Shown piece after piece: positions 1 through 64,000 of a DNA stretch of 64,000 nt. A program made the translations under genes and the position numbers. The stretch is taken from contig CAIRXW010000030.1 in assembly GCA_903882665.1 (NCBI GenBank), positions 1 to 64,000 on the forward strand, written 5' to 3'. The notes beneath the pieces are model-generated. The model searched no databases. It was not told where the DNA came from and saw only the letters and a list, made by a program, of their open reading frames with translations. The stretch is from an uncultured Chlorobiaceae bacterium. GTDB lineage: Bacteria > Bacteroidota > Chlorobiia > Chlorobiales > Chlorobiaceae. Position 1 is the first letter of the stretch; each line of letters opens with the position of its first letter.

Positions 1-139
1 GGCGTAGCAAATCAGCTCTGATTCCTAAGCTGGTGGCAGTCTCCATGATGGATTTATTACTTCGAATCATCAGTTCAACGGCATCAACCTTGAACTCTTT
101 GCTGTACTTTCTGCGACCCTCGTTGCCTTTCTCTGTCAT
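1..139 (-). CDS. IS3-family transposase OrfA, N-terminal part (cut by window edge)
   Basis: The minus strand encodes a peptide starting [17 protein letters not shown] and continuing with [14 protein letters not shown] and TATSLGI before it runs off the window. A charged start, a K-x-x-x-E-F-K motif, and a helix-turn-helix around a T-A-x-x-L-G-I core is the usual N-terminus of OrfA of IS3-type elements, the DNA-binding half of the transposase. An AAGGAG ribosome-binding site lies 8 bases upstream of the ATG. The downstream orfB would lie outside the window. The family call is confident, the subgroup is not. Confidence 0.7.
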
Positions 140-205
140 TTCTCACATCTCCTTTTGATTGAAGATATGACTTCTTACCCTGTCCATGAAAATATAGCAA
201 GTTCA
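1..205 (-). mobile_element. End of an IS3-type insertion sequence
   Basis: This is the outer end of an insertion sequence that continues beyond the left edge of the window. On the minus strand it begins at about 205 with TGAACTTGC, a TG-starting tip such as IS3-family terminal inverted repeats have, and leads into the transposase gene whose start codon is at 139. The boundary at 205 is inferred from this tip and from the abrupt start of an unrelated, 5'-truncated antitoxin frame just beyond it. The other end and the target duplication are not visible. Confidence 0.6.
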
Positions 206-206
206 A

Positions 207-338
207 AAAAAAATAGCAGGTGAGCGTGCATCAGGTAAAGAGATGCTGATCGATATAGCTGGCGGTCTGGAGACATCCACCACGTTTTCCGGTGATCCTT
301 TAGAAATCCAGAAACGATTACGGGATGAATGGCAGTAA
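207..338 (+). pseudogene. Antitoxin gene remnant, 5' end missing
   Basis: An open frame without a start codon runs from the IS boundary to a stop at 336-338. It ends in GDPLEIQKRLRDEWQ, a C-terminal tail of the kind found in small antitoxins encoded directly upstream of PIN toxins. It overlaps the ATG of the following PIN gene by 14 bases, as expected for a toxin-antitoxin operon. The N-terminal DNA-binding half appears to have been removed when the insertion sequence arrived or rearranged. Antitoxin identity is inferred from position and tail composition rather than from a recognisable domain. Confidence 0.5.
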
Positions 339-679
339 TTATCTTCTTGACACCAATTTTATTTTGGGGATACTCAAATCAAATCCTGCCGTGATAGAGG
401 AAGTCTCTTCTCGATCTGTTTATACGTCAGAATGCTTTTACAGTGTTGTCACACGACTGGAATTGTTGGGCTATCATGGGATTACGGCTGATGAGGAGCG
501 CTTGATCAAAGAAAAGCTTGCTCATTTATTGTCCATTGAGCAGCGAAATTGAAGAGACTGTTATTGCGTTACGTAAAAAACGTAAAATCAAGTTGCCGGA
601 CGCAATCATTGCCGCAACGGAACTTTGTTCAGGCTTTGGGTTATATTATCATTGGACAGGCATCTTCTTTCTGTTGTGA
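325..679 (+). pseudogene. VapC-like PIN toxin, frameshifted
   Basis: The frame opening at 325 (MNGSNYLLDTNFILGILK) has the first catalytic Asp of a PIN-domain ribonuclease in the L-D-T-N signature and a conserved Glu in VTRLELLG. It stops at 552. The next PIN block, KLPDAIIAAT, with the Asp that normally coordinates the metal, lies in another frame from about 542. That frame then drifts into nonsense and stops at 679 without the final T-x-N/D block. One frameshift near 545 and probably a second beyond 605 are needed to restore the gene. Together with the truncated antitoxin this is a dead VapBC-type locus. Confidence 0.7.
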
Positions 680-758
680 GTGATTCAGGAAAAGAACATT
701 GATTCGGTATTTTACGCAGTTCATTTTCAATCATGGTATCATAATAGGCGGTAAGGCT

Positions 759-926
759 TTAGTTTTCATCAGAGCACTGTTCCTCAACAACAATTTCCCG
801 CCCAATCAGCCAATAAGCCGTGACCATATTGGTATTGACTGACCGCACCACATTGGAGCGTGCCTGTTCAAGAATCTTGACAACTCAATCAAAGAGGGTT
901 CCTCCGATTGTCATTTCATGATCCAT
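759..926 (-). pseudogene. DUF1016 (YhcG-like) nuclease, N-terminal fragment
   Basis: From an ATG at 926, preceded by GAGGAGG, the minus strand reads MDHEMTIGGTLFD, then an in-frame TGA, then VVKILEQARSNVVRSVN and AYWLIGREIVVEEQ before a stop at 759. The pattern of an A-R-x-x-V-x-x-x-V-N helix followed by W-x-I-G-R-x-I-V-E-E-Q is typical of the DUF1016 N-terminal domain of YhcG-type PD-(D/E)xK proteins, which are normally 330-380 aa. The nuclease domain is gone and an early stop is present, so this is a decayed fragment. Confidence 0.65.
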
Positions 927-1455
927 CAATGCCTCCTCAAATTGATTACACTTCAGTTTATCAAGAAAACCGCTAATGGTCGTAGAGGACAATATGCCCG
1001 CATGTCCGGTTTATATTCAAACGGATGTTCAGACGAAGTTACTCTTTTTGTTCGAACGCCATGAAATCTTTCATGTAATCGACGGTGGTGCAGTCTGGAG
1101 TGTCGTCTTCCGAGTCTTGTTTTGCTTGCCAGCACGGTCAGAACGGTAAAAATAATTTCTCGTTTGTTTCTGTATTTTTTACTTTGAATCTTCATCTTTT
1201 AGCTGTTGGCAAGGTTGTTCTGCTCTTTATAAGGAGTGGCGTTTAAGTTTAATTATTATCGAGGTATGCTGGTAAGTAACCAGGTATGCCGGGTATCATC
1301 TTTTGTCAGCCTGATGAATCATTGACATGTATTTCGATGTTCCGGGGGTGCCGATGGTTGAAAGACTTCAGTGTCATGAAGTACATCTGATTACGAATAC
1401 AACTCTTCTTTTTAAAATTTGAAGCAATTCCAACAATAAGCTGGGGCAACAAACC
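927..1455. other. Intergenic region with degenerate coding traces
   Basis: No intact gene is visible in these roughly 530 bases. On the minus strand a short frame around 1050-1120 ends in TVDYMKDFMAFEQKE followed by a stop, and a second frame begins with MKIQSKKY at 1195. Together they could be one small frameshifted gene, but I do not recognise a family. The rest, 1200-1455, is AT-rich and should contain the promoter of the three-gene cassette starting at 1456. Confidence 0.3.
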
Positions 1456-2409
1456 ATGATTAACAAAAAGGTTTCATACAGTTTGTCTGTGCTCTTATGG
1501 TGTGTATCTGCTTTTGAAATTATCGTTTTGTGTATTCGCGCCTTTCAAGGGTCAACGTATGATGTTCCACTTGTCGGCCACTTGCTTTCACAGGGCTCGG
1601 GTTCAGATAAAATTGCACCGCTCCTGATTGTCTCGGTTTTTGGCTGGGTTTTACTCGATATATTGTTTCATGCGCTCCGGGTGCTGACTGAACAACGTAA
1701 CGTTCAGATGGTACAAGAGTCTTCTCCCGGGAATTTCCCTTCTACTATGGACTCCAGGTCAATGACTGGCCGTCGTTGTCAACTTGTAAATGCAAAATAC
1801 CAGTACTCACCAGATAAACTCAGCGAAGAGCTTCCCGCAATTGCAGCCCTTGATGCTGCTTTAGTGGATAGTCGCTACAGTTTAACGAAAGTGTTTGTCT
1901 GGATTCTGCCTGTTCTTGGTTTTATTGGGACAGCATGGGGAATGTCACATGCAATCGGAGGCTTCAGCGATGCATTGGCGGACACCTCAGAAACAAAAGT
2001 TCTGCTCCAGCGCCTTGGACAACTTGTAATTCCGAGTCTTGCGCATGCTTTTGCCGTTACCATTTTAGCCTTGACCGTATCAATCATCGGCCACTTCTGC
2101 GTTACCATCGTGCAGTCCTGGGAAGAGGATGTGCTCAATGATCTGGATCGTGCCAGTGTCCGCTGGATTGGTACTCTTCCTTCTCGTTCTGCTGGACAGC
2201 TTGATCAGCTTGTGATGCAGTTACTTAACCAGACAGAACGGCTTAATCAAAACGTTGAATCACTGGCCGTAACAGCACAGTCTTTATCCGAAGCCTCTGC
2301 AAAGCTGAGTGCTGCGGGTACCGAAGTAAGCTCTGCAGCCAGCGTCCTGAAGGAGTCCGTAAATGCCCCCTATAACATTACTATAACCCGGGGCAAAGGT
2401 TATGAATAG
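1456..2409 (+). CDS. MotA/TolQ/ExbB-like proton channel family protein
   Basis: A 317-aa membrane protein with four predicted transmembrane segments, near residues 8-28, 53-75, 145-162 and 194-217. The last two enclose LPVLGFIGTAWGMSHAI and FAVTILALTVSIIGHF, the signature of the MotA/TolQ/ExbB channel domain. Residues 248-300 are polar, rich in Leu, Ser and Ala, and look like a coiled coil facing the cytoplasm. In the known families this subunit forms a pentamer around two MotB/ExbD-type partners and uses the ion gradient. The next gene overlaps by 8 bases and encodes a likely partner. Gene content resembles the ZorA/ZorB part of Zorya defence, but the long C-terminal tail of ZorA is absent. 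Function in this cassette is inferred. Confidence 0.8.
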   Translation: MINKKVSYSLSVLLWCVSAFEIIVLCIRAFQGSTYDVPLVGHLLSQGSGSDKIAPLLIVSVFGWVLLDILFHALRVLTEQRNVQMVQESSPGNFPSTMDSRSMTGRRCQLVNAKYQYSPDKLSEELPAIAALDAALVDSRYSLTKVFVWILPVLGFIGTAWGMSHAIGGFSDALADTSETKVLLQRLGQLVIPSLAHAFAVTILALTVSIIGHFCVTIVQSWEEDVLNDLDRASVRWIGTLPSRSAGQLDQLVMQLLNQTERLNQNVESLAVTAQSLSEASAKLSAAGTEVSSAASVLKESVNAPYNITITRGKGYE

Positions 2410-3178
2410 TCTCTGGTCAAGACGCGCGACGCCTGATCGGCATGCATCTCCGTTGGATATGCGATTTATCGATTTGTTTATGGCGGCACTTGGAGCCTTG
2501 CTTTTTATGGCGATTGTCCTGGTTTTGTTAGTCGAGCCTCACCCAGTGCCTCCACCAATCCCGGGCAGTGGTTCTACCCCGCCTGTAAAACAGGAAAACC
2601 TGAAGATACTGACAAAAATTCTTCCGGCAGCGGAGACAGGGAAGCCCTATGAAATGGCTATTGCCTACCGCGGGGGAAGCGGACCCGTGGCTTGGGACCT
2701 TGCTGCAGGACAACACGAGATTCCCGGTGGCATGAAGTTTAATCGCACAACAGGCATTCTGCAAGGCACACCGGGTAAAGAGGGTCTTGCGCGTTTTGTG
2801 GTTCGAGCGCGTGACCGGGATACGTCTCAGGTGCAGGCCTATGAGTTGAATATTCTTCGCGGAAAGTCTGAAGAGCGGGGAGTTGAAAAATGGCTTGCAG
2901 GTATTTTGCTGTTTATACTCGTGTTAGTCTGGTTTGTAACTGTTTTTTCAATCAATCAAGCCAAAGCTATCATCGGTGCAATGGAAAAAGCTTACCAGTC
3001 TGGGCAGTCAGCCTATGCCATGACCATTGATAACGGTATCACCGAACACATAACTCTTCCGCAGGGTATCACCACATACCAGGAGCGCTTACTTTTTGCA
3101 AAAAAGATCGGTAAATATTTGGGATTTATTATTCTGGCCCTTTCGGCCTGGTTCATTTGGCGACTTTGGTTCCATTAG
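2402..3178 (+). CDS. Membrane protein with ExbD/MotB-like anchor and He_PIG (Ig-like) domain
   Basis: This 258-aa protein starts with a cytoplasmic segment and a single helix (RFIDLFMAALGALLFM, residues 21-44) placed like the MotB/ExbD anchor, with an Asp at residue 24. A Pro-rich linker leads to a putative Ig-like domain at about residues 72-153, recognisable by G-K-P-Y, P-G-G-M-K-F-N-R-T-T-G-I-L-Q-G-T-P-G and F-V-V-R-A-R-D, the He_PIG pattern. Two further transmembrane helices follow at 164-184 and 238-255. The Ig-like domain would lie outside the inner membrane if the first helix has MotB topology. It is translationally coupled to the channel gene and sits 28 bases before the CHAT gene. 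No peptidoglycan-binding OmpA domain is present, unlike MotB or ZorB. Confidence 0.7.
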   Translation: MNSLWSRRATPDRHASPLDMRFIDLFMAALGALLFMAIVLVLLVEPHPVPPPIPGSGSTPPVKQENLKILTKILPAAETGKPYEMAIAYRGGSGPVAWDLAAGQHEIPGGMKFNRTTGILQGTPGKEGLARFVVRARDRDTSQVQAYELNILRGKSEERGVEKWLAGILLFILVLVWFVTVFSINQAKAIIGAMEKAYQSGQSAYAMTIDNGITEHITLPQGITTYQERLLFAKKIGKYLGFIILALSAWFIWRLWFH

Positions 3179-3206
3179 GACATAATTTCAAAAAGGGTAT
3201 AGAGCC

Positions 3207-5198
3207 ATGTCAGATTTTCTGGATTTTCGGCTTGTGGTCAGTAAAATGTCGGATCGCGATTCTGACGAATTTATTGCTTTTGTTGCGGATGCTCCTGTAG
3301 ATCGTTCTTATTGCTGTTACAAACAGTTGTCCGATATCAAAGAGATATTCAATGACTGTTCTGCAATATCTGTAAAATATGATGCAAGCAAAAATTATCT
3401 TATTGATGCCGAGGGCTCTGGCCGTCTTTTAAGTGATAATTATGAGAGAATCGGGGAAGCGTTGTTTCGATTCCTGTTTCCGGAAAATTCAAAAATTCAC
3501 GAATTGTTTGGTATGAGTTGTGTACGTGCGAAGATACAAGGCAAGTATCTTCGTTTGCGTCTGGAACTCCACCCATCACTATCGGAGCTTCCTTGGGAAA
3601 TTATGCGTTGTCCTATTCAGTACGAAAGAGCGGCAGAAATATTAAAGGCTAAGACGTCGATAAGCCGATATCTTGGTGATATGCATCTTGAGGAGAGGCT
3701 TGAAGGAAAGAGGCCCAGTATCGTCATCATTAAGGCAAACAAGCAACATGATGCAACTCAGATAACCGAATCGTTTACTCTTGAAGTTGACAGCATTGTC
3801 AATATTCTTAAAAAGCTTCCCGTTGAGTGCATAGTTATTCAGAAAACGAATACACAAAGAGAGCTTGGAGAGGTCATAAGCAAACAGGAAGAAGCCGGTC
3901 ATCCGGTTGTTGGGCTCCATTTTATCGGTCATGGCGGATATGATCATAAAGGAAGTTATTTTATCGGCAATGAAAGTGAAGAGCTGCAAGAACAGAAGTT
4001 ATATGTACATCAGATTAATGATGCACTTGATGCCGCAAACTCGATCCGATGGGTGATTATCAATGCCTGTTTTGCTGGCAGTGAACCAGTAGGTAACCCG
4101 TTAGCCGGTCTTGCAACATCTATTTCCACACTCAAGAATGTCCCGACAGTTATTGCATACAAACGAGCTGTACACACAAAAGATGCGGAAATTATGGCAG
4201 TTAAATTTTTTGAAAATGTTCTTGCCAAGAAAAAGCCCATTGAAACGGTTCTCAGGGAGATTCAGATTCAGATGAAGAATTCCGGGGGGCTGGTCATTTT
4301 GCAGCGATCTGTCGGTGGGGCGATTCAGGAAACCATAGACCTGGGTGATTATACGAATGAAACAGTGACACTGCCTGATAACGCCTATACAGCCAATGGC
4401 AACAGCAATCTAACGTCAGGTAATGGCAGTAGTACCTCTGATAAAGGGGGTTCAGTGTCTCAAGGCCCCTCGGAGCCTTCTCCGCAATTTGGAACAATGG
4501 TCTCTATTTCGCCTGGTCAATTCAGAAAAGGGCTTACCCTGGCTCAAATAAATTTTCTGGTAGATCAGTTTAAGCTATCGGGCATACCTCTTGACGAGCA
4601 ATCGGTCCGTAAAACATTATCAGTTGAAAGTGACTCGACGATGTTCCTTCCTGGATATTTTATCGATAAGTATCCCGTTACTAATGATCAATTCTCTAAA
4701 TATATCCAGGCAACCGGCATCAGAACGGAGGCAGAAAGAGACGGATCCCCCGATAACTGGCGCAAACATGCGGGTAGCGGAAAGGAACATCATCCTGTCG
4801 TCTGTGTTTCGAAAAATGATGCTCTATCTTATTGCCAATGGGCAGGAAAACGTCTGCCAACGGCTGATGAGTGGATTAAGGCATGCAGGGGAAAGAGTGG
4901 GCGTATATATCCATGGGGAGATAGTTATGATGTCAGCAAATGTAATACAGCAGAGACCATGATAGGGTGGGAAACAACTCCTGTTGACAAGTATCCGGAT
5001 GGAGTGAGCGAATATGGATGTTACGATATGGTAGGAAATGTTGACGAATTTACCGGGTCTATCGATAAAGATGGAAATGTTATCATTCTTGGCGGCTCTT
5101 GGTCCATGACTTGCCAGGTATATGGAGTTCCTGTTCTCAAACGTCTTGCACCGCCTGATTTTTACTCGTATGATCTTGGCTTCAGATGCGCAAAATAG
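3207..5198 (+). CDS. CHAT-domain protease fused to an FGE/SUMF1-like domain
   Basis: A 663-aa two-domain protein. Residues about 100-375 form a CHAT caspase-like peptidase, with the catalytic His in LHFIGHGGYD (His242) and the Cys in WVIINACFAG (Cys288). A linker rich in Ser, Gly and Asn spans about 393-427. Residues about 429-663 have the formylglycine-generating-enzyme/C-type-lectin-like fold: FIDKYPVTNDQF, KRLPTADEW, YPWGD, YDMVGNVDEF, LGGSW and a terminal LGFR. No signal peptide or membrane helix is seen, so it should be cytoplasmic. It is the third gene of the cassette that begins at 1456. CHAT proteases are often effectors of NTPase- or TPR-controlled conflict systems. FGE modules there usually act in ligand recognition. 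Substrate unknown. Confidence 0.85.
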   Translation: MSDFLDFRLVVSKMSDRDSDEFIAFVADAPVDRSYCCYKQLSDIKEIFNDCSAISVKYDASKNYLIDAEGSGRLLSDNYERIGEALFRFLFPENSKIHELFGMSCVRAKIQGKYLRLRLELHPSLSELPWEIMRCPIQYERAAEILKAKTSISRYLGDMHLEERLEGKRPSIVIIKANKQHDATQITESFTLEVDSIVNILKKLPVECIVIQKTNTQRELGEVISKQEEAGHPVVGLHFIGHGGYDHKGSYFIGNESEELQEQKLYVHQINDALDAANSIRWVIINACFAGSEPVGNPLAGLATSISTLKNVPTVIAYKRAVHTKDAEIMAVKFFENVLAKKKPIETVLREIQIQMKNSGGLVILQRSVGGAIQETIDLGDYTNETVTLPDNAYTANGNSNLTSGNGSSTSDKGGSVSQGPSEPSPQFGTMVSISPGQFRKGLTLAQINFLVDQFKLSGIPLDEQSVRKTLSVESDSTMFLPGYFIDKYPVTNDQFSKYIQATGIRTEAERDGSPDNWRKHAGSGKEHHPVVCVSKNDALSYCQWAGKRLPTADEWIKACRGKSGRIYPWGDSYDVSKCNTAETMIGWETTPVDKYPDGVSEYGCYDMVGNVDEFTGSIDKDGNVIILGGSWSMTCQVYGVPVLKRLAPPDFYSYDLGFRCAK

Positions 5199-5363
5199 AG
5201 GTAACTTCCAATTGGAAAAAAGGATATCAAACTCCCGGTTTGATCGCTGACATATTGAAATGATGGCAGCCTTTTTTTGCTTTAGCCACTTGGGGAACAT
5301 TGGCTTATATTTCCATGAAACAAGGCAATAAGAGGCATCTGCCAGCAACTGAAGCAGTACCCA

Positions 5364-5945
5364 ATGAGCATTATTCTTCTTGACATAGGCAATGTCGTGG
5401 TATCGGTGGACTTTTTTACGTTTTGCAATGCTGTGGCAATGGATCCGGTTTCAGATGCGCAGGAGATTTATCGGAAATATTGTATCGGAGAACTGAAAGA
5501 CAAACTTGAAACCGGTTTGATCGCGCCATTCGAATATCTTGAAGTGATTGCCCGCGACCCGCATTCAAGAACGATGCCACTCTATGAACTCAAGCATCGG
5601 TGGCAGAATATTTTTGAATTGCAGCAAGGGGCTGTTGAGGCGGTCAAACAGCTCAAAGAGAACCATTCCGTCTGGATCATGAGCGATACCGATCCGCTCC
5701 ATTTCACCTTTTTGCTCAACAATTTCCCGTTATTGCGGGGCGCAGACCGGTACTATCTCTCTTTTGAGCATGGAAAGATGAAAAACAGTGTTGAAGCGTT
5801 TGAGCATGTGCTCGAAAGCTCAGGGCGCGGGGCTGATGAGTTTATTCTTATCGACGACAAACCGGAAAACTGTGCATCTGCCTTAACTGTCGGTATCGAA
5901 AGCATACAGTTTCAGAACTGGGAAGATACCCTTGACTTGCTTTGA
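5364..5945 (+). CDS. HAD-superfamily hydrolase, YihX-like
   Basis: A 193-aa haloacid-dehalogenase-type phosphatase resembling E. coli YihX, an alpha-D-glucose-1-phosphate phosphatase. Motif I is LLDIGNVVVSVDF (nucleophile Asp7, with the Gly usual in this subgroup two residues on). Motif II is WIMSD (Ser107). The Lys of motif III lies in HGKMK near 140. Motif IV is LIDDKPEN (Asp164-Asp165). A helical cap occupies roughly residues 15-85, which fits the subclass I cap of YihX. arfB follows after 17 bases and is probably cotranscribed. The substrate cannot be read from sequence. Confidence 0.8.
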   Translation: MSIILLDIGNVVVSVDFFTFCNAVAMDPVSDAQEIYRKYCIGELKDKLETGLIAPFEYLEVIARDPHSRTMPLYELKHRWQNIFELQQGAVEAVKQLKENHSVWIMSDTDPLHFTFLLNNFPLLRGADRYYLSFEHGKMKNSVEAFEHVLESSGRGADEFILIDDKPENCASALTVGIESIQFQNWEDTLDLL

Positions 5946-5962
5946 AAAAATAAAGAGTAACC

Positions 5963-6376
5963 ATGTTGCAGATTACCAAAACCATTGCCCTCCCTGATGA
6001 CGAAATCGAGATGCAGACCATGCGGGCACAGGGGGCTGGCGGGCAGAATGTGAACAAGGTTGAAACCGCCGTTCATCTGCGCTTTGACGTCAGGGCCTCG
6101 TCGCTGCCTGACGACTTTCGAGAAAAGCTGCTGCTTTTGAAGGATCACCGCATGACGAAGGAGGGCATCATCATCATCAAGGCGCAGCGATACCGCTCAC
6201 AGGAGAAGAACCGCTCGGATGCCCTGTTGCGCCTGCAAGCGCTGCTTCAGCATGTTGCTCTGCCGGTCAAAAAACGCAAGGCCACTGCGCCCACCAAAGG
6301 CTCACAGGAGCGGCGTATCGAGAGCAAGGTGAAACGGGGAGCTGTAAAGGCCGCAAGAGGGCAGGTTGACTATTGA
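5963..6376 (+). CDS. arfB: Alternative ribosome-rescue factor ArfB (peptidyl-tRNA hydrolase)
   Basis: A 137-aa protein of the class I release-factor superfamily. The GGQ catalytic motif is at residues 26-28 inside RAQGAGGQNVNKVETAV, the signature shared by ArfB/YaeJ and mitochondrial ICT1. There is no codon-recognition domain. A basic C-terminal tail (KKRKATAPTKGSQERR, then KVKRGAVKAARGQ) matches the segment that ArfB inserts into the empty mRNA channel of stalled ribosomes. Length is close to E. coli ArfB (140 aa). It frees ribosomes stalled at mRNA ends by hydrolysing peptidyl-tRNA. It follows the HAD gene by 17 bases. Confidence 0.9.
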   Translation: MLQITKTIALPDDEIEMQTMRAQGAGGQNVNKVETAVHLRFDVRASSLPDDFREKLLLLKDHRMTKEGIIIIKAQRYRSQEKNRSDALLRLQALLQHVALPVKKRKATAPTKGSQERRIESKVKRGAVKAARGQVDY

Positions 6377-6402
6377 AGCATCAACCCGCCCTTCTCTCCC
6401 GT

Positions 6403-8955
6403 TTACCCCATATTCTCCAGCCGCTTGTAGAAAAAATGCTTCGTCACTTCGGCTGACAAAATATAAAGCACCACAATCAGCAGCATCCAGCCATAGAAGA
6501 GCAGCGGTAACTGCGCAAATCCGAAGGTAACCGCCAGCGGGGTAAAGGGGAGCGCCAGTACTGCAAAAACAACAAGCAGCGTGGCAATCAGCAGGTACTT
6601 GCCGGGAGGGCTTTTGAAAAAGGGGAGGCGCGTGCGGATGACCAGCACAATGAGCGAGGCGGAGATGACCGATTCAACAAACCAGCCGGTCTGAAACTCG
6701 GCCTCTCCGGCGTGCAGCACGTAGTGCAGGACGCCGAAGGTGAGAAAGTCGAAAAGGGAGCTGAGCATCCCGAAGGTGATCATGTAGCGCTGGATAAAGC
6801 GGATATCCCAGCGGTGGGGCTGAGCGATGTTGATGGCATCGACCCGGTCGCTCGAAATGGTAATCTCCGGAAAATCGGTGAGCAGGTTGGTAAGCAGTAT
6901 CTGCTTGGGAAGCAGTGGCAGGAAGGGGAGAAAGAGCGATGCCCCGGCCATGCTGAACATGTTGCCGAAGTTGGCGCTTGTGGCCATAAAGACATACTTC
7001 ATGGTGTTGGTGAAGGTTTTGCGCCCCTCAATAATGCCCTGCTCCAGCACCTTGAGGTCATGGTTAAGCAGCACAATTTCGGCTGCCTCCTTGGCCACGT
7101 CCACGGCGGAATCGACCGAAATGCCCACATCGGCGGCATGAAGGGCGGATGCGTCGTTGATGCCGTCACCCATGAAGCCGACAACATTCCCCGCCTTTTT
7201 CAGGGAACGAATGATGCGTTCCTTCTGGTCAGGTTCCACTTCAGCAAAGATATCGGTGCGCACCGATTGATGCATCAGTGCCAGATCACTCATCTTGCGG
7301 ATTTCCGGGCCGGAGAGCACCGTTGGGTTTGCAACTCCGATCTCCCGCCCCAGACTTGCCGCCACCAAAGCATTGTCGCCCGTAATGATTTTCAGCTTTA
7401 CACCGAGTTTTTCAAGATTTCCAATGGTCTCCTTTATGTTCTCCTTGGGAGGATCAAAAAAGGTGACAAAGCCGAGAAAAATCATATCGGCCTCATCCTT
7501 GCGGGTAAAATTCTGCCCGGGGTTTCCGGCTTTCCAAGCTACACCGAGTGTGCGGTAGCCATCACTGCTGAGCTGCTCATAGCGCTCCATAATTTGGGCC
7601 CGCTTTTCATCAAGTACAACCAGATCGCCGTTTTCATTTTCCGCCCTGTCGCACACTTCGAGCACCTGTTTCAACGCACCTTTCGTTATCACCATATTTT
7701 CAGAGCTACTCCGAATCTGCACGCTCAGGCGTTTGCGTATAAAATCGTAGGGCACTTCACTCTGCACCTCAAAGAGTTGCTCTTTGCCGGGCTGGTTGCT
7801 GATAATGGCCGCATCAATGGGGTTATGAAACCCCTTTTGCAGCGAGGCATTGAGCCAGGCGTAGTGCAGCACCTTGTCGGAGGGTTGGCCTGAAACGGAT
7901 AACGCCTTGTGCAGCTTAACCTTGCCCTCGGTGATGGTGCCGGTCTTGTCTGAACAGAGGATGTTCATGCTTCCAAAGTTTTCGATGGAAGAGAGCCGCT
8001 TCACAATCACCTGCTCCTTGGCCATGTTGCGGGCACCGGAGGCGAGGTTGACGCTGATAATGGCGGGCAGCAGTTGGGGAGTGAGGCCGACGGCCAGCGC
8101 CATGGAAAAGAGAAAGGAATCGAGCACCGGTTTATGCAACAGGACGTTAACGCCAAAGATAATGACCACCAGCACCATGGTGATCTCCATCAGCATGTAG
8201 CCAAAGCGGCGCACACCCCGTTCAAAATCGGTTTCGGGTGCCTTCAGCCGAAGCGTGTTTGAAATTTTGCCAAACTCGCTCTCCATTGCGCTGCGCATCA
8301 CCAGCGCTTTTGCTTTACCGCTGATGACATGTGCGCCCATAAACAGGGTGTTGCTCCGCTTTGCTAATGGGGTTTCGGCAGGCAGAGCACCGCAGCTTTT
8401 TTCGACCGGGTAGGTCTCGCCCGTGAAGGCTGCCTCATCGACAAACAGCTCTTTTGATTCGAGTAAAAGGCTGTCGGCCGGAATCAGGTCACCGGCTGAG
8501 AGCAAAACTACATCTCCCGGCACCACCTCTTCGATGTGGATATCCTTCTCATTGCCGTTACGGAGTACCCGGCAGTTGATCTGCACCATTTTCATCAGTT
8601 GATCAACGGCACTGGCAGCTCCTCTCTCCTGCCACCAACCGAGCAGGCCACTTACCAGCACAATGAGCAAAATAATGGAAGCATCAGTTTTATCATGAAG
8701 GGCAAAAGAGAGCCCGGCCGCAAAAATCAGCAGCATGGTCACCGGGCTTTTAAACTGAAGCAGAAAGAGCATCAGCGAAGAACTTCTGGAGCTCCCTTTC
8801 AGTGAGTTCGGGCCGTACTGCTTCAATCGCTCCTGCGCTGTTGTTTCCTCCAAGCCTTGCAGGTTACTGCCAAGGTTCAGGAACGCCTCTTCAGGCGAGA
8901 GCGTCCAGAAGCTCTTTTCTGCCGTTTTCTGATCGTTTACAGGCTTGTTCGTCAT
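6403..8955 (-). CDS. mgtA: Magnesium-transporting P-type ATPase (MgtA type)
   Basis: An 850-aa type III P-type ATPase of the inner membrane that imports Mg2+. The actuator motif FTGETYPVEK is near residue 180, the phosphorylation site CSDKTGT has Asp336, and the hinge motif GDGINDAS lies further on. Helices flank VGLTPQLLPAI, the conserved transmembrane-4 element of MgtA/MgtB. The N-terminus has no heavy-metal binding motif, which argues against copper or zinc pumps. E. coli MgtA is slightly longer (898 aa). The gene stands alone, convergent with arfB. I see no Mg2+ riboswitch or leader peptide, but only sequence pattern was inspected. Confidence 0.88.
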   Translation of the reverse strand: MTNKPVNDQKTAEKSFWTLSPEEAFLNLGSNLQGLEETTAQERLKQYGPNSLKGSSRSSSLMLFLLQFKSPVTMLLIFAAGLSFALHDKTDASIILLIVLVSGLLGWWQERGAASAVDQLMKMVQINCRVLRNGNEKDIHIEEVVPGDVVLLSAGDLIPADSLLLESKELFVDEAAFTGETYPVEKSCGALPAETPLAKRSNTLFMGAHVISGKAKALVMRSAMESEFGKISNTLRLKAPETDFERGVRRFGYMLMEITMVLVVIIFGVNVLLHKPVLDSFLFSMALAVGLTPQLLPAIISVNLASGARNMAKEQVIVKRLSSIENFGSMNILCSDKTGTITEGKVKLHKALSVSGQPSDKVLHYAWLNASLQKGFHNPIDAAIISNQPGKEQLFEVQSEVPYDFIRKRLSVQIRSSSENMVITKGALKQVLEVCDRAENENGDLVVLDEKRAQIMERYEQLSSDGYRTLGVAWKAGNPGQNFTRKDEADMIFLGFVTFFDPPKENIKETIGNLEKLGVKLKIITGDNALVAASLGREIGVANPTVLSGPEIRKMSDLALMHQSVRTDIFAEVEPDQKERIIRSLKKAGNVVGFMGDGINDASALHAADVGISVDSAVDVAKEAAEIVLLNHDLKVLEQGIIEGRKTFTNTMKYVFMATSANFGNMFSMAGASLFLPFLPLLPKQILLTNLLTDFPEITISSDRVDAINIAQPHRWDIRFIQRYMITFGMLSSLFDFLTFGVLHYVLHAGEAEFQTGWFVESVISASLIVLVIRTRLPFFKSPPGKYLLIATLLVVFAVLALPFTPLAVTFGFAQLPLLFYGWMLLIVVLYILSAEVTKHFFYKRLENMG

Positions 8956-9245
8956 GGCGCTGATAAAAATTTGTTACTCGTCGCTCTCATGCGTAGCAGA
9001 CTTATATTGTCTTACACGGGGTTACATCGCTTCATTCACAGCCTCCATGGAGTCGGGGGGTCAAAATGCGGTTACTTCCAGGCAAGGTGTTGATTTCTTC
9101 CCTTCACAAAGCGTGATCGAATGAGCAATCAGAAAAAGAATTTTCCACAAAATATACTTTTATTGCAATATTATACCACGGGCTCTCTTTCAAACTCTTC
9201 AGGCGGGATGCTTGCAGCTCATTGCTCAAAAACAGGGAGGTTCGC

Positions 9246-10337
9246 ATGTTCAGGAAAGCCGTTTTTCCAGGCAAATATATTCAGGGTGTTGGGGCTATCG
9301 GCGAATTACCCGCACTGTTGGATCTGTTGGGCAAAAAGGGGATGATTGTGGCCTCACCCTCGGCTCAAGAGAAGGTGCTTCCCCAATGTGGCGTTGACTG
9401 GAGCCTCTACGCTCTACCCGTTGAGCGATTCCACGGAGAGTGCTGTGAGGAGGAGTTGGCCCGGTTGTCAGCCATTGTCAAGCAAAAGAGTGTGGATGTT
9501 CTTGTCGGGATGGGTGGAGGCAAGACTATTGATACGGCGAAAATTGTCGCAGATCGGGCGGGGATACCGGTGATTATCATTCCCACGATTGCCTCAAGTG
9601 ATGCGCCTTGCAGTGGCTGTGCGGTGGTCTACTCAAAAGAGGGGATTTTCGATGCAGTCTTCTATCAGAAAATGAATCCGGCAGTGGTGCTTGTTGACAC
9701 CGCAATTATCGCCGCAGCACCTGTACGCTTTCTGGTCGCCGGAATGGGAGACGCCCTATCCACATGGTTCGAAGCCAACTCTTGCGAGCGAACCCATTCA
9801 CCCAATGAGTGTGGCGGGTATGGCACTATGGCGGGGATGGGGATTGCCAAACTCTGTTATGAAACATTGCTGGCCTATGGCGCGGCGGCAAAAATAGCCG
9901 GTGAGAGCCATATTGTGACTCCGGCACTGGAGCGCATTGTGGAGGCGAACATTCTGTTGAGTGGAATCGGGTTTGAAAGCGCCGGACTGGCATCGGCCCA
10001 TTCCATCCACAATGGCTTCACCGCATTGGCTGAAACCCACTCCTTCTGGCATGGCGAAAAAGTGGCCTTTGGCGTTTTGGTCGGGCTTCAGCTTACCGAC
10101 TCATTACCAGATGAATCAGCAACTGTTTTTTCCTTTTGTGAAGATGTTGGTTTGCCGACCACGCTTGCCGATATCGGTCTTGGAAACGCCAACCGGCAAA
10201 AACTGAGGCTGGCGGCTGAAAAGGCCTGTGCACCAGGCCAGTCCATCCATCACGAAGCGGTTACCATCACTCCCGAAAAAGTACTTGATGCAATTATCGC
10301 GGCTGATGCCTTGGGGCAGGCACGAAGAAGGTTATAG
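9246..10337 (+). CDS. gldA: Glycerol dehydrogenase (NAD-dependent, iron-alcohol-dehydrogenase family)
   Basis: A 363-aa enzyme oxidising glycerol to dihydroxyacetone with NAD+. The nucleotide-binding signature VGMGGGKTIDTAKIV is at about residues 87-101, and PTIASSDAPCSG at 113-124. The zinc ligands of E. coli GldA (Asp171, His254, His271) match Asp169 in GMGDAL, His252 in AHSIHNG and His269 in WHGEK. The start at 9246 is chosen because GGGAGG lies 6 bases upstream and the protein begins FRKAVFPGKYIQG as in the family. The open frame continues 8 codons further upstream without support. Its role in a photolithotroph is unclear; related enzymes act on other small alcohols. Confidence 0.88.
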   Translation: MFRKAVFPGKYIQGVGAIGELPALLDLLGKKGMIVASPSAQEKVLPQCGVDWSLYALPVERFHGECCEEELARLSAIVKQKSVDVLVGMGGGKTIDTAKIVADRAGIPVIIIPTIASSDAPCSGCAVVYSKEGIFDAVFYQKMNPAVVLVDTAIIAAAPVRFLVAGMGDALSTWFEANSCERTHSPNECGGYGTMAGMGIAKLCYETLLAYGAAAKIAGESHIVTPALERIVEANILLSGIGFESAGLASAHSIHNGFTALAETHSFWHGEKVAFGVLVGLQLTDSLPDESATVFSFCEDVGLPTTLADIGLGNANRQKLRLAAEKACAPGQSIHHEAVTITPEKVLDAIIAADALGQARRRL

Positions 10338-10593
10338 ACAGGTGTGCATTACGCCGTTCGGAGCACTTCAATGGCTGCTAAGGGAACAATTTTGGTTGGT
10401 GAGCTGTCAAGAATTTTGTAAAATAGTGCTGCCGAGTGTATTGGCAAAACTCTTTACAGTTGATCACTTCAGATTCTTTAGTAGCAGCTTATGGGGATGG
10501 AATCTGGTTGGTTGACTGATTCGCTTATGTTCGTAACGCAATTAATAGATGTCAGTTGTGGATAATAACAAAGAGGATTGAACTCACACCCTG

Positions 10594-12024
10594 ATGCTCA
10601 AAAAAATCTGGACAAGAATCACCGACTGGAGCAGGGTGCCGCGTTCTTGTTGGATAGAGGATTGCCGTCATGCTGAAGTGGTTAAGGCGCTGCATGAGAG
10701 CCATTCGAAAGCGATCAATAAAACCATGCTCTCGCTGCTTGGCGTCGGGTTGTACAGTCTGCTGGCAGTGGTTGGCTCATCCGACAAGTTGTTGATTGCC
10801 ACGAACAGCGCTATTCAGACACCGCTGGTTGGCACCTCAATCTCTTTTCTCGGTTTTCTGATTGTCTCGCCTTTTCTCCTTGTCATCTTGACCATCTATC
10901 TTCACATTTTGTTCGGCTACTGGCTGCGGCTTGAAAAAAAGCGTGACGAACTGAACAAGGAGGCGGCCAAAACCGGTGATCCAACCATCGAGAGTGTTCC
11001 AACTATTTTCAGTTACCGTGACCGTCTGCCCCGTTTTGTCACGGCCTTTATTTTTTACTGGTTTGTGCCGCTGGTGTTGTGCATCATGGCATATAAAGCA
11101 TTTGCTCTCAAAGAGTTGATTCGTCCAATGTTTTATGTTGCCTCTTTTGTGACGCTTGCTCTGCTTGTTTTGCAAATCAATCGTTGCCCCGTAGAGAAAC
11201 GGTTCTGGCGGAACATTCCACGCTGGATACTTCTCGCTTTGCTCGTTGCGTTCATGGGTTATTTCTCTTCTGTTGCCGACTCGTTTCGCAGGCCATTGAA
11301 TCTCCAGCGGGAGGATCTGCATGACGCATGGTTGCAAGGGTTGGATTTGAATGGTGCTGATATGAGTAATGCCAACCTGAAAGGGGTAAACCTCAGAGGA
11401 GCAAGTCTCCGAAAAGCACATCTTAATGAAGCCAATTTTCAGGGAGCCAATCTTTGGGGTGCCGATTTTACAAAAGCTGACCTTTCTTCCGCCAATTTCA
11501 GGGAGGTAAAGGTGATGGACCCCTATCTGATTAAAGCGGCTGAGCATTGGCAGCAAGCTTTTTACAGCAGTGAGCATCTTGCGATACTCAAACTGTCACC
11601 AACCAGCAATGAAGAACTTGAAAAAGCTATCAAAAACCTGAGAGTTGGCAGTGATTATCAAGGAGGAAAAATCGCTTGTATTTTTAAGCCAGGTGATAAG
11701 GGTTATGTTGATGGGGGATGGCATGGCCTGATTGCTGCTGAGGCTGATCTGCCTGGGGGTGAGAAATATACATGGGAGGCTGCGAAGAAAGCATGTGACG
11801 ATCTGAATGAAAAGGGTTACAGTGACTGGCATTTACCAAGTAAAGAAGAGTTGAATCAGCTCTATCTCAACCGTAGTGCTGTTGGCGGTTTTGCGGATAT
11901 CTTCTACTGGAGTTCTACGGAGGGCGGTGCGGATATCGCATGGAACCAGCTCTTCATCTATGGGTACCAGTACTGGATCATTAAGACGTACTTCAGTCGG
12001 GTTCGGGCTGTGCGGGCTTTTTAA
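10594..12024 (+). CDS. Membrane pentapeptide-repeat protein with C-terminal DUF1566 domain, probable DGR target
   Basis: A 476-aa protein. Four to five hydrophobic segments (about 45-62, 82-108, 148-170, 176-195, 209-224) anchor it in the membrane. About 13 pentapeptide repeats (A-D/N-L/F-x-x) follow at 235-305. Residues about 355-476 are a DUF1566 (Lcl C-terminal) domain with a C-type-lectin-like fold: YSDWHLPSKEEL, FYWSSTE and a terminal RVRAVRAF. Between E443 and R469, sixteen codons all look like derivatives of AAC, AAT or AAG by changes at A only, the hallmark of adenine mutagenesis by diversity-generating retroelements. A 9-bp hairpin with a four-base loop lies 34 bases downstream. No reverse transcriptase or template repeat is in the window, so this would be a remote target. 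Confidence 0.8.
   Translation: MLKKIWTRITDWSRVPRSCWIEDCRHAEVVKALHESHSKAINKTMLSLLGVGLYSLLAVVGSSDKLLIATNSAIQTPLVGTSISFLGFLIVSPFLLVILTIYLHILFGYWLRLEKKRDELNKEAAKTGDPTIESVPTIFSYRDRLPRFVTAFIFYWFVPLVLCIMAYKAFALKELIRPMFYVASFVTLALLVLQINRCPVEKRFWRNIPRWILLALLVAFMGYFSSVADSFRRPLNLQREDLHDAWLQGLDLNGADMSNANLKGVNLRGASLRKAHLNEANFQGANLWGADFTKADLSSANFREVKVMDPYLIKAAEHWQQAFYSSEHLAILKLSPTSNEELEKAIKNLRVGSDYQGGKIACIFKPGDKGYVDGGWHGLIAAEADLPGGEKYTWEAAKKACDDLNEKGYSDWHLPSKEELNQLYLNRSAVGGFADIFYWSSTEGGADIAWNQLFIYGYQYWIIKTYFSRVRAVRAF
11905..12021 (+). repeat. Putative DGR variable region
   Basis: This is the 3' end of the DUF1566 gene. Codons 444, 445, 447, 448, 453, 455, 456, 458, 460-463 and 465-468 read GGC, GGT, GAT, ATC, CTC, ATC, TAT, TAC, TAC, TGG, ATC, ATT, ACG, TAC, TTC and AGT. 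None has A in third position, and each differs from an AAC, AAT or AAG codon only where the template would carry A. The intervening codons (TGG AAC CAG, GGG, CAG, AAG) and the GC-rich CGGGTTCGGGCTGTGCGG tail, the possible initiation site, would be constant. The template is not in the window, so boundaries are approximate. Confidence 0.65.
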
Positions 12025-12335
12025 CCATTTATCAATTCAACAATTAACCTCTTGGGGTACAGGGGGCTTTTGCCCCCTGTTAAATTTTTTTTATGCGACG
12101 ATTTGCTGGCATAGTATTGCTGTGAAAAGCGTTAAGGAATCAACCCTCTCACCCAGCCACTCGAGCAATCTGCTCTGCAAGGATCAACCCTTCGGCGTTC
12201 CTCTTTACACTCATAACAAACAGCCCCTTGTTGCCGCTTTTTGCTGCCGAGAATTCGCCGTTCAATAGCATTGATTGCGGTAGCTTTGTTACAACAACCC
12301 GCATCAATTCTTCAGAACTACCTTATGGAAAAAAT
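12025..12335. other. Intergenic region after the DUF1566 gene
   Basis: Apart from the hairpin at 12059-12080 there is no gene I can support. On the minus strand a roughly 30-codon open stretch at about 12150-12255 reads in part GLFVMSVKRNAEGLILAEQ, with a weak ATG start upstream of it. No family is recognised and no ribosome-binding site is evident. The 3' end holds the promoter of the PIN toxin operon. Confidence 0.3.
12059..12091 (+). terminator. Hairpin with tetraloop: terminator and possible DGR target hairpin
   Basis: A perfect 9-bp stem (ACAGGGGGC pairing with GCCCCCTGT) closes a TTTT loop and is followed by TAAATTTTTTTTA, so it should work as an intrinsic terminator for the DUF1566 gene. 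DGR target genes also carry a hairpin or cruciform of 7-10 bp with a four-base loop shortly after the variable region. This stem has the right size and position, although the loop differs from the usual GRNA type. Confidence 0.75.
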
Positions 12336-12367
12336 TTGCAGAAGAAAACGGTATTGCCTATAATACC
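12336..12367 (+). promoter_or_regulatory. Promoter with overlapping dyad operator, probably leaderless
   Basis: TTGCAG at 12336-12341 and TATAAT at 12359-12364 are 17 bases apart, close to the sigma-70 consensus. The expected start of transcription, about seven bases after the -10 box, coincides with the ATG of the toxin gene at 12371, so the mRNA would be leaderless. GGTATT (12350-12355) and AATACC (12362-12367) form a dyad across the -10 box, a natural site for autorepression by the ribbon-helix-helix antitoxin. Confidence 0.65.
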
Positions 12368-12370
12368 ACT

Positions 12371-12790
12371 ATGTATAAAATTGTCATTGATACCAACGTT
12401 TTTATCAGTGCACTCCGATCAAGACACGGGGCTTCATTTCGCTTGCTCTCAATGGTTGGGACGAAAAAATTTGACATTGCTCTTTCGGTTCCGCTGATTT
12501 TGGAGTTTGAAGCTGTTGCTAAAAGAGAGCTTAAGGTGTTGGGGATGGATTCATCAGACGTTGATGATATTCTTGATTACCTCTGTCTGGCTGGAGATAA
12601 ACGGCATATATTTTACTTGTGGCGACCGTTGCTCAGAGACCCAAAAGATGACATGGTGCTGGAGCTTGCCGTCGAATCGGAGAGTAAGTGGATTGTAACC
12701 TTCAACAAGCGTGATTTTAGGGGATGTGAAACGTTCGGGATCAAACTTGCCACACCAAAAGAATTTTTACACCTAATAGGGGAGGATTGA
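12371..12790 (+). CDS. PIN-domain toxin (COG1569 type)
   Basis: A 139-aa PIN-domain protein of the group annotated as putative toxin component PIN family. It starts MYKIVIDTNVFISALRS, with the first catalytic Asp in I-D-T-N. The downstream acidic residues are in LRDPKDDMVLELAV, and the final block is IVTFNKRDF. Such proteins are Mg2+-dependent ribonucleases neutralised by a partner antitoxin. The partner here follows directly, its ATG sharing the A of the toxin stop codon. The toxin-first order is typical for this PIN subgroup. No Shine-Dalgarno sequence is present, which agrees with the predicted leaderless transcript. Confidence 0.85.
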   Translation: MYKIVIDTNVFISALRSRHGASFRLLSMVGTKKFDIALSVPLILEFEAVAKRELKVLGMDSSDVDDILDYLCLAGDKRHIFYLWRPLLRDPKDDMVLELAVESESKWIVTFNKRDFRGCETFGIKLATPKEFLHLIGED

Positions 12791-13026
12791 TGAGCACGTT
12801 AAGTGTCCGATTACCGGATTCATTGCATAAAAAGGCAAAAGAGCTTGCAGTTCTGGAACATATTTCGGTCAATCAGTTGATCAGCTCTGCCCTGGCCGAA
12901 AAGATCTCTGCGCTGATGGCTGAGGAGTACCTGCAACAAAGAGCTGCACGGGGCAGCCGTGAAAAGTTTGTGCGTGCACTGTCGAGAGTGAAGGAGTGCG
13001 AGCCGGATGAAGAGGATCGCTTGTAA
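12790..13026 (+). CDS. Ribbon-helix-helix antitoxin
   Basis: A 78-aa protein whose first part, MSTLSVRLPDSLHKKAKELA followed by EHISVNQLISSALAE, is a textbook ribbon-helix-helix (CopG/Arc-like) DNA-binding domain: a beta strand with alternating residues, then two helices. The charged C-terminal half (REKFVRALSRVKECEPDEED) would wrap around the toxin. It is coupled to the PIN gene by a TGATG junction and likely represses the shared promoter at the GGTATT dyad. Confidence 0.82.
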   Translation: MSTLSVRLPDSLHKKAKELAVLEHISVNQLISSALAEKISALMAEEYLQQRAARGSREKFVRALSRVKECEPDEEDRL

Positions 13027-13089
13027 GCTCTTGTTTCAAAAACGTAAGGAGGGGAGAGGCAACCTGTTGGCGGCATCAAGCGAGCCACG

Positions 13090-14838
13090 TTACGAAATCG
13101 ACAGAATCTCCTCTTCAAGCAACTGCTGGTTATAGAGTTCAGCATAGAGGTGTTGCTCGGCGAGCAGCTCTTCGTGGGTGCCGCTTTCAACAATGGAACC
13201 CTCTTTGAGCACAACAATGCGGTCACAGTTTTTTACCGTGGATATCCTGTGGCTGATGAGCAGGATGGTGGTTTCGGGGAGTTTCTGCAGGAGCGCCTCA
13301 AAAATGCGTGCTTCGGTGTCGGTGTCAACGGCTGAAAGGGCGTCGTCGAGTACCAGAAGGCGTGGTTTCCATGCAATCGCCCGGGCAATGCAGGCTCTCT
13401 GCTTCTGTCCGCCGGAGAGGTTGATCCCTTTTTCGCCGAGCATGGTTTCGAATCCGTCGGGGAAATCTTCGACATCATCATAGAGCATGGCAATCCGGCT
13501 TGCTTCAATAACCGCATCAGCCTCTTCATCCCGACTGCCCCAGTTGATGTTGTGGGCAATGGTGTCGGAAAAGAGAAAGTTGACCTGCGGGACAAAGCCG
13601 ATGAACTCTCTCAGGGTTTTGAGCGGAAAGCTTCGGATATCTCGACCATCAAGCAGTATGGTGCCTTCGATTGTCTCATAGAGTCTTGGTATCAGGTTGA
13701 CCAGTGTTGTTTTGCCCGATCCTGTTGCACCGACTATTGCCACTTTTGAACCTGCGGCAATGTCGAGCGTGATATTTTTCAGTATGGCATTTTTCTCCTG
13801 GCCGGGGTAGTGAAACAGCACATTTTCGAAAAAGAGCGCTCCGCTGAAGCTTTCTTCAGGGAGGCCACTCTCTTTTTCCTCAATATCAGGTTTTGCGCTG
13901 AAAATTTCATTCAGACGAATCTGGGCAGAAGCGGCTCTCTGGACAATGCTCGTGACCCAACCGATGGAGATGATCGGCCAGCTCAGCATGGAGACATAGA
14001 CGATAAATTGCGCAATTCCTCCGACGCTCATGCTTCCATTGATGACGTTTATACCGCCTACCCAGACAACCGGGAGAAGCGAGAAGGCGGTCATGGAGGT
14101 CAGAAAGGCAAAAAAAAGTGCCTGAAGCTTTCCAAGAGAGAGGTTTTTACGGTAGTACTCCTTGTTGAGGATTTCGAAGCGGTTGATTTCAAAGGATTCA
14201 CGGGTATAGCTTTTCACAACCCGGATCCCGGAAAGGTTCTCCTGCACCAGGTTGGTTATTGCGGCGTAGCTCTCCTGAATGCTTTTTGACCGTTTTTGCA
14301 TGGAGCTGCCGATTTTATAGACCGAGTAACTTAAAAAAGGTGCGGGCAGCAGGGCAAAGAGGGTCAGTTTCGGGGAGATGGCCACCATGGCAATCAGCGC
14401 AAAAAAGAGCCGGAAGAAGGTATTGAGGGAGTACATGATGCCGGGTCCGAGGAACTCTCTTATGGCATTAAGGTCGTTGGTGCCTCTTGAAATGAGATCG
14501 CCGGTCGTGGTGGTATTGTAAAAACGGCGGGGAAGTTTTTGCAGATGCTGGTAATAGTCGTTTTTCAGGTCATATTCAATATGCCGTGAAGCGACAATGA
14601 TATTCTGGCGCACCAGAAAGAGAAAAAAACCGCTCAGAAGGGCGAAGAGAACGTAAAGGCCGGTGTCGCGAAGAACATCCAAAAGCTCGAAATGCCGGTT
14701 CATGGTATCGATGGCAAGGCCGATGTATTTTGGCGCGATGACGGCAAAAAGGTTGGTCAGAATAATGAAGAGAAAGCCTGACCAGAGATTTTTTTTATAC
14801 CTTAAAAGATAAGGTTTCAGGCTGAGAAGATTTTTCAT
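13090..14838 (-). CDS. ABC exporter, MsbA/multidrug type (fused TMD-NBD)
   Basis: A 582-aa half transporter with six transmembrane helices in the first 310 residues and a nucleotide-binding domain after that. Walker A is VGATGSGKTT, the signature is LSGGQKQR, Walker B is LLVLDDALSAVD, and the switch His lies in LLISHRIST. This organisation fits homodimeric or heterodimeric lipid or drug exporters such as MsbA and YheI/YheH. Only one such gene is present here, so a homodimer is plausible. The substrate cannot be deduced. It is divergent from the MerR regulator gene at 14921. Confidence 0.85.
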   Translation of the reverse strand: MKNLLSLKPYLLRYKKNLWSGFLFIILTNLFAVIAPKYIGLAIDTMNRHFELLDVLRDTGLYVLFALLSGFFLFLVRQNIIVASRHIEYDLKNDYYQHLQKLPRRFYNTTTTGDLISRGTNDLNAIREFLGPGIMYSLNTFFRLFFALIAMVAISPKLTLFALLPAPFLSYSVYKIGSSMQKRSKSIQESYAAITNLVQENLSGIRVVKSYTRESFEINRFEILNKEYYRKNLSLGKLQALFFAFLTSMTAFSLLPVVWVGGINVINGSMSVGGIAQFIVYVSMLSWPIISIGWVTSIVQRAASAQIRLNEIFSAKPDIEEKESGLPEESFSGALFFENVLFHYPGQEKNAILKNITLDIAAGSKVAIVGATGSGKTTLVNLIPRLYETIEGTILLDGRDIRSFPLKTLREFIGFVPQVNFLFSDTIAHNINWGSRDEEADAVIEASRIAMLYDDVEDFPDGFETMLGEKGINLSGGQKQRACIARAIAWKPRLLVLDDALSAVDTDTEARIFEALLQKLPETTILLISHRISTVKNCDRIVVLKEGSIVESGTHEELLAEQHLYAELYNQQLLEEEILSIS

Positions 14839-14920
14839 CCGTCATAAGTTTTTGAAGTGACGGTAGTAATGTATAATAAGAACAGGGAAAACAAAATTTC
14901 ACCCTTATTTCAGCTCTCTT

Positions 14921-15322
14921 ATGGCTTTTGATACAGCAAAAAACTACTACTCGATTGGCGAGGTTGCCAAAATTGCAGGTGTTCCTGCCTACCTGCTCCG
15001 CTACTGGGAAGGCTTTTTCACTGAACTGACTCCGGCGAGGGATACCAGGGGGAACCGGCGGTATACCAACCGTGATATCGCCATGGTGCTCAATATCAAG
15101 GAGCTGGTCTATGAGAAAGGTTACAAGCTGGGGAAAGCGAGTGAAATTGTCAGGGGAGTCCTAAAAAGTAGTGAAACCGATCACAAAACCACTGAAATTC
15201 TCAAACTGCAGAAACAGATCGGCCATGAAAAGAATCGCCACGGTGTGGTTGACGAACGGCGGATGGTGCTTCTGAAAGAGATTAAAGAGGAGATTGAGGA
15301 TATCTTGCAGTTAATGGGCTGA
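14921..15322 (+). CDS. MerR-family transcriptional regulator
   Basis: A 133-aa regulator with an N-terminal winged helix-turn-helix of the MerR type: YSIGEVAKIAGVPAYLLRYWE, then RGNRRYTNRDIAMVL. The remaining half is a predicted helix for dimerisation followed by a short coiled segment (TEILKLQKQIGHEKNR). There are no Cys clusters for metal or redox sensing, so it belongs to the ligand-poor, chaperone-modulator-like MerR proteins often found in Chlorobi and Bacteroidetes. It sits between the ABC exporter gene (divergent) and fmoA (convergent). The target is not evident. Confidence 0.82.
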   Translation: MAFDTAKNYYSIGEVAKIAGVPAYLLRYWEGFFTELTPARDTRGNRRYTNRDIAMVLNIKELVYEKGYKLGKASEIVRGVLKSSETDHKTTEILKLQKQIGHEKNRHGVVDERRMVLLKEIKEEIEDILQLMG

Positions 15323-15339
15323 AAAAGGGGCTGAAAGAG

Positions 15340-15370
15340 AAAAACCGGCTCTTCACCGGTTTTTCTGCTC
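15340..15370. terminator. Bidirectional intrinsic terminator between merR and fmoA
   Basis: A 9-bp perfect stem, AAAAACCGG pairing with CCGGTTTTT, closes a seven-base loop at 15340-15364. The A- and T-runs belong to the stem, so the hairpin can end transcription from the MerR gene on the plus strand and from fmoA on the minus strand. Confidence 0.85.
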
Positions 15371-15386
15371 TCATCAATTCTTTTGC

Positions 15387-16487
15387 TTACTGAGCGTAAA
15401 GCACTTCAAACTGTCCGGTACCACCCTTGCAGACATGCTCGACCCAACGGCCATAAGCACCACCGCTCCAGCGATACTCTTCAAGATTCTGTGAACGGAA
15501 CTGGGGTGCCGCATAGCGGACTTTGTATCCTTTTGGAAGAACAATCTTCAACTGGGCATCGACGGTAAAGTCGTTCAGCTTTCCTACCATGCCGTGGTGA
15601 ACCAGCGGAATGAGGGGATGGTTCAAAATTCTGCGCAGACCGCCGCCGGCATCAACCGATACGCCAGGGAAGTCGCCATCAACCTTTACTTCAATACCCT
15701 GTGAGTCGGAACGGAATCCAGCTTCTACCGATGCCGGTCTGTTCAGCTTGTCTGCAGGGAAGAGTTCTGCCCAGCGTGCAATGGAATCAACGATACCGGA
15801 ACCGCCGTGAGAGAAACGCCATCTCGTCACGCCAACCGGTCCTTTGTCGCCACTCTGGGTACCGATGCTGTTGACCTCGATTTTTGAAATTCTCTGGCCG
15901 CCTTCATTCAGTGCAGTAAAAGCCGGACCAATAAACCAGAACTCGCGAATCCAGTCATTGAACGCACCGTTCGACTGCAATGCCTGCAGTGTACCTTCCC
16001 ATGTGTCGATAACATCGGGATTGTCGAGCGGAACCTTCATGATAATGTCATGGAACTGACGTCCCTGCATGTAGATCGGGTTCGGCACATTTCTTTTGAC
16101 TGCGTCTGAACGGTAGTAGAACAGGTTGACAACGGAGCCTTCAAAGGAGAACGAGTGAGAGAAGTCGCCTACGGTAACCGATCCTTCGCCTACGCAGATT
16201 CTTCTTTCCTTGGTCTCATTGGCAATGTCAGCCTCTACAACCAGCTTGCTTTTTGTGCTGTCTACAATTGACTCAATAACTGCCGAAAACCTTACGAACC
16301 CTTTTGCCGGATCGAGAGGCGCTACATTGATCTTGATGTTACAGTCAGCAGGCAGAAGGGGAAGTGCCGGGGGAACGTTAACCTTTGCCCGACATTTTAC
16401 CTTGCCCCACGAGCTTGAACCGCCCTCAAGTACGATCTCATAATCTGAGTGTGCGGTGGTGGTGTCTTTTGTGCCGAAAAGAGCCAT
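15387..16487 (-). CDS. fmoA: Bacteriochlorophyll a antenna protein (Fenna-Matthews-Olson protein)
   Basis: A 366-aa protein matching the FMO protein along its whole length, starting MALFGTKDTT and ending GGTGQFEVLYAQ. FMO is a trimeric, water-soluble pigment protein that passes excitation energy from the chlorosome baseplate to the type I reaction centre. Each subunit binds seven to eight BChl a. His residues at 111, 146, 290, 297 and 298 (the last two in LVHHGM) match known Mg ligands. A strong AGGAGAA site precedes the ATG. The gene is monocistronic and has its own terminator. It restricts the organism to Chlorobiales or a few relatives such as Chloracidobacterium; the gene neighbourhood fits Chlorobiaceae. 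Confidence 0.98.
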   Translation of the reverse strand: MALFGTKDTTTAHSDYEIVLEGGSSSWGKVKCRAKVNVPPALPLLPADCNIKINVAPLDPAKGFVRFSAVIESIVDSTKSKLVVEADIANETKERRICVGEGSVTVGDFSHSFSFEGSVVNLFYYRSDAVKRNVPNPIYMQGRQFHDIIMKVPLDNPDVIDTWEGTLQALQSNGAFNDWIREFWFIGPAFTALNEGGQRISKIEVNSIGTQSGDKGPVGVTRWRFSHGGSGIVDSIARWAELFPADKLNRPASVEAGFRSDSQGIEVKVDGDFPGVSVDAGGGLRRILNHPLIPLVHHGMVGKLNDFTVDAQLKIVLPKGYKVRYAAPQFRSQNLEEYRWSGGAYGRWVEHVCKGGTGQFEVLYAQ

Positions 16488-16727
16488 AATGAGTTCTCCT
16501 TTTTCTAATGGCGTTGAAATTGGATATTTTCAGGAAATGTCACAGAAACTATTCCTGTTAAGTAACAGATTGGAAGAAATTTAAAGAATAAAAATCAATA
16601 AATAAAGTAAAATATGCTTTGAGTGATTATCTGTTTGCCGGAAATGCCGTTTACTCTCGGCTCTTTTCTTCTGGATGAGAATTTTTTTGATTTTTTTGCG
16701 TCAATTGATAACCATTTTGTTGTTTTG

Positions 16728-18305
16728 ATGAGCCAATTATCCCGGACAATTAATCACCTGAGTCATTCCCGTTACCTGCCATCCCTCTTGAGCGGAGCTC
16801 TTCTTGGCCTCTCGTTTCCCTCTTACCCCTTTATCCGCCTTGAAATAATCGCATGGGTTGCCCTTGTGCCGCTGCTTATCTCCCTTCGGACGGTGGAAAG
16901 GCCGGGGGAGCTCTTTCGCCGGGTCTATCTCGCGATGCTTCTTTTTTGTCTTATCAGCCTCTGGTGGGTAAGTCTTGCAACATTCCCGGGAGGTGTTTTA
17001 ACCATTGTTGCGCAGGCATTTTTTCTCACGGTACCTCTGTTGGTCTTTTTTGCCATCAAAAAAATGGCTGGTTATCGTTTTGCACTCTTTTCTCTTCCTT
17101 TTCTCTGGGTTGCATGGGAGTGGGCCTATATGCAGCAGGATCTTTCGCTCGGATGGCTGACACTTGGAAATTCACAGGCCAATTTGAACCTTATGATTCA
17201 GTATGCTGACATTGTCGGTGTATGGGGAATCAGTTTCTGGCTTGTCTGGTTCAATGTGCTGGTTGCGCTCTCTTTGACAGGCAGCAAAAAGGAGGCCACG
17301 GGCTCTGTCGCCATCATGGCCCTTATGGTTGTTGCTCCACTGCTCTATGCCTTAGCGCTTCTCTATCGTGAAGGAGTGGCTTCTGAAAAGGAGTTGTCGC
17401 TCCGGGTAACGCTTGTTCAGCCAGACATCAACCCTCATGAAAAGTGGATAGATTATAACAGCGTCGATATTATGGCGCGATATTACCGCATGACCGGCAA
17501 GGCCGTTCGTGAAAACCGGCCCGAACTGGTGATATGGCCTGAAACTGCGATTCCTTTTTCCATTCTTGAGAGCGCATACGCTGCTGATTTGCAGTCGTTG
17601 CACGTTGCGCTAAGAGGGTGGAATACCAGCCTGCTGACCGGCTTTATCGATATCTCGGGTGAGCGCAACCAGCATGTCGAGAGCTATAACGCCTCGATGC
17701 TGCTTGGACCGGTTAGTGGCGTGCCCCAGATCTATCGAAAAATGCGTCTTGTTCCCTTTGCCGAACGGGTGCCATACATCGACTATTTTCCCTGGCTTGG
17801 TAATCTGACCTTTTCTCTGTCAGGTATCAGGGGATGGGGGATGGGGCGCGATGCCTCCGTCATGGAACTTTCCTCTCCAAGGCACGGAAAGGTTATTATC
17901 GCCAATATTATCTGCTATGAGTCCATTTTTCCGACTCTTGTTTCGGAATTTGTTCGTAAAGGGGCGAGGCTTCTGACCCTTGTGACCAATGACGGCTGGT
18001 ATGGAACCTCCTATGGCCCTTACCAGCATCTGGCCATTGGCAAGATACGCTGTATCGAAAACCGTCGGGCGATGGCGCGGTGTGCCAATACCGGTCTGAC
18101 GGTTGTTATCGATAAATTTGGGCGAATCATTGCAGAAGTGCCCTGGTGGCAGGAGGAGAGCTTGACGGCAGAGGTGCCGCTCGAAAGCCGACTGACCTTT
18201 TATACCACTCATCCTGATCTTCTGCCGAAAGCGGCATTGGCACTATCGGCACTTTTCTTTATTGTTGCTTTTACAAAGAGACAGATAGGAGGGAGTGCTT
18301 TATAA
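16728..18305 (+). CDS. lnt: Apolipoprotein N-acyltransferase
   Basis: A 525-aa inner-membrane enzyme that adds the third acyl chain to the N-terminal Cys of lipoproteins. The first 215 residues form about six transmembrane helices. The rest is a periplasmic nitrilase-like domain with the catalytic triad Glu272 (IWPETAIPF), Lys338 (IYRKMRLVPF) and Cys396 (NIICYESIFP), plus TNDGWYG. A final helix is near 505-520. The start at 16728 (MSQLSRTINH) fits the family; an open frame reaches a GTG at 16623 but its first 35 residues look unrelated. The 3' end abuts the convergent sigma-54 regulator with no intervening bases. Confidence 0.93.
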   Translation: MSQLSRTINHLSHSRYLPSLLSGALLGLSFPSYPFIRLEIIAWVALVPLLISLRTVERPGELFRRVYLAMLLFCLISLWWVSLATFPGGVLTIVAQAFFLTVPLLVFFAIKKMAGYRFALFSLPFLWVAWEWAYMQQDLSLGWLTLGNSQANLNLMIQYADIVGVWGISFWLVWFNVLVALSLTGSKKEATGSVAIMALMVVAPLLYALALLYREGVASEKELSLRVTLVQPDINPHEKWIDYNSVDIMARYYRMTGKAVRENRPELVIWPETAIPFSILESAYAADLQSLHVALRGWNTSLLTGFIDISGERNQHVESYNASMLLGPVSGVPQIYRKMRLVPFAERVPYIDYFPWLGNLTFSLSGIRGWGMGRDASVMELSSPRHGKVIIANIICYESIFPTLVSEFVRKGARLLTLVTNDGWYGTSYGPYQHLAIGKIRCIENRRAMARCANTGLTVVIDKFGRIIAEVPWWQEESLTAEVPLESRLTFYTTHPDLLPKAALALSALFFIVAFTKRQIGGSAL

Positions 18306-19493
18306 TCAAGGATTTTTCTCTATTGAATCGTGCGGCTCATGCAGTCCGTAAGCCTTGATTTTGCGGTAGAGGGTTCGTTCAGTAATACCCAGAGCGAGGG
18401 CGGTTTTCCGTTTGTTTCCCTGGCACGCATCAAGTGCTTCGGCAATGGACTTCCTTTCTATCTGGTCGAGTGAATGGAGTGTTTCTTTGGCGGGAGCGGG
18501 ATCTCCATTTTCCTCGAAAGAGGGCCTCAACGCGGTCGTGAAGGGCGAAACTGATGCTGATGTGTCGGGAAGCAGCAGCGGGGTGATTGGTCTGGTTTGA
18601 ACGAGGTGCTGCAGGAGTTGACGGATATCGCTCACCTCCTGACGAAGCTGGATAATTGAGCTGTAGATGATCTGGAGCTCATTTTTTTCAGATCTGGCAG
18701 GATCATGAACCAGGCTTTTGTACCGGTTACGCTGCACAAGATGCCGTTCAAGGATTTCCGGGGTGATATATTTTTCTTTTTCAAGCACAAGCAGCGATTC
18801 TATAAGATTTCTGAGCTCGCGGATGTTGCCCGGCCAGGGATAGCGCATCAGCATCTCTACCGCATCGGGGCTGAACCCGGCAAAAAGGATTTTGTGTTTC
18901 TGCTCAAACTCATGAACAAACGTTTCGGCCAGAAGAAGAATGTCTCTTCCTCTCTCCCTCAGCGGAGGGATCTGGATTTCAACACTGCGCAAACGGTAGA
19001 AAAGGTCTTCCCGAAAGTTTTTTTCTGCAACAGCCTGATACATGTTTTTGTTTGTAGCAGCAATGATACGTGCATCAGAGTAAATACTTTCCGATGACCC
19101 GACTCGTTGAAACTCACCGGTCTCAATAACGCGGAGAAATTTTACCTGGGTTTCAAGAGGCATCTCACCGATTTCATCAAGAAAAATGGTGCCGCGGTCG
19201 GCGCTTTCAAAGTATCCTTTTCTGCTTTGCACCGCTCCGGTAAAGGCCCCTTTTTCATGGCCGAAGAGCTCCGATTCGAGAATACCTGAGGGAATTGCGC
19301 CACAATTGACGGGAATAAAGCTTCTATCTGCCCGCAGACTGTTGGCATGAATAAAACGCGCCAGCACATCCTTGCCCGATCCAGTCTCTCCAATGATCAA
19401 TACCGTAATATCGGTCCCCGCAACCTGGAGAGCAAGTTGTTTGAGCTGGGAGATCAGTACAGATTGTCCAATGATGGTGCTTTCTCGTTTCAT
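18306..19493 (-). CDS. Sigma-54-dependent transcriptional activator without receiver domain
   Basis: A 395-aa enhancer-binding protein. It begins almost directly with the AAA+ domain: GETGSGKD (Walker A), ESELFGHEKGAFTGA (the GAFTGA loop that contacts sigma-54), FLDEIGEM (Walker B) and LFYRL. A linker of about 90 residues leads to a Fis-type helix-turn-helix (NKRKTALALGITERTLYRKI). No response-regulator, GAF or PAS domain precedes it, so control must come from a partner or from expression level. The ATG at 19493 is used here. A TTG at 19517, overlapping the stop of the preceding SPOR gene, is an alternative and would imply translational coupling. Confidence 0.9.
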   Translation of the reverse strand: MKRESTIIGQSVLISQLKQLALQVAGTDITVLIIGETGSGKDVLARFIHANSLRADRSFIPVNCGAIPSGILESELFGHEKGAFTGAVQSRKGYFESADRGTIFLDEIGEMPLETQVKFLRVIETGEFQRVGSSESIYSDARIIAATNKNMYQAVAEKNFREDLFYRLRSVEIQIPPLRERGRDILLLAETFVHEFEQKHKILFAGFSPDAVEMLMRYPWPGNIRELRNLIESLLVLEKEKYITPEILERHLVQRNRYKSLVHDPARSEKNELQIIYSSIIQLRQEVSDIRQLLQHLVQTRPITPLLLPDTSASVSPFTTALRPSFEENGDPAPAKETLHSLDQIERKSIAEALDACQGNKRKTALALGITERTLYRKIKAYGLHEPHDSIEKNP

Positions 19494-19513
19494 CAAATTT
19501 TTTTCTTTTTGGT

Positions 19514-20350
19514 TCAATGCTGCGTCTCTGTTATTGGAATAATAATTGCAATAAATGGCAGCTCTTTCACCAAAGCAGCAGCATCTTCTTTTGATGCGTA
19601 ATCTTTTTTCAAAAGCACTTTATAGAACTCGCCCTCCTGAATGGCTTTTGCCGGTTTGTAAAGGGAGACCTTTTGGGCGAGTGCCTCCGCATTCTCTTTG
19701 CTTCCAAAACTTCCAAATTGCAGCGTAAAGCCAATTGTTTTTGCAACGGTTGTTTCTTGTTTTGATCTCTCATGTACATGGGCCTTAAGAGAGATGTTCT
19801 TCAGCATTGATCTCTTTTGCAAAGGTATCACAGAAGCTATGGTTTCCCGTTTTGGTTTCTCCGATAACGGTAGCGGAGGAGGAAGCGTCTCCCGTTTTGG
19901 TTTCTCCGCAACGAGTGCACGTTCCTGCTTCGCGCTCTCTTCTTTCTCTGCGAGGTTCGGCTTCGCTGGTGTCAGAGGCTGCGAAAGTTTTGGAAGCGGG
20001 GCGGTGCCATTGAGCGCCTGGCTGTAGGCGGCTATTCGCGCAGTGCTGATCTTATTGAGCACCGGATCAGGATAATCTTTCAACTGCTTACGGAAGAGTT
20101 CTATCGCCTCCGGCCCACTTTCACAAAGAAGGGCATCAACAACCGTTTTTTCAGAAGGGCGGGTGATGTTTTGCCGAATATTTTCCAGCAAATAAACCTT
20201 ATCTTCAGCAACGTAAAGCTCTATCTCCCTCGTATAGGATTGTTCTGTTGCAGGATAGAGGATGTGTGGCGAGAAGAACGTCACAAAAAGTGCAATGCAG
20301 AACGTTGCAACGCTTTTGTGAAGGTGGAACAACCTCTTTTCAGAAAGCAT
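19514..20350 (-). CDS. SPOR-domain protein with signal peptide
   Basis: A 278-aa exported protein. A signal peptide or anchor covers about residues 11-35 (SVATFCIALFVTFF). A charged helical region and a Pro-rich linker with the twice-repeated unit EKPKRET (near 150 and 164) follow. A SPOR domain occupies about 205-272 (FTLQFGSFGSKENAEALAQ, then FYKVLLKKDYASKEDA). SPOR domains bind denuded glycan strands at the division septum. The protein may therefore act in cell division or envelope maintenance. It lies upstream of, and probably in one transcript with, the sigma-54 activator. Confidence 0.75.
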   Translation of the reverse strand: MLSEKRLFHLHKSVATFCIALFVTFFSPHILYPATEQSYTREIELYVAEDKVYLLENIRQNITRPSEKTVVDALLCESGPEAIELFRKQLKDYPDPVLNKISTARIAAYSQALNGTAPLPKLSQPLTPAKPNLAEKEESAKQERALVAEKPKRETLPPPLPLSEKPKRETIASVIPLQKRSMLKNISLKAHVHERSKQETTVAKTIGFTLQFGSFGSKENAEALAQKVSLYKPAKAIQEGEFYKVLLKKDYASKEDAAALVKELPFIAIIIPITETQH

Positions 20351-20444
20351 GAATTTTGCAGTTTATTCTTGTTCAGTGTTTCCTGCGGGATATTGACTTC
20401 TCTGAATATGCCAAATTTTTTCATATAAAAATCAATTGCATTCC

Positions 20445-21308
20445 ATGTATACCCTCACACTGAAAGCTTTTGCAAAAATCAATCTTGGCCTTCTCATAAC
20501 CGGCAAGCGCCAGGACGGCTATCACACGCTTGAGACCATCTTTGCGCCAATCAACTGGTATGATACCATCGAATTCAGCGAATCCGAAGCGATTTCAATG
20601 AGCTGCTCTACTATCGATCTTCCGGTGGACGACAACAACCTTTGTATCAAGGCGGCCAGATCCTTGCAGCAGTTTGCCGGAACCAGGAAGGGTGTGGCCA
20701 TGAAACTTGACAAACAGGTGCCTTTTGGCGCAGGGCTTGGCGGTGGAAGCAGCGATGCAGCAACGGTGCTCAGGGTACTCAATCAGCTCTGGCAGGTAAA
20801 CATCTCACCGGGCGAACTGCATGCTCTCGCCGTGAAACTTGGTGCCGACGTGCCCTATTTTCTCGCTATGAAAGGGCTCGCCTTCGCGCGAGGCATTGGT
20901 GATGATCTCGATGATCTCGGCATCACCCTCCCATATTATGTCGTAACAGTTTTTCCTGAAGAGCATATTGCGACGGTATGGGCATACAAGAATTTCTATC
21001 CGCGCTTTGATCGTGAGCTTCCGGATTTAAAAAAACTTGTTTCAGATCTTTGTCTTTCAGGAAAGAAGGAGTGTTTGGCACTCTTTGAAAATGATTTTGA
21101 GCCTGCGGTGTTCGATCATTTCCCTGCTGTTCGCCAGGTTAAATCCATACTGCTTGAAGCTGGCAGTATCTTTGCGTCACTTTCCGGCAGCGGCTCAGCC
21201 GTTTTCGGGCTTTTCGAGAGAGAGGATGAGGCATTGGCAGCCATGAAGGATCTGCCTGAAACCTATTGCAAAAATCTGACTCGCCCGGGTTTCTCAATGG
21301 AGCAATAA
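20445..21308 (+). CDS. ispE: 4-diphosphocytidyl-2-C-methyl-D-erythritol kinase
   Basis: A 287-aa GHMP-family kinase of the non-mevalonate isoprenoid pathway. It phosphorylates the 2-hydroxyl of CDP-methylerythritol. N-terminal LKAFAKINLGLLITGKRQDGYH carries the catalytic Lys, and PFGAGLGGGSSDAA is the ATP-binding GHMP loop. The catalytic Asp lies in LGADVPYFL, and LSGSGSAVFG is the third GHMP motif. Start at the ATG at 20445; an in-frame TTG lies three codons upstream. In this phototroph it feeds carotenoids, quinones and the farnesyl and phytyl tails of chlorophylls. Confidence 0.95.
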   Translation: MYTLTLKAFAKINLGLLITGKRQDGYHTLETIFAPINWYDTIEFSESEAISMSCSTIDLPVDDNNLCIKAARSLQQFAGTRKGVAMKLDKQVPFGAGLGGGSSDAATVLRVLNQLWQVNISPGELHALAVKLGADVPYFLAMKGLAFARGIGDDLDDLGITLPYYVVTVFPEEHIATVWAYKNFYPRFDRELPDLKKLVSDLCLSGKKECLALFENDFEPAVFDHFPAVRQVKSILLEAGSIFASLSGSGSAVFGLFEREDEALAAMKDLPETYCKNLTRPGFSMEQ

Positions 21309-21418
21309 CCAAAGATACCTCAAGCAGTTGCCAATAAGTATCAATCTTATCGCGCATTTCACTGCTTGAGGTTATCTGGAATTATCTTGAGGAAAATAAA
21401 GTAACAGGTATTCCTGAT

Positions 21419-21724
21419 TTATTCCGGAACCCGATACAATTCGATATTTTCACCATCTCTCTCAATTGCCTTAACCCATTGCGGTTTTGGACCTCTGCCT
21501 ACCCAGTATTCAGTCTCACTCTTCCTGTACTTGATGGGAGATGGGTTCCTCGGTGCAGATTTAACGGCCTTTCCCTTTCTCTCAAGCTCTTCGAGGGAGA
21601 TATTATAGGTGGTCATCTTTACTTTGATATCATCAATGACCGCTCTGCGCTCTACGTTGATGATCTCCTGAGCCTGCTTCTGAAGCTCAGCTATCTGGGT
21701 CTGAATTTCTGTAAGTGTTGACAT
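21419..21724 (-). CDS. H-NS/HvrA-family nucleoid protein
   Basis: A 101-aa protein with an N-terminal coiled-coil oligomerisation region (MSTLTEIQTQIAELQKQAQ, up to about residue 60) and a C-terminal DNA-binding domain (KYRKSETEYWVGRGPKPQWV). The W-x-G-R-G-x-x-P-x-W loop is the AT-hook-like motif of H-NS histones, which bind AT-rich DNA and silence acquired genes. Length is below E. coli H-NS (137 aa) but usual for the HvrA type. It is monocistronic, with an AT-rich upstream region. Confidence 0.85.
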   Translation of the reverse strand: MSTLTEIQTQIAELQKQAQEIINVERRAVIDDIKVKMTTYNISLEELERKGKAVKSAPRNPSPIKYRKSETEYWVGRGPKPQWVKAIERDGENIELYRVPE

Positions 21725-21938
21725 GATTCTCTTCTGATAATGAATTTGATATTACATAATGACACCCGGGTAATTTAAAATAAATTTTTGTTTCTTCCTA
21801 TTTCAAAATATTATTAACGGGTTTATATCGTTTATTGTCGTGATCGGAATTAAAGTACAAACCATGCAGGAGCAAAATATCGGTAACCGCTTTATGTTTT
21901 TGAGTTGCCGGGATTCGAAATTGAATGTTTTGTCGATC

Positions 21939-22205
21939 TCAATACTTGATCAGTAATACTTCATCAGCAATGCGCAGCTTTTTATGCGGGAGTCGAATCT
22001 GGCGGATCGATAATGGCCTTTACCGATTTAAAATATCCTTCGGCATATTTACAAGAGCGTGCCTCCCTTCGTAATTTTTGATCAAAATCCCGGAAATATC
22101 CAGTGAGTTGCCATACCAGGTATTCAGTTTTGTGATACCTTTTTTCTCAAAACGGAATGTCGTCTTCTGATAGTCTGTATCTGTTTTTATTGGTGTGATC
22201 TGCAT
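21939..22205 (-). pseudogene. HigA-like antitoxin remnant
   Basis: A 61-aa frame starts at 22205 behind a good AAGGAGA site: MQITPIKTDTDYQK, later LDISGILIKNYEGRHALVNMPKDI. Spacing and key residues follow the HigA (COG5499) antitoxin N-terminus, in which a K-P-I-K-T-x-x-D-Y start is followed by L-D-x-L-x-x-L-I-x-x-Y-E-x-x-H and P-D-P-I. After the stop at 22020 another frame gives LRIADEVLLIKY with a stop at 21939, which matches the HigA tail. The helix-turn-helix in between is lost, so this is a decayed gene. No higB is adjacent. The N-terminal peptide may still be made. Confidence 0.55.
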
Positions 22206-22251
22206 TGTAATTTCTCCTTAATTGTTGCCGCCATCTCTGTTATCGTATACT

Positions 22252-23112
22252 TTATCCTTGCCGTCCCTGCCCGATGATTTCTCTGAGTTCGGCACTGATA
22301 AGACGGAGATCTTCGTCGAGAAAATGAGAAGAGTGCAGACGGGCGCGTTTCACCTCCGTAACATCGACCAAAGCATCCATCACAGAATGTTTAAAGAGGG
22401 GAGCAGCGCAGAGCACAGCGCCATCCGGCCCGTTTACGGAGGAGTTGCCCCAGTAGGTGAAGCTGTCTTCATTGCCTACACGGTTGACGCAGGCGACATA
22501 GCTGCTGAAGAGAAAAGAGTAGGTCGAGGCAATGGTCTGCCACTGGGTTACAATCGCCGGATTGCCGCTTCCGGGCGACATGCGCAGAGGGCTCGACATC
22601 AGCACAAAGAGGAGTTTTGCTCCCTGATGGGCCAGCAGGTAGGGCACCGATACATGCCAGAAATCCTCGCAAATGGCCACGCCGATTCGGCCAAGCCGTT
22701 TTGATGTGACCGCCTTGATCTGCTGCCCGGCAGAAAAATAGCGCAGCTCCTCAAACATGCCGTAGGTGGGCAGGTAAATTTTGCGATGGACACTGCGGCC
22801 AACTCCATCCTCAAACATAAACGCTGAGTTATAGACGCCATAATCATTGCTCAGCTCAATGCTGCCGCAGATAATGGTGATCTTACTGCTCAGCTCGCGC
22901 AAGGGGGCGAATCGGGCATCCTCAATGTGCATGGCAATATCCTGTGCCGCATCCTGAACATTGTACCCCGTGAGTGAAAGCTCGGGGAAGGCGATGGCAT
23001 CAACCCCATCCCGTATGGCCTCTTCCGTCAGGGCGCAGTGTTGTGCAAGATTTTCATCAAAATTGGCTAGCGTACAATCAATCTGGGCTATGCGCAGTTT
23101 CGCGTTCAGCAT
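22252..23112 (-). CDS. Carbon-nitrogen hydrolase (nitrilase superfamily), NadE-glutaminase-like
   Basis: A 286-aa amidohydrolase with the complete nitrilase triad: Glu44 (FPELSLTGY), Lys111 (HRKIYLPTYG) and Cys148 (VAICEDFWH). The wording around Glu and Lys is close to the glutaminase domain of glutamine-dependent NAD synthetase, but no synthetase domain follows, so it is a free-standing hydrolase. The start at 23112 (MLNAKLRIAQIDC) fits the family. The frame extends 23 codons upstream into the permease gene. The gene is 14 bases downstream of the purine permease gene and likely cotranscribed, which suggests a nitrogen-compound substrate. Confidence 0.8.
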   Translation of the reverse strand: MLNAKLRIAQIDCTLANFDENLAQHCALTEEAIRDGVDAIAFPELSLTGYNVQDAAQDIAMHIEDARFAPLRELSSKITIICGSIELSNDYGVYNSAFMFEDGVGRSVHRKIYLPTYGMFEELRYFSAGQQIKAVTSKRLGRIGVAICEDFWHVSVPYLLAHQGAKLLFVLMSSPLRMSPGSGNPAIVTQWQTIASTYSFLFSSYVACVNRVGNEDSFTYWGNSSVNGPDGAVLCAAPLFKHSVMDALVDVTEVKRARLHSSHFLDEDLRLISAELREIIGQGRQG

Positions 23113-23126
23113 TCGTTGTTCAGGGT

Positions 23127-24434
23127 TTAATGATAGGGATAAAAAAGATAGAAGGTAAACGAGAGTCCGGCAAGAATCCACATCCCGCCTCGCACTTCGC
23201 GTACCCTTCCGGTAAAGAGTTTCAGGAGAACATAGGCAATAAATCCGGCAGTTATACCGACGCCGATATTGAAGGTGAAGATCATAAGGGCAATGGTCAA
23301 AAAGGCCGGGAGAAGCTCACTGTAGTCGCTGAAATCCATCTTCGTCACCGATTGCAGCATGAACATGCCGACCACCACCAGCGCTGGCCCGTAGGCGTAA
23401 GGCGGCACAATGGTGAGCACGGGTGAAAAGAAGAGGGCCAGAGCGAAGAGGGCGGCCACAACAAGCGCGGTAAATCCGGTTTTTCCACCCTGTTCAATAC
23501 CGGCGGCAGATTCAATATAGACCCCTGCCGTCGTGGTTCCGAAGAGCGAAGCGGCGATGGTTGAGAGCGCATCGACCAGCATCGGCCTTTCAATCTCCGG
23601 CAGGTTATCCTTTTCATCCAGCAGGTTGGCTCTTGACGACAAGCCGAAAAGGGTACCCATGGTATCAACAAAATCCATCACCAGCACACTGATGATAACG
23701 CTGGCAAACCCCCAGGTCAGCGCTCCCTGCAGGTCGATTTTCATAAAGATCGGTTCGATGGAGGGCGGCATACTGAACGCCGTTGCAGGCAGGGGAACAA
23801 GGCCCGTTAAAAGAAAAGCTGCCGTCGTCACTGCCATTCCGGCAAGAATGGCACCGGTCACCCGCTGGATGAGAAGTACAGCGGTGAGGAGCAGCCCGCC
23901 AAGGCTCAACAGTACCGGGAGCTGTGCAATATTGCCGAGCTGTACCGGTGCACCGGGCACTCCGAGCGTCACAACACCCATCTCACTGAGGCCGAGAAAG
24001 GCGAGAAAAAGACCGATTCCTCCCGAAAAGCTGTGTTTGAGCGAAGAGGGAATTGCCTCAGCCAACCATTGGCGCAGCCCCCCGATGGTGATCAGGGTGA
24101 AGAGCACACCGCCGATAAAGATTGCCGCCATCGCCGTCTGCCACGAGTAACCGAGCGTCTGCACCACCGTATAGGCAATAAAGGCATTTTCGCCCATGTA
24201 GGGAGCTACGGCAAAAGGGCGTTTGGCGTAAATCCCCATCAGCAGCGTGCCAAAGATGGAGGTGAGGATGGTCGCCGTCATCGAGGCACCTTTCGGAATA
24301 CCCGCCGCCGCAAGGATGGCCGGATTGACAATAATGATATAGGAGAGTGTAAAGAAGGTGGTGATGCCGGCAATGGTTTCCTGTCGGTAACTGGTACCGT
24401 GCCGGTCGAACTCGAAGAATGAGCGTAGTGTCAT
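23127..24434 (-). CDS. NCS2-family purine (guanine/hypoxanthine) permease, AzgA type
   Basis: A 435-aa inner-membrane transporter of the nucleobase-cation symporter-2 family, AzgA-like branch. The start MTLRSFFEFDRHGTSYRQE followed by AGITTFFTLSYIIIVNPAIL is diagnostic. Later GENAFIAYTVV and the VDTMGTLFGLSSRANLLDE segment carry substrate-site residues, and GTTTAGVYIESAAGIEQGGKTG is close to the family signature. About 12-14 helices are predicted. Start at the ATG at 24434 rather than the upstream frame extension at 24488. It is followed by the nitrilase-family gene. Confidence 0.88.
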   Translation of the reverse strand: MTLRSFFEFDRHGTSYRQETIAGITTFFTLSYIIIVNPAILAAAGIPKGASMTATILTSIFGTLLMGIYAKRPFAVAPYMGENAFIAYTVVQTLGYSWQTAMAAIFIGGVLFTLITIGGLRQWLAEAIPSSLKHSFSGGIGLFLAFLGLSEMGVVTLGVPGAPVQLGNIAQLPVLLSLGGLLLTAVLLIQRVTGAILAGMAVTTAAFLLTGLVPLPATAFSMPPSIEPIFMKIDLQGALTWGFASVIISVLVMDFVDTMGTLFGLSSRANLLDEKDNLPEIERPMLVDALSTIAASLFGTTTAGVYIESAAGIEQGGKTGFTALVVAALFALALFFSPVLTIVPPYAYGPALVVVGMFMLQSVTKMDFSDYSELLPAFLTIALMIFTFNIGVGITAGFIAYVLLKLFTGRVREVRGGMWILAGLSFTFYLFYPYH

Positions 24435-24680
24435 GGTCGGAAGATGGTCAGGTAACGGAAAGCAGGGTTTTGTACCGGCAAGATACACATAAAGCGTGAA
24501 AACGGCGAAGCGTAAACGGTTAAAAAGGCTTGGGGGGCGTTGATGAAAAACTTGTTTGGCAACAGCGATTGGTTACGTTTTTCTTTGCTGTAATTTTATT
24601 ACTACTTTTCCTCATGTTTATCCATTTTTGAGTGGGGGTAAATCGCCGGGATTATCGTGATCTATTCATAAGGAGTATTC

Positions 24681-25292
24681 ATGGAGCAACTTGATCTCAA
24701 AAAGGAGTTGAAGCACCTGTATCATGCTTCTGCCAAAGATGTAGCTGTAGTTGATGTTCCCGCCATGAATTTCCTGATGGTGGATGGTGAGGGCGATCCC
24801 AATACTTCACAAACCTATGTTGAGGCAATTGAAGCACTGTTCGCGGTTTCCTATACCGTGAAGTTTATGGTCAGGAAGGGTGAACTCGCAATTGATTACG
24901 GAGTCACGCCCCTCGAAGGGCTCTGGTGGGCAGATGACATGACCAGGTTCTCGCCTGACGACAAATCAAACTGGAAGTGGACAGCGATGATCATGCAGCC
25001 CTCATTTGTCAATGCAGACCTTATCGAACGTGCCTCGGCGGAGGTAAAAAAGAAGAAGAATTCATCGGCCATATTGAGGGTGAGGTTTGCATCATGGACT
25101 GAAGGGGAGTGCGCGCAAATCATGCATATCGGGCCGTTCTCCGAAGAGGGTCCGACGATTAAGCGGCTTCACCGCTTCATTGAAGCCGGCAATCGGCAGC
25201 GAATGGGCAAGCATCACGAAATTTACCTGAGCGACATCCGCAAAGCCGATCCAAAAAACTGGAAAACCATTATTCGTCAGCCGATGCAGTGA
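24681..25292 (+). CDS. GyrI-like small-molecule-binding protein
   Basis: A 203-aa cytoplasmic protein of the GyrI-like (SOUL/BacR effector-binding) family, without a DNA-binding domain. Characteristic parts are VDVPAMNFLMVDGEGDPN near residue 30, an aromatic LEGLWWADD near 80, and CAQIMHIGPFSEEGPTIKRLH near 150-170. Such stand-alone proteins bind or hydrolyse hydrophobic electrophiles or drugs in the few cases studied. AAGGAG is positioned ahead of the ATG. It appears monocistronic, between the purine permease (divergent) and the peroxiredoxin gene. Confidence 0.8.
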   Translation: MEQLDLKKELKHLYHASAKDVAVVDVPAMNFLMVDGEGDPNTSQTYVEAIEALFAVSYTVKFMVRKGELAIDYGVTPLEGLWWADDMTRFSPDDKSNWKWTAMIMQPSFVNADLIERASAEVKKKKNSSAILRVRFASWTEGECAQIMHIGPFSEEGPTIKRLHRFIEAGNRQRMGKHHEIYLSDIRKADPKNWKTIIRQPMQ

Positions 25293-25365
25293 TGGTGGTT
25301 GTTCTGTTCGTCTATCCTCGCGCAAACAGTTCGGCAACTATCTCTGACGCAACCTTGTTATTTTG

Positions 25366-25394
25366 TTGCAATACTTCTTAAAAAATATTATAAT
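25366..25394 (+). promoter_or_regulatory. Sigma-70-type promoter of the peroxiredoxin gene
   Basis: TTGCAA at 25366-25371 and a perfect TATAAT at 25389-25394 are separated by exactly 17 bases in AT-rich DNA. The implied transcript starts near 25401 and has a leader of about 55 bases before the ATG at 25457. This predicts strong constitutive expression. No Fur, PerR or OxyR site was recognised. Confidence 0.7.
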
Positions 25395-25456
25395 GGATAA
25401 AATTTATCCGGTTTTTATTATTTACTTCTAACGTTAACCAAAACAAAGAAAATATC

Positions 25457-26047
25457 ATGAGTGTACTCGTCGGCCGCAAGGCGCCGGATTTTGATGTCCC
25501 AGCCGTTGTCAATGGCTCGGAGTTTATTGATTCGTGCAAGCTTTCTGATTACAAGGGCAAGTATGTGGTGCTCTTCTTTTATCCGCTTGATTTCACCTTT
25601 GTTTGTCCGACAGAGTTGCATGCCTTTCAGGAGAAGCTTCAGGAGTTCCGTGACCGGAACGTTGAGCTTATTGGTTGTTCGGTGGATTCCAAGTTTTCCC
25701 ATTTCGCCTGGCTTCACACACCGAGAACCCAGGGTGGCATCAAGGGCGTAACCTATACACTGCTTTCAGATCTGAACAAGACGGTTTCAACTGATTATGA
25801 TGTGCTGCTTGAGGGCGCAGGGATTGCACTCAGAGGGCTTTTCCTGATCGACAAGGAGGGTGTTGTGCAGCATCAGGTAGTCAACCATCTTGCTCTTGGT
25901 CGTAACATTGATGAGGTGCTCCGCCTGGTTGATGCGTTGCAGTTTACCGAAGAGCATGGTGAGGTTTGTCCGGCAAACTGGAACAAGGGTGATAAAACGA
26001 TGGCCCCGACGCAAGAGGGTTTGATCGAATTTTTCGAGGAGACCTGA
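25457..26047 (+). CDS. 2-Cys peroxiredoxin (AhpC/Prx1 type)
   Basis: A 196-aa thiol peroxidase that reduces H2O2 and organic peroxides. The peroxidatic Cys50 lies in FYPLDFTFVCPTE and the resolving Cys171 in EHGEVCPANW, both exactly in the typical 2-Cys pattern. The C-terminus EFFEE provides the last helix. No ahpF or reductase gene is adjacent, so electrons probably come from thioredoxin. The gene has its own strong promoter and is followed by a convergent proS. Confidence 0.93.
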   Translation: MSVLVGRKAPDFDVPAVVNGSEFIDSCKLSDYKGKYVVLFFYPLDFTFVCPTELHAFQEKLQEFRDRNVELIGCSVDSKFSHFAWLHTPRTQGGIKGVTYTLLSDLNKTVSTDYDVLLEGAGIALRGLFLIDKEGVVQHQVVNHLALGRNIDEVLRLVDALQFTEEHGEVCPANWNKGDKTMAPTQEGLIEFFEET

Positions 26048-26120
26048 TCGCGGTTTGATTTTGCTGCGACAACGCAATCTCTCTGAAGATCAAAACTATT
26101 GCAAGAGTGTTTTGCAAGTT

Positions 26121-26165
26121 ACTGCCTTCCCCCAGCCTTTTCTTTGAAGGTCGGCGAAAGGCAGT
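26121..26165. terminator. Hairpin between peroxiredoxin gene and proS
   Basis: ACTGCCTT at 26121-26128 pairs with AAGGCAGT at 26158-26165, and a shorter imperfect inner pairing lies between them. It sits in the 125-base space between two convergent genes, where a two-way terminator is expected. It lacks a clear T-run, so the function is uncertain. Confidence 0.45.
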
Positions 26166-26171
26166 ATAAGT

Positions 26172-27617
26172 TTAATAGGCTTTGGCAAACACAACCTTGC
26201 GTGCAGCGGGTTGCCCTGAGTAGATACAGGTACCGGGTTCGTCGATGCCATATTGTGCAATATAGTCGGCCTCTTCGGGGAGCACCCTGATGGTGGCTTT
26301 GGTCTCTGCCTTGATTTTCGCTTCAGTTTCGGCCGTACCGTCCCAGTGGGCGATCACAAATCCCTTTTCAACAGCCACCTTGAACTCTTCATAACTCTGC
26401 ACTTCAAAGGTGTGCTCGGTGCGGAACTGGAGTGCTTTGTCGAACATGCTCTGCTGGATGGTGTTCAAAATTTCGCTGATGCGATCCGGCAGGGTTTCGT
26501 CGAGCGGCAGTTCGGTTTTTTCGAGCGTGTCGCGTCGAGCGGCAATGCAGATATTGTTCTGGATATCGCGTGGCCCGAGTTCAATACGGATGGGGATGCC
26601 CTGTAGCTCATATTCGGCAAATTTCCATCCGGGGGAGTTCTGTTCGCTGCTGTCGACAAAGGTCGCTATGCCGCTTTTGTTGAGTTCGTGGGCAATGGCA
26701 TTGGCCTTTTCGATGACGGCTGCCTTGTCGCCCCTAAGAATGGGGATGATGACCACCTGGCGTGTCGCAAGTTTCGGCGGCAGCACCAGGCCGCGGTCAT
26801 CCGAGTGGGCCATGATCAGTGCGCCGATCAGCCTTGTCGAGACACCCCAACTTGTTGCCCAGACATAGTCGAGTATTCCCTCTTTTGTCTGAAACTGGCA
26901 GTCGAAGGCTTTGGCAAAATTCTGGCCGAGGTTGTGGGAGGTTCCGGCCTGAAGCGCCTTGCTGTCCTGCATCATCGCTTCAATGCACCAGGTATCGACC
27001 GCACCGGCAAATTTTTCGTTGTCGGTTTTCTTGCCCATGATAACCGGCATTGCCATATACTCTTCGGCAAAAGTCTTGTAGACGTTGATCATGCGCAGCA
27101 CCTCTTCCTGCGACTCTTCGGGGTTGGCATGGGCGGTATGGCCCTCCTGCCAGAGAAATTCGGTGGTTCTCAAAAAAAGGCGGGTTCTCATCTCCCAGCG
27201 TACCACGTTGGCCCATTGATTGATGAGAATTGGCAGGTCGCGGTAGGACTGAATCCACTTTTTATAGGAAGACCAGATGATGGTCTCCGATGTCGGGCGG
27301 ATATAGAGCTTTTCGGCCAGCTCTTCGCCTCCTCCGTGGGTTACAACGGCGCATTCAGGGGCAAACCCTTCGATATGTTCAGCCTCCTTTGCGATGAAGC
27401 TTTCAGGAATAAAGAGCGGGAAGTAGGCGTTGACATGGCCGGTCTCCTTGAACATCCGATCAAGGGCAGCCTGCATTTTCTCCCATATCGCATAGCCGTT
27501 TGGCCGTATGACCATGCATCCCCTGACATCGGCATAATCGGCCAGTTTTGCTGAGCGTACAAGGTCAATATACCACTGGGAATAGTCCTCGCTTCTTGAA
27601 GTGATCTTATCTGCCAC
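26172..27617 (-). CDS. proS: Prolyl-tRNA synthetase (short, archaeal/eukaryotic-like type)
   Basis: A 481-aa class II synthetase charging tRNA-Pro. [16 protein letters not shown] and [15 protein letters not shown] open the catalytic domain (motif 1 region). [38 protein letters not shown] (motif 2) and later [14 protein letters not shown] (motif 3 region) follow. An anticodon-binding domain and a C-terminal extension ending KVVFAKAY complete it. There is no editing insertion between motifs 2 and 3, so this is the ProRS type 3 found in archaea, eukaryotes and some bacteria such as Chlorobi and Bacteroidetes. Confidence 0.95.
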
Positions 27618-27674
27618 GTTTTAGTTTAACTGTTTGTTACTGAAAAAGAATACTGTTGAAAAATATACAACCTG

Positions 27675-28412
27675 CTAATCAAATTTTTTCATCTTTTCCA
27701 TAAGGTTTTTCAGGTGCGCTTTCTCCTGTGCTCCGAGCGGTTTCTGGTTGTCGGCCACAGGCTGGTATCCTGCGGGTACCATGAATTGGGAGGCAGGAAC
27801 CGTTTTTGGCCACAGTTGCACAAGTTCCATCGTGTATTTTCCACTATCGTTATATTGCACGATCTTGACGGGGAATCCCTCAACGCCTTCCGTGCTGAGC
27901 TTTTTGGCCAGTTGTGTGTTAGAGAGCCTTGGGTTTTGTGACTGAAGGATTCTGAAGGTCGAGAAATTGCCAAGATCACGCGTTACCCAAAGCTCAAGTT
28001 TTTCGGTGGTACTGGTGAGTAAAATGTGCTGGCAACGGTACCCTTTTATGGTTTGCCCTCCGAGTTTTGCGAGTGTGTAGTTGCTGTCGAAATCGAGCAG
28101 CATGGCGTTTTCGGCCGCAGTTTTCAGGTTGACCAGGCTGTAGCTTTTTGCCCGATGGTTGATGATGCAGGCCTGATCGGGCTGGGATGCTTTGGTGATG
28201 ACCGTCGTTTTGAGCGGCTCAGGTATTTTGTTCATCTGCATGACCATATCCATGCGTTGAGCCGTTGCTCCAAACGAGTAGGTGACTTTGGCGGAACCGT
28301 TGGGCATGGTGAGTGCCATATCCATGATTCCCGTGAATTTTGAAGCGGCTGATGCGGGTGCGCTTTGAGCGGTAAACAGCAGCAGAAGCAGTGCAAGAAG
28401 AACTTTATTCAT
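27675..28412 (-). CDS. Exported DUF4412-domain protein
   Basis: A 245-aa protein with a clear signal peptide (KVLLALLLLLFTAQSAPASA, cleavage near residue 23). The mature part looks like a beta-rich periplasmic domain of the DUF4412 type: TGIMDMALTMPNGSAKVTYSF, then QRMDMVMQMNK, a HRAKSYSLVNL strand and GYRCQHILLT. LolA/LolB-like folds bind lipid with a similar strand pattern, so an envelope role is plausible, but the function is not established. It is divergent from prmC and ends with a Lys-rich helix (LKNLMEKMKKFD). Confidence 0.7.
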   Translation of the reverse strand: MNKVLLALLLLLFTAQSAPASAASKFTGIMDMALTMPNGSAKVTYSFGATAQRMDMVMQMNKIPEPLKTTVITKASQPDQACIINHRAKSYSLVNLKTAAENAMLLDFDSNYTLAKLGGQTIKGYRCQHILLTSTTEKLELWVTRDLGNFSTFRILQSQNPRLSNTQLAKKLSTEGVEGFPVKIVQYNDSGKYTMELVQLWPKTVPASQFMVPAGYQPVADNQKPLGAQEKAHLKNLMEKMKKFD

Positions 28413-28613
28413 CGTGTCGTTGCCTGGTTAATGGGCTATCTTTATTTATTGTTGTGCAGTGTATCGGTTAACCAATAGTGAACGGTAATGTACTCTTTGT
28501 AATCGCCTGGTGAGAAGATTTTTTTTAAAGAGCGATCGCGATGGTGTACCTTAATGACTTTTGCTGTTCCCCTGGAGGGGGGGCAGCGTGAACGTTTGGC
28601 TTGAGAGTTTGTG

Positions 28614-29504
28614 ATGGAAGAGGTGAAAGAGTGGGAGGTTGTTGAACTGCTCAAAACAACCACTGAATATTTTACAGCGAAAAAGGTCGATGAGGCGCGC
28701 ATCAGTGCGGAGCTGCTGCTGGGGCATGTGCTCGCCAGGAGTCGCCTTGAACTCTATTTGCAGCACAACAGGCCGGTCTACCGCGATGAGCTTGACCGTT
28801 TCAGGACACTCTGCCGCCAGCGGATCGAAGGGCGTCCGGTGCAGTACATAACCGGAGAGCAGTACTTTTACGGCCTGCAATTTTTTGTTGATGAGCGGGT
28901 GCTTATTCCCCGTCCGGAAACCGAACTGATTGTTGAGCATGTGCTTGAATCCTTCGGCATGACAGGTCGAGGGGGCTCATGTGAAGCGAAGATTCTTGAT
29001 ATTGGTACGGGAAGCGGCTGCATTGCCCTGACTTTGGCGAAGCTCTGCCCTGAAGTGAGGGTAAGCGCCGTTGATTGCTCTCCCGGAGCCCTTGAGGTTG
29101 CTGGCATAAACGCCGCAACGCTTGGTGTGGAATCGCAGGCAGCATTTATTTTGGCAGATATGTTCGATGAACTCTTTGCGGCAAGGCTGCCTGAGGCGGC
29201 CTATGATTTGATTGTCTCCAATCCGCCCTATATTCCGGCGCTTGAATGGGAGAATCTTCAGCGGGAGGTGAAACAGTACGAACCAAAAATTGCGCTGACC
29301 ACACTGAACGGGCTGGAGTGTTACCAGGCGATTGCCGCACAGGCAGCAAAGCTCCTTGTTCCGGGAGGGAGGCTCTGTTTTGAACTCCATGCAGACGGGG
29401 CCGCCGCAGTGTCGGAACTTATGACACGCCATGGTTTTTGCGGAATCAGGGTAGCAAAAGATTATTCCGGCCATGACCGGATTATTTCCGGTACTTTTGG
29501 CTGA
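28614..29504 (+). CDS. prmC: Peptide chain release factor N5-glutamine methyltransferase
   Basis: A 296-aa class I methyltransferase that methylates the Gln of the GGQ motif in RF1 and RF2. The helical N-terminal domain recognises the release factor. ILDIGTGSGCIALTLAK is the SAM-binding motif I, and YDLIVSNPPYIP contains the NPPY that holds the target Gln. GRPVQYITGEQYFYG and PRPETELIVE are further PrmC hallmarks. The start may be the ATG at 28614 or the overlapping GTG at 28611. prfA, the usual neighbour, is not adjacent. hrcA follows on the same strand after 163 bases. Confidence 0.93.
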   Translation: MEEVKEWEVVELLKTTTEYFTAKKVDEARISAELLLGHVLARSRLELYLQHNRPVYRDELDRFRTLCRQRIEGRPVQYITGEQYFYGLQFFVDERVLIPRPETELIVEHVLESFGMTGRGGSCEAKILDIGTGSGCIALTLAKLCPEVRVSAVDCSPGALEVAGINAATLGVESQAAFILADMFDELFAARLPEAAYDLIVSNPPYIPALEWENLQREVKQYEPKIALTTLNGLECYQAIAAQAAKLLVPGGRLCFELHADGAAAVSELMTRHGFCGIRVAKDYSGHDRIISGTFG

Positions 29505-29667
29505 AAAATGGCGGGTGCGCTCTTTTTTTCGTGAAAAGAGAGCGGCGGCACTATATTACAGCTCATTCTCTATAATGATAATGCAAAGGGTGTAGAGTCG
29601 ATTAGTTTTTTTAAATTCACCTGTTTGTTTCTTACCGTTAAATTGCAATTGCTATGGGTGTACGTTG

Positions 29668-30720
29668 ATGGATTTTCGTGATCTCAATATCAGAGAGCGG
29701 CAGGTTCTTGGTATTATTATCCAGGCCTATGTTGTGACTGCTGCTCCGGTGGGCTCAAGGTATATAGCCAAAAATTACAATCTTGGCCTTTCAGACGCCA
29801 CGATACGCAATGTCATGGCCGAACTTGAGAGTGAAGGCTATATCAGCCAGCCGCATACCTCTGCGGGAAGAATTCCGACCGACAAGGGGTATCGCTACTA
29901 TGTTGATCTTATCATGACCTTTCAGTCGCTTGACGAGCAGGAGAAAAAGAGGATTGAGGAACATGTTGGTGACATCAGCATCGATCGAAAAGGAACCTCT
30001 TCGGATGTTCTTCTCTCGGCCGTGAAGGTTCTTGGAACAATTTCAAGGCAATTGAGTGTTGTGTTATCACCGACGCTCTCAAATGCAATTTTTGAGAAAC
30101 TCGACATGGTGCTGCTGAGTTCGACGAGGATGATGGTGATTCTCTCCATCCAGTCGTTGTTTGTCAAGACCATTGTCATGGAACTTGATCTTGAGGTCTC
30201 CCGCCAGACGGTTGACGGCGTGGTCGATATGCTCAACCAGCGTTTGTCGGGTCTTACGCTTGCCGAAATCCGCCGCTCAATTACCCGGCGTCTTTCGGAT
30301 TGCAGTTGCGACAGTGGTCTGAAAAATCTTATTGTACGCTCTGCTGGTACCCTTTTTGATGAGTCGCCCATTTTTGAACGGCTCTATATTTCCGGTACCG
30401 AATATATTGTTGATCAGCCAGAATTCAAGCAGCCTGACAAGGTTCGGGAGCTTATCACCATGATCGAAGACAAGTTCAGCATGGCCAAGCTTGTTGAAAA
30501 CAGCGGGCCGTCGCGTATGGATATTACCATCAGTATTGGCAAGGAGAACTGCGAACGGCATGCCGAAGAGCTGACCATTGTTTCAGCACCCTACTATGTT
30601 GGGAATATGGTTGGAAAACTGGGGATTCTCGGACCGAAAAGAATGGATTATGAACATGCTGTCCGTGTGCTCAATTATATGGCCGACAGTCTCTCTGCAA
30701 CGCTGTCGGGAGTTAATTAA
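29668..30720 (+). CDS. hrcA: Heat-inducible transcription repressor HrcA
   Basis: A 350-aa repressor of class I heat-shock genes. It has an N-terminal winged helix ([20 protein letters not shown], then [32 protein letters not shown]), a GAF-like middle and a C-terminal dimerisation part. HrcA binds CIRCE elements and is kept active by GroEL. I found no CIRCE inverted repeat directly upstream, so this operon may be driven otherwise, while HrcA acts on groESL elsewhere. It is first in the hrcA-grpE-dnaJ operon. The ATG at 29668 is chosen over the TTG before it. Confidence 0.95.
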
Positions 30721-30738
30721 AAAAAAGTAACGTAATTT

Positions 30739-31362
30739 ATGACAAAGAACGCAATGGACGAACAAGAGAGCAATAAAGAGTATTTGGGGGATATCCCGCA
30801 AACAGGTGATGTTCAGGACGCTTTATTCAGCACAGCGGAGTGGTCAGTGGGGCAATCAGCACCGCCGCCCGACTCTGCGGCAGACAGAATAGCCGAACTC
30901 GAGAGTGAGCTGAACCAGCAGAAGGATCAGGTTGGCAAGTATCGCGACGAACTGTTGCGCAAAGCTGCCGATTTTGAGAATTTCCGCAAGCAGAAGGAGC
31001 GAGAGTCAATGATGGCCTCTTCGAGAGCTCTTGAGAAGGTGATCAGGGAGCTGCTTCCGGTTATTGATGATGTCAAACGCCTTCTTGCACACGCTCCCGT
31101 TGATGCTGAGAGGGCAGGTGAAGCGCGGCCCTATATTGAGGGTGTGGAGATGGTCAAGAAAAATCTGGAAAAGTGGCTTGCTGAAAAGGGTGTCAAAGCA
31201 ATAGAATCGAAGGGGATGAAGCTTGATGTGAACTTCCATGAAGCCATCTCACAGGTTGATCATCCTGAATCGGAGCCGGAGATGATTATCGAAGAGTACC
31301 AGACAGGCTATCTCCTGGGCGAGAAGGTGATTCGCCATGCCAAGGTCATCGTTGCCCGGTAG
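30739..31362 (+). CDS. grpE: Nucleotide exchange factor GrpE
   Basis: A 207-aa cochaperone that releases ADP from DnaK. It has an acidic, disordered N-terminus, then a long helix ([21 protein letters not shown], about residues 48-120) for dimerisation. The beta domain starts near [18 protein letters not shown] and includes [12 protein letters not shown] and [16 protein letters not shown], all typical of GrpE. It lies 18 bases after hrcA and 50 bases before dnaJ, so all three are one operon; dnaK is not in the window. Confidence 0.95.
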
Positions 31363-31412
31363 AGGTACTTTTTTACAATGAACGACATTCAAGTTAATTT
31401 GCTGGTCTTATT

Positions 31413-32594
31413 ATGAAGAGAGAATATTACGAGGTGCTTGGTGTAGGCCGGACGGCTACCAAGGACGAGATAAAAAAGGCATACCGCAAGCTGGCCTTGC
31501 AGTTTCACCCCGACAAGAATCCCGACAACAAGGATGCTGAGGATCACTTCAAGGAGGTGAACGAAGCTTATGAAGTGCTCAGTAACGACGACAAACGGCG
31601 CCGCTATGACCAGTTTGGCCATGCCGGCGTAGGCTCTTCGGCCGCATCCGGTGGTGGTCAGCCGGGCGGTGGAGCCGATTTAAACGATATTTTCAGCGCT
31701 TTCAACGACATGTTCAGCGGCAGGAACCGGGGAGGGGGCTCTCCCTTCGGTTTTGAAGAGGCTTTTGGTGGAGGTGGAAGAAGACGCGCTTCGGCGGGTA
31801 TTCCGGGTACCGATCTGAAAATTAGACTCAAGCTCACCCTTGAGGAGATTGCCAAGGGTGTTGAAAAAACATTGAAGATCAAAAGGCAGGTTACCTGCAA
31901 GGAGTGTAATGGCAGTGGCTCCAGGTCAGGGGCATCAGAGAGTTGTCAAACCTGTCACGGCAGCGGGGAGGTTCGGCAGGTTTCAAAGACGATGTTTGGT
32001 CAGTTTGTCAATGTTGCCGCCTGTCCGACATGTGGCGGTGAAGGGCGGATGATCAAGGATCGCTGCACATCCTGTTACGGTGAAGGCATAAAGCTCGGTG
32101 AAGTGACCGTAAAGGTTGCTGTTCCATCAGGAGTTGAGGACGGAAATTACCTCACCCTTCGCGGCCAGGGCAACTCCGGGCCAAGGGGTGGTGCGGCCGG
32201 AGATCTGATTGTGGTGATCGAAGAGATCCAGCACGAGCTCTTCTCCCGCAATGGCGACGATGTGATCTATAACCTTGCCGTCAGTTTTCCCGACCTTGTG
32301 CTCGGTACGAAGGTTGACGTTCCGACGCTTGACGGAGCGGTCAAGCTCACCATCCCTCCCTCGACGCAGCCTGAGACCATGCTTCGCATAGCAGGTCATG
32401 GTATAGGACATTTGAGAGGATCGTCAAGGGGCGACCAGTATGTGAAAGTCAACGTCTTTGTCCCGAAAGATCTTTCACATCAGGACAAGGAACTTTTGAA
32501 GGAGATGAAAAAATCATCAGGGATTTCACCCTCGGCCCATAACGACAAGGATGGTAAAGGCTTTTTTGAAAAAGCCCGCGATATTTTCAGTTAA
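31413..32594 (+). CDS. dnaJ: Chaperone protein DnaJ
   Basis: A 393-aa type I Hsp40 that delivers unfolded proteins to DnaK. The J domain (1-70) has the HPD motif in [10 protein letters not shown] Gly/Phe-rich region spans about 75-130. Four zinc-finger repeats follow: [24 protein letters not shown] and CTSCYGEG, with two C-terminal substrate-binding domains after them. All features of full-length DnaJ are present. It is the last gene of the hrcA operon and is followed by a strong terminator. Confidence 0.97.
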
Positions 32595-32623
32595 GAGGCA
32601 CTCTTTTTTGAGGGCAGAACAAC

Positions 32624-32660
32624 AAAAAAAGGCCGGAGAAAACAACTCCGGCCTTTTTTA
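32624..32660. terminator. Bidirectional terminator between dnaJ and malic enzyme gene
   Basis: An 8-bp GC-rich stem, GGCCGGAG pairing with CTCCGGCC, closes a seven-base loop and is flanked by A7 on one side and T6 on the other. It can stop transcription from both converging genes. Confidence 0.9.
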
Positions 32661-32682
32661 TAATCTGAAATTGACGCCTGTG

Positions 32683-33891
32683 TTACTTCAGCAAAGCCTG
32701 TACCAGCTCTTCCAGCTCAGGCTCATTCCCGGCGTAGCTTCTCTCCGCATCAGGATTTGAGATAACATCCACAATATTGCGTACAACATTCTTGTTAAAT
32801 GCTGTTGGCATCAGGTGATTACGGGTCGGATCAATGGACCAGGCTATTGAGGTTGCCACAGCCATTTTGATTTTCGGTGTCACGATTTTGATGCCACTTG
32901 TAAAGAGTCCCCTGAAAAGGCCGGGGAAAACAAGGGCATTATTCACCTGGTTTGGCAGATCAGAACGACCCGTTCCAACAATGCTGGCACCAGCCTTGTA
33001 GGCAAGATCGGGCATAATTTCCGGTTCCGGATTGGCCATGGCAAAGATAAAGGGCGCAGGGTTCATTCCCTCAACCATTGCAGGAGTGACGATGTTGCCG
33101 ATTGAGACGCCGACAAAGACATCTGCACCAACCATGGTGCTTTGCAGATCGCCACTATGTTTTGCCTTGTTGCTGATTGCAGCGATTCCCTGCTTGATCG
33201 GGTTCATGCCCGGACGGCCCTCGTAGATTGCGCCTTGCGTATCAACCAGCACAACACTCTTAACTTCAGCATGAATCAGGAGTCTTGCAATGGCAATACC
33301 GGCAGCTCCGGCACCGTTGATGACAACAGAGAGTTCCTTGATGTTCCGCCCGGTGACGCGGCAGGCATTGATGATGGCCGCCAGAGTGACGATGGCGGTA
33401 CCATCCTGATCGTCGTGAAAGACCGGAATAGAGAGCTCCTCTTCGAGCCGTTTAAAAATTTCAAAACATCTCGGTGCTGAAATATCTTCAAGATTGATGC
33501 CAGCAAAACTTGGCTCAATCATCTTGCAGAATTTGATGATCTCTTCAACATCGGTTGAGTTGATGCAGAGCGGAATAGCATCAATATCAGCAAACTCCTT
33601 GAAAATGATTGCCTTGCCCTCCATGACCGGCATGGCAGCCTCAGGGCCGAGGTCGCCGAGACCCAGAATTGCAGTGCCATCAGTGACAATCGCAACCTGA
33701 TTGGCCCGATTGGTCAGTGTATAGGATTTCTGTTTGTCGAGACCAATCTCGGTGCAGACAGCAGCTACTCCCGGGGTATAAGCCAGAGAGAGATCCTCTT
33801 TGGTTGTAATGCTGACCTTCGAGCGGATTTCGATCTTGCCGCGCGAACGGAGATGTAACTCTATTGACTTTTGTGAATAATCCATGGGCAT
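32683..33891 (-). CDS. Malic enzyme (malate oxidoreductase, decarboxylating)
   Basis: A 402-aa bacterial-type malic enzyme that converts malate to pyruvate and CO2 with NAD(P)+. SLAYTPGVAAVC and NRANQVAIVTDGTAILGLGD lie in the N-terminal domain. INLEDISAPRCFEI and FHDDQDGTAIV carry the metal ligands, and VVINGAGAAGIAIARLL is the Rossmann nucleotide site. The phosphotransacetylase-like C-terminal domain of MaeB is absent, so it resembles the short malic enzymes of Gram-positive bacteria and archaea. It may link the reductive TCA cycle to pyruvate. Cofactor preference is not readable. Start at 33891 or two codons later. Confidence 0.9.
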   Translation of the reverse strand: MPMDYSQKSIELHLRSRGKIEIRSKVSITTKEDLSLAYTPGVAAVCTEIGLDKQKSYTLTNRANQVAIVTDGTAILGLGDLGPEAAMPVMEGKAIIFKEFADIDAIPLCINSTDVEEIIKFCKMIEPSFAGINLEDISAPRCFEIFKRLEEELSIPVFHDDQDGTAIVTLAAIINACRVTGRNIKELSVVINGAGAAGIAIARLLIHAEVKSVVLVDTQGAIYEGRPGMNPIKQGIAAISNKAKHSGDLQSTMVGADVFVGVSIGNIVTPAMVEGMNPAPFIFAMANPEPEIMPDLAYKAGASIVGTGRSDLPNQVNNALVFPGLFRGLFTSGIKIVTPKIKMAVATSIAWSIDPTRNHLMPTAFNKNVVRNIVDVISNPDAERSYAGNEPELEELVQALLK

Positions 33892-34340
33892 AAAAATGAC
33901 TCTCTGGTCATGATCTGTAGTATGATATAAAATAAGCTTGTCGAACTGGGTGGTGTGCCGGTGAATGCGGGTAAACGTATTAAACCATTCCCTGAAGGAG
34001 TGCAGGCGGACAAGGTGACTTTAAAAACGGTTCAATATACTTTATTTATTGTAAAACCCTTCTTTATGGGTGAAATGGTTTCTTTTTGCTGATTGTTAAC
34101 ATTATTGTGACAAAACGGGCGATTGGTGCACCAATGCAAGCGGGCCGCAGCGGAAAAGAGAGGTAAATATGGTTCATTATTCAACAAATAAATTGGATAT
34201 TATGGTAAGTTAAATACTTATCTCTCAGTATTCCAGCGTTCCAATCTTGACAGGTGCAACAAATGGTCAGCTCTCGGCGATCGACGAAACGAATCAGGCT
34301 TATGGTAATAATCCTGGCAAAGCATTCATAAGGCATACGC
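33892..34340. other. Intergenic region before the restriction island
   Basis: About 450 bases without a supportable gene. A 14-codon frame with an AGAGG site starts at 34169 but has no recognisable content. It marks the border between core genes and the restriction-modification island, and must hold the promoters of the malic enzyme gene and hsdR. No att-like repeat or tRNA was seen. Confidence 0.4.
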
Positions 34341-37340
34341 ATGACAACAGAAAACCAGACCGAGCAAGGCCTGATCAAAAAACTGCAAGATCTCAAATAC
34401 AGCTACCGCCCCGACATTCGTGACCGGGACGCACTCGAAAAAAACTTCCGAGAAAAGTTCGAAGATCTCAATCGGGTACAGTTGACCGACGCCGAGTTTG
34501 CCCGGCTGCTCGATCAAATCGTCACCCCCGACGTCTTCGCCGCCTCTCGTCATCTGCGCCAGCGCAACAGCTTCGATCGCGACGACGGCACGCCCCTCTT
34601 CTACACCCTGGTCAACATCAGGGAGTGGTGCAAAAACAGCTTCGAGGTCGTTAACCAGCTCCGCATCAACACCAACAACAGCCATCACCGCTACGACGTC
34701 TTGCTCCTCATCAACGGCGTGCCGGTGGTTCAGATCGAGCTGAAAACCCTCGCCATCAGCCCGCGCCGCGCCATGCAGCAGATCGTCGAGTACAAAAACG
34801 ACCCTGGCAATGGCTACACCAAAACCCTGCTCTGCTTTTTGCAGCTTTTCATTGTCAGCAACCGCACCGACACCTGGTACTTCGCCAACAACAACAGTCG
34901 CCACTTCAGCTTCAACGCCGACGAGCGTTTTCTGCCGCTCTACCAGTTCGCCGGAGAAGACAATAAAAAAATCACCCATCTCGACAGCTTCGCCGAAAAA
35001 TTCCTCGCAAAATGCACCCTTGGTGAAATGATCAGCCGCTACATGGTACTCGTTGCCAGCGAGCAAAAGCTGATGATGATGCGCCCTTACCAGATCTATG
35101 CTGTCAAAGCCATTGTGGAGTGCATTCACCAGAACTCCGGCAACGGCTACATCTGGCACACCACCGGCAGCGGCAAAACCCTCACCTCCTTCAAGGCCTC
35201 AACCCTGCTCAAGGACAACCCGGATATCGACAAATGCCTCTTCGTCGTCGACCGCAAAGACCTCGACCGGCAGACGCGGGAGGAGTTCAACCGCTTTCAG
35301 GAAAACTGCGTCGAAGAGAACACCAACACCGAAACCCTGGTGCAGCGGCTGCTCTCTGACGACTATGCCAATAAAGTCATCGTTACCACCATCCAGAAGC
35401 TCGGCCTTGCCCTCGATGGCAGCAACAAACGCAACTACAAGGAGCGGCTCGAACCGCTCCGCAAAAAGCGCATGGTCTTCATCTTTGACGAATGCCACCG
35501 CTCCCAGTTTGGCGAAAACCACAAAGCCATCAAAGAGTTTTTCCCCAATGCCCAGCTCTTCGGCTTCACCGGTACACCAATTTTCCCGGAAAACGCCACC
35601 TATCAGCAGATTGAAGGGCAGCAAGCCACCTGGAAAACCACGGAAGAGATCTTCCAGCAGCAACTGCACGCCTACACCATTACGCACGCCATCGAAGACC
35701 GCAACGTCCTGCGCTTTCATATCGATTATTACAAGCCCGAAGGCAAAAACACGCCCAAGCCGGGTGAAACCCTGGCCAAAAAAGCCATCGTCGAAGCCAT
35801 ACTCCAAAAACACCAGACCGCCACCTACGGACGCAAGTTCAACGCCCTTCTGGCCACCGCCTCCATCAATGACGCCATAGCCTATCATGACCTCTTCAAC
35901 ACCATGCAGGCAGAGAGAGAAGCCAAAGATGGTAACTTCCAGCCACTGAACATCGCCTGCGTTTTTTCCCCGCCCGCACAGGCTATTGCCGGTGATGCCG
36001 GGAATCGAAACGAAAAGAATGTGGCCGACATCCGCCAGCTTCAGGAAGATCTGCCTCAGGAAAAGGCCGACAACGAGCAAGCCCCCGACGAAAAAAAGGC
36101 CGCCCTCAAAGCCATCATTGCCGATTACAATATCCGTTACGGTACCAACCACCGTATTGACGAATTCGACCTCTACTATCAGGACATTCAAAAGCGCATC
36201 AAAGATCAGCAATACCCCAATCAGGACTTGCCGCACGCGCAGAAAATCGATATCGTCATCGTGGTCGACATGCTGCTCACCGGTTTCGACTCCAAATTCC
36301 TCAACACCCTCTACGTCGACAAAAACCTCAAATACCACGGGCTCATTCAGGCCTTCTCACGCACCAACCGCGTCTTGAACGGCACCAAACCCTACGGCAA
36401 CATTCTCGACTTTCGCCAGCAGAAGACGGCGGTTGACGCTGCCATTACCCTCTTTTCCGGCGAAAAAACCGACCGTGCCAAAGAGATCTGGCTGGTTGAC
36501 AAGGCGCCGGTTGTCATCGCCAAGCTTGAAACCGCCGTGAAAAAACTGGATGAATTCATGCACTCCCAGGGGCTCGAAAGCGCCCCGCAAGAGGTGGCGA
36601 ACCTCAAGGGCGACGCCGCACGCGGCCAGTTCATCAACCTCTTCAAGGAGGTACAGCGCCTCAAAACCCAGCTCGACCAATACACCGACCTGACGCCTGA
36701 AAATGCCGCCAGCATAAGCCGGGTCATCCCACAAGAGCAATTGCAAGCCTTCCGTGGCGTCTATCTCGAAACCGCCCAGCGCCTGAAAGAAAAACAGAAA
36801 AAAGGCCGCGAGGCCCCCGAAATAGAGCAACTCGATTTTGAATTTGTGCTCTTTGCCTCCGCCATGATTGATTACGACTACGTCATGGCCCTTCTTACAA
36901 GCTTCTCGCAGCAACTGCCCGGCAAACAGAAGATGACCCGCACCGAGCTCATCGGCCTCATCGACTCCGAGGCCAACCTTCTTGAGGTGCGCGAAGATAT
37001 CGCCGACTATATCGGCACTCTCAAGTCAGGCGAAGGGTTGAAAGAGAGCGACATCCGTCAGGGTTACGAAACCTTCAAAGCCGAAAAGAGCGCTCAACAA
37101 CTGGCTGACATTGCCGGCAAACACGGGCTCGAAACATCCGCGCTCCAAGCCTTTGTGGACGCCATCATGCAGCGCATGATCTTCGACGGCGAACACCTGA
37201 CCGATCTGCTCGCCCCGCTCGGCCTCAACTGGAAACAGAGAAGACAAAAAGAGCTTGCCCTGATGGAAGAGCTGATTCTCGTGCTGCACAAACTCGCGCA
37301 AGGACGCGAAATTTCCGGGCTGGAGGCGTATGAGCAATAA
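34341..37340 (+). CDS. hsdR: Type I restriction enzyme, R (endonuclease/translocase) subunit
   Basis: A 999-aa HsdR subunit. The N-terminal PD-(D/E)xK nuclease has Asp119 (HRYDVLLLING) and the Glu133-x-Lys135 pair (VVQIELKT). The SF2 translocase follows: Walker A in WHTTGSGKTLTSF near 275, DECHRSQ (DEAD-box variant) near 385, FGFTGTP motif III, and VDMLLTGFDSKFLNTLYVDK with QAFSRTNR for motifs V and VI. It cuts unmodified DNA after ATP-driven translocation as part of an R2M2S complex. Codon use is GC-richer than the following hsdS middle, which suggests mosaic origin of the island. It overlaps hsdS by 11 bases. Confidence 0.95.
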   Translation: MTTENQTEQGLIKKLQDLKYSYRPDIRDRDALEKNFREKFEDLNRVQLTDAEFARLLDQIVTPDVFAASRHLRQRNSFDRDDGTPLFYTLVNIREWCKNSFEVVNQLRINTNNSHHRYDVLLLINGVPVVQIELKTLAISPRRAMQQIVEYKNDPGNGYTKTLLCFLQLFIVSNRTDTWYFANNNSRHFSFNADERFLPLYQFAGEDNKKITHLDSFAEKFLAKCTLGEMISRYMVLVASEQKLMMMRPYQIYAVKAIVECIHQNSGNGYIWHTTGSGKTLTSFKASTLLKDNPDIDKCLFVVDRKDLDRQTREEFNRFQENCVEENTNTETLVQRLLSDDYANKVIVTTIQKLGLALDGSNKRNYKERLEPLRKKRMVFIFDECHRSQFGENHKAIKEFFPNAQLFGFTGTPIFPENATYQQIEGQQATWKTTEEIFQQQLHAYTITHAIEDRNVLRFHIDYYKPEGKNTPKPGETLAKKAIVEAILQKHQTATYGRKFNALLATASINDAIAYHDLFNTMQAEREAKDGNFQPLNIACVFSPPAQAIAGDAGNRNEKNVADIRQLQEDLPQEKADNEQAPDEKKAALKAIIADYNIRYGTNHRIDEFDLYYQDIQKRIKDQQYPNQDLPHAQKIDIVIVVDMLLTGFDSKFLNTLYVDKNLKYHGLIQAFSRTNRVLNGTKPYGNILDFRQQKTAVDAAITLFSGEKTDRAKEIWLVDKAPVVIAKLETAVKKLDEFMHSQGLESAPQEVANLKGDAARGQFINLFKEVQRLKTQLDQYTDLTPENAASISRVIPQEQLQAFRGVYLETAQRLKEKQKKGREAPEIEQLDFEFVLFASAMIDYDYVMALLTSFSQQLPGKQKMTRTELIGLIDSEANLLEVREDIADYIGTLKSGEGLKESDIRQGYETFKAEKSAQQLADIAGKHGLETSALQAFVDAIMQRMIFDGEHLTDLLAPLGLNWKQRRQKELALMEELILVLHKLAQGREISGLEAYEQ

Positions 37341-38715
37341 GAAAACCACCCCGTCCCTGCGGGGCACCCCTCCAAAGGAGGGGAATCATTCCCCTTCTCC
37401 GAAGGGGTGGCAGGCGAAGCCTGACGGGGTAGTTCCCAGGCTGAGGTTTCCTGAATTTCGGGATGATTGGGTAGTTGCAAAACTGTGTGAGCTTGGTAAG
37501 CTATGTGGCGGTGGAACGCCAGATAAATCTGTAGCTGAATATTGGCAGGGGGATATACCTTGGATTTCAAGTTCAGATATATACGAAGACGATATCTATA
37601 CCATTTCAGTCACCAGATTTATCAACGAGAAATCAATATCGGAATCTGCAACCAAAATAGTTCCAAAGGGAAGTGTTTTATTTGTTTCAAGGGTTGGGAC
37701 TGGGAAATTAGCCATAAATGATATAGATGTATGTACAAGCCAAGATTTCATGAACTTCATACCTAAAAAGGTTTCCAACTATTTCTTAGGGTATTTTTTT
37801 ATTGCAAATAAATCAGCTCTGGTATCTTTAGGTCAAGGCACATCAATCAAAGGATTTTCTAAGGGTGACTTAGAGAAGTTTGAAGTAATTTTCCCCGGCG
37901 ATCTTGAGCAACAAAAAATCGCCGACTGCCTTTCATCCATCGACGACCTGATCACCGCCCAAACCCAAAAGCTCAACACGCTCAAGACCCACAAAAAAGG
38001 TCTCATGCAGCAGCTCTTCCCCGCAGAAGGCGAAACCCTCCCCAAGCTGCGCTTTCCCGAATTCCATGATGCGGGGGAGTGGGAAGAAAATTTACTTGAT
38101 TCAAAGGTAATCAAAGTTGGCAGTGGCATCACACCCAGAGGAGGGGATAAAAATTACAAGAATAATGGACGGCCATTCGTTCGCAGCCAAAACGTTGGCT
38201 GGGGAGTGTTACTTCTTGATGATGTTGCATATATTGACGAGCAAACACATGCAACGTTCCCCTCCACAGAAATTGAAAATGGGGATGTTCTCCTGAATAT
38301 CACCGGAGCCTCTATTGGCCGAAGCACGGTAGCGGACTACAGAATCAAGGGCGGAAATGTCAATCAACATGTTTGCATCATTCGACTGAAAACCGCAGAG
38401 TTAACCCCTCAATTTTTAAATCAGTATTTACTCTCTCAGTACGGCCAAAAACAAATTGACAGTTTTCAAGCAGGCGGGAACAGGCAAGGGCTCAATTTTG
38501 CCCAAGTTCGATCTTTTGTCATACCACATCCATATCGAGAAGAACAGATAAAGGTCGCGCAATTTCTTTCATCCATTGACGACCTGATCGCCTCACAAAC
38601 CCAAAAGCTCGCCACGCTCAAAACCCATAAAAAAGCGCTGATGCAGCAGCTCTTCCAGGCAGATGGCAATAACCACCCCGCCCCTTCGGGGCACCCCTCC
38701 AGAGGAGGGCAATGA
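37330..38715 (+). CDS. hsdS: Type I restriction enzyme, S (specificity) subunit
   Basis: A 461-aa HsdS with two target-recognition domains, one at about 37-190 and one at about 240-400. Each is introduced by PRLRFPEF or PKLRFPEF and followed by a conserved helix (CLSSIDDLITAQTQKL and FLSSIDDLIASQTQKL). The DNA sequence specificity is set by the two domains and cannot be read here. The first 35 residues are translated from palindromic repeat copy 1 and the last 14 (NNHPAPSGHPSRGGQ region) from copy 2. Natural HsdS would start near VPRLRFPEF, so the repeats have been recruited as terminal extensions. Confidence 0.92.
   Translation: MSNKKTTPSLRGTPPKEGNHSPSPKGWQAKPDGVVPRLRFPEFRDDWVVAKLCELGKLCGGGTPDKSVAEYWQGDIPWISSSDIYEDDIYTISVTRFINEKSISESATKIVPKGSVLFVSRVGTGKLAINDIDVCTSQDFMNFIPKKVSNYFLGYFFIANKSALVSLGQGTSIKGFSKGDLEKFEVIFPGDLEQQKIADCLSSIDDLITAQTQKLNTLKTHKKGLMQQLFPAEGETLPKLRFPEFHDAGEWEENLLDSKVIKVGSGITPRGGDKNYKNNGRPFVRSQNVGWGVLLLDDVAYIDEQTHATFPSTEIENGDVLLNITGASIGRSTVADYRIKGGNVNQHVCIIRLKTAELTPQFLNQYLLSQYGQKQIDSFQAGGNRQGLNFAQVRSFVIPHPYREEQIKVAQFLSSIDDLIASQTQKLATLKTHKKALMQQLFQADGNNHPAPSGHPSRGGQ
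37344..37434. repeat. Palindromic repeat, copy 1 (inside hsdS 5' end)
   Basis: A 91-base imperfect palindrome. It begins AACCACCCCG and ends GACGGGGTAGTT. Its inner arms are GGGCACCCCTCC...GGAGGGGAATCATTCCCC and GGGGTGGCAGGCGAAGCCTGACGGGG. The central spacer is shorter than in copies 2 and 3. It lies at the hsdR-hsdS junction, entirely inside the hsdS reading frame, and keeps that frame open. Confidence 0.85.
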
Positions 38716-38783
38716 AGAAGGATTGGCGGGGAAGAAAATTCCCCTCCTCTGGAGGGGTGGCAGGCGAAGCCTGACGGGGTGGT
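38671..38783. repeat. Palindromic repeat, copy 2 (hsdS 3' end, left of DUF559 gene)
   Basis: A 113-base copy with the ends AACCACCCCGCCCC and GACGGGGTGGT, and with the inner arms CACCCCTCCAGAGGAGGG and CCCCTCCTCTGGAGGGGTG. It overlaps the last codons of hsdS and the spacer before the DUF559 nuclease gene. By eye it is about four-fifths identical to copy 3, including the AGAAAATTC stretch in the middle. Confidence 0.88.
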
Positions 38784-38821
38784 CACAAATGCAAGCAAGA
38801 AACACCTGAAATAGCAATACC

Positions 38822-39259
38822 ATGCGTAACACAAAGCAATACATGTCGCTGCCCTATAATCCAGCGCTAAAAGAACGGGCAAAAGCATTACGTCGAGCAG
38901 GTAATCTATCTGAAGTGTTATTGTGGAATGAACTTAAAAACAAACAATTTTCAGGTGTTGATTTTGATCGTCAAAAAATCATAGGCAATTTCATTGTTGA
39001 TTTTTACTGTGCCGAAAAGCAGATTGTTATTGAAATTGATGGAGGCAGTCATAATGATAAAGTTGAATATGATACAGCGCGTGATGCTTTTCTTGAAGGA
39101 CTTGATTTGACCATTATTCATTTTCTTGACAGTGATATAAAGACAAATTTATCAGGAGTAATGGAATATTTACATGCTCATCCAGCATTTGCAGTCGCAA
39201 CCACCCCGCCCCTTCGGGGTACCCCTCCGGAGGAGGGGAATCAAGAAGAGGATCCGTGA
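38822..39259 (+). CDS. DUF559 (Vsr/PD-(D/E)xK-like) endonuclease
   Basis: A 145-aa single-domain nuclease of the DUF559 family, related to very-short-patch repair endonucleases. The fold is marked by NPALKERAKALRRAGNLSE with Glu31, VDFDRQKIIGNFIVDFYC with Asp60, and IVIEIDGGSH with Glu71 and Asp73 in the position of E-x-K/E-x-D. The last 19 residues (TTPPLRGTPPEEGN and on) come from repeat copy 3. The gene is framed by copies 2 and 3 of the palindromic repeat and interrupts the hsdS-hsdM order. It is AT-richer than hsdR and hsdM. Its target is unknown; it may be part of a repeat-mobilised cassette. Confidence 0.85.
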   Translation: MRNTKQYMSLPYNPALKERAKALRRAGNLSEVLLWNELKNKQFSGVDFDRQKIIGNFIVDFYCAEKQIVIEIDGGSHNDKVEYDTARDAFLEGLDLTIIHFLDSDIKTNLSGVMEYLHAHPAFAVATTPPLRGTPPEEGNQEEDP

Positions 39260-39312
39260 GAGAAAATTCACTTCCCCAGGAGGGGTGGCAGGCGAAGCCT
39301 GACGGGGTGGTT
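39199..39312. repeat. Palindromic repeat, copy 3 (right of DUF559 gene)
   Basis: A 114-base copy with ends AACCACCCCGCCCC and GACGGGGTGGTT, in the same orientation as copy 2. It starts inside the DUF559 reading frame, supplies that gene's last 19 codons and stop, and runs into the spacer before the next small gene. The arms CACCCC/ACCCCTCC and GGAGGGGTGGCAGGCG match copies 1 and 2. Confidence 0.88.
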
Positions 39313-39398
39313 ATCATGCCAGGTAAGCAACGTATCAGAAGCAAAAGAATCATGATCAGTAGTCAACAACTTGCAATTAACCTGTAGAGCAAACGACC

Positions 39399-39626
39399 AT
39401 GTCAATTAACGACCTCTTGCCCTCTGTAGCTGCCTTGTCACACGTTGATAAATTCAGGTTAGTACAGATTGTGCTCGAACTATTAGCAACGGAAGAGGGT
39501 CTTTCAGCCCGGCAAACACCTGCACCTGCCGAGACCTTTAACCCGCTCAGTTATTATGGAGTAGCTCATCAATCCCGACAAAGTATTGATGAGTATATCG
39601 CGAGCAGCCGGGAAGGATGGAACTGA
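39399..39626 (+). CDS. Small hypothetical protein in restriction island, possible antitoxin-like
   Basis: A 75-aa protein (MSINDLLPSVAALSHVDKFR, then LVQIVLELLATEEG). The first half is predicted helical and resembles the N-terminus of small proteins encoded beside toxins, with a D-K-x-x-L-V-Q element. The C-terminal half holds FNPLSYYGVAHQSRQSIDEYIAS. I recognise no catalytic motif. It overlaps the next small gene by one base (TGATG), so both are translationally coupled, and hsdM follows directly. This suggests a regulatory or protective role for the RM system, but that is inference. Confidence 0.55.
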   Translation: MSINDLLPSVAALSHVDKFRLVQIVLELLATEEGLSARQTPAPAETFNPLSYYGVAHQSRQSIDEYIASSREGWN

Positions 39627-39865
39627 TGTTGATTGACCACAAAACAACCATGGAGAGAAAACCTGTGAACGCAAAAGATATTTCAACGGCTAAAGACCCT
39701 GCCATGCGTGCTTCAATGGCCGCCATGAAACGAGCCGCCGCATTAGCCCGTGAAACCGCTATTCAGACGAATACCAATATCGTAATTGTGGAAAATGGAA
39801 AAGTGGTGCGGATTTCAGCCGAAGAGCTGCGCCGCCAAGCATCCGAGGAAGCAAAAAAATCATGA
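39626..39865 (+). CDS. Small hypothetical protein upstream of hsdM
   Basis: A 79-aa protein that starts at 39626, nine bases after an AAGGA site; an ATG at 39617 is less likely. The core is MRASMAAMKRAAALARETAI followed by NTNIVIVENGKVVRISAEEL. The helix plus a short beta hairpin with an N-G-K-x-V turn is common in small proteins encoded next to toxin or RM genes, but no function is established. It overlaps hsdM by 4 bases (ATGA), so hsdM translation probably depends on it. Confidence 0.6.
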   Translation: MLIDHKTTMERKPVNAKDISTAKDPAMRASMAAMKRAAALARETAIQTNTNIVIVENGKVVRISAEELRRQASEEAKKS

Positions 39866-41508
39866 CCGAACAAAACCAGAAACAAATGGGCACTACCCTT
39901 TGGGGCATTGCCGACCAACTGCGCGGAGCCATGAACGCCGACGACTTCCGCGACTACATGCTCTCCTTCCTCTTCCTGCGCTACCTCTCCGACAACTACG
40001 AAGCCGCCGCCAAAAAAGAGCTTGGCACGGACTTCCCGGACCAGCAAAAGCAGCCCGGCACCACGCCGCTGCAACTCTGGTACAACAACAATCCCGGTGA
40101 TAGCGCTGAATTTGAAAAGCAGATGCGCCTCAAGGTGCACTATGTCATCCAGCCGCAATACCTCTGGGGCAGCATTGCCGAAATGGCCCGCACGCAGGAC
40201 GGGGAGTTACTGCATACCCTGCAAAAAGCCTTTGATTACATTGAGAACGAATCCTTTGCCAGCACCTTTCAGGGCCTCTTCTCGGAAATCAACCTCAGCT
40301 CCGAAAAGCTCGGCAAAGGCTACCCGGAGCGCAACGCCAAACTCTGTACCATCATCACCAAAATTGCCGAAGGGCTGGCAGGCTTTTCAACCGACAGCGA
40401 CACCCTTGGCGACGCCTACGAATACCTGATCGGCCAGTTTGCCGCCGGTTCCGGCAAGAAAGCGGGCGAGTTCTACACTCCGCAGCAGATCTCCAGCATT
40501 CTCTCTGCCATTGTCACCCTCGACAGTCAGGAACCATCCAGTGGCAAGAAAAAATATCTGATCAGTGTGCTCGATTTTGCCTGCGGTTCCGGCTCGCTGC
40601 TGCTCAATGTGCGCAAGAAAATGGGGCAGTATGGCATTGGAAAAATCTACGGGCAAGAGTCCAACATCACCACCTACAACCTCGCACGCATGAACATGCT
40701 GCTGCACGGGGTGAAAGATTCCGAATTTGAAATTTTCCACGGCGACACCCTCCTCAACGACTGGGAGATGCTGCGCGAAGCCAACCCCGCGAAAAAGAAA
40801 CTGTTTGATGCGGTGGTGGCCAATCCACCCTTCAGCTACCGCTGGGAACTCACCGACGCCATGGGCGACGACGTTCGCTTCAAAAACTACGGCCTCGCCC
40901 CCAAATCCGCCGCCGACTTCGCCTTTCTCCTCCACGGATTCCAATATCTCGCCAAAGAAGGCACCATGGCCATCATCCTGCCTCACGGCGTCCTCTTCCG
41001 AGGCGGCGTAGAAGAGCGCATCCGCACAAAACTTCTCAAAGACGGCCACATCGACACCGTCATCGGCCTGCCCGCCAACCTCTTTTTCTCCACCGGGATT
41101 CCGGTCTGCATTCTGGTACTCAAAAAATGCAAGAAGCCCGACGACGTGCTCTTCATCAACGCCAGCGAACACTTCGAAAAAGGCAAGCGCCAGAACCGCC
41201 TCCGGCAGGATGATATCGATAAAATTGTTGAGACCTATCAATACCGCACCGAAGAAGAGCGCTACTCCCGCCGGGTCTCAATGGATGAAATAGAATCCAA
41301 CGGCTACAACCTCAACATCTCCCGCTACATCAGCACCGCCACTGCAGAAGAAGAAATCGACCTCACGGCACTGCACGCAGATTTACTAAACCTCGAAGAA
41401 CGAATGGTAAACGCCACCAACAAACACAATGAGTTTCTCAAAGAGCTTGGGTTGAATCTGTTACCGGTTGGCAATCAAAGAACAGATACTGTTGGCCATA
41501 ACTGTTAA
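39862..41508 (+). CDS. hsdM: Type I restriction-modification enzyme, M (methyltransferase) subunit
   Basis: A 548-aa N6-adenine methyltransferase. An N-terminal helical HsdM domain (LWGIADQLRGAMNADDFRDY) is followed by the SAM-binding core with GEFYTPQQIS, VLDFACGSGSLLL (motif I) and VVANPPFSY (motif IV, NPPF). It works with HsdS to protect host DNA and is required for restriction by HsdR. It is the last gene of the island; an order with hsdM last and after hsdR and hsdS is uncommon. The 5' end is coupled to the preceding 79-aa gene by ATGA. Confidence 0.95.
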   Translation: MTEQNQKQMGTTLWGIADQLRGAMNADDFRDYMLSFLFLRYLSDNYEAAAKKELGTDFPDQQKQPGTTPLQLWYNNNPGDSAEFEKQMRLKVHYVIQPQYLWGSIAEMARTQDGELLHTLQKAFDYIENESFASTFQGLFSEINLSSEKLGKGYPERNAKLCTIITKIAEGLAGFSTDSDTLGDAYEYLIGQFAAGSGKKAGEFYTPQQISSILSAIVTLDSQEPSSGKKKYLISVLDFACGSGSLLLNVRKKMGQYGIGKIYGQESNITTYNLARMNMLLHGVKDSEFEIFHGDTLLNDWEMLREANPAKKKLFDAVVANPPFSYRWELTDAMGDDVRFKNYGLAPKSAADFAFLLHGFQYLAKEGTMAIILPHGVLFRGGVEERIRTKLLKDGHIDTVIGLPANLFFSTGIPVCILVLKKCKKPDDVLFINASEHFEKGKRQNRLRQDDIDKIVETYQYRTEEERYSRRVSMDEIESNGYNLNISRYISTATAEEEIDLTALHADLLNLEERMVNATNKHNEFLKELGLNLLPVGNQRTDTVGHNC

Positions 41509-42489
41509 TGCACCGGCGCAAAAATAGACTCCAGGCAAAGCGCAACCCGGCACCCGGCAATTCAGCAATCAGCATGTTTAGTCATGCTTTTTGTAATGCC
41601 ATGCATTATAAGTGAAAATAAATCGTGTTATAAGCTTGTTAATTTTGCGACGCACTTGTTTTACGCCATAAAGCCACTTATATTAACATGTATCTGTGTA
41701 CAAGAGTTTTGATGTAGAATGCTCTATGGTTGGCAGCTATTATGACTGTATCCCGATCGAGATGCTCCGAAGTCCCCTCCGCAAAAGAATAAAAAGAGGC
41801 CTATTGACTATTTACTAAATGGCTTGTGTGATCGGAAAACAAGAACAAGCCAATTTCGGAAATTAGCAATCACCCAGGGTTAGCGTAAAAAAAACCATAG
41901 ATCGTGGTTTGAAGGTGCGAACCAAATCAAACTCCAGAGCGATGAGGGCACCGTTAAAAAAGCTAACCATGTACAGCAAAGTTAAAGAACTTTCGCGAGT
42001 AACGTGGAGGTCGGATATTGAATGCTGTTGATGAACCCATCAACAGGCGGGTTATTGTGGATTTTACGAATAAGGCCATACCATTGCAACGAGGTCAGAA
42101 CAGTGATCAGATATTTGGCGTCCCCACCAAATATCGTTTGTAATGATAAGTATTTTGCAACATGAAAACCGGAAACATCATGACTAACTCTAAAAGATGT
42201 TCTTGTGTTGTTTTTATTGGCGGGACAACCAATGACTTCTGATTATTACGTGTTCAACGAAAAGTCAATCGGTAATCCTTACCGAAACAAGCCGCTATTT
42301 GGCTGACTATTTGTTTACTGTATGCTCTTTTTCTTACCGAACCAATTCTTGTTGAGCGCTTATGGTATGCATCAGGTATGCCTGTTTTTCAGGATGTACC
42401 ATAAATCCACGTAACTTCAAATTATGTGCCTGACATTTTGATATAGCCAATAACTTATTTCAATTCAATTAATTAAACAGGAGAAAGAC
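41509..42489. other. Long intergenic region without recognisable genes
   Basis: About 980 AT-rich bases between hsdM and the 629-aa protein gene. No frame over 60 codons is present. GATATTTGG at 42110-42118 and CCAAATATC at 42127-42135 form a 9-bp dyad. A 38-codon stretch near 42015-42135 (DEPINRRVIVDFTNKAIP) could be a gene remnant, unidentified. The region may be the decayed edge of the restriction island plus the promoter of the gene at 42490. Confidence 0.4.
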
Positions 42490-44379
42490 ATGAACTACCT
42501 ATTTAAAGGTTCTCTTTACGGTTACCTCTGTGAAAATTGTTCTGAACCACTTGGCAACATCGAAGTGTTACTCTATCGTCCCTGGCAAACAGAAAAGATT
42601 GTAGAACATGTCATTGCAGACACAAAAGAGACCTTTCATCTGGTAACAAAAGAGGAGTCCGTAAAAAAAGGATATCCAATTGCCACTGTAAAAACCGATT
42701 CAAACGGAAATTTTGAATTTACGCTGGACGAAAAATGGGGCAACACTGCGTTTGATATTGATCTCATTTGTAGTTCAGTTCCTCATATGCAGGCAAAGCA
42801 ATCTCGCCGTAATCCCATTCAATTGCATCTCACCACTTTATATCCACAATGGCGCCTGAACAGAGAGCAGGAAAGTTACTTTTTCCAATGGGAATATTAC
42901 ATCTCGAATAAATGGTGGTGTCAAATACGCGGTAATTATTTTGATGCCTGGGTAATCTGTGGTTATCTCCGTCATTGTAAAACTCGCCAACCGATTGCAA
43001 ATGCAAGTGTTACAGCATGGGATGCCGATTTCCTGACTGATGATAATTTAGGTACCGCTGTCACTGATGCTAACGGTCATTTCAGGATTGATTACACCTC
43101 CATCCAATTTAAACAAACATTTTTATCACCTTTGATCAATGTTGAAACCGACCCCGGCTTACCGCTAACGTTTCAAAGTGGTCCCGATGTTTATTTTAAA
43201 GCTGAAATAAAAGGTGTAAACCTGTTAAATGAAACTGCTGCTGACAAACGCAAAAATGTTGGCTATTGCCTTTGTGTGAATTTGTGTTCAGAAGTTAGTG
43301 TAGTACCTCCCGGCAATCCTGGTAACTTTCCAAGTGCCTGGACGGGTATTGGAAGTGAGTTCGATGTTTCTGGTATTGTTCCTGCCAGAAGTTTTGATCC
43401 TGATGGTTATGCCGGCATCCCAAAATATGCGTTAACAAGTATTATAAACCTTACTGGACAGGCTGCCTATGAAACAACCACACATATCCCCATCAAGTAC
43501 CGCTTTAGAATAAGTGCGGTCACGACTGATAATGGAACTACACCTCCAGACTTGAGTAATTTTACTCAAATAGTAGGTGTGACACCTGGCTTGTTTGCCT
43601 CTAGGCCAGTTGCTACACTCTTAAGTTCACTTAATCATGTTGCTACTGTATGGAGCGACCAGTCTGATTTTGACGCTAACGGATGGTTTGATCTCAATCA
43701 TGCCATTGCCCGCACCATAAATCAGGCAAAAGTAATATCACCTACCCCTGCTGAATGGGACAGTTATACGGTCATTGATTCTGATACCCTGCTTTCACTA
43801 AATACCACAGCTTTAATAACTAACCCTCCGCAAAAACCTGATATACTGCCAGGTTCAGTTGCCGTAGGAGTGTCGGTGCCTGTAAACACTTTACCTGTTA
43901 CAAAAGTAGCCATCCTTTTTGAGATAGGAGTAGTAACCGGGAGCGGACCTGATGATTTTGACCCGATAGCTGGCAGTGGCACAATACTTAACTCGGTTGT
44001 TGTCAACAACAACAATGTATTCATGAAACTTGCCGTCAGTGAATTGGAAGCAACAACTCTCTGTACGCCTATCAGCGGCGATATTCATGCCAAATACACG
44101 GTATATCATCCGCATCTCGCATCATCAAGTCTTTATTTATCGAGTAATAGCGGTTCAGTGCATAGAGATATAACCGATGCATTCTTGCCGAAAAGCGGTA
44201 ATACCAGTCACTCTATACAAGGCGGTGCGAACAATAATCTCAAGCTGAATAACCCGCCTTCTGACCTGATAAAGTGTACCTATTCCCTCAAGTTATATGC
44301 ACGAGCGCGATTGCATGACGGTGTCAACGCATGGTCTGACAGTGGGCCGGTTGAACAGATATTTTTCTATGACATCTGA
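42490..44379 (+). CDS. Large beta-domain protein with carboxypeptidase-regulatory-like modules
   Basis: A 629-aa protein of unknown function. Residues about 1-95 and 150-205 each look like a carboxypeptidase-regulatory/transthyretin-like beta sandwich (PLGNIEVLLYRPW; PIANASVTAWDADF, then TAVTDANGHFRIDY). The rest has many Thr-, Val- and Pro-rich strands (PGSVAVGVSVPVN; ATTLCTPISGD). There is no signal peptide, membrane helix or sorting motif, so secretion would need another route, or it acts inside. AGGAGAAAGAC precedes the ATG. The base composition is AT-rich compared with flanking core genes and it stands next to the RM island, so recent acquisition is likely. Confidence 0.6.
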   Translation: MNYLFKGSLYGYLCENCSEPLGNIEVLLYRPWQTEKIVEHVIADTKETFHLVTKEESVKKGYPIATVKTDSNGNFEFTLDEKWGNTAFDIDLICSSVPHMQAKQSRRNPIQLHLTTLYPQWRLNREQESYFFQWEYYISNKWWCQIRGNYFDAWVICGYLRHCKTRQPIANASVTAWDADFLTDDNLGTAVTDANGHFRIDYTSIQFKQTFLSPLINVETDPGLPLTFQSGPDVYFKAEIKGVNLLNETAADKRKNVGYCLCVNLCSEVSVVPPGNPGNFPSAWTGIGSEFDVSGIVPARSFDPDGYAGIPKYALTSIINLTGQAAYETTTHIPIKYRFRISAVTTDNGTTPPDLSNFTQIVGVTPGLFASRPVATLLSSLNHVATVWSDQSDFDANGWFDLNHAIARTINQAKVISPTPAEWDSYTVIDSDTLLSLNTTALITNPPQKPDILPGSVAVGVSVPVNTLPVTKVAILFEIGVVTGSGPDDFDPIAGSGTILNSVVVNNNNVFMKLAVSELEATTLCTPISGDIHAKYTVYHPHLASSSLYLSSNSGSVHRDITDAFLPKSGNTSHSIQGGANNNLKLNNPPSDLIKCTYSLKLYARARLHDGVNAWSDSGPVEQIFFYDI

Positions 44380-44403
44380 TCATTCAATCGATAATCAGAA
44401 CTG

Positions 44404-44432
44404 ACAGCAGGGCGTTCGATCTGCCCTGCTGT
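44404..44432. terminator. Hairpin after the 629-aa protein gene
   Basis: A perfect 10-bp stem, ACAGCAGGGC pairing with GCCCTGCTGT, closes a nine-base loop 25 bases after the stop codon. There is no T-run, so it may be a weak terminator or an mRNA-stabilising 3' hairpin. Confidence 0.5.
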
Positions 44433-44489
44433 TGTACAGGAACATATCCGTTCGCAAAGAAAAGTGGTATACCGATCGGAGGAAAAAAC

Positions 44490-44546
44490 ATGAGTGCTCC
44501 AACAAAACCCTCACCGAACACGTTAAGGCGTTTCGGTGAGGGTTGA
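44490..44546 (+). CDS. Possible 18-aa leader peptide over a strong hairpin
   Basis: An ATG at 44490 with a good GGAGGAAAAAAC ribosome-binding site opens an 18-codon frame (MSAPTKPSPNTLRRFGEG) that stops just before the methyltransferase gene. Its second half runs through an 11-bp perfect hairpin, CCCTCACCGAA (44508-44518) with TTCGGTGAGGG (44532-44542). A ribosome on this frame would open the stem, whose right arm carries the GAGGG that could serve the ATG at 44552. The arrangement suggests an attenuator or coupling device, but conservation is unknown. Confidence 0.35.
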   Translation: MSAPTKPSPNTLRRFGEG

Positions 44547-44590
44547 TTATTATGTTCAAGAGAGTTGCATGCTTCAATAAAAATACAATA

Positions 44591-45151
44591 ATGAGAAAGC
44601 TGAATCTTGGTTGTGGGTTTGATAAGCGGGATGGTTTTGTTAATGCAGATAATTTCCTTGACTGCAATCCCGATCTGTTTATTGATATCGAGCAAATTCC
44701 TTGGCCTACCAAGGACAGTGGCTTTGACTATATTTTGTTGAAGCATGTTTTGGAGCATGTCGGTGCTGAATTTGGTCTTTTCAGATGCATAATGCAGGAG
44801 CTTTATCGTGTTGTAGCGCCTGAAGGCATTATTGAAATCCATGTCCCTCATTATATGCACGATACCTGGTGGTCAGACCCTACCCACGTAAGAGCTTTTA
44901 CGCCGCTTACTTTTCGGATGATGTCGAAGACGCAGAACGATGAATGGATTGCAAGGCGGGCAAATTATACCATGCTGGCTTATGTATTAGGGGTTGATTT
45001 CGAAATGGTTTCTGCCCGGCAAGTTTATGATTCATTTTGGTGGCAGAAAGTCGTTGAGGGTGAGTTGACTTCTGAGCAGTTAAGGATATTGGCTTCCCAG
45101 CAATGGGGGGTGGTCAAGGAGTTGCAAGTGCAGCTTAAAGCAATAAAATAG
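44591..45151 (+). CDS. SAM-dependent methyltransferase (class I)
   Basis: A 186-aa small-molecule-type methyltransferase. KLNLGCGFDKRDGFVNAD is motif I with the acidic motif II. The segment DYILLKHVLEHV is the conserved E/K-H-V-L-E-H motif, and LYRVVAPEGIIEIHVPH is motif IV/post-IV. Such proteins often act in cell-envelope sugar or O-antigen modification. The ATG at 44591 matches the family start. An upstream ATG at 44552 with GAGGG before it would add 13 residues. It follows the putative leader hairpin and precedes the convergent flavodoxin gene. Confidence 0.75.
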   Translation: MRKLNLGCGFDKRDGFVNADNFLDCNPDLFIDIEQIPWPTKDSGFDYILLKHVLEHVGAEFGLFRCIMQELYRVVAPEGIIEIHVPHYMHDTWWSDPTHVRAFTPLTFRMMSKTQNDEWIARRANYTMLAYVLGVDFEMVSARQVYDSFWWQKVVEGELTSEQLRILASQQWGVVKELQVQLKAIK

Positions 45152-45292
45152 TGCGTTTATTATGCAGTTCGCCATTTATACGATGGTGATGCCTATTCTA
45201 CGTCCCAAAAGATGTGCAATATCGAAAAAAGGTAAGCGGCCCGACGTTGCCGGGCTCGCTTGAACGAGGGGTTCGGTGATGTGGAGAATCGC

Positions 45293-45739
45293 TTACAACG
45301 ACCGGTATGCTTTGTTCAGCCCGTCAACGTAGTTGGCGATGACGTTCTGGTCGGAGAGTTGATCGGGGGCAAAAATCTTTTCGGCTATAATGGTGCTGCC
45401 GATAAGGTTGAGTTTCAGTTGTGGAAGGTAGAGGAGGTTTGCCATCAGTTCGGGGCTGCCGCAGGTGAGAAAGAGTGCAATTTTTTTGCCCTGAAGGCAG
45501 CTTTTGAGGTTGCTTTGCAGCAGTGCGCCAAGCAGTTCTGATGCTACAAGTAGATAGTAAATGGGGGCGCCCATGATGACAACGTCAAACTCTTTGACGA
45601 AGCTGTAATCGCCTGTTGCTTTACATTTTGCTTTTTCAACGTAGGCTCCTGTTTCCGCAAGTTTCCGGCCGATTGAGTCGATGAGTTGCTCGGTTGATCC
45701 GCCAGAGGTTTTGCTGTCGAAAAGGATGATGGCTTTCAT
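45293..45739 (-). CDS. Flavodoxin-family protein
   Basis: A 148-aa flavodoxin-like protein. The first strand and phosphate loop read KAIILFDSKTSGGSTEQ, and VVIMGAPIYYLLVA lies where the isoalloxazine loop binds. GKKIALFLTCGSPELMANL is the fourth strand. FMN binding is likely. The Ser/Thr-rich P-loop T-S-G-G-S-T deviates slightly from T-x-T-G-x-T, as seen in flavodoxin/NADPH quinone reductase-like proteins. An upstream in-frame ATG at 45763 is possible. No partner ferredoxin or reductase is adjacent, so its electron-transfer partner is unknown. Confidence 0.75.
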   Translation of the reverse strand: MKAIILFDSKTSGGSTEQLIDSIGRKLAETGAYVEKAKCKATGDYSFVKEFDVVIMGAPIYYLLVASELLGALLQSNLKSCLQGKKIALFLTCGSPELMANLLYLPQLKLNLIGSTIIAEKIFAPDQLSDQNVIANYVDGLNKAYRSL

Positions 45740-45835
45740 GGGCGCAGCGGCAGTATGTGTCATGAGAAAAAGGGATGGTTTCGGTTGAGCACAGAACTGA
45801 AATTGTAGTGGAGAGTAGTTAATAAAACAAAGTAC

Positions 45836-45868
45836 AAAAAAAGCGCCCCGTGAAGAGCGCCTTTTTTT
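45836..45868 (-). terminator. Intrinsic terminator of gap
   Basis: On the minus strand, GCGC at 45857-45860 pairs with GCGC at 45843-45846. The stem is extended by an A/T run and ends in TTTTTTT, 27 bases after the gap stop codon. The long T-run in the gap direction makes it a convincing terminator. Confidence 0.75.
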
Positions 45869-45894
45869 ATAATCATCGTTTTGAAGAGTGCTGT

Positions 45895-48446
<2,552 letters not shown>

Positions 48447-48720
48447 CGTTGGCTGATTGACAATTTCCAGGTTACGGTGCTGCACAGGCAGCTTTCACAA
48501 GGGTTTATATACAAAAAAAAACAGTCAAGGCGCAACAGGCGAGCAATTCCGCTCTTCTGGAGTTCCTGCACCAAGTGGTCATGACGATTTTCTGTCGATA
48601 CTTCTCAAGTGATGAAAATAAATCAGTATTTCCGGGAGAATTTGAGTAATGGTGCAAAAGAATGAAATGAATCCGTATTTTAGCGGAAAGGGATTCCAAA
48701 TTTTAATCAGATAACCAGTT

Positions 48721-49836
48721 ATGCAGTTTATTGACCTGCTTTCACAGAAAGAGCGGATACGTACAGCACTTCTCCATCGCATTGAGGGTATTCTGGATCG
48801 TGGCCAGTTTATCATGGGCCCCGAGGTAACCGAACTCGAATCACGTCTCGCCTCCTATGTTGGCTCAAGGCACTGTGTCTCCTGCTCCTCAGGAACCGAC
48901 GCACTGCTCATGCCTCTTCTTGCCAAAGGTATTGGGCCGGGAGATGCTGTGCTGACGACACCCTTTACCTTTGTTGCAACAGCCGAAGTGATCAGCCTGG
49001 CGGGAGCAACTCCCGTTTTTGTTGATGTTTCTCCCGATACCTTCAATATGGATCCCGATCTTGTCGGCTATGCCATTGATGATGCTGTGCAGCGTGGGTT
49101 GAAACCCAAAGCACTCATTCCGGTTGATCTTTTCGGTCTTCCGGCGGATTATGACCGTCTTCATGCTGTTGCTGATGCTTACCGGCTCTGGATTCTTGAG
49201 GATGCAGCCCAGAGTTTCGGCGGCAGTTTCAATGGGCGCAAGGCGGGCAGTTTCGGTCTTGTCGGGGCCACCTCCTTTTTTCCGGCCAAGCCACTTGGCT
49301 GTTATGGTGATGGGGGAGCGATTTTTACCGACGACGATGAACTCGATACCCTTTTGCGCTCAATTCGGGTGCACGGCAGCGGTGTTGACAAGTACAGCAA
49401 CGACCGTATCGGCATCAACGGACGGCTTGATTCAATCCAGGCTGCTGTGCTGCTCGAAAAGCTCACCATTTTTGACGAGGAGCTTGATGCACGCCAGCGT
49501 ATCGCCGCCCTCTACAGCAAGAGGTTGCACGGCAGGGTGGCTGTTCCCCGAATTCCGGAACACTACAGCTCCGCATGGGCACAATATTCTGTTCTTGCAG
49601 CCTCAAACGCGGAGCGGGAACGGCTCATGCTGGCGTTGCAGCGGGAGGGAATTCCAACGATGATCTATTACAAGATTCCCCTGCACCTCCAGAAAGCCTA
49701 CGATTTCCTCGGTTATAAAGCAGGAGATTTCGCCATTTCAGAAGATTTGAGCAGCCGCATCTTTTCGCTTCCGATGCACCCCTATCTTGAGGATGATGAG
49801 ATCGACCACATCTGTTCCGTGCTTCTGCATGCATGA
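48721..49836 (+). CDS. DegT/DnrJ/EryC1/StrS-family sugar aminotransferase
   Basis: A 371-aa PLP-dependent aminotransferase acting on nucleotide-linked keto sugars. The PLP Lys is Lys190 in TSFFPAKPLGCYGDGGA. The phosphate-binding CSSGTDAL is near 55-62, and the cofactor Asp and Gln are in LEDAAQSFGG near 160-168. MQFIDLLSQKERIR and IRVHGSGVDKYSN are typical. The closest pattern is WbpE/VioA-like enzymes that make amino sugars for O-antigen or other glycans. No sugar pathway neighbours are present here, so the product is not assigned. Convergent with the MFS gene. Confidence 0.88.
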   Translation: MQFIDLLSQKERIRTALLHRIEGILDRGQFIMGPEVTELESRLASYVGSRHCVSCSSGTDALLMPLLAKGIGPGDAVLTTPFTFVATAEVISLAGATPVFVDVSPDTFNMDPDLVGYAIDDAVQRGLKPKALIPVDLFGLPADYDRLHAVADAYRLWILEDAAQSFGGSFNGRKAGSFGLVGATSFFPAKPLGCYGDGGAIFTDDDELDTLLRSIRVHGSGVDKYSNDRIGINGRLDSIQAAVLLEKLTIFDEELDARQRIAALYSKRLHGRVAVPRIPEHYSSAWAQYSVLAASNAERERLMLALQREGIPTMIYYKIPLHLQKAYDFLGYKAGDFAISEDLSSRIFSLPMHPYLEDDEIDHICSVLLHA

Positions 49837-49859
49837 GAGGAGTGTGGTATTTTCGCTCG

Positions 49860-51173
49860 TCAGTGTTGTTCGTTGATGGATGCTCTGCCGGGAAACTTGA
49901 TGCGAACATAGATACCGGCAAGCATGACCAGGGCATTGATGGCGCCGACAACCATAAACGGCGCCTTGGGGCTCATAGAGTCGAAGAGCCTCCCACCAAG
50001 CGTGGTGATGATAAGGATTCCCACGGCGCCGCTGATATTGAACATGCCGATAACCGAACCCCGCTCAGCCTTTGGCGCCTCTTGTCCGATAAGAGACTGT
50101 GAGCCAAGAAAAGCGCTGATCTGTCCTATTCCCAGAAACACGAAAGAGACAATTGAGCCGGGTTCATGCGGGTTGCCGATGAGCCCCAGCGAAAGATAGC
50201 CGATGCTTGCCAGCCCCATGCAGACGGTCAGCGCAGTAACCCGGTTCCAGCGGTCGATGAGCGGCCCGATAACTGGTGCCCAGAGCAGTGCCGCACTCTG
50301 TGAAATAATAAAAATCATCATCCCTTTTTTGACCGCTTCAGCAGGCGCCATCCCCATGGCAATTCCTGCAGTTGTTCCCCACAAAGGCAGAAAGGTACCG
50401 ATAATGGATTGGTCACCTCTCGCAACAAAGGCGGCCGCGTAGGAGAGAAGGATGCGCGGATTTTTTGCACACCGTATGCCGCTGGTGATGAGGGATCGAA
50501 GTGCCGGGCGCTCCTTTTTGCTGACCTCTGTGCCCTCTTTGAGTCCAACGCCGACAACCACGGCCGAAACAAGCGCCACTCCGGCAATGGCAAGATGCGT
50601 ATAGAGGCCTGCATCACTGCCGCTGAACCCTTTTGTCACAAGCAGCATTGGTAATCCTCCGAAAAACCGGTTCAGCACCACAATGCCGAGGCCGTTGAGG
50701 AAGCCGGTTATGGCTATCAGTTTTCCCCGTGACCGTTCGGCAGGGTAGTCGATCATCACCGTCGAGAGTGCACCAGTCACGGCAACGATACCGAGCGCAT
50801 AGATCATTCGATAGAGAGTCAATTCACCAACCGATCGCGAGAGAGGGTAGAGCGCGTAGGCAATTGCGAGCAGCACAAATCCGGCACTGTATATCGGTTT
50901 TCGTCCTATCCGGTCCATCAGAACCCCGGCAGGCACAAAAAAGAGCAGTGTGACAACTTCCGTCCAGAAAACCAGATTGCCGCTGATGGTTCCCTGCTGC
51001 GAAGTTGGAATTTTCAGGTGCTCATTAAGGATATAAGCCTGCCCGATCGAGACAAAGGTGACCAGCCCGATGGAAAAAAAGGCGGCATAAAGATAGGTCA
51101 GGGCGTGGCGGGGGAGCACCGAAGGTGCCAGAGTAATCGGCCCCATTTTATGAAGCGTTACTTTTTCGTTCAT
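49860..51173 (-). CDS. Major facilitator superfamily transporter
   Basis: A 437-aa integral membrane protein with about 12 predicted helices. The MFS motif A is visible as VLMDRIGRKPIYSAG between helices 2 and 3, and a degenerate copy (PLIDRWNRVTALT) after helix 8. AKNPRILLSYAAAFVARGDQ opens the second half. The substrate cannot be assigned; drug/H+ antiporters and metabolite exporters share this layout. It lies between two unrelated convergent and codirectional neighbours and seems monocistronic. Confidence 0.83.
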   Translation of the reverse strand: MNEKVTLHKMGPITLAPSVLPRHALTYLYAAFFSIGLVTFVSIGQAYILNEHLKIPTSQQGTISGNLVFWTEVVTLLFFVPAGVLMDRIGRKPIYSAGFVLLAIAYALYPLSRSVGELTLYRMIYALGIVAVTGALSTVMIDYPAERSRGKLIAITGFLNGLGIVVLNRFFGGLPMLLVTKGFSGSDAGLYTHLAIAGVALVSAVVVGVGLKEGTEVSKKERPALRSLITSGIRCAKNPRILLSYAAAFVARGDQSIIGTFLPLWGTTAGIAMGMAPAEAVKKGMMIFIISQSAALLWAPVIGPLIDRWNRVTALTVCMGLASIGYLSLGLIGNPHEPGSIVSFVFLGIGQISAFLGSQSLIGQEAPKAERGSVIGMFNISGAVGILIITTLGGRLFDSMSPKAPFMVVGAINALVMLAGIYVRIKFPGRASINEQH

Positions 51174-51180
51174 CGCTCAG

Positions 51181-51645
51181 TTATTCACTGGTATAATGCA
51201 ATGCTGACAGGAGAATAACGTCAAGAGCATTTCCTGATCTGATCCCGCTATCGTTGGTTATGAAAAAGGTGCATCCAGCTCGTATTGCTGTAGCATAATG
51301 CAGAGCATCGATAAATTTTTGGTTGTACTTTGCTCTTAATTGGGCAGCCAAATCAAATGTTTCTGCATCATGGGAAGATATAGACAGGAAATTCTCCATT
51401 CTGAAAAAAGCCTTGATACTTGCCACCAGTTCTAGGTTACCGGATTGATAGGGTTTGACCAATATTTCAGCTATGGACACGTCTCCCGTGCAGCCGATGA
51501 TTAATCCAGATTCGACAGCTTCAATTATCGGTGCAACCAGTCGAAAATAATCGGGATTACGGTCCAGAAAGTAGATAAAAACATTGGTATCCAGATAGAC
51601 TTTGTGACCCTGTAGCCGCTTGAGTGTTTCCTCTATCGTTCCCAT
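51181..51645 (-). CDS. PIN-domain toxin of a VapBC-like pair
   Basis: A 154-aa PIN ribonuclease. VYLDTNVFIYFLDRNP has the first Asp, VSIAEILVKPY the conserved Glu, FIDALHYATAI the third acidic residue and FFITNDSGI the fourth. All active-site positions are intact, so it should be functional. It overlaps the upstream antitoxin gene by 13 bases, which couples translation. The Mg2+-dependent RNase activity and its RNA target are inferred from the family. Confidence 0.87.
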   Translation of the reverse strand: MGTIEETLKRLQGHKVYLDTNVFIYFLDRNPDYFRLVAPIIEAVESGLIIGCTGDVSIAEILVKPYQSGNLELVASIKAFFRMENFLSISSHDAETFDLAAQLRAKYNQKFIDALHYATAIRAGCTFFITNDSGIRSGNALDVILLSALHYTSE

Positions 51646-51887
51646 GAATCACGACTTTTATTGAGTGCAGCATCAATTTCAAGAGTTGTTTCACCCCAGA
51701 TGCCCCGTGCTATACCGGCATAAGCCATGGCTGACTCCTTACGCTTTTTGCGTGCTACCGGTATCAGGGTTACAACTCCGTTACTATAAGATACCTCAAG
51801 CATGTCGTCTGGCTTAATGTTCGCCGATTCAGCAATCCGGGCGGGTATGGTGATCTGGTGCTTGTTTCTAACGCGGACTTGTGCCAT
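51633..51887 (-). CDS. AbrB/MazE-type antitoxin
   Basis: An 84-aa antitoxin. Its N-terminal swapped-hairpin AbrB domain reads VRVRNKHQITIPARIAES and DDMLEVSYSNGVVTLIPV. The C-terminal half (MAYAGIARGIWGE, then EIDAALNKSRDSWE) is the toxin-binding tail typical of VapB. It lies directly upstream of, and overlaps, the PIN toxin gene. The dimer should repress the shared promoter in the AT-rich region above 51890. Confidence 0.87.
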   Translation of the reverse strand: MAQVRVRNKHQITIPARIAESANIKPDDMLEVSYSNGVVTLIPVARKKRKESAMAYAGIARGIWGETTLEIDAALNKSRDSWER

Positions 51888-52058
51888 GCTTGCATGTGTC
51901 TCATTGTAGGAAAGTTCGATTTCATATAGGAAATCTAACTGTTTTTTTTGACAAATAAACTCTTCTGCCTGAAGAATATTGATTAACCGGGTTCAATTCG
52001 GTTGAGTGCAGGCAAGTTTATTGACAGGTTCAAGTGGTCGTTTTTCTTCAGGCTGATT

Positions 52059-53006
52059 TTACTCAGCAACTCTTTTCAGGAATTTTCTTACAGCAACAAG
52101 AAAGGCTTCAGGCTGCTCTTCATGTGGAAGGTGTCCGCAATCGGGTACAACCACCAGTTCCGCGCAGGGAAGCTCACGGGCAAGCCTGATGCTCTCCTCT
52201 GTTTTGACGGTCAAGTCGTGTTCACCGGTAATGACGAGTGATGGCAGCGACATGGTTTTCAGCCGTTTCTCCAAATGGAGATGATGGGTTTCCAAAAAAA
52301 GCTCCCAGAATGCTCTCGACCAGTTGCCATGCATCAGGTCACTGCGAAACGCGGCCAGAACATCATCGCCCAGCCGCTCTTTGTTGTGCCAGAAGCCGCG
52401 AATATTGCGATCATACAGTCTGGTGATGAGGAATTTCATGAGACCCGAAAAAAGCGGGGTCATCGCTTTCATGGCAGGCTTTATGAACGCAGGCACTTCG
52501 CTGGTGGCATAGCCGCTGTATATCATTGCGCCGGCAAGCACCACTCCCTCAACATGCTGCGGATAGCGGAGCGCACAGAGAAGCGCCAGGGTGCCGCCCG
52601 TTGAATTACCAACCAGTATCGCTTTGCTGAAACCAAGCTTTTTTATCAGTGCAATAACCAGATCACATTGCGCTTCAGGAGTATAACTGACCCCTGTGGC
52701 TTTTGAAGGCAAAGGGCGTGAGGTAAAACCAAAAGCGGGTCGGTCGAACGCCAGAACTGTTGCGTTTTCCGCCAGCTTGTCAAACACGAATCGCCATGAC
52801 CGCAGACTTAGAAAACTGCCATGCAGCAGCACAACGAGCGGCTTTCCGCTCCCGGCCATCCGGTAATGAACCTTGAACCCGTTAACCTCAATGAAGCGCT
52901 TCTCAGGAGAGGTTTGTTTCCCGTTCGTAGCGTACGTTCCCTTGGCGATCAGTGTTGCTCTTTCAGGCATGGTTGCAGGAGTTTTATAATGCGGCCCAAT
53001 TTTCAA
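52059..53006 (-). CDS. Alpha/beta hydrolase
   Basis: A 315-aa alpha/beta-hydrolase-fold protein. The oxyanion element is LLHGSFLSLRSW (residues 61-71). The nucleophile elbow is LVGNSTGG (Ser135), the acid is probably in VITGEHDLTVK near 270, and the His is in PDCGHLPHEEQPE near 295. The pattern resembles esterases and haloalkane-dehalogenase-like or Mg-chelatase-accessory BchO-like hydrolases, but there is no specific signature to name the substrate. Its 5' end overlaps the VapC gene by 4 bases. Alternative starts lie further in (for example MPERATLI). Confidence 0.8.
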   Translation of the reverse strand: MKIGPHYKTPATMPERATLIAKGTYATNGKQTSPEKRFIEVNGFKVHYRMAGSGKPLVVLLHGSFLSLRSWRFVFDKLAENATVLAFDRPAFGFTSRPLPSKATGVSYTPEAQCDLVIALIKKLGFSKAILVGNSTGGTLALLCALRYPQHVEGVVLAGAMIYSGYATSEVPAFIKPAMKAMTPLFSGLMKFLITRLYDRNIRGFWHNKERLGDDVLAAFRSDLMHGNWSRAFWELFLETHHLHLEKRLKTMSLPSLVITGEHDLTVKTEESIRLARELPCAELVVVPDCGHLPHEEQPEAFLVAVRKFLKRVAE

Positions 53007-53377
53007 TGGTTAACTCGTTTACTCGATTTAATGGTCACCAGCACTGCGTTGAGCGCCTTGGTGTGAGCAGCAATCATGGTGTCACGTGATCCGACAGGTG
53101 TTCCTTTTGTTTCAAGCTCTGTTCGTATTTCTCCATAATGCCACATAGCGGAAGCATTAAACGCAAAGAGTTCGAGTGGTGAAAAAAACATTTCAAGAGC
53201 CCGTCGATTTTTTTGGGAACCGCTTTTAATGACGCCAAAAGCAAGCTCAGCAGCGGTGATGCTCGATATGCTAATGTTAATGTTGCTAATGCTTTCCTGA
53301 CGGAACCGTTCCAGAACATGCACTGGTAGCGTATTGATGATGTAGATGCAGATATTGGTATCGAGAATGTCACTCAC
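53003..53377 (-). CDS. VapC-like PIN toxin with eroded C-terminus
   Basis: A 124-aa PIN-domain protein. DILDTNICIYIINT, ITAAELAFGVIKS and VGSRDTMIAAHTKAL contain the first three acidic active-site positions. VapC proteins of this class end with T-N-N-T-x-E-F-x-R-V-x-G-L-x-x-E-N-W. Here the end is VTIKSSKRVNH, so the fourth acidic block and the tail are missing. A small deletion is suggested by the next bases, which in another frame give a KLG-like continuation. The toxin may be weak or dead. It overlaps its antitoxin gene by 4 bases and is followed by the hydrolase gene. Confidence 0.75.
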   Translation of the reverse strand: MSDILDTNICIYIINTLPVHVLERFRQESISNINISISSITAAELAFGVIKSGSQKNRRALEMFFSPLELFAFNASAMWHYGEIRTELETKGTPVGSRDTMIAAHTKALNAVLVTIKSSKRVNH

Positions 53378-53607
53378 GATGCCATCTCCTCACGGGTTTG
53401 TTCTTCAGTCTGATCTCTCTTTAATTGAAACCCCGGCTCAAACTCCTCCAGAGCAGCTTCAAGCATTGTCCATGACTTATCAATCGGCAACAGTTCAACT
53501 CCGTTACCGAAATGTTTGATAAGAACATCGGCGCCCTTAAACCGGTACTCCTTTGGCAACCGGACGGCCTGGCTCTGCCCGGATGGCAAAATGCGTGCAG
53601 TATCCAT
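53374..53607 (-). CDS. VapB-like antitoxin (AbrB/SpoVT fold)
   Basis: A 77-aa antitoxin. MDTARILPSGQSQAVRLPKEY is the AbrB-type DNA-binding hairpin found in VapB. FNGNGVEL-like HFGNGVELLPID completes the fold, and the acidic tail (LEEFEPGFQLKRDQTEEQ) binds the toxin. Start at the ATG at 53607; the frame continues 34 codons upstream through the DUF2442 gene in another phase and is not used. It ends inside the vapC start (4-base overlap). Confidence 0.85.
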   Translation of the reverse strand: MDTARILPSGQSQAVRLPKEYRFKGADVLIKHFGNGVELLPIDKSWTMLEAALEEFEPGFQLKRDQTEEQTREEMAS

Positions 53608-53623
53608 ACTCCCAAACGACCAT

Positions 53624-53875
53624 TCACAGTGCTGTCTCGCCATGAACCCATAATTCATGCTCGCTAATATCAATATCTTTCTGCCAAATAACTGCGTAAC
53701 CACCCACATCCACCTTCACTGCATTGAACAGTGCTGCGTTTTTTAAGGGAGCAAACATCTCTTTCTCAAGCAAAGGTTTAATGTCATAGGTTTTCTTCTG
53801 ATGATTATCGAATTCAACGAGAAGTGAATGATCGTCAATTGCTGTGGCACTTATGATTTTTGGATGATTCATCAT
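53624..53875 (-). CDS. DUF2442 protein
   Basis: An 83-aa protein of the DUF2442 family: HSLLVEFDNHQKKTYDIKPLL, LFNAVKVDVGGYAVIWQKDID and the end ISEHELWVHGE are its typical strands and helix. Members are commonly encoded right beside DUF4160 proteins, as here, and the pair has been proposed to act as a toxin-antitoxin module. Direct evidence for the activity is lacking. It starts with ATGATG immediately after the DUF4160 stop and stops 16 bases before vapB, so the four genes may form one transcript. Confidence 0.85.
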   Translation of the reverse strand: MMNHPKIISATAIDDHSLLVEFDNHQKKTYDIKPLLEKEMFAPLKNAALFNAVKVDVGGYAVIWQKDIDISEHELWVHGETAL

Positions 53876-53876
53876 A

Positions 53877-54137
53877 CTAATCCAGTGGTGGGAGATTGTG
53901 AAATTCTTGCTTATTCCACATCTCTTTTAACTCAGATTGATACATTGTTGCCCATTCGTTGACCAGCTTTCGTGCTCTGCCGGGTAAATCACCTTCAATC
54001 ATTTCCATGGTCTCGATGTTGAACAATCCAATATGTTCTCCATAGACGGCATGAAAATGTGGTGGTGGGTGATCACCAAAAAACAATTTAATGACTATTC
54101 CGTAAAATCTGGCTATTTCAGGCATTTTTGAATCCAT
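53877..54137 (-). CDS. DUF4160 protein
   Basis: An 86-aa protein of the DUF4160 family: MPEIARFYGIVIKLFFGDH then PPPHFHAVYGEHIGLF is the diagnostic start, with an H-x-P-P-H-F-H-x-x-Y cluster that could bind a metal or nucleic acid. KLVNEWATMYQSELKEMWN is the C-terminal helix. The partner DUF2442 gene follows after one base. The start may be at the first Met or four residues later (MPEIARF). Confidence 0.87.
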   Translation of the reverse strand: MDSKMPEIARFYGIVIKLFFGDHPPPHFHAVYGEHIGLFNIETMEMIEGDLPGRARKLVNEWATMYQSELKEMWNKQEFHNLPPLD

Positions 54138-54161
54138 GTTTTTGTTTCAGTTTTTTTCGCT

Positions 54162-54854
54162 TCACCCACCGCAGGGATGCAACTGCCCGCCCTCCATACG
54201 CAGGCAGCGGTCGGCAAGGGCGGCGTACTCTTCGTTGTGGGTGACGATGATGAAGGAGGTGCGGCGTTCCTTGCTTAGACGGGCCATGAGCTCATAGAGA
54301 ATGCGGCTGTTGTTGCTGTCGAGGTTGCCGCTCGGTTCGTCGGCAAGGATCAGTTTCGGGTTGTTCATCAGGGCACGGGCAATGGCGACGCGCTGCTGTT
54401 CCCCGCCGGAGAGCTCCGAGGGGAGGTGGTCGAAGCGTTCCGATAGACCGAGGCTTGCGAGCAGCTCTCCGGCCCGTTTTTTTGCGGGAGGGAGTTTGCC
54501 GGTGGCGATGAATTCAGGCATCGCCACATTTTCAAGGGCGGTAAAGTCGGAGAGGAGGTGGTGGAACTGGAAGACAAAGCCGATTTTCCGGTTCCGGAAC
54601 TTAGCCAGCGCTTTTTGTGAGAGCGTGTATTTTTTATCCTTGAAGAGAAGCTCCCGGTCAAAGAGGATTTCGCCGCTGTCGGGTGTGTCGAGGGTGCCGA
54701 GCAGGTTCAGCAGGGTTGTTTTGCCGCTGCCTGATGCCCCGATGACGGTCACCATCTCACCTTCGCCAAGCGAGAGATTGACTCCGCGCAGGATTTCAAG
54801 GCTTTTTTTACCCGGAAGAGTGTAGGACTTGCTGATGTTTTTTGCTTCAAGCAT
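54162..54854 (-). CDS. lolD: Lipoprotein-releasing ABC transporter ATPase LolD
   Basis: A 230-aa ATPase that powers extraction of lipoproteins from the inner membrane by LolCE. Walker A is [17 protein letters not shown], the signature [15 protein letters not shown], Walker [13 protein letters not shown], and the switch His is in [11 protein letters not shown]. The Q-loop segment [20 protein letters not shown] is characteristic of LolD. MacB-type ATPases are close relatives; the single-domain form supports LolD. The membrane partners are not adjacent. Confidence 0.87.
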
Positions 54855-54939
54855 TTTTTATGCGGGTCTGGTTTTGCCGTTTTCTTCTGTAAAATTGCCA
54901 TATGGTTGCTCTGGTTGAGCGTATAGGTATGCATGGTCC

Positions 54940-55389
54940 TCAGTTTGTCCATGATGACGGAAAAGTAAGAATAAGCACCGCCGCCAAAGCAAAAAGAAAT
55001 AATGTAATAACCCAAACTCTGTAAGAACTGAATTCACGAAAGAGTCCCCACACAGAACAACCTTTCTGCCGTAGAGGGCGAGAGTGAACAACCTCAAGTC
55101 CATTTTTTCTTTCAAATGCTTCCAGCCACTTTGAATCACGCACTTCAAGAAGTCTATGTTTCGAAATAAGCTACATAAGCTGAATAGAAGCTAGCGAGGC
55201 AAATAAGGATAAGGTCGCGGCAAGTATCCTAGCCAAGCAGCTACTATCAGAACCAAGCGCAATAGAAAATAGAAATGCTTGTGCCGTGAGGGTAAGGACT
55301 GGAACTTGCCACATCAACGCATCCATAGCCTGTCGCCTTGACGCTACCACTTGGTATTGTGTTAGATCAACTGGTCGTATTGGTTCCAT
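54940..55389 (-). pseudogene. Small membrane protein gene with an in-frame amber codon
   Basis: A frame beginning MEPIRPVDLTQYQVVASRR at 55389 ends at a TAG at 55171-55173 after LSLFASLASIQLM. Beyond the TAG the same frame continues without interruption with LISKHRLLEVRDSKWLEAFERK and a helix VWVITLFLFALAAVLIL, and ends at 54940. Read through, it would be a 149-aa protein with two or three hydrophobic segments (about 28-45, 53-72, 123-142) and a polar middle. Nothing supports a recoding element. It is most likely a nonsense-mutated gene, or a sequencing error at one base. The family is not recognised. Confidence 0.65.
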
Positions 55390-55582
55390 ATGGGTTCTTT
55401 TGTGTATAACAATGTTTAGTCTGATCTGCGTGATTCCGTAAAAATCCTAAACATATTTCGGTATAAAACCAGTTCCAATTTATTCCGATAAACCAGCTAA
55501 AAGATTATATAAAAATAAGATTTGTTTATTTTTGCTGCTTTATACAGATTCCGATAAACCATCAAGCACATCCCCCAATCCA

Positions 55583-56839
55583 TCACACCGGCCTCACCTG
55601 TCCGTTGCCTTCAATAATCCATTTATAAGTCGTCAGCTCTTTCAGCGCCATTGGGCCTCTGGCGTGGAGCTTCTGGGTGCTGATGCCGATCTCTGCGCCA
55701 AGTCCGAACTGTGCGCCGTCGGTGAAGGCTGTTGAGGTGTTGGCATAGACCACGGCGGCATCGACCCGTTTCAGGAAGGTTGCCGTTGTCTCCGGGTCGG
55801 TCGCGATGATGGCTTCGCTGTGGCGTGAGCTGTAGCGGGCGATATGCTCCAGCATTTCTTCAAGGGAGGAAACCGTTTTTACCGACATTTTCAGCGAGAG
55901 AAACTCGGTGCCGAAATGTTCAGGTTCAGCATGGTGGAGCAAAGCTTCGGGATAGGAGCCTTGCAGTGCCTGGAACGCTTCTTCATCGGCAAAGAGCACC
56001 ACCTGTTTTTCCTGAAGCGGCTCTACCAGTGCGGGGAGGTCACGGAGACGGTCGCGATGGATCACCAGTGTGTCGAGTGCGTTGCAGACGCTCGGGCGGC
56101 GGGTTTTGGCGTTGAAGATAATCTTTTTGCCGAGGTCGAGATCGCCGCTTTTATCGAAATAGGTGTGCACAATACCCGCACCGGTTTCGATAACCGGCAC
56201 TTTCGCGTTGTTGCGGACAAAATCGATCAGCTTCTGGCTTCCGCGTGGAATAATCATGTCGATATAGCCGACTGCGTTAAGCATGACGGCCGCCGCTTCC
56301 CGTTCTGCGGGCAGTAAATAAATGGTGTCGGGATTGATGCCATGCTCCTTCAGGACGGAGTGTATGAGCTCAACAATGGCGATGTTCGAGAACATGGCAT
56401 CACTTCCGCCTTTCAGCACGGTGGCGTTGCCCGATTTCAGGCAGAGTGCAAAGACGTCGAAGGTGACGTTTGGCCTTGCTTCGTAGATGATGCCAATCAC
56501 GCCTATTGGCACGGTAACCTTTTTCAGGTTGAGACCGTTCGCCAGCACCCGCTTTTCAAGCACCGCATCGAGCGGAGATGGGAGTGAAGCGACATTGCGG
56601 ATGTCGGCAGCAATGGCATCGAGGCGCGATGCGTTGAGCAGCAACCGGTCAACCATGGGGTCAGCCGGATCCATCCGTTCGATATCTTTCTGGTTTGCCT
56701 CGAGAATGGATTCGCGGTGAGCGGGTATGCTGTCGGCAAGGGTGAGCAGCAGGCTGTTGATCGCTTCATCCGTGAGGGTGATGATCTCCCTGCTTGCCTG
56801 CTGGACGGCTATGAGTTGTTGTGTTATCGTTTCCTTCAT
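55583..56839 (-). CDS. proA: Gamma-glutamyl phosphate reductase
   Basis: A 418-aa enzyme of the aldehyde dehydrogenase fold, second step of proline synthesis. It reduces gamma-glutamyl phosphate with [35 protein letters not shown] is the strongest signature, split over residues about 110-140. The catalytic Cys lies in [13 protein letters not shown] near 260, and [12 protein letters not shown] and [12 protein letters not shown] are further conserved blocks. It follows proB by 12 bases on the same strand, forming a proBA operon. Confidence 0.95.
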
Positions 56840-56851
56840 ATCGGACGGAGT

Positions 56852-57940
56852 TCAGGAGGTTATATAGAGATAATCGTAATGAATCAGGGGTTTCTGATCC
56901 TGCAGACCCATGATGGCCACTGTTTTTTCCGAGCTGTATTGCGCCATGCCGTAGCCGATGATGGTTCCGTCCGTGGCGCACACCTTGATGATGTCGCCTT
57001 TCAGGAAAGGGCCTTCAACCGACTCAATACCGACGGGTAACAGGCTGTTTGCTCGATCTCCGGCTACAAGGGCCATTTCAGCGCCCATGTTGACTGTGAC
57101 CGCACCTTTTTCCATCCCTTCGCTATTTGCAATCCACCGTTTCGGGCCGTGAGTTGCCTTTTGCGGCAGAAATTTCGTGCCGGTTGGTTCTCCCTCAAGA
57201 AGCGAGAGGAGAATGCCGGGAGTACGTCCGTTGGCGATATGGACAGTGATGCCGAGCCGTGAGAGCTTCTGCGCGATGTGACACTTGGTCAGCATCCCTC
57301 CTCGCCCGAACTCTGACTTTCCTGGTTGGATATACTGGTGAAAATGTTTGGTCGAGGGGTCAATGACGGGGATGATGGTGCCATCTCCCGTTTTCATGTC
57401 AAACAGGCCGTCAACATGAGAAAGAATGATGTAGCCTTCAACATCCATCATGGAAGCAATCAGTCCGGAGAGCTCATCGTTGTCAGTAAACATCAGTTCG
57501 GTCACTGACACAGCATCGTTCTCATTGACCACAGGAATGATGTTTTGTTGCAGAAGGGAGTTGAAGCAGGTCTGCATGTTGAGGTAGTGCAGGCGGTCAC
57601 TGAAATCGCTTTTGGTGACAAGGATCTGGGCTGTAACCAGTCCATGTTCAGCAAAGAGGTCGTTGTAGGTGCTGATCAGCTTGATCTGCCCTGTCGAGGC
57701 AAGAACCTGGCGGGCCGCAACCGGCGCGATGGTGCCGGAAAGTTTGACCACCGAACGCCCGGCGCCGACAGCGCCCGATGAGACCAGAATGATCTGGATT
57801 CCTTGCTTATACAGTTCCGCAATCTGCGCAGTAAGCTGCTGGAGAATTTCAAGGTCAAGCTCGCCGTTTTTGGCAGTAATGACGTTGGTGCCGACTTTGA
57901 CGACTATTTTTTTATAGAGGGGATTGAGTAGTTGTTTCAT
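56852..57940 (-). CDS. proB: Glutamate 5-kinase
   Basis: A 362-aa amino-acid kinase, the first and feedback-controlled step of proline synthesis. VVKVGTNVI opens the kinase fold, LVSSGAVGAGR binds glutamate phosphate, VNENDAVS is another active-site loop, and FGRGGMLTKCHIAQ follows the ATP site. Residues about 270-350 form a C-terminal PUA domain, as in full-length ProB. It is first in the proBA operon and lies 4 bases after the SMR transporter gene, so the three genes may be cotranscribed. Confidence 0.95.
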   Translation of the reverse strand: MKQLLNPLYKKIVVKVGTNVITAKNGELDLEILQQLTAQIAELYKQGIQIILVSSGAVGAGRSVVKLSGTIAPVAARQVLASTGQIKLISTYNDLFAEHGLVTAQILVTKSDFSDRLHYLNMQTCFNSLLQQNIIPVVNENDAVSVTELMFTDNDELSGLIASMMDVEGYIILSHVDGLFDMKTGDGTIIPVIDPSTKHFHQYIQPGKSEFGRGGMLTKCHIAQKLSRLGITVHIANGRTPGILLSLLEGEPTGTKFLPQKATHGPKRWIANSEGMEKGAVTVNMGAEMALVAGDRANSLLPVGIESVEGPFLKGDIIKVCATDGTIIGYGMAQYSSEKTVAIMGLQDQKPLIHYDYLYITS

Positions 57941-57943
57941 GCG

Positions 57944-58267
57944 TTAGTGAACCTCTTGACTGAAATGCAACCCCGCAACACCGATAATAATCAGCAGCAG
58001 GGATACGAGTTTAATGGCATTGATTCCTTCACCAAACCAGATCACTCCGATAACGGTTATCGCCGCCGTACCGATTCCTGACCAGATAGCATAAGTCAAT
58101 GCAATGGGCAGAACCTTGAGCGCCAGCGAAAGAAAGGTAAAGCTCAGCCCGTAAAAAATAAAGATAAAAAGCGTTGGTGCAAGTTTACTGAATCCGTCGG
58201 AGATTTTCATGCAGGTGGTGCCGGATACTTCAAGCAATATTGCAATAATCAGGTAAATCCAGTGCAT
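57944..58267 (-). CDS. Small multidrug resistance (SMR) transporter
   Basis: A 107-aa four-helix protein of the EmrE/SugE family. MHWIYLIIAILLEVSGTTCMK has the essential Glu13 equivalent to Glu14 of EmrE. AYAIWSGIGTAAITVIG-like ALTYAIWSGIGTAAI is helix 3, and the fourth helix ends GVAGLHFSQEVH. It exports cationic drugs or guanidinium-type compounds in exchange for protons as a dual-topology dimer. The Met at 58267 is the family start; the frame extends 35 codons upstream without homology. It precedes proB by 4 bases. Confidence 0.88.
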   Translation of the reverse strand: MHWIYLIIAILLEVSGTTCMKISDGFSKLAPTLFIFIFYGLSFTFLSLALKVLPIALTYAIWSGIGTAAITVIGVIWFGEGINAIKLVSLLLIIIGVAGLHFSQEVH

Positions 58268-58437
58268 TGTTCCGGGAGGGAATAGGTTAAAGGAGATTGA
58301 GTGGCTGAAGCTGACGTCTGCGCCCAAGGGTGCCGGTTTGTGTTGAACTGAAAAGATATGCATATTTCCCAAAAAAGTGCGCCGCGTTTTGCCTTGGCCT
58401 CTTCTTGTCTGGTCGGTGATGAACTTCTGGATTGTTT

Positions 58438-60606
58438 ATGATGCTGTTGATAAGCCTGGCAGAGATACCTTTGCCGTTGAAAAACCCGGTGTTGCAGTTC
58501 TCACTGTTGCTCTTTATCATCCTCTTTGCACCGGTGCTTTTTAACCGGCTGAAAATCCCGAGCCTGATTACCCTCATTCTTGCCGGAGCGCTGATTGGCC
58601 CCTACGGGTTGAACCTGATGCTTCGTGACAGCAGCATCATCCTTTTTGGAACGGTGGGGCTGCTCTATATCATGTTTCTTGCCGGGCTGGAGATTGATGT
58701 GGCCGATTTCCGTAAAAACAGCACAAAAAGCATCTTCTTCGGACTCTATACCTTCCTTATTTCCATTGTTTTCGGCATTGTTGTTGCGCTCTATATCCTT
58801 CAGTTTTCGCTTCTCTCCTCCATTCTTATCGGCAGTATTTTTGCTTCTCACACGCTTATTCTCTACCCGGTCGTCAGCAAGCTCGGCATTGCCAAGAACA
58901 GGGCGGTCAATGTAGCAATCGGCGGCACCATTATTACCGATACCCTGGCCCTTCTGGTGCTTGCAGTCGTGGTCGAATTGTCGGGAGGAGAGCTGACGGG
59001 CGTATTCTGGATAAGGCTGATTATCGGCGTAACGCTCTTTAGTTTGATTGTTTTGCTGCTTTTTCCCGTTGTGGCCCGATGGTTTTTCAAGCGCTTTGAA
59101 GACAGCGTGCAACAGTATCTCTTTGTGCTGGCGCTGGTCTTTTTCAGTGCCTTTCTGGCCGAAGCCGCCGGTGTTGAAGCCATTATCGGCGCCTTTTTTG
59201 GAGGCCTTGCCCTGAATCGTCTTATTCCGCGGACATCACCGCTCATGAACCGAATCAAGTTTGTCGGCAATGCCATCTTTATCCCCTTTTTTCTGATCGG
59301 CGTCGGTATGTTGATCAATATCCAGGCTTTTTTCAAAGGCTATGAAACCATTAAAGTTGCACTGGTTGTCACCGTTGCCGCAACGATTGCCAAATATCTT
59401 TCAGCCTGGATGACACAGAAACTTTTTGGCTTTTCTCTCGACCAGCGGCGACTGATTTTTGGACTGATCAGCGCCCATGCAGCACTGGCCCTGGCAACTG
59501 TCTTGATCGGCTACAATATTGTCATCGGTTATACCCTCAGTGGTGACCCCGTCAGGCTGCTTGATGAAAGCGTGCTGAACGGAACGATTCTCTTTATTTT
59601 GATAACCTGTACCCTTGCAACCATCGTCGGAGAGAAAGGGGCGCAGAACATTGCGCTGGCCGAGGCACTTGACGAGGTTCCGGAACCCGGAGTTTCGGCA
59701 GAGGAAGAACGGATACTGATCCCCATGAGCGACATCCGTACGGTCGATGAGCTGGTCAATCTCGGCATAACCGTCAAATCGCATAAATATCGCCACGGCA
59801 TTTATGCCCTGCATGTAGCGAGTAACAGCATAAGCGGTGAGGCGGAAGAGAGGGGTGGGGCCAAGATTCTTGAAAAAGCGGTTGTTGCAGCATCCTCCAC
59901 CGATCATGCACTGACACCGCTGATTCGTTATGACCGCGATCTGGTTAATGGTATTGCCGGGGTGATCAGGGAACAGAAAATCACCGATCTGATTTTGGGA
60001 CTTCATCATAAGAAAGAGCTCTCGGAGAGTTTTCTCGGCAGCACATCGGAGAGTATTCTCGGACGCTGCAATGTCACCACCTTCATCTATAAACCGGTAC
60101 AGCCCCTCGCCACCATCAAGCGAACCATTGTCATCATCCCTGTAATGGCGGAAAATGAGAGCGGTTTTGTGCTCTGGATGGAGAGGCTCATCACGATCAT
60201 AACAAACACGGGAAGCAAACTGGTGATTCATGCTTCCCGCCAGACCATTGCCTGCCTGAAGGAGAGTTACTTCGAGAGCATGGCCCATGCCGAGTACAAG
60301 ATGTTCAAAGAGTGGGATGAGTTTCTGCTGCTGTCGAAAGAGATCAAAAATGACGACAACCTCATTCTCGTGATGAGCAGAAAAAACAATCTCTCCTATC
60401 ACTCAAAGATGTCGAGGATTTCATCCTATCTCAACCGCTACTTCCAGAAAAACAGCTTTATACTCATCTACCCCGTCCAGATCGGCCTCCCCGAAGAGGC
60501 CCTCGAAAACACCCCTCTCCAGCCTTTCCAGAAAAGCCTCTTCAACTTCGACAAAATCCTGAAAAAAGTCTACAAAAAAGTTCGCCACAAAAGATCCCGC
60601 CAATAA
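58438..60606 (+). CDS. CPA2-family cation:proton antiporter with C-terminal cytoplasmic domain
   Basis: A 722-aa inner-membrane antiporter of the KefB/NapA type. About 12-13 helices occupy residues 10-400, with IPSLITLILAGALIGPYGLN and LYIMFLAGLEIDVADF in the first half and the core TDTLALLVLAVVVE region around residue 170. The soluble part from about 425 to 722 has no TrkA-N (NAD-binding) glycine motif; it looks like two universal-stress-protein-like halves (RTIVIIPVMAENESGF near 567). Many such proteins are found in Bacteroidetes and Chlorobi. Na+ or K+ specificity is not readable. Start at the first ATG of the ATGATG pair. Confidence 0.85.
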   Translation: MMLLISLAEIPLPLKNPVLQFSLLLFIILFAPVLFNRLKIPSLITLILAGALIGPYGLNLMLRDSSIILFGTVGLLYIMFLAGLEIDVADFRKNSTKSIFFGLYTFLISIVFGIVVALYILQFSLLSSILIGSIFASHTLILYPVVSKLGIAKNRAVNVAIGGTIITDTLALLVLAVVVELSGGELTGVFWIRLIIGVTLFSLIVLLLFPVVARWFFKRFEDSVQQYLFVLALVFFSAFLAEAAGVEAIIGAFFGGLALNRLIPRTSPLMNRIKFVGNAIFIPFFLIGVGMLINIQAFFKGYETIKVALVVTVAATIAKYLSAWMTQKLFGFSLDQRRLIFGLISAHAALALATVLIGYNIVIGYTLSGDPVRLLDESVLNGTILFILITCTLATIVGEKGAQNIALAEALDEVPEPGVSAEEERILIPMSDIRTVDELVNLGITVKSHKYRHGIYALHVASNSISGEAEERGGAKILEKAVVAASSTDHALTPLIRYDRDLVNGIAGVIREQKITDLILGLHHKKELSESFLGSTSESILGRCNVTTFIYKPVQPLATIKRTIVIIPVMAENESGFVLWMERLITIITNTGSKLVIHASRQTIACLKESYFESMAHAEYKMFKEWDEFLLLSKEIKNDDNLILVMSRKNNLSYHSKMSRISSYLNRYFQKNSFILIYPVQIGLPEEALENTPLQPFQKSLFNFDKILKKVYKKVRHKRSRQ

Positions 60607-60706
60607 CCCATCCTCAAAAAAAGGGGGACGTTGTTGATATTCAGCACTTATTAAAATTTATTGTTAACTTTACAGTAATTTCAACTAACCACTGAGGAGA
60701 GGTGAG

Positions 60707-62209
60707 ATGCCGCATGGAGCGAGACTTGATTCGCCCGGAACCCTGCATCACGTCATGGTTCGAGGAATAGAAGGATGCGGAATCGTTATGGATGACGTCG
60801 ATCGTGAGCATTTCCTCTTCCGCATGGGCAAACTGGCGAAGGCAACGGGCACGACGATCTATGCATGGGCATTGATGACCAACCACGCCCATATTCTGCT
60901 CAAGAGTGGGGATGAGGGGTTGGCGTCATTCATGCGCAAACTGCTCACCGGCTATGCAACCGAGTACAACCGTCGCCACAAAAGGCACGGCCATCTCTTC
61001 CAGAACCGCTATAAGTCGATCATTTGCGAGGAAGAGCCCTACTTCGTGCGTCTGGTCAGTTACATTCATCTCAACCCCTTGAGGGCCGGAGTTGTGGGCT
61101 CCATGCAAGAGCTTGACCGTTATCGGTGGAGTGGCCATTCAGGCATCATGAAACAGAATAACAATAAGTGGCAGGAGATCGACCTCGTTTTGCGCTTTTT
61201 TGGTGAGAAGGAGGGTAAGGCCAGAGAGGCATATCGACTTTTTGTTGAAGGGGAGAGCCGAAGAGGAGAGCAGCCTGAATTGACCGGCGGAGGGCTGATT
61301 CGTTCCACCGGTGGTTGGTCGGAAGTGAAGTCGCTACGACAGCGGGGGGAAAAGCAGTTCAGCGACGAGCGGATTTTGGGCAGCGGAGAATTTGTACGCG
61401 AGATACTTGAGCAGGCGGAAGACTCCATCAAGGCCCTTCTTCCAGCGGTGAGCCTGGGCCTTGATGCGGCTGAAGAGCTTCATAAAAGATGCGACGAATG
61501 CGGCATTGCATTGCAGTTGATGGAGTCTGGCAGCAAAAGAGGGGAGTGCACGGCACTGAGAAAGGAGCTTGCGGTGAAGTTTGTCAAGGAGTTCGGATTA
61601 TCATACGCAGAGACAGCACGTCAGCTTGGCGTCTCAACGTCGGCCGTGAATCAGATCTTCCGCCGACTCGCCCGAACGGTTCCCCTCATTCTGTTGTTTA
61701 TGAACGTGCTATCGGCATGCAACGGCACTCCGTCCCCGACAATAACTCAAAAAACCACAGCCATGACTGAAAAACAACATCCCCTCAACCCCTACTACTC
61801 GCGTACCGATACCACAAGCCTTACGCTCTCTGATGCTGTCTGGAAGGAGGTGCTCTCTCCCGCAGTTTATGAGGTTGCTCGACACGGCTCTACCGAACAG
61901 GCATTTTCAGGCAAATACTGGGATTATGAGGGAAGGGGAACATACTCCTGCGCGGCATGTGGCAACAGGCTCTTCCGTTCTGACGCCAAGTTTGCCAGTA
62001 CCTGCGGCTGGCCCAGCTTTTTTGAAACCGTACGCCCGAACAGTGTTCTCTATCGGAAAGACTCCTCATTCGGGATGGCGAGAACGGAGGTTGTTTGCGG
62101 ACGCTGCAAGGCACACCTCGGCCATGTTTTCAACGACGGTCCGCCTCCAACGGGAAAGCGATTCTGCATGAACTCCATCGTTCTCGATTTCGAGCCGGAT
62201 AAAGAGTGA
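60707..62209 (+). CDS. RAYT transposase fused in frame to lipoprotein-type MsrB
   Basis: A 500-aa chimaera. Residues 1-140 are a REP-associated tyrosine transposase (IS200-like Y1 fold): TLHHVMVRGIEG, HUH residues His60 and His62 in MTNHAHILL, Tyr87 in ATEYNRRHKRHGHLF, then YIHLNPLRAG. Residues about 280-320 form a helix-turn-helix (SYAETARQLGVSTSAVNQ). From about 350 the protein is peptide-methionine (R)-S-oxide reductase: zinc pairs in SCAACG and VCGRCK, GWPSFF, and catalytic Cys487 in RFCMNSIVLDF. A GTG at 61646 would give the MsrB part its own lipoprotein signal peptide (IFRRLARTVPLILLFMNVLSAC, lipobox Cys338). So either the two genes overlap, or they are truly fused. Confidence 0.85.
   Translation: MPHGARLDSPGTLHHVMVRGIEGCGIVMDDVDREHFLFRMGKLAKATGTTIYAWALMTNHAHILLKSGDEGLASFMRKLLTGYATEYNRRHKRHGHLFQNRYKSIICEEEPYFVRLVSYIHLNPLRAGVVGSMQELDRYRWSGHSGIMKQNNNKWQEIDLVLRFFGEKEGKAREAYRLFVEGESRRGEQPELTGGGLIRSTGGWSEVKSLRQRGEKQFSDERILGSGEFVREILEQAEDSIKALLPAVSLGLDAAEELHKRCDECGIALQLMESGSKRGECTALRKELAVKFVKEFGLSYAETARQLGVSTSAVNQIFRRLARTVPLILLFMNVLSACNGTPSPTITQKTTAMTEKQHPLNPYYSRTDTTSLTLSDAVWKEVLSPAVYEVARHGSTEQAFSGKYWDYEGRGTYSCAACGNRLFRSDAKFASTCGWPSFFETVRPNSVLYRKDSSFGMARTEVVCGRCKAHLGHVFNDGPPPTGKRFCMNSIVLDFEPDKE
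61646..62209 (+). CDS. msrB: Peptide-methionine (R)-S-oxide reductase B, possible separate start
   Basis: This is the 3' part of the RAYT-MsrB frame read from the GTG at 61646, giving a 187-aa lipoprotein. It begins with two Arg, then a hydrophobic stretch and LSAC, a correct lipobox, so the enzyme would sit on the periplasmic membrane face. It repairs oxidised methionine in envelope proteins. Zn2+ is bound by the Cys pairs of CAAC and CGRC, and Cys487 of the long frame attacks the sulfoxide. The start codon is inferred from the signal peptide; no strong ribosome-binding site precedes it. Confidence 0.6.
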   Translation: MNQIFRRLARTVPLILLFMNVLSACNGTPSPTITQKTTAMTEKQHPLNPYYSRTDTTSLTLSDAVWKEVLSPAVYEVARHGSTEQAFSGKYWDYEGRGTYSCAACGNRLFRSDAKFASTCGWPSFFETVRPNSVLYRKDSSFGMARTEVVCGRCKAHLGHVFNDGPPPTGKRFCMNSIVLDFEPDKE

Positions 62210-62645
62210 TAATGTGTGCTGCTTGTATGGATGTTGGAAAAACGGTGTCGTAATTGTCTGGCAACGAGATTGTCATGTATAGCGTAAACCATTATAAAAT
62301 ATGGTAGAATATGGTTGATCCGCTTCAATACCATTCATTAGGTGTCAATCCAGCTCTTGACCTTGTTTTGGCAGATATTTTTGTAAAGTTATAGCCGTTG
62401 CTCTGCAAAGCGTAAACTTTGTCGTCTTTAATGGTGCCTTTTTCAAAAAACCGCATAACATGCGAAAACGATTATAACGAAGGCTTGCAGAATTTTTTTA
62501 CACTTATTGATCTGCGAGATGGGAGTGCAACTGATGAGATGAAGATTGATGCGGCGTGAACCCTCAAGTTCATAAATGTGTTGATGGGTAAACAACGCAA
62601 AATATATGACCTGTTATTGAACCATTTTTTTTTGAGGAATTTACC
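62210..62645. other. Intergenic region before the OYE reductase gene
   Basis: About 435 bases with no supportable gene. AGCGTAAAC occurs twice (near 62280 and 62405), the second time within GCAAAGCGTAAACTTTGTC, an imperfect dyad of AAAG and CTTT. It may belong to an operator for the downstream reductase gene, but no known site is recognised. AT content rises towards 62630. Confidence 0.35.
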
Positions 62646-63725
62646 ATGTCGATACTCTACACCCCAATTACTCTCGGCCCGATGGTTCTGCAAAACCGTC
62701 TGGTTATGGCACCAATGACCCGCAGCCGTGCACCCGGCAACATCCCAAACGCGCTTATGGTGGTGTATTATGCGCAACGCGGTACCGCAGGGCTCATCAT
62801 TACCGAGGGTACCTCATCATCGCCGAATGGATTGGGCTACCCGCGCATACCGGGAATATTCTCCGCCGCCCAGGTTGAGGGATGGATAGCCATTACTGAA
62901 GCGGTGCACGAAAAGGGGGCAAAGATATTTTTGCAACTCATGCACTGCGGGCGGATCTCCCATGCGCTGAATATGCCCACTGGTGCCCGTGTGCTTGCGC
63001 CTTCAGCCGTTGCCGCTGCTGGCGAGATGTACACGGATGCTGATGGACTGAAACCCTTTCCTGTGCCGGAGGTCATGAGCAGTGATGATATCAGTGCTGC
63101 GATTGCCGAGTATGCCGACGCCGCCAAAAATGCTGTGTCAGCAGGGTTCGACGGTGTCGAGTTGCATGCTGCAAACGGCTATTTGCTCGAACAGTTCATC
63201 CGTCCGAATTCGAACCTGCGTACCGACAGTTACGGCGGTTCGCTGGAAAATCGTGCCCGGTTTGTGCTGGAAGTTGTCGATGCGGTGACCACGGCCATCG
63301 GCAGGGAAAGAGTTGGCATACGGCTCTCCCCGTTCGGCGTTTTCAACGACATGCCGCTTTACGACCGAATGGAGGAGGAGTACGCATGGCTGGCCAAACA
63401 GCTCAATCTCGCAGCTCCCGCCTATATCCATCTTGTAGACCACTCCTCAATGGGTGCCCCAAACGTGCCCGACAGCATGAAGGAGACATTTCGTAAAGAA
63501 TTCAAAGGTGCGTTGATTCTCTCCGGAGGTTATGATGCCGAGCGGGCCGAAAGTGATGTGGCCGGGGGCAAATGCGACCTCATTGCTTTTGGGCGGCCAT
63601 TTATTGCAAATCCCGATCTTGTCGAACGATGGAAAAGCGGATCAGCTCTGAACTCTCCAGATATGGGTACGTTTTATACTCCCGGGCCTAAGGGTTATAC
63701 CGACTATCCGGCGTTGCAGGATTAG
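62646..63725 (+). CDS. Old Yellow Enzyme family alkene reductase (NemA-like)
   Basis: A 359-aa FMN-dependent TIM-barrel ene-reductase. YTPITLGPMVLQNRLVMAPMTRSRA is the N-terminal signature. Further typical blocks are ITEGTSSSPNG, FLQLMHCGRISH, and FDGVELHAANGYLLEQFIRP with the substrate-binding His and Asn. GGSLENRARFVLEVV, then LILSGGYD and DLIAFGRPFIANPDL complete the flavin site. It reduces activated C=C bonds of electrophilic compounds with NAD(P)H. A regulator (NemR) is not adjacent. AGGAATTTACC before the ATG gives a weak ribosome-binding site. Confidence 0.92.
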   Translation: MSILYTPITLGPMVLQNRLVMAPMTRSRAPGNIPNALMVVYYAQRGTAGLIITEGTSSSPNGLGYPRIPGIFSAAQVEGWIAITEAVHEKGAKIFLQLMHCGRISHALNMPTGARVLAPSAVAAAGEMYTDADGLKPFPVPEVMSSDDISAAIAEYADAAKNAVSAGFDGVELHAANGYLLEQFIRPNSNLRTDSYGGSLENRARFVLEVVDAVTTAIGRERVGIRLSPFGVFNDMPLYDRMEEEYAWLAKQLNLAAPAYIHLVDHSSMGAPNVPDSMKETFRKEFKGALILSGGYDAERAESDVAGGKCDLIAFGRPFIANPDLVERWKSGSALNSPDMGTFYTPGPKGYTDYPALQD

Positions 63726-64000
63726 GATTGCTGCTTGCTTGAATGGGAATATTCCAGGTCTGACTGTGCAATATTTCTTGGCTGATTTCTACTATGCCAC
63801 AGAAAAAATATGTACTTTTTATATATTATTCCTGCGACATTGTGTTCTTTTGCATCATCTCCTGGTTGTCAGGTATCCTGCATCACTATTCCGTCCACAA
63901 GCGGACATGGCAGCAGGATGCCTGCAAGGCAAGGGTTTTTCTTGCATGAGAATTCAAAGGCAGCCGGGATTGACCGTCACTGAGCAGAAAAGTTTGCAAC
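63726..64000. other. Intergenic end of window
   Basis: No gene is recognisable in the last 275 bases. GTCCAC at 63894-63899 and GTGGAC-like AAGCGGAC form only a weak stem. The region may contain the 5' part of a gene that begins beyond the window, but no start is convincing. Confidence 0.3.

Follow-up and report, generated by a model that had tools for sequence, protein, structure and literature searches.

The window, a stretch of 64,000 nucleotides from an uncultured Chlorobiaceae bacterium (green sulfur bacteria; its genome is called G000 here), carries on its forward strand an open reading frame of 500 codons (60707..62209, ATG start) in which a RAYT transposase runs into a lipoprotein methionine sulfoxide reductase, MsrB. 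There is no internal stop in these 500 codons, and translation from the RAYT ATG stays open until 62207. Upstream on the same strand is the gene of a membrane protein of monovalent cation:proton antiporter type (58432..60606, TTG start as listed), identified from the ORF list and tblastn synteny, whose function we take from its sequence. Downstream, also on the forward strand, is presumably an old-yellow-enzyme-like NADH:flavin oxidoreductase gene (62646..63725), syntenic in several of the 15 genomes compared; the order antiporter-then-msrB is common to all 15 (tblastn). Between the antiporter gene and the fusion lie the left terminal inverted repeat (TIR) of the RAYT element (GGGGGACGTTGTTGATATTCAGCACTT, 60623..60649, forward strand) and a Shine-Dalgarno (SD)-like sequence (AGGAGAGGTG, 60695..60704, forward strand) 5′ of the RAYT ATG, a purine run that precedes this ATG also in the two other fusion genomes described below, G020 and G009. 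No forward sigma-70-like promoter turned up in a consensus scan of 60400-62700, where the phylum's own promoters may differ from the consensus. Given the good SD at the RAYT ATG and the lack of a stop before 62207, the 500-aa product should accompany RAYT synthesis.

The initial annotation had described an intact HUH transposase with a helix-turn-helix (HTH) and an intact MsrB in this single frame, and the domain searches bear this out. The Y1/HUH core (60707..61126, forward strand, codons 1-140) carries H60, H62, Y119 and N123, and Pfam places Y1_Tnp at codons 30-121 (33.5 bits, cut-off 23). HTH_23 follows at codons 285-321 (61559..61669, forward strand), passing marginally (24.8 bits, cut-off 24.6), with the recognition helix STSAVNQIFRR at its end; the same HTH end is found in standalone RAYTs. 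The MsrB domain (61853..62197, forward strand, codons 383-497) was recognised by SelR (157 bits, above the cut-off) and by TIGR00357 (162 bits, cut-off 113), as well as by its PDB relatives and a fold match. The HUH histidines H60/H62 and Y119, the Zn pairs C415/C418 and C464/C467 of MsrB and its catalytic C487 are all present and are invariant across the three fusions. An AlphaFold model of the fusion had a mean pLDDT of 62.7, with the HUH and MsrB parts confident and the middle part not; Foldseek matched the model to the E. coli RAYT 4er8 (E 7e-6, prob 1.00) and its MsrB part to MsrB structures. In a phmmer search of the RAYT half against PDB the sole match was a designed helical protein. 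The locus carries the only recognised MsrB of G000, no other SelR protein having been found in this 99.88% complete genome, and the RAYT is the only Y1 transposase found there.

With 55.8 bits, the protein scored below the 80-bit equivalog cut-off of NF047646 (NCBIfam REP_Tyr_transpos), the model for canonical REP-associated tyrosine transposases. TnpA-REP subclass 2.1 was defined with a C-terminal HTH_23/HTH_28/Bac_DnaA_C extension (PMC6006769), and for this subclass, also named RAYT group 1 or TIRYT, the published TIR consensus is GGGG[AT][CG]A[CG] (PMC6006769, PMC3733652). Like TIRYTs (PMC6006769, PMC3733652), the RAYT described here is a long protein with a Y1 HUH core, including the catalytic tyrosine, and a C-terminal HTH_23, and its element type is flanked by GGGG-type TIRs and has sparse dispersed repeat copies. 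Unlike them, it is fused in frame to a host enzyme, has lost its right TIR and is fixed as a single copy at one locus. Standalone RAYTs of the genus are mostly 320-342 aa long, and most intact ones have a left TIR, GGGGACGT, 80-104 nt before the ATG and an inverted right TIR within ~60 nt of the stop or overlapping it. The left TIR of the fusion matches the repeat 5′ of these standalone RAYTs, is conserved among the fusions and has copies elsewhere in G000; no right TIR accompanies it. Both GGGGACGT and the fusion's left end, GGGGGACGTT, differ from the TIRYT consensus at the last two positions. Judged by these sequence features, the transposase fits subclass 2.1/TIRYT apart from the absent right repeat. 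We considered CGTCCCC at ~61732 as a relic of that repeat and rejected it as a chance match, since these seven bases lie in a proline/serine-rich linker common to relatives.

Comparison with standalone RAYTs and with RAYT-less relatives located the junction of the two genes. Many standalone RAYTs terminate within or shortly after ...SAVNQI(F/L).R, the nearest ones (in G003, G063 and G065) read ...VNQIFRRLA(S/G)... and RAYT-less msrB reads ...LARTV..., which places the RAYT/msrB junction at codons 320-323 (R-L-A-R; 61664..61675, forward strand). The short shared DNA there, a putative microhomology of ~6 nt, suggests that the fusion originated by a deletion. The junction lies within the lipoprotein signal (61646..61720, forward strand), which reads RRLARTV-PLILLFMNV-LSAC: a basic n-region shared with the RAYT, a hydrophobic h-region (PLILLFMNV) and a lipobox (LSA-C338) that is matched in 14 of the 15 syntenic genomes. 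With this lipobox, the CxxC Zn pairs and the catalytic Cys, the enzyme resembles lipoprotein/periplasmic MsrB (SelR, TIGR00357), of which MsrB-only orthologues occur across Chlorobi and Bacteroidota. Unlike in other lipoprotein MsrB, the signal peptide is internal in the 500-aa product, behind 313 transposase codons.

The initial annotation had called for a search for the same fusion in relatives, and we found it, stop-free and gapless over 500 codons, at this syntenic position both in G020 (94% identity) and in G009 (82%; JAAXWX010000042.1, a Chlorobiaceae MAG). Pairwise dS among the fusions is ~0.34 and ~1.0 (0.34 and 1.04 for the RAYT half). The RAYT half is under purifying selection (dN/dS ~0.11, pairwise among the three fusions; dN 0.11, dS 1.04 and ratio 0.105 for G000-G009), resembling standalone RAYT pairs (0.11-0.26), and MsrB has dN/dS of 0.02-0.08 across fusion pairs (dN 0.086, dS 1.13 and ratio 0.076 for G000-G009). 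For the adjoining antiporter gene dN/dS is 0.12 and dS 0.34 and 0.86 (the latter for G000-G009), close to the values of the fusion halves, which indicates that the parts share one age and travelled together. A neutral RAYT half would be expected to gain ~8 and ~13 stops at dS of ~0.34 and ~1.0; as the frame is intact in all three genomes, chance is excluded, and the low dN/dS together with the lack of stops indicates that the RAYT half is kept as a protein. Thus, the joining of a RAYT to a cell gene, as had been proposed, is a host-transposase fusion held in frame in three genomes with its transposase part selected. An order-wide survey yielded ~105 RAYT matches in 98 genomes, with an open frame of more than 363 codons only in the three fusions (506, 506 and 527). 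A 470-codon frame in G051 was rejected as a second fusion because it only crosses overlapping MFS-type gene sequence.

To follow the history of the locus we compared the 15 syntenic genomes, using the antiporter gene as tree marker. The RAYTs of the three fusions group in a single clade (support 90/65 and 85/88) whose nearest neighbours are standalone RAYTs of the sister lineage, and in the rooted antiporter tree the fusions stand in two places, G009 apart from G000 and G020. Between and around these places, several relatives without an intact RAYT at the locus bear scars of the element: only the left TIR remains in G061, G065 and G070, the HTH alone remains in frame with MsrB in G024, and G012 has scrambled RAYT pieces. 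In four others (G062, G010, G074 and G077) the last RAYT codons, of (V/M)NQ type, serve as the msrB start at the position of GTG 61646, as emerged when RAYT-less N-termini were compared as the initial annotation had suggested. This start is a GTG that overlaps the antiporter TGA in G062 and G074, lies in an ATGA overlap with the antiporter end in G010 and is an ATG slightly after the antiporter stop in G077. No RAYT scar was found at the locus in G021, G066 and G079. The 15-genome comparison suggests a single origin, after which the RAYT would have been lost at least five times, and later deletions best account for the RAYT-less relatives. One gain and at least five losses fits best on these one-gene trees, in which two nodes have moderate support (86/83, 89/84); if introgression occurred, the scarless G021 clade could be primitively empty.

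Some of these relatives contain further reading frames at the locus. In G024 (L031) a ~239-aa frame, HTH-signal-MsrB, begins at an ATG within the end of the antiporter gene, the RAYT body being deleted, and its HTH has dN/dS of 0.16-0.25; the product is possibly an HTH-membrane-MsrB protein. In G012 (L032, 3174-3329) a RAYT relic directly after the antiporter TAA (TAAATG) is open into msrB for ~100 codons, possibly providing a second, non-homologous leader for msrB. In G061, G065 and G070 (L180, L178 and L179) the antiporter frame enters the left repeat, and the transposon end encodes its last residues (KLGGR..).

On the strength of these comparisons we consider it somewhat probable that the locus is a vertically inherited fusion, derived from a TIR-flanked RAYT that lost its right TIR and stop, with a polyprotein product that is split at LSA-C338. 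A RAYT of subclass 2.1/TIRYT type, with its TIRs, would have inserted between the antiporter gene and a lipoprotein msrB. The right TIR and the stop codon would then have been lost, probably via a small deletion at short shared sequence (CTGGCA, the LA codons), placing the RAYT in frame with the msrB signal peptide. This would have relieved msrB of the need for a start codon of its own and held the element at its site: ribosomes from the RAYT ATG would have to continue into MsrB, and because the halves share frame and codons a stop in either would be harmful, leaving the fusion locked until a deletion removes the RAYT. It is also conceivable that the RAYT and MsrB are each selected for themselves and that the codons they share do no more than lock the frame. 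Most likely, the 500-aa product would be a self-splitting polyprotein. RAYT and HTH would remain cytoplasmic as an oversized n-region while the Sec pathway takes up the hydrophobic stretch, and Lgt and LspA (signal peptidase II) would modify the protein and cut it at LSA-C338, releasing MsrB as a periplasmic lipoprotein; internal starts may supply some normal pre-MsrB. The RAYT would be retained for its own DNA activity. We infer the deletion mechanism, the dominance of read-through, the signal processing and this RAYT activity. It is unusual for a protein to be exported efficiently with a cytoplasmic domain of 320 residues ahead of its signal.

An alternative, possible but in our estimate unlikely, is that two genes share one frame, MsrB being made mainly from GTG314 (61646..61648, forward strand) or GTG290 (61574..61576, forward strand) and the 500-aa read-through being a functionless by-product. 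The initial annotation had proposed that the recognition helix SAVNQIFRR and the lipoprotein n-region share codons and that the GTG at 61646 could start the lipoprotein. The sharing is supported in that SAVNQIFRR is intrinsic to the RAYT, standalone copies included, and that in four relatives (GTG in G062 and G074, ATG in G010 and G077) msrB has no usable start other than the position equivalent to codon 314, which also speaks for two genes. However, codon 314 is GTC in G020, so that internal initiation there cannot be general, and no SD precedes GTG314 in the fusions. GTG290 is preceded by AAAGGAG (61561-61567) in G000, G020 and G024 and by a weaker SD in G009, but this motif falls within conserved RAYT codons (RKELAV) and may be incidental to them. 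A dip in synonymous substitutions over codons 271-372, considered as a sign of overlapping coding at an internal start, was not significant (p 0.07, 0.17 and 0.60) and was rejected. One may reason that a stop after codon 314 kills MsrB and one just before it cuts the HTH, and that the frame would therefore stay open without any function of the fusion; against this, each ribosome that makes the RAYT makes the fusion too.

Membrane regulators of the ToxR/CadC type combine a cytoplasmic HTH, one hydrophobic segment and a periplasmic domain. A similar layout is possible for the fusion, which differs by its lipobox and enzyme domain. An uncleaved 500-aa membrane protein could make DNA binding or RAYT action respond to the redox state of the envelope, a reading that we regard as improbable. 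Both HTH and MsrB are intact and under selection, the modelled helix 311-338 joins the recognition helix to the hydrophobic stretch (at low confidence), the left TIR kept just upstream is a possible binding site, and the HTH of G024 persists in frame with signal and MsrB alone. Yet a short hydrophobic stretch that leads into a conserved lipobox favours cleavage, and the RAYT was often lost while MsrB was kept, so the coupling is dispensable. Likewise improbable, in our view, is that the 500-aa protein and the HTH-only form of G024 would be membrane-spanning, redox-linked DNA-binding proteins, in which periplasmic MetSO chemistry at MsrB is coupled to the cytoplasmic RAYT binding or cutting DNA at the left TIR and the dispersed copies of it. 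Finally, an error of sequencing or assembly, or a stop codon lost recently by accident, against which the initial annotation itself had cautioned and which draft, metagenome-derived assemblies might invite, is scarcely credible and was rejected: the orthologues in G020 and G009 are gapless at dS up to 1, a distance at which neutral simulation gave at least five stops, and no relative has a RAYT that stops just before a separate msrB, an arrangement we sought among them.

The fusion invites comparison with CSB-PGBD3 of primates, a host-transposase fusion in which alternative splicing joins an intronic element behind the host part (PMC2268245). Both join a domesticated transposase under selection to a host protein, and in both cases the genome contains related, non-autonomous elements at dispersed sites; here the union is a single prokaryotic ORF with the transposase first and a predicted exported enzyme. 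We found no paper in the literature searched that pairs a RAYT with a methionine sulfoxide reductase. Why bacteria retain RAYTs is an open question, on which a RAYT tied to a repair enzyme bears: some lineages have kept it intact under selection and others have deleted it time and again, leaving scars that can still be read, a natural experiment on how RAYTs are maintained. The transposase end supplies the start of the host gene's export signal, and the enzyme is predicted to be exported with a cytoplasmic DNA-cutting domain of 320 residues in front of it.

We counted five exact copies of GGGGACGTNGNTGATATT in G000, three in G020, 12 in G003, eight in G063, four in G065 and one in G009; elsewhere there are four in G002, one in G024 and none in the remaining genomes of this genus. 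Their distribution follows that of this RAYT type, as one would expect of a RAYT-repeat pair. The dispersed repeats of G000 (C30:66198, C36:12348, C39:12334, C45:17094 and C57:6457) are mostly of the right-end form, GGGGGACGTTGTTGATATTGTGTATTTA, and the C39 copy is common to G020, G024 and G077. We considered candidate new TIR insertions in G000 as a possible sign that the fused RAYT is active; their flanks diverge, and G024 has a decayed version of the C57-site copy. G003 lacks msrB and RAYT at the locus and has a right-end-type repeat ~150 nt after the antiporter gene (G003:C12:31312-31329, L233), perhaps a relic of the same element.
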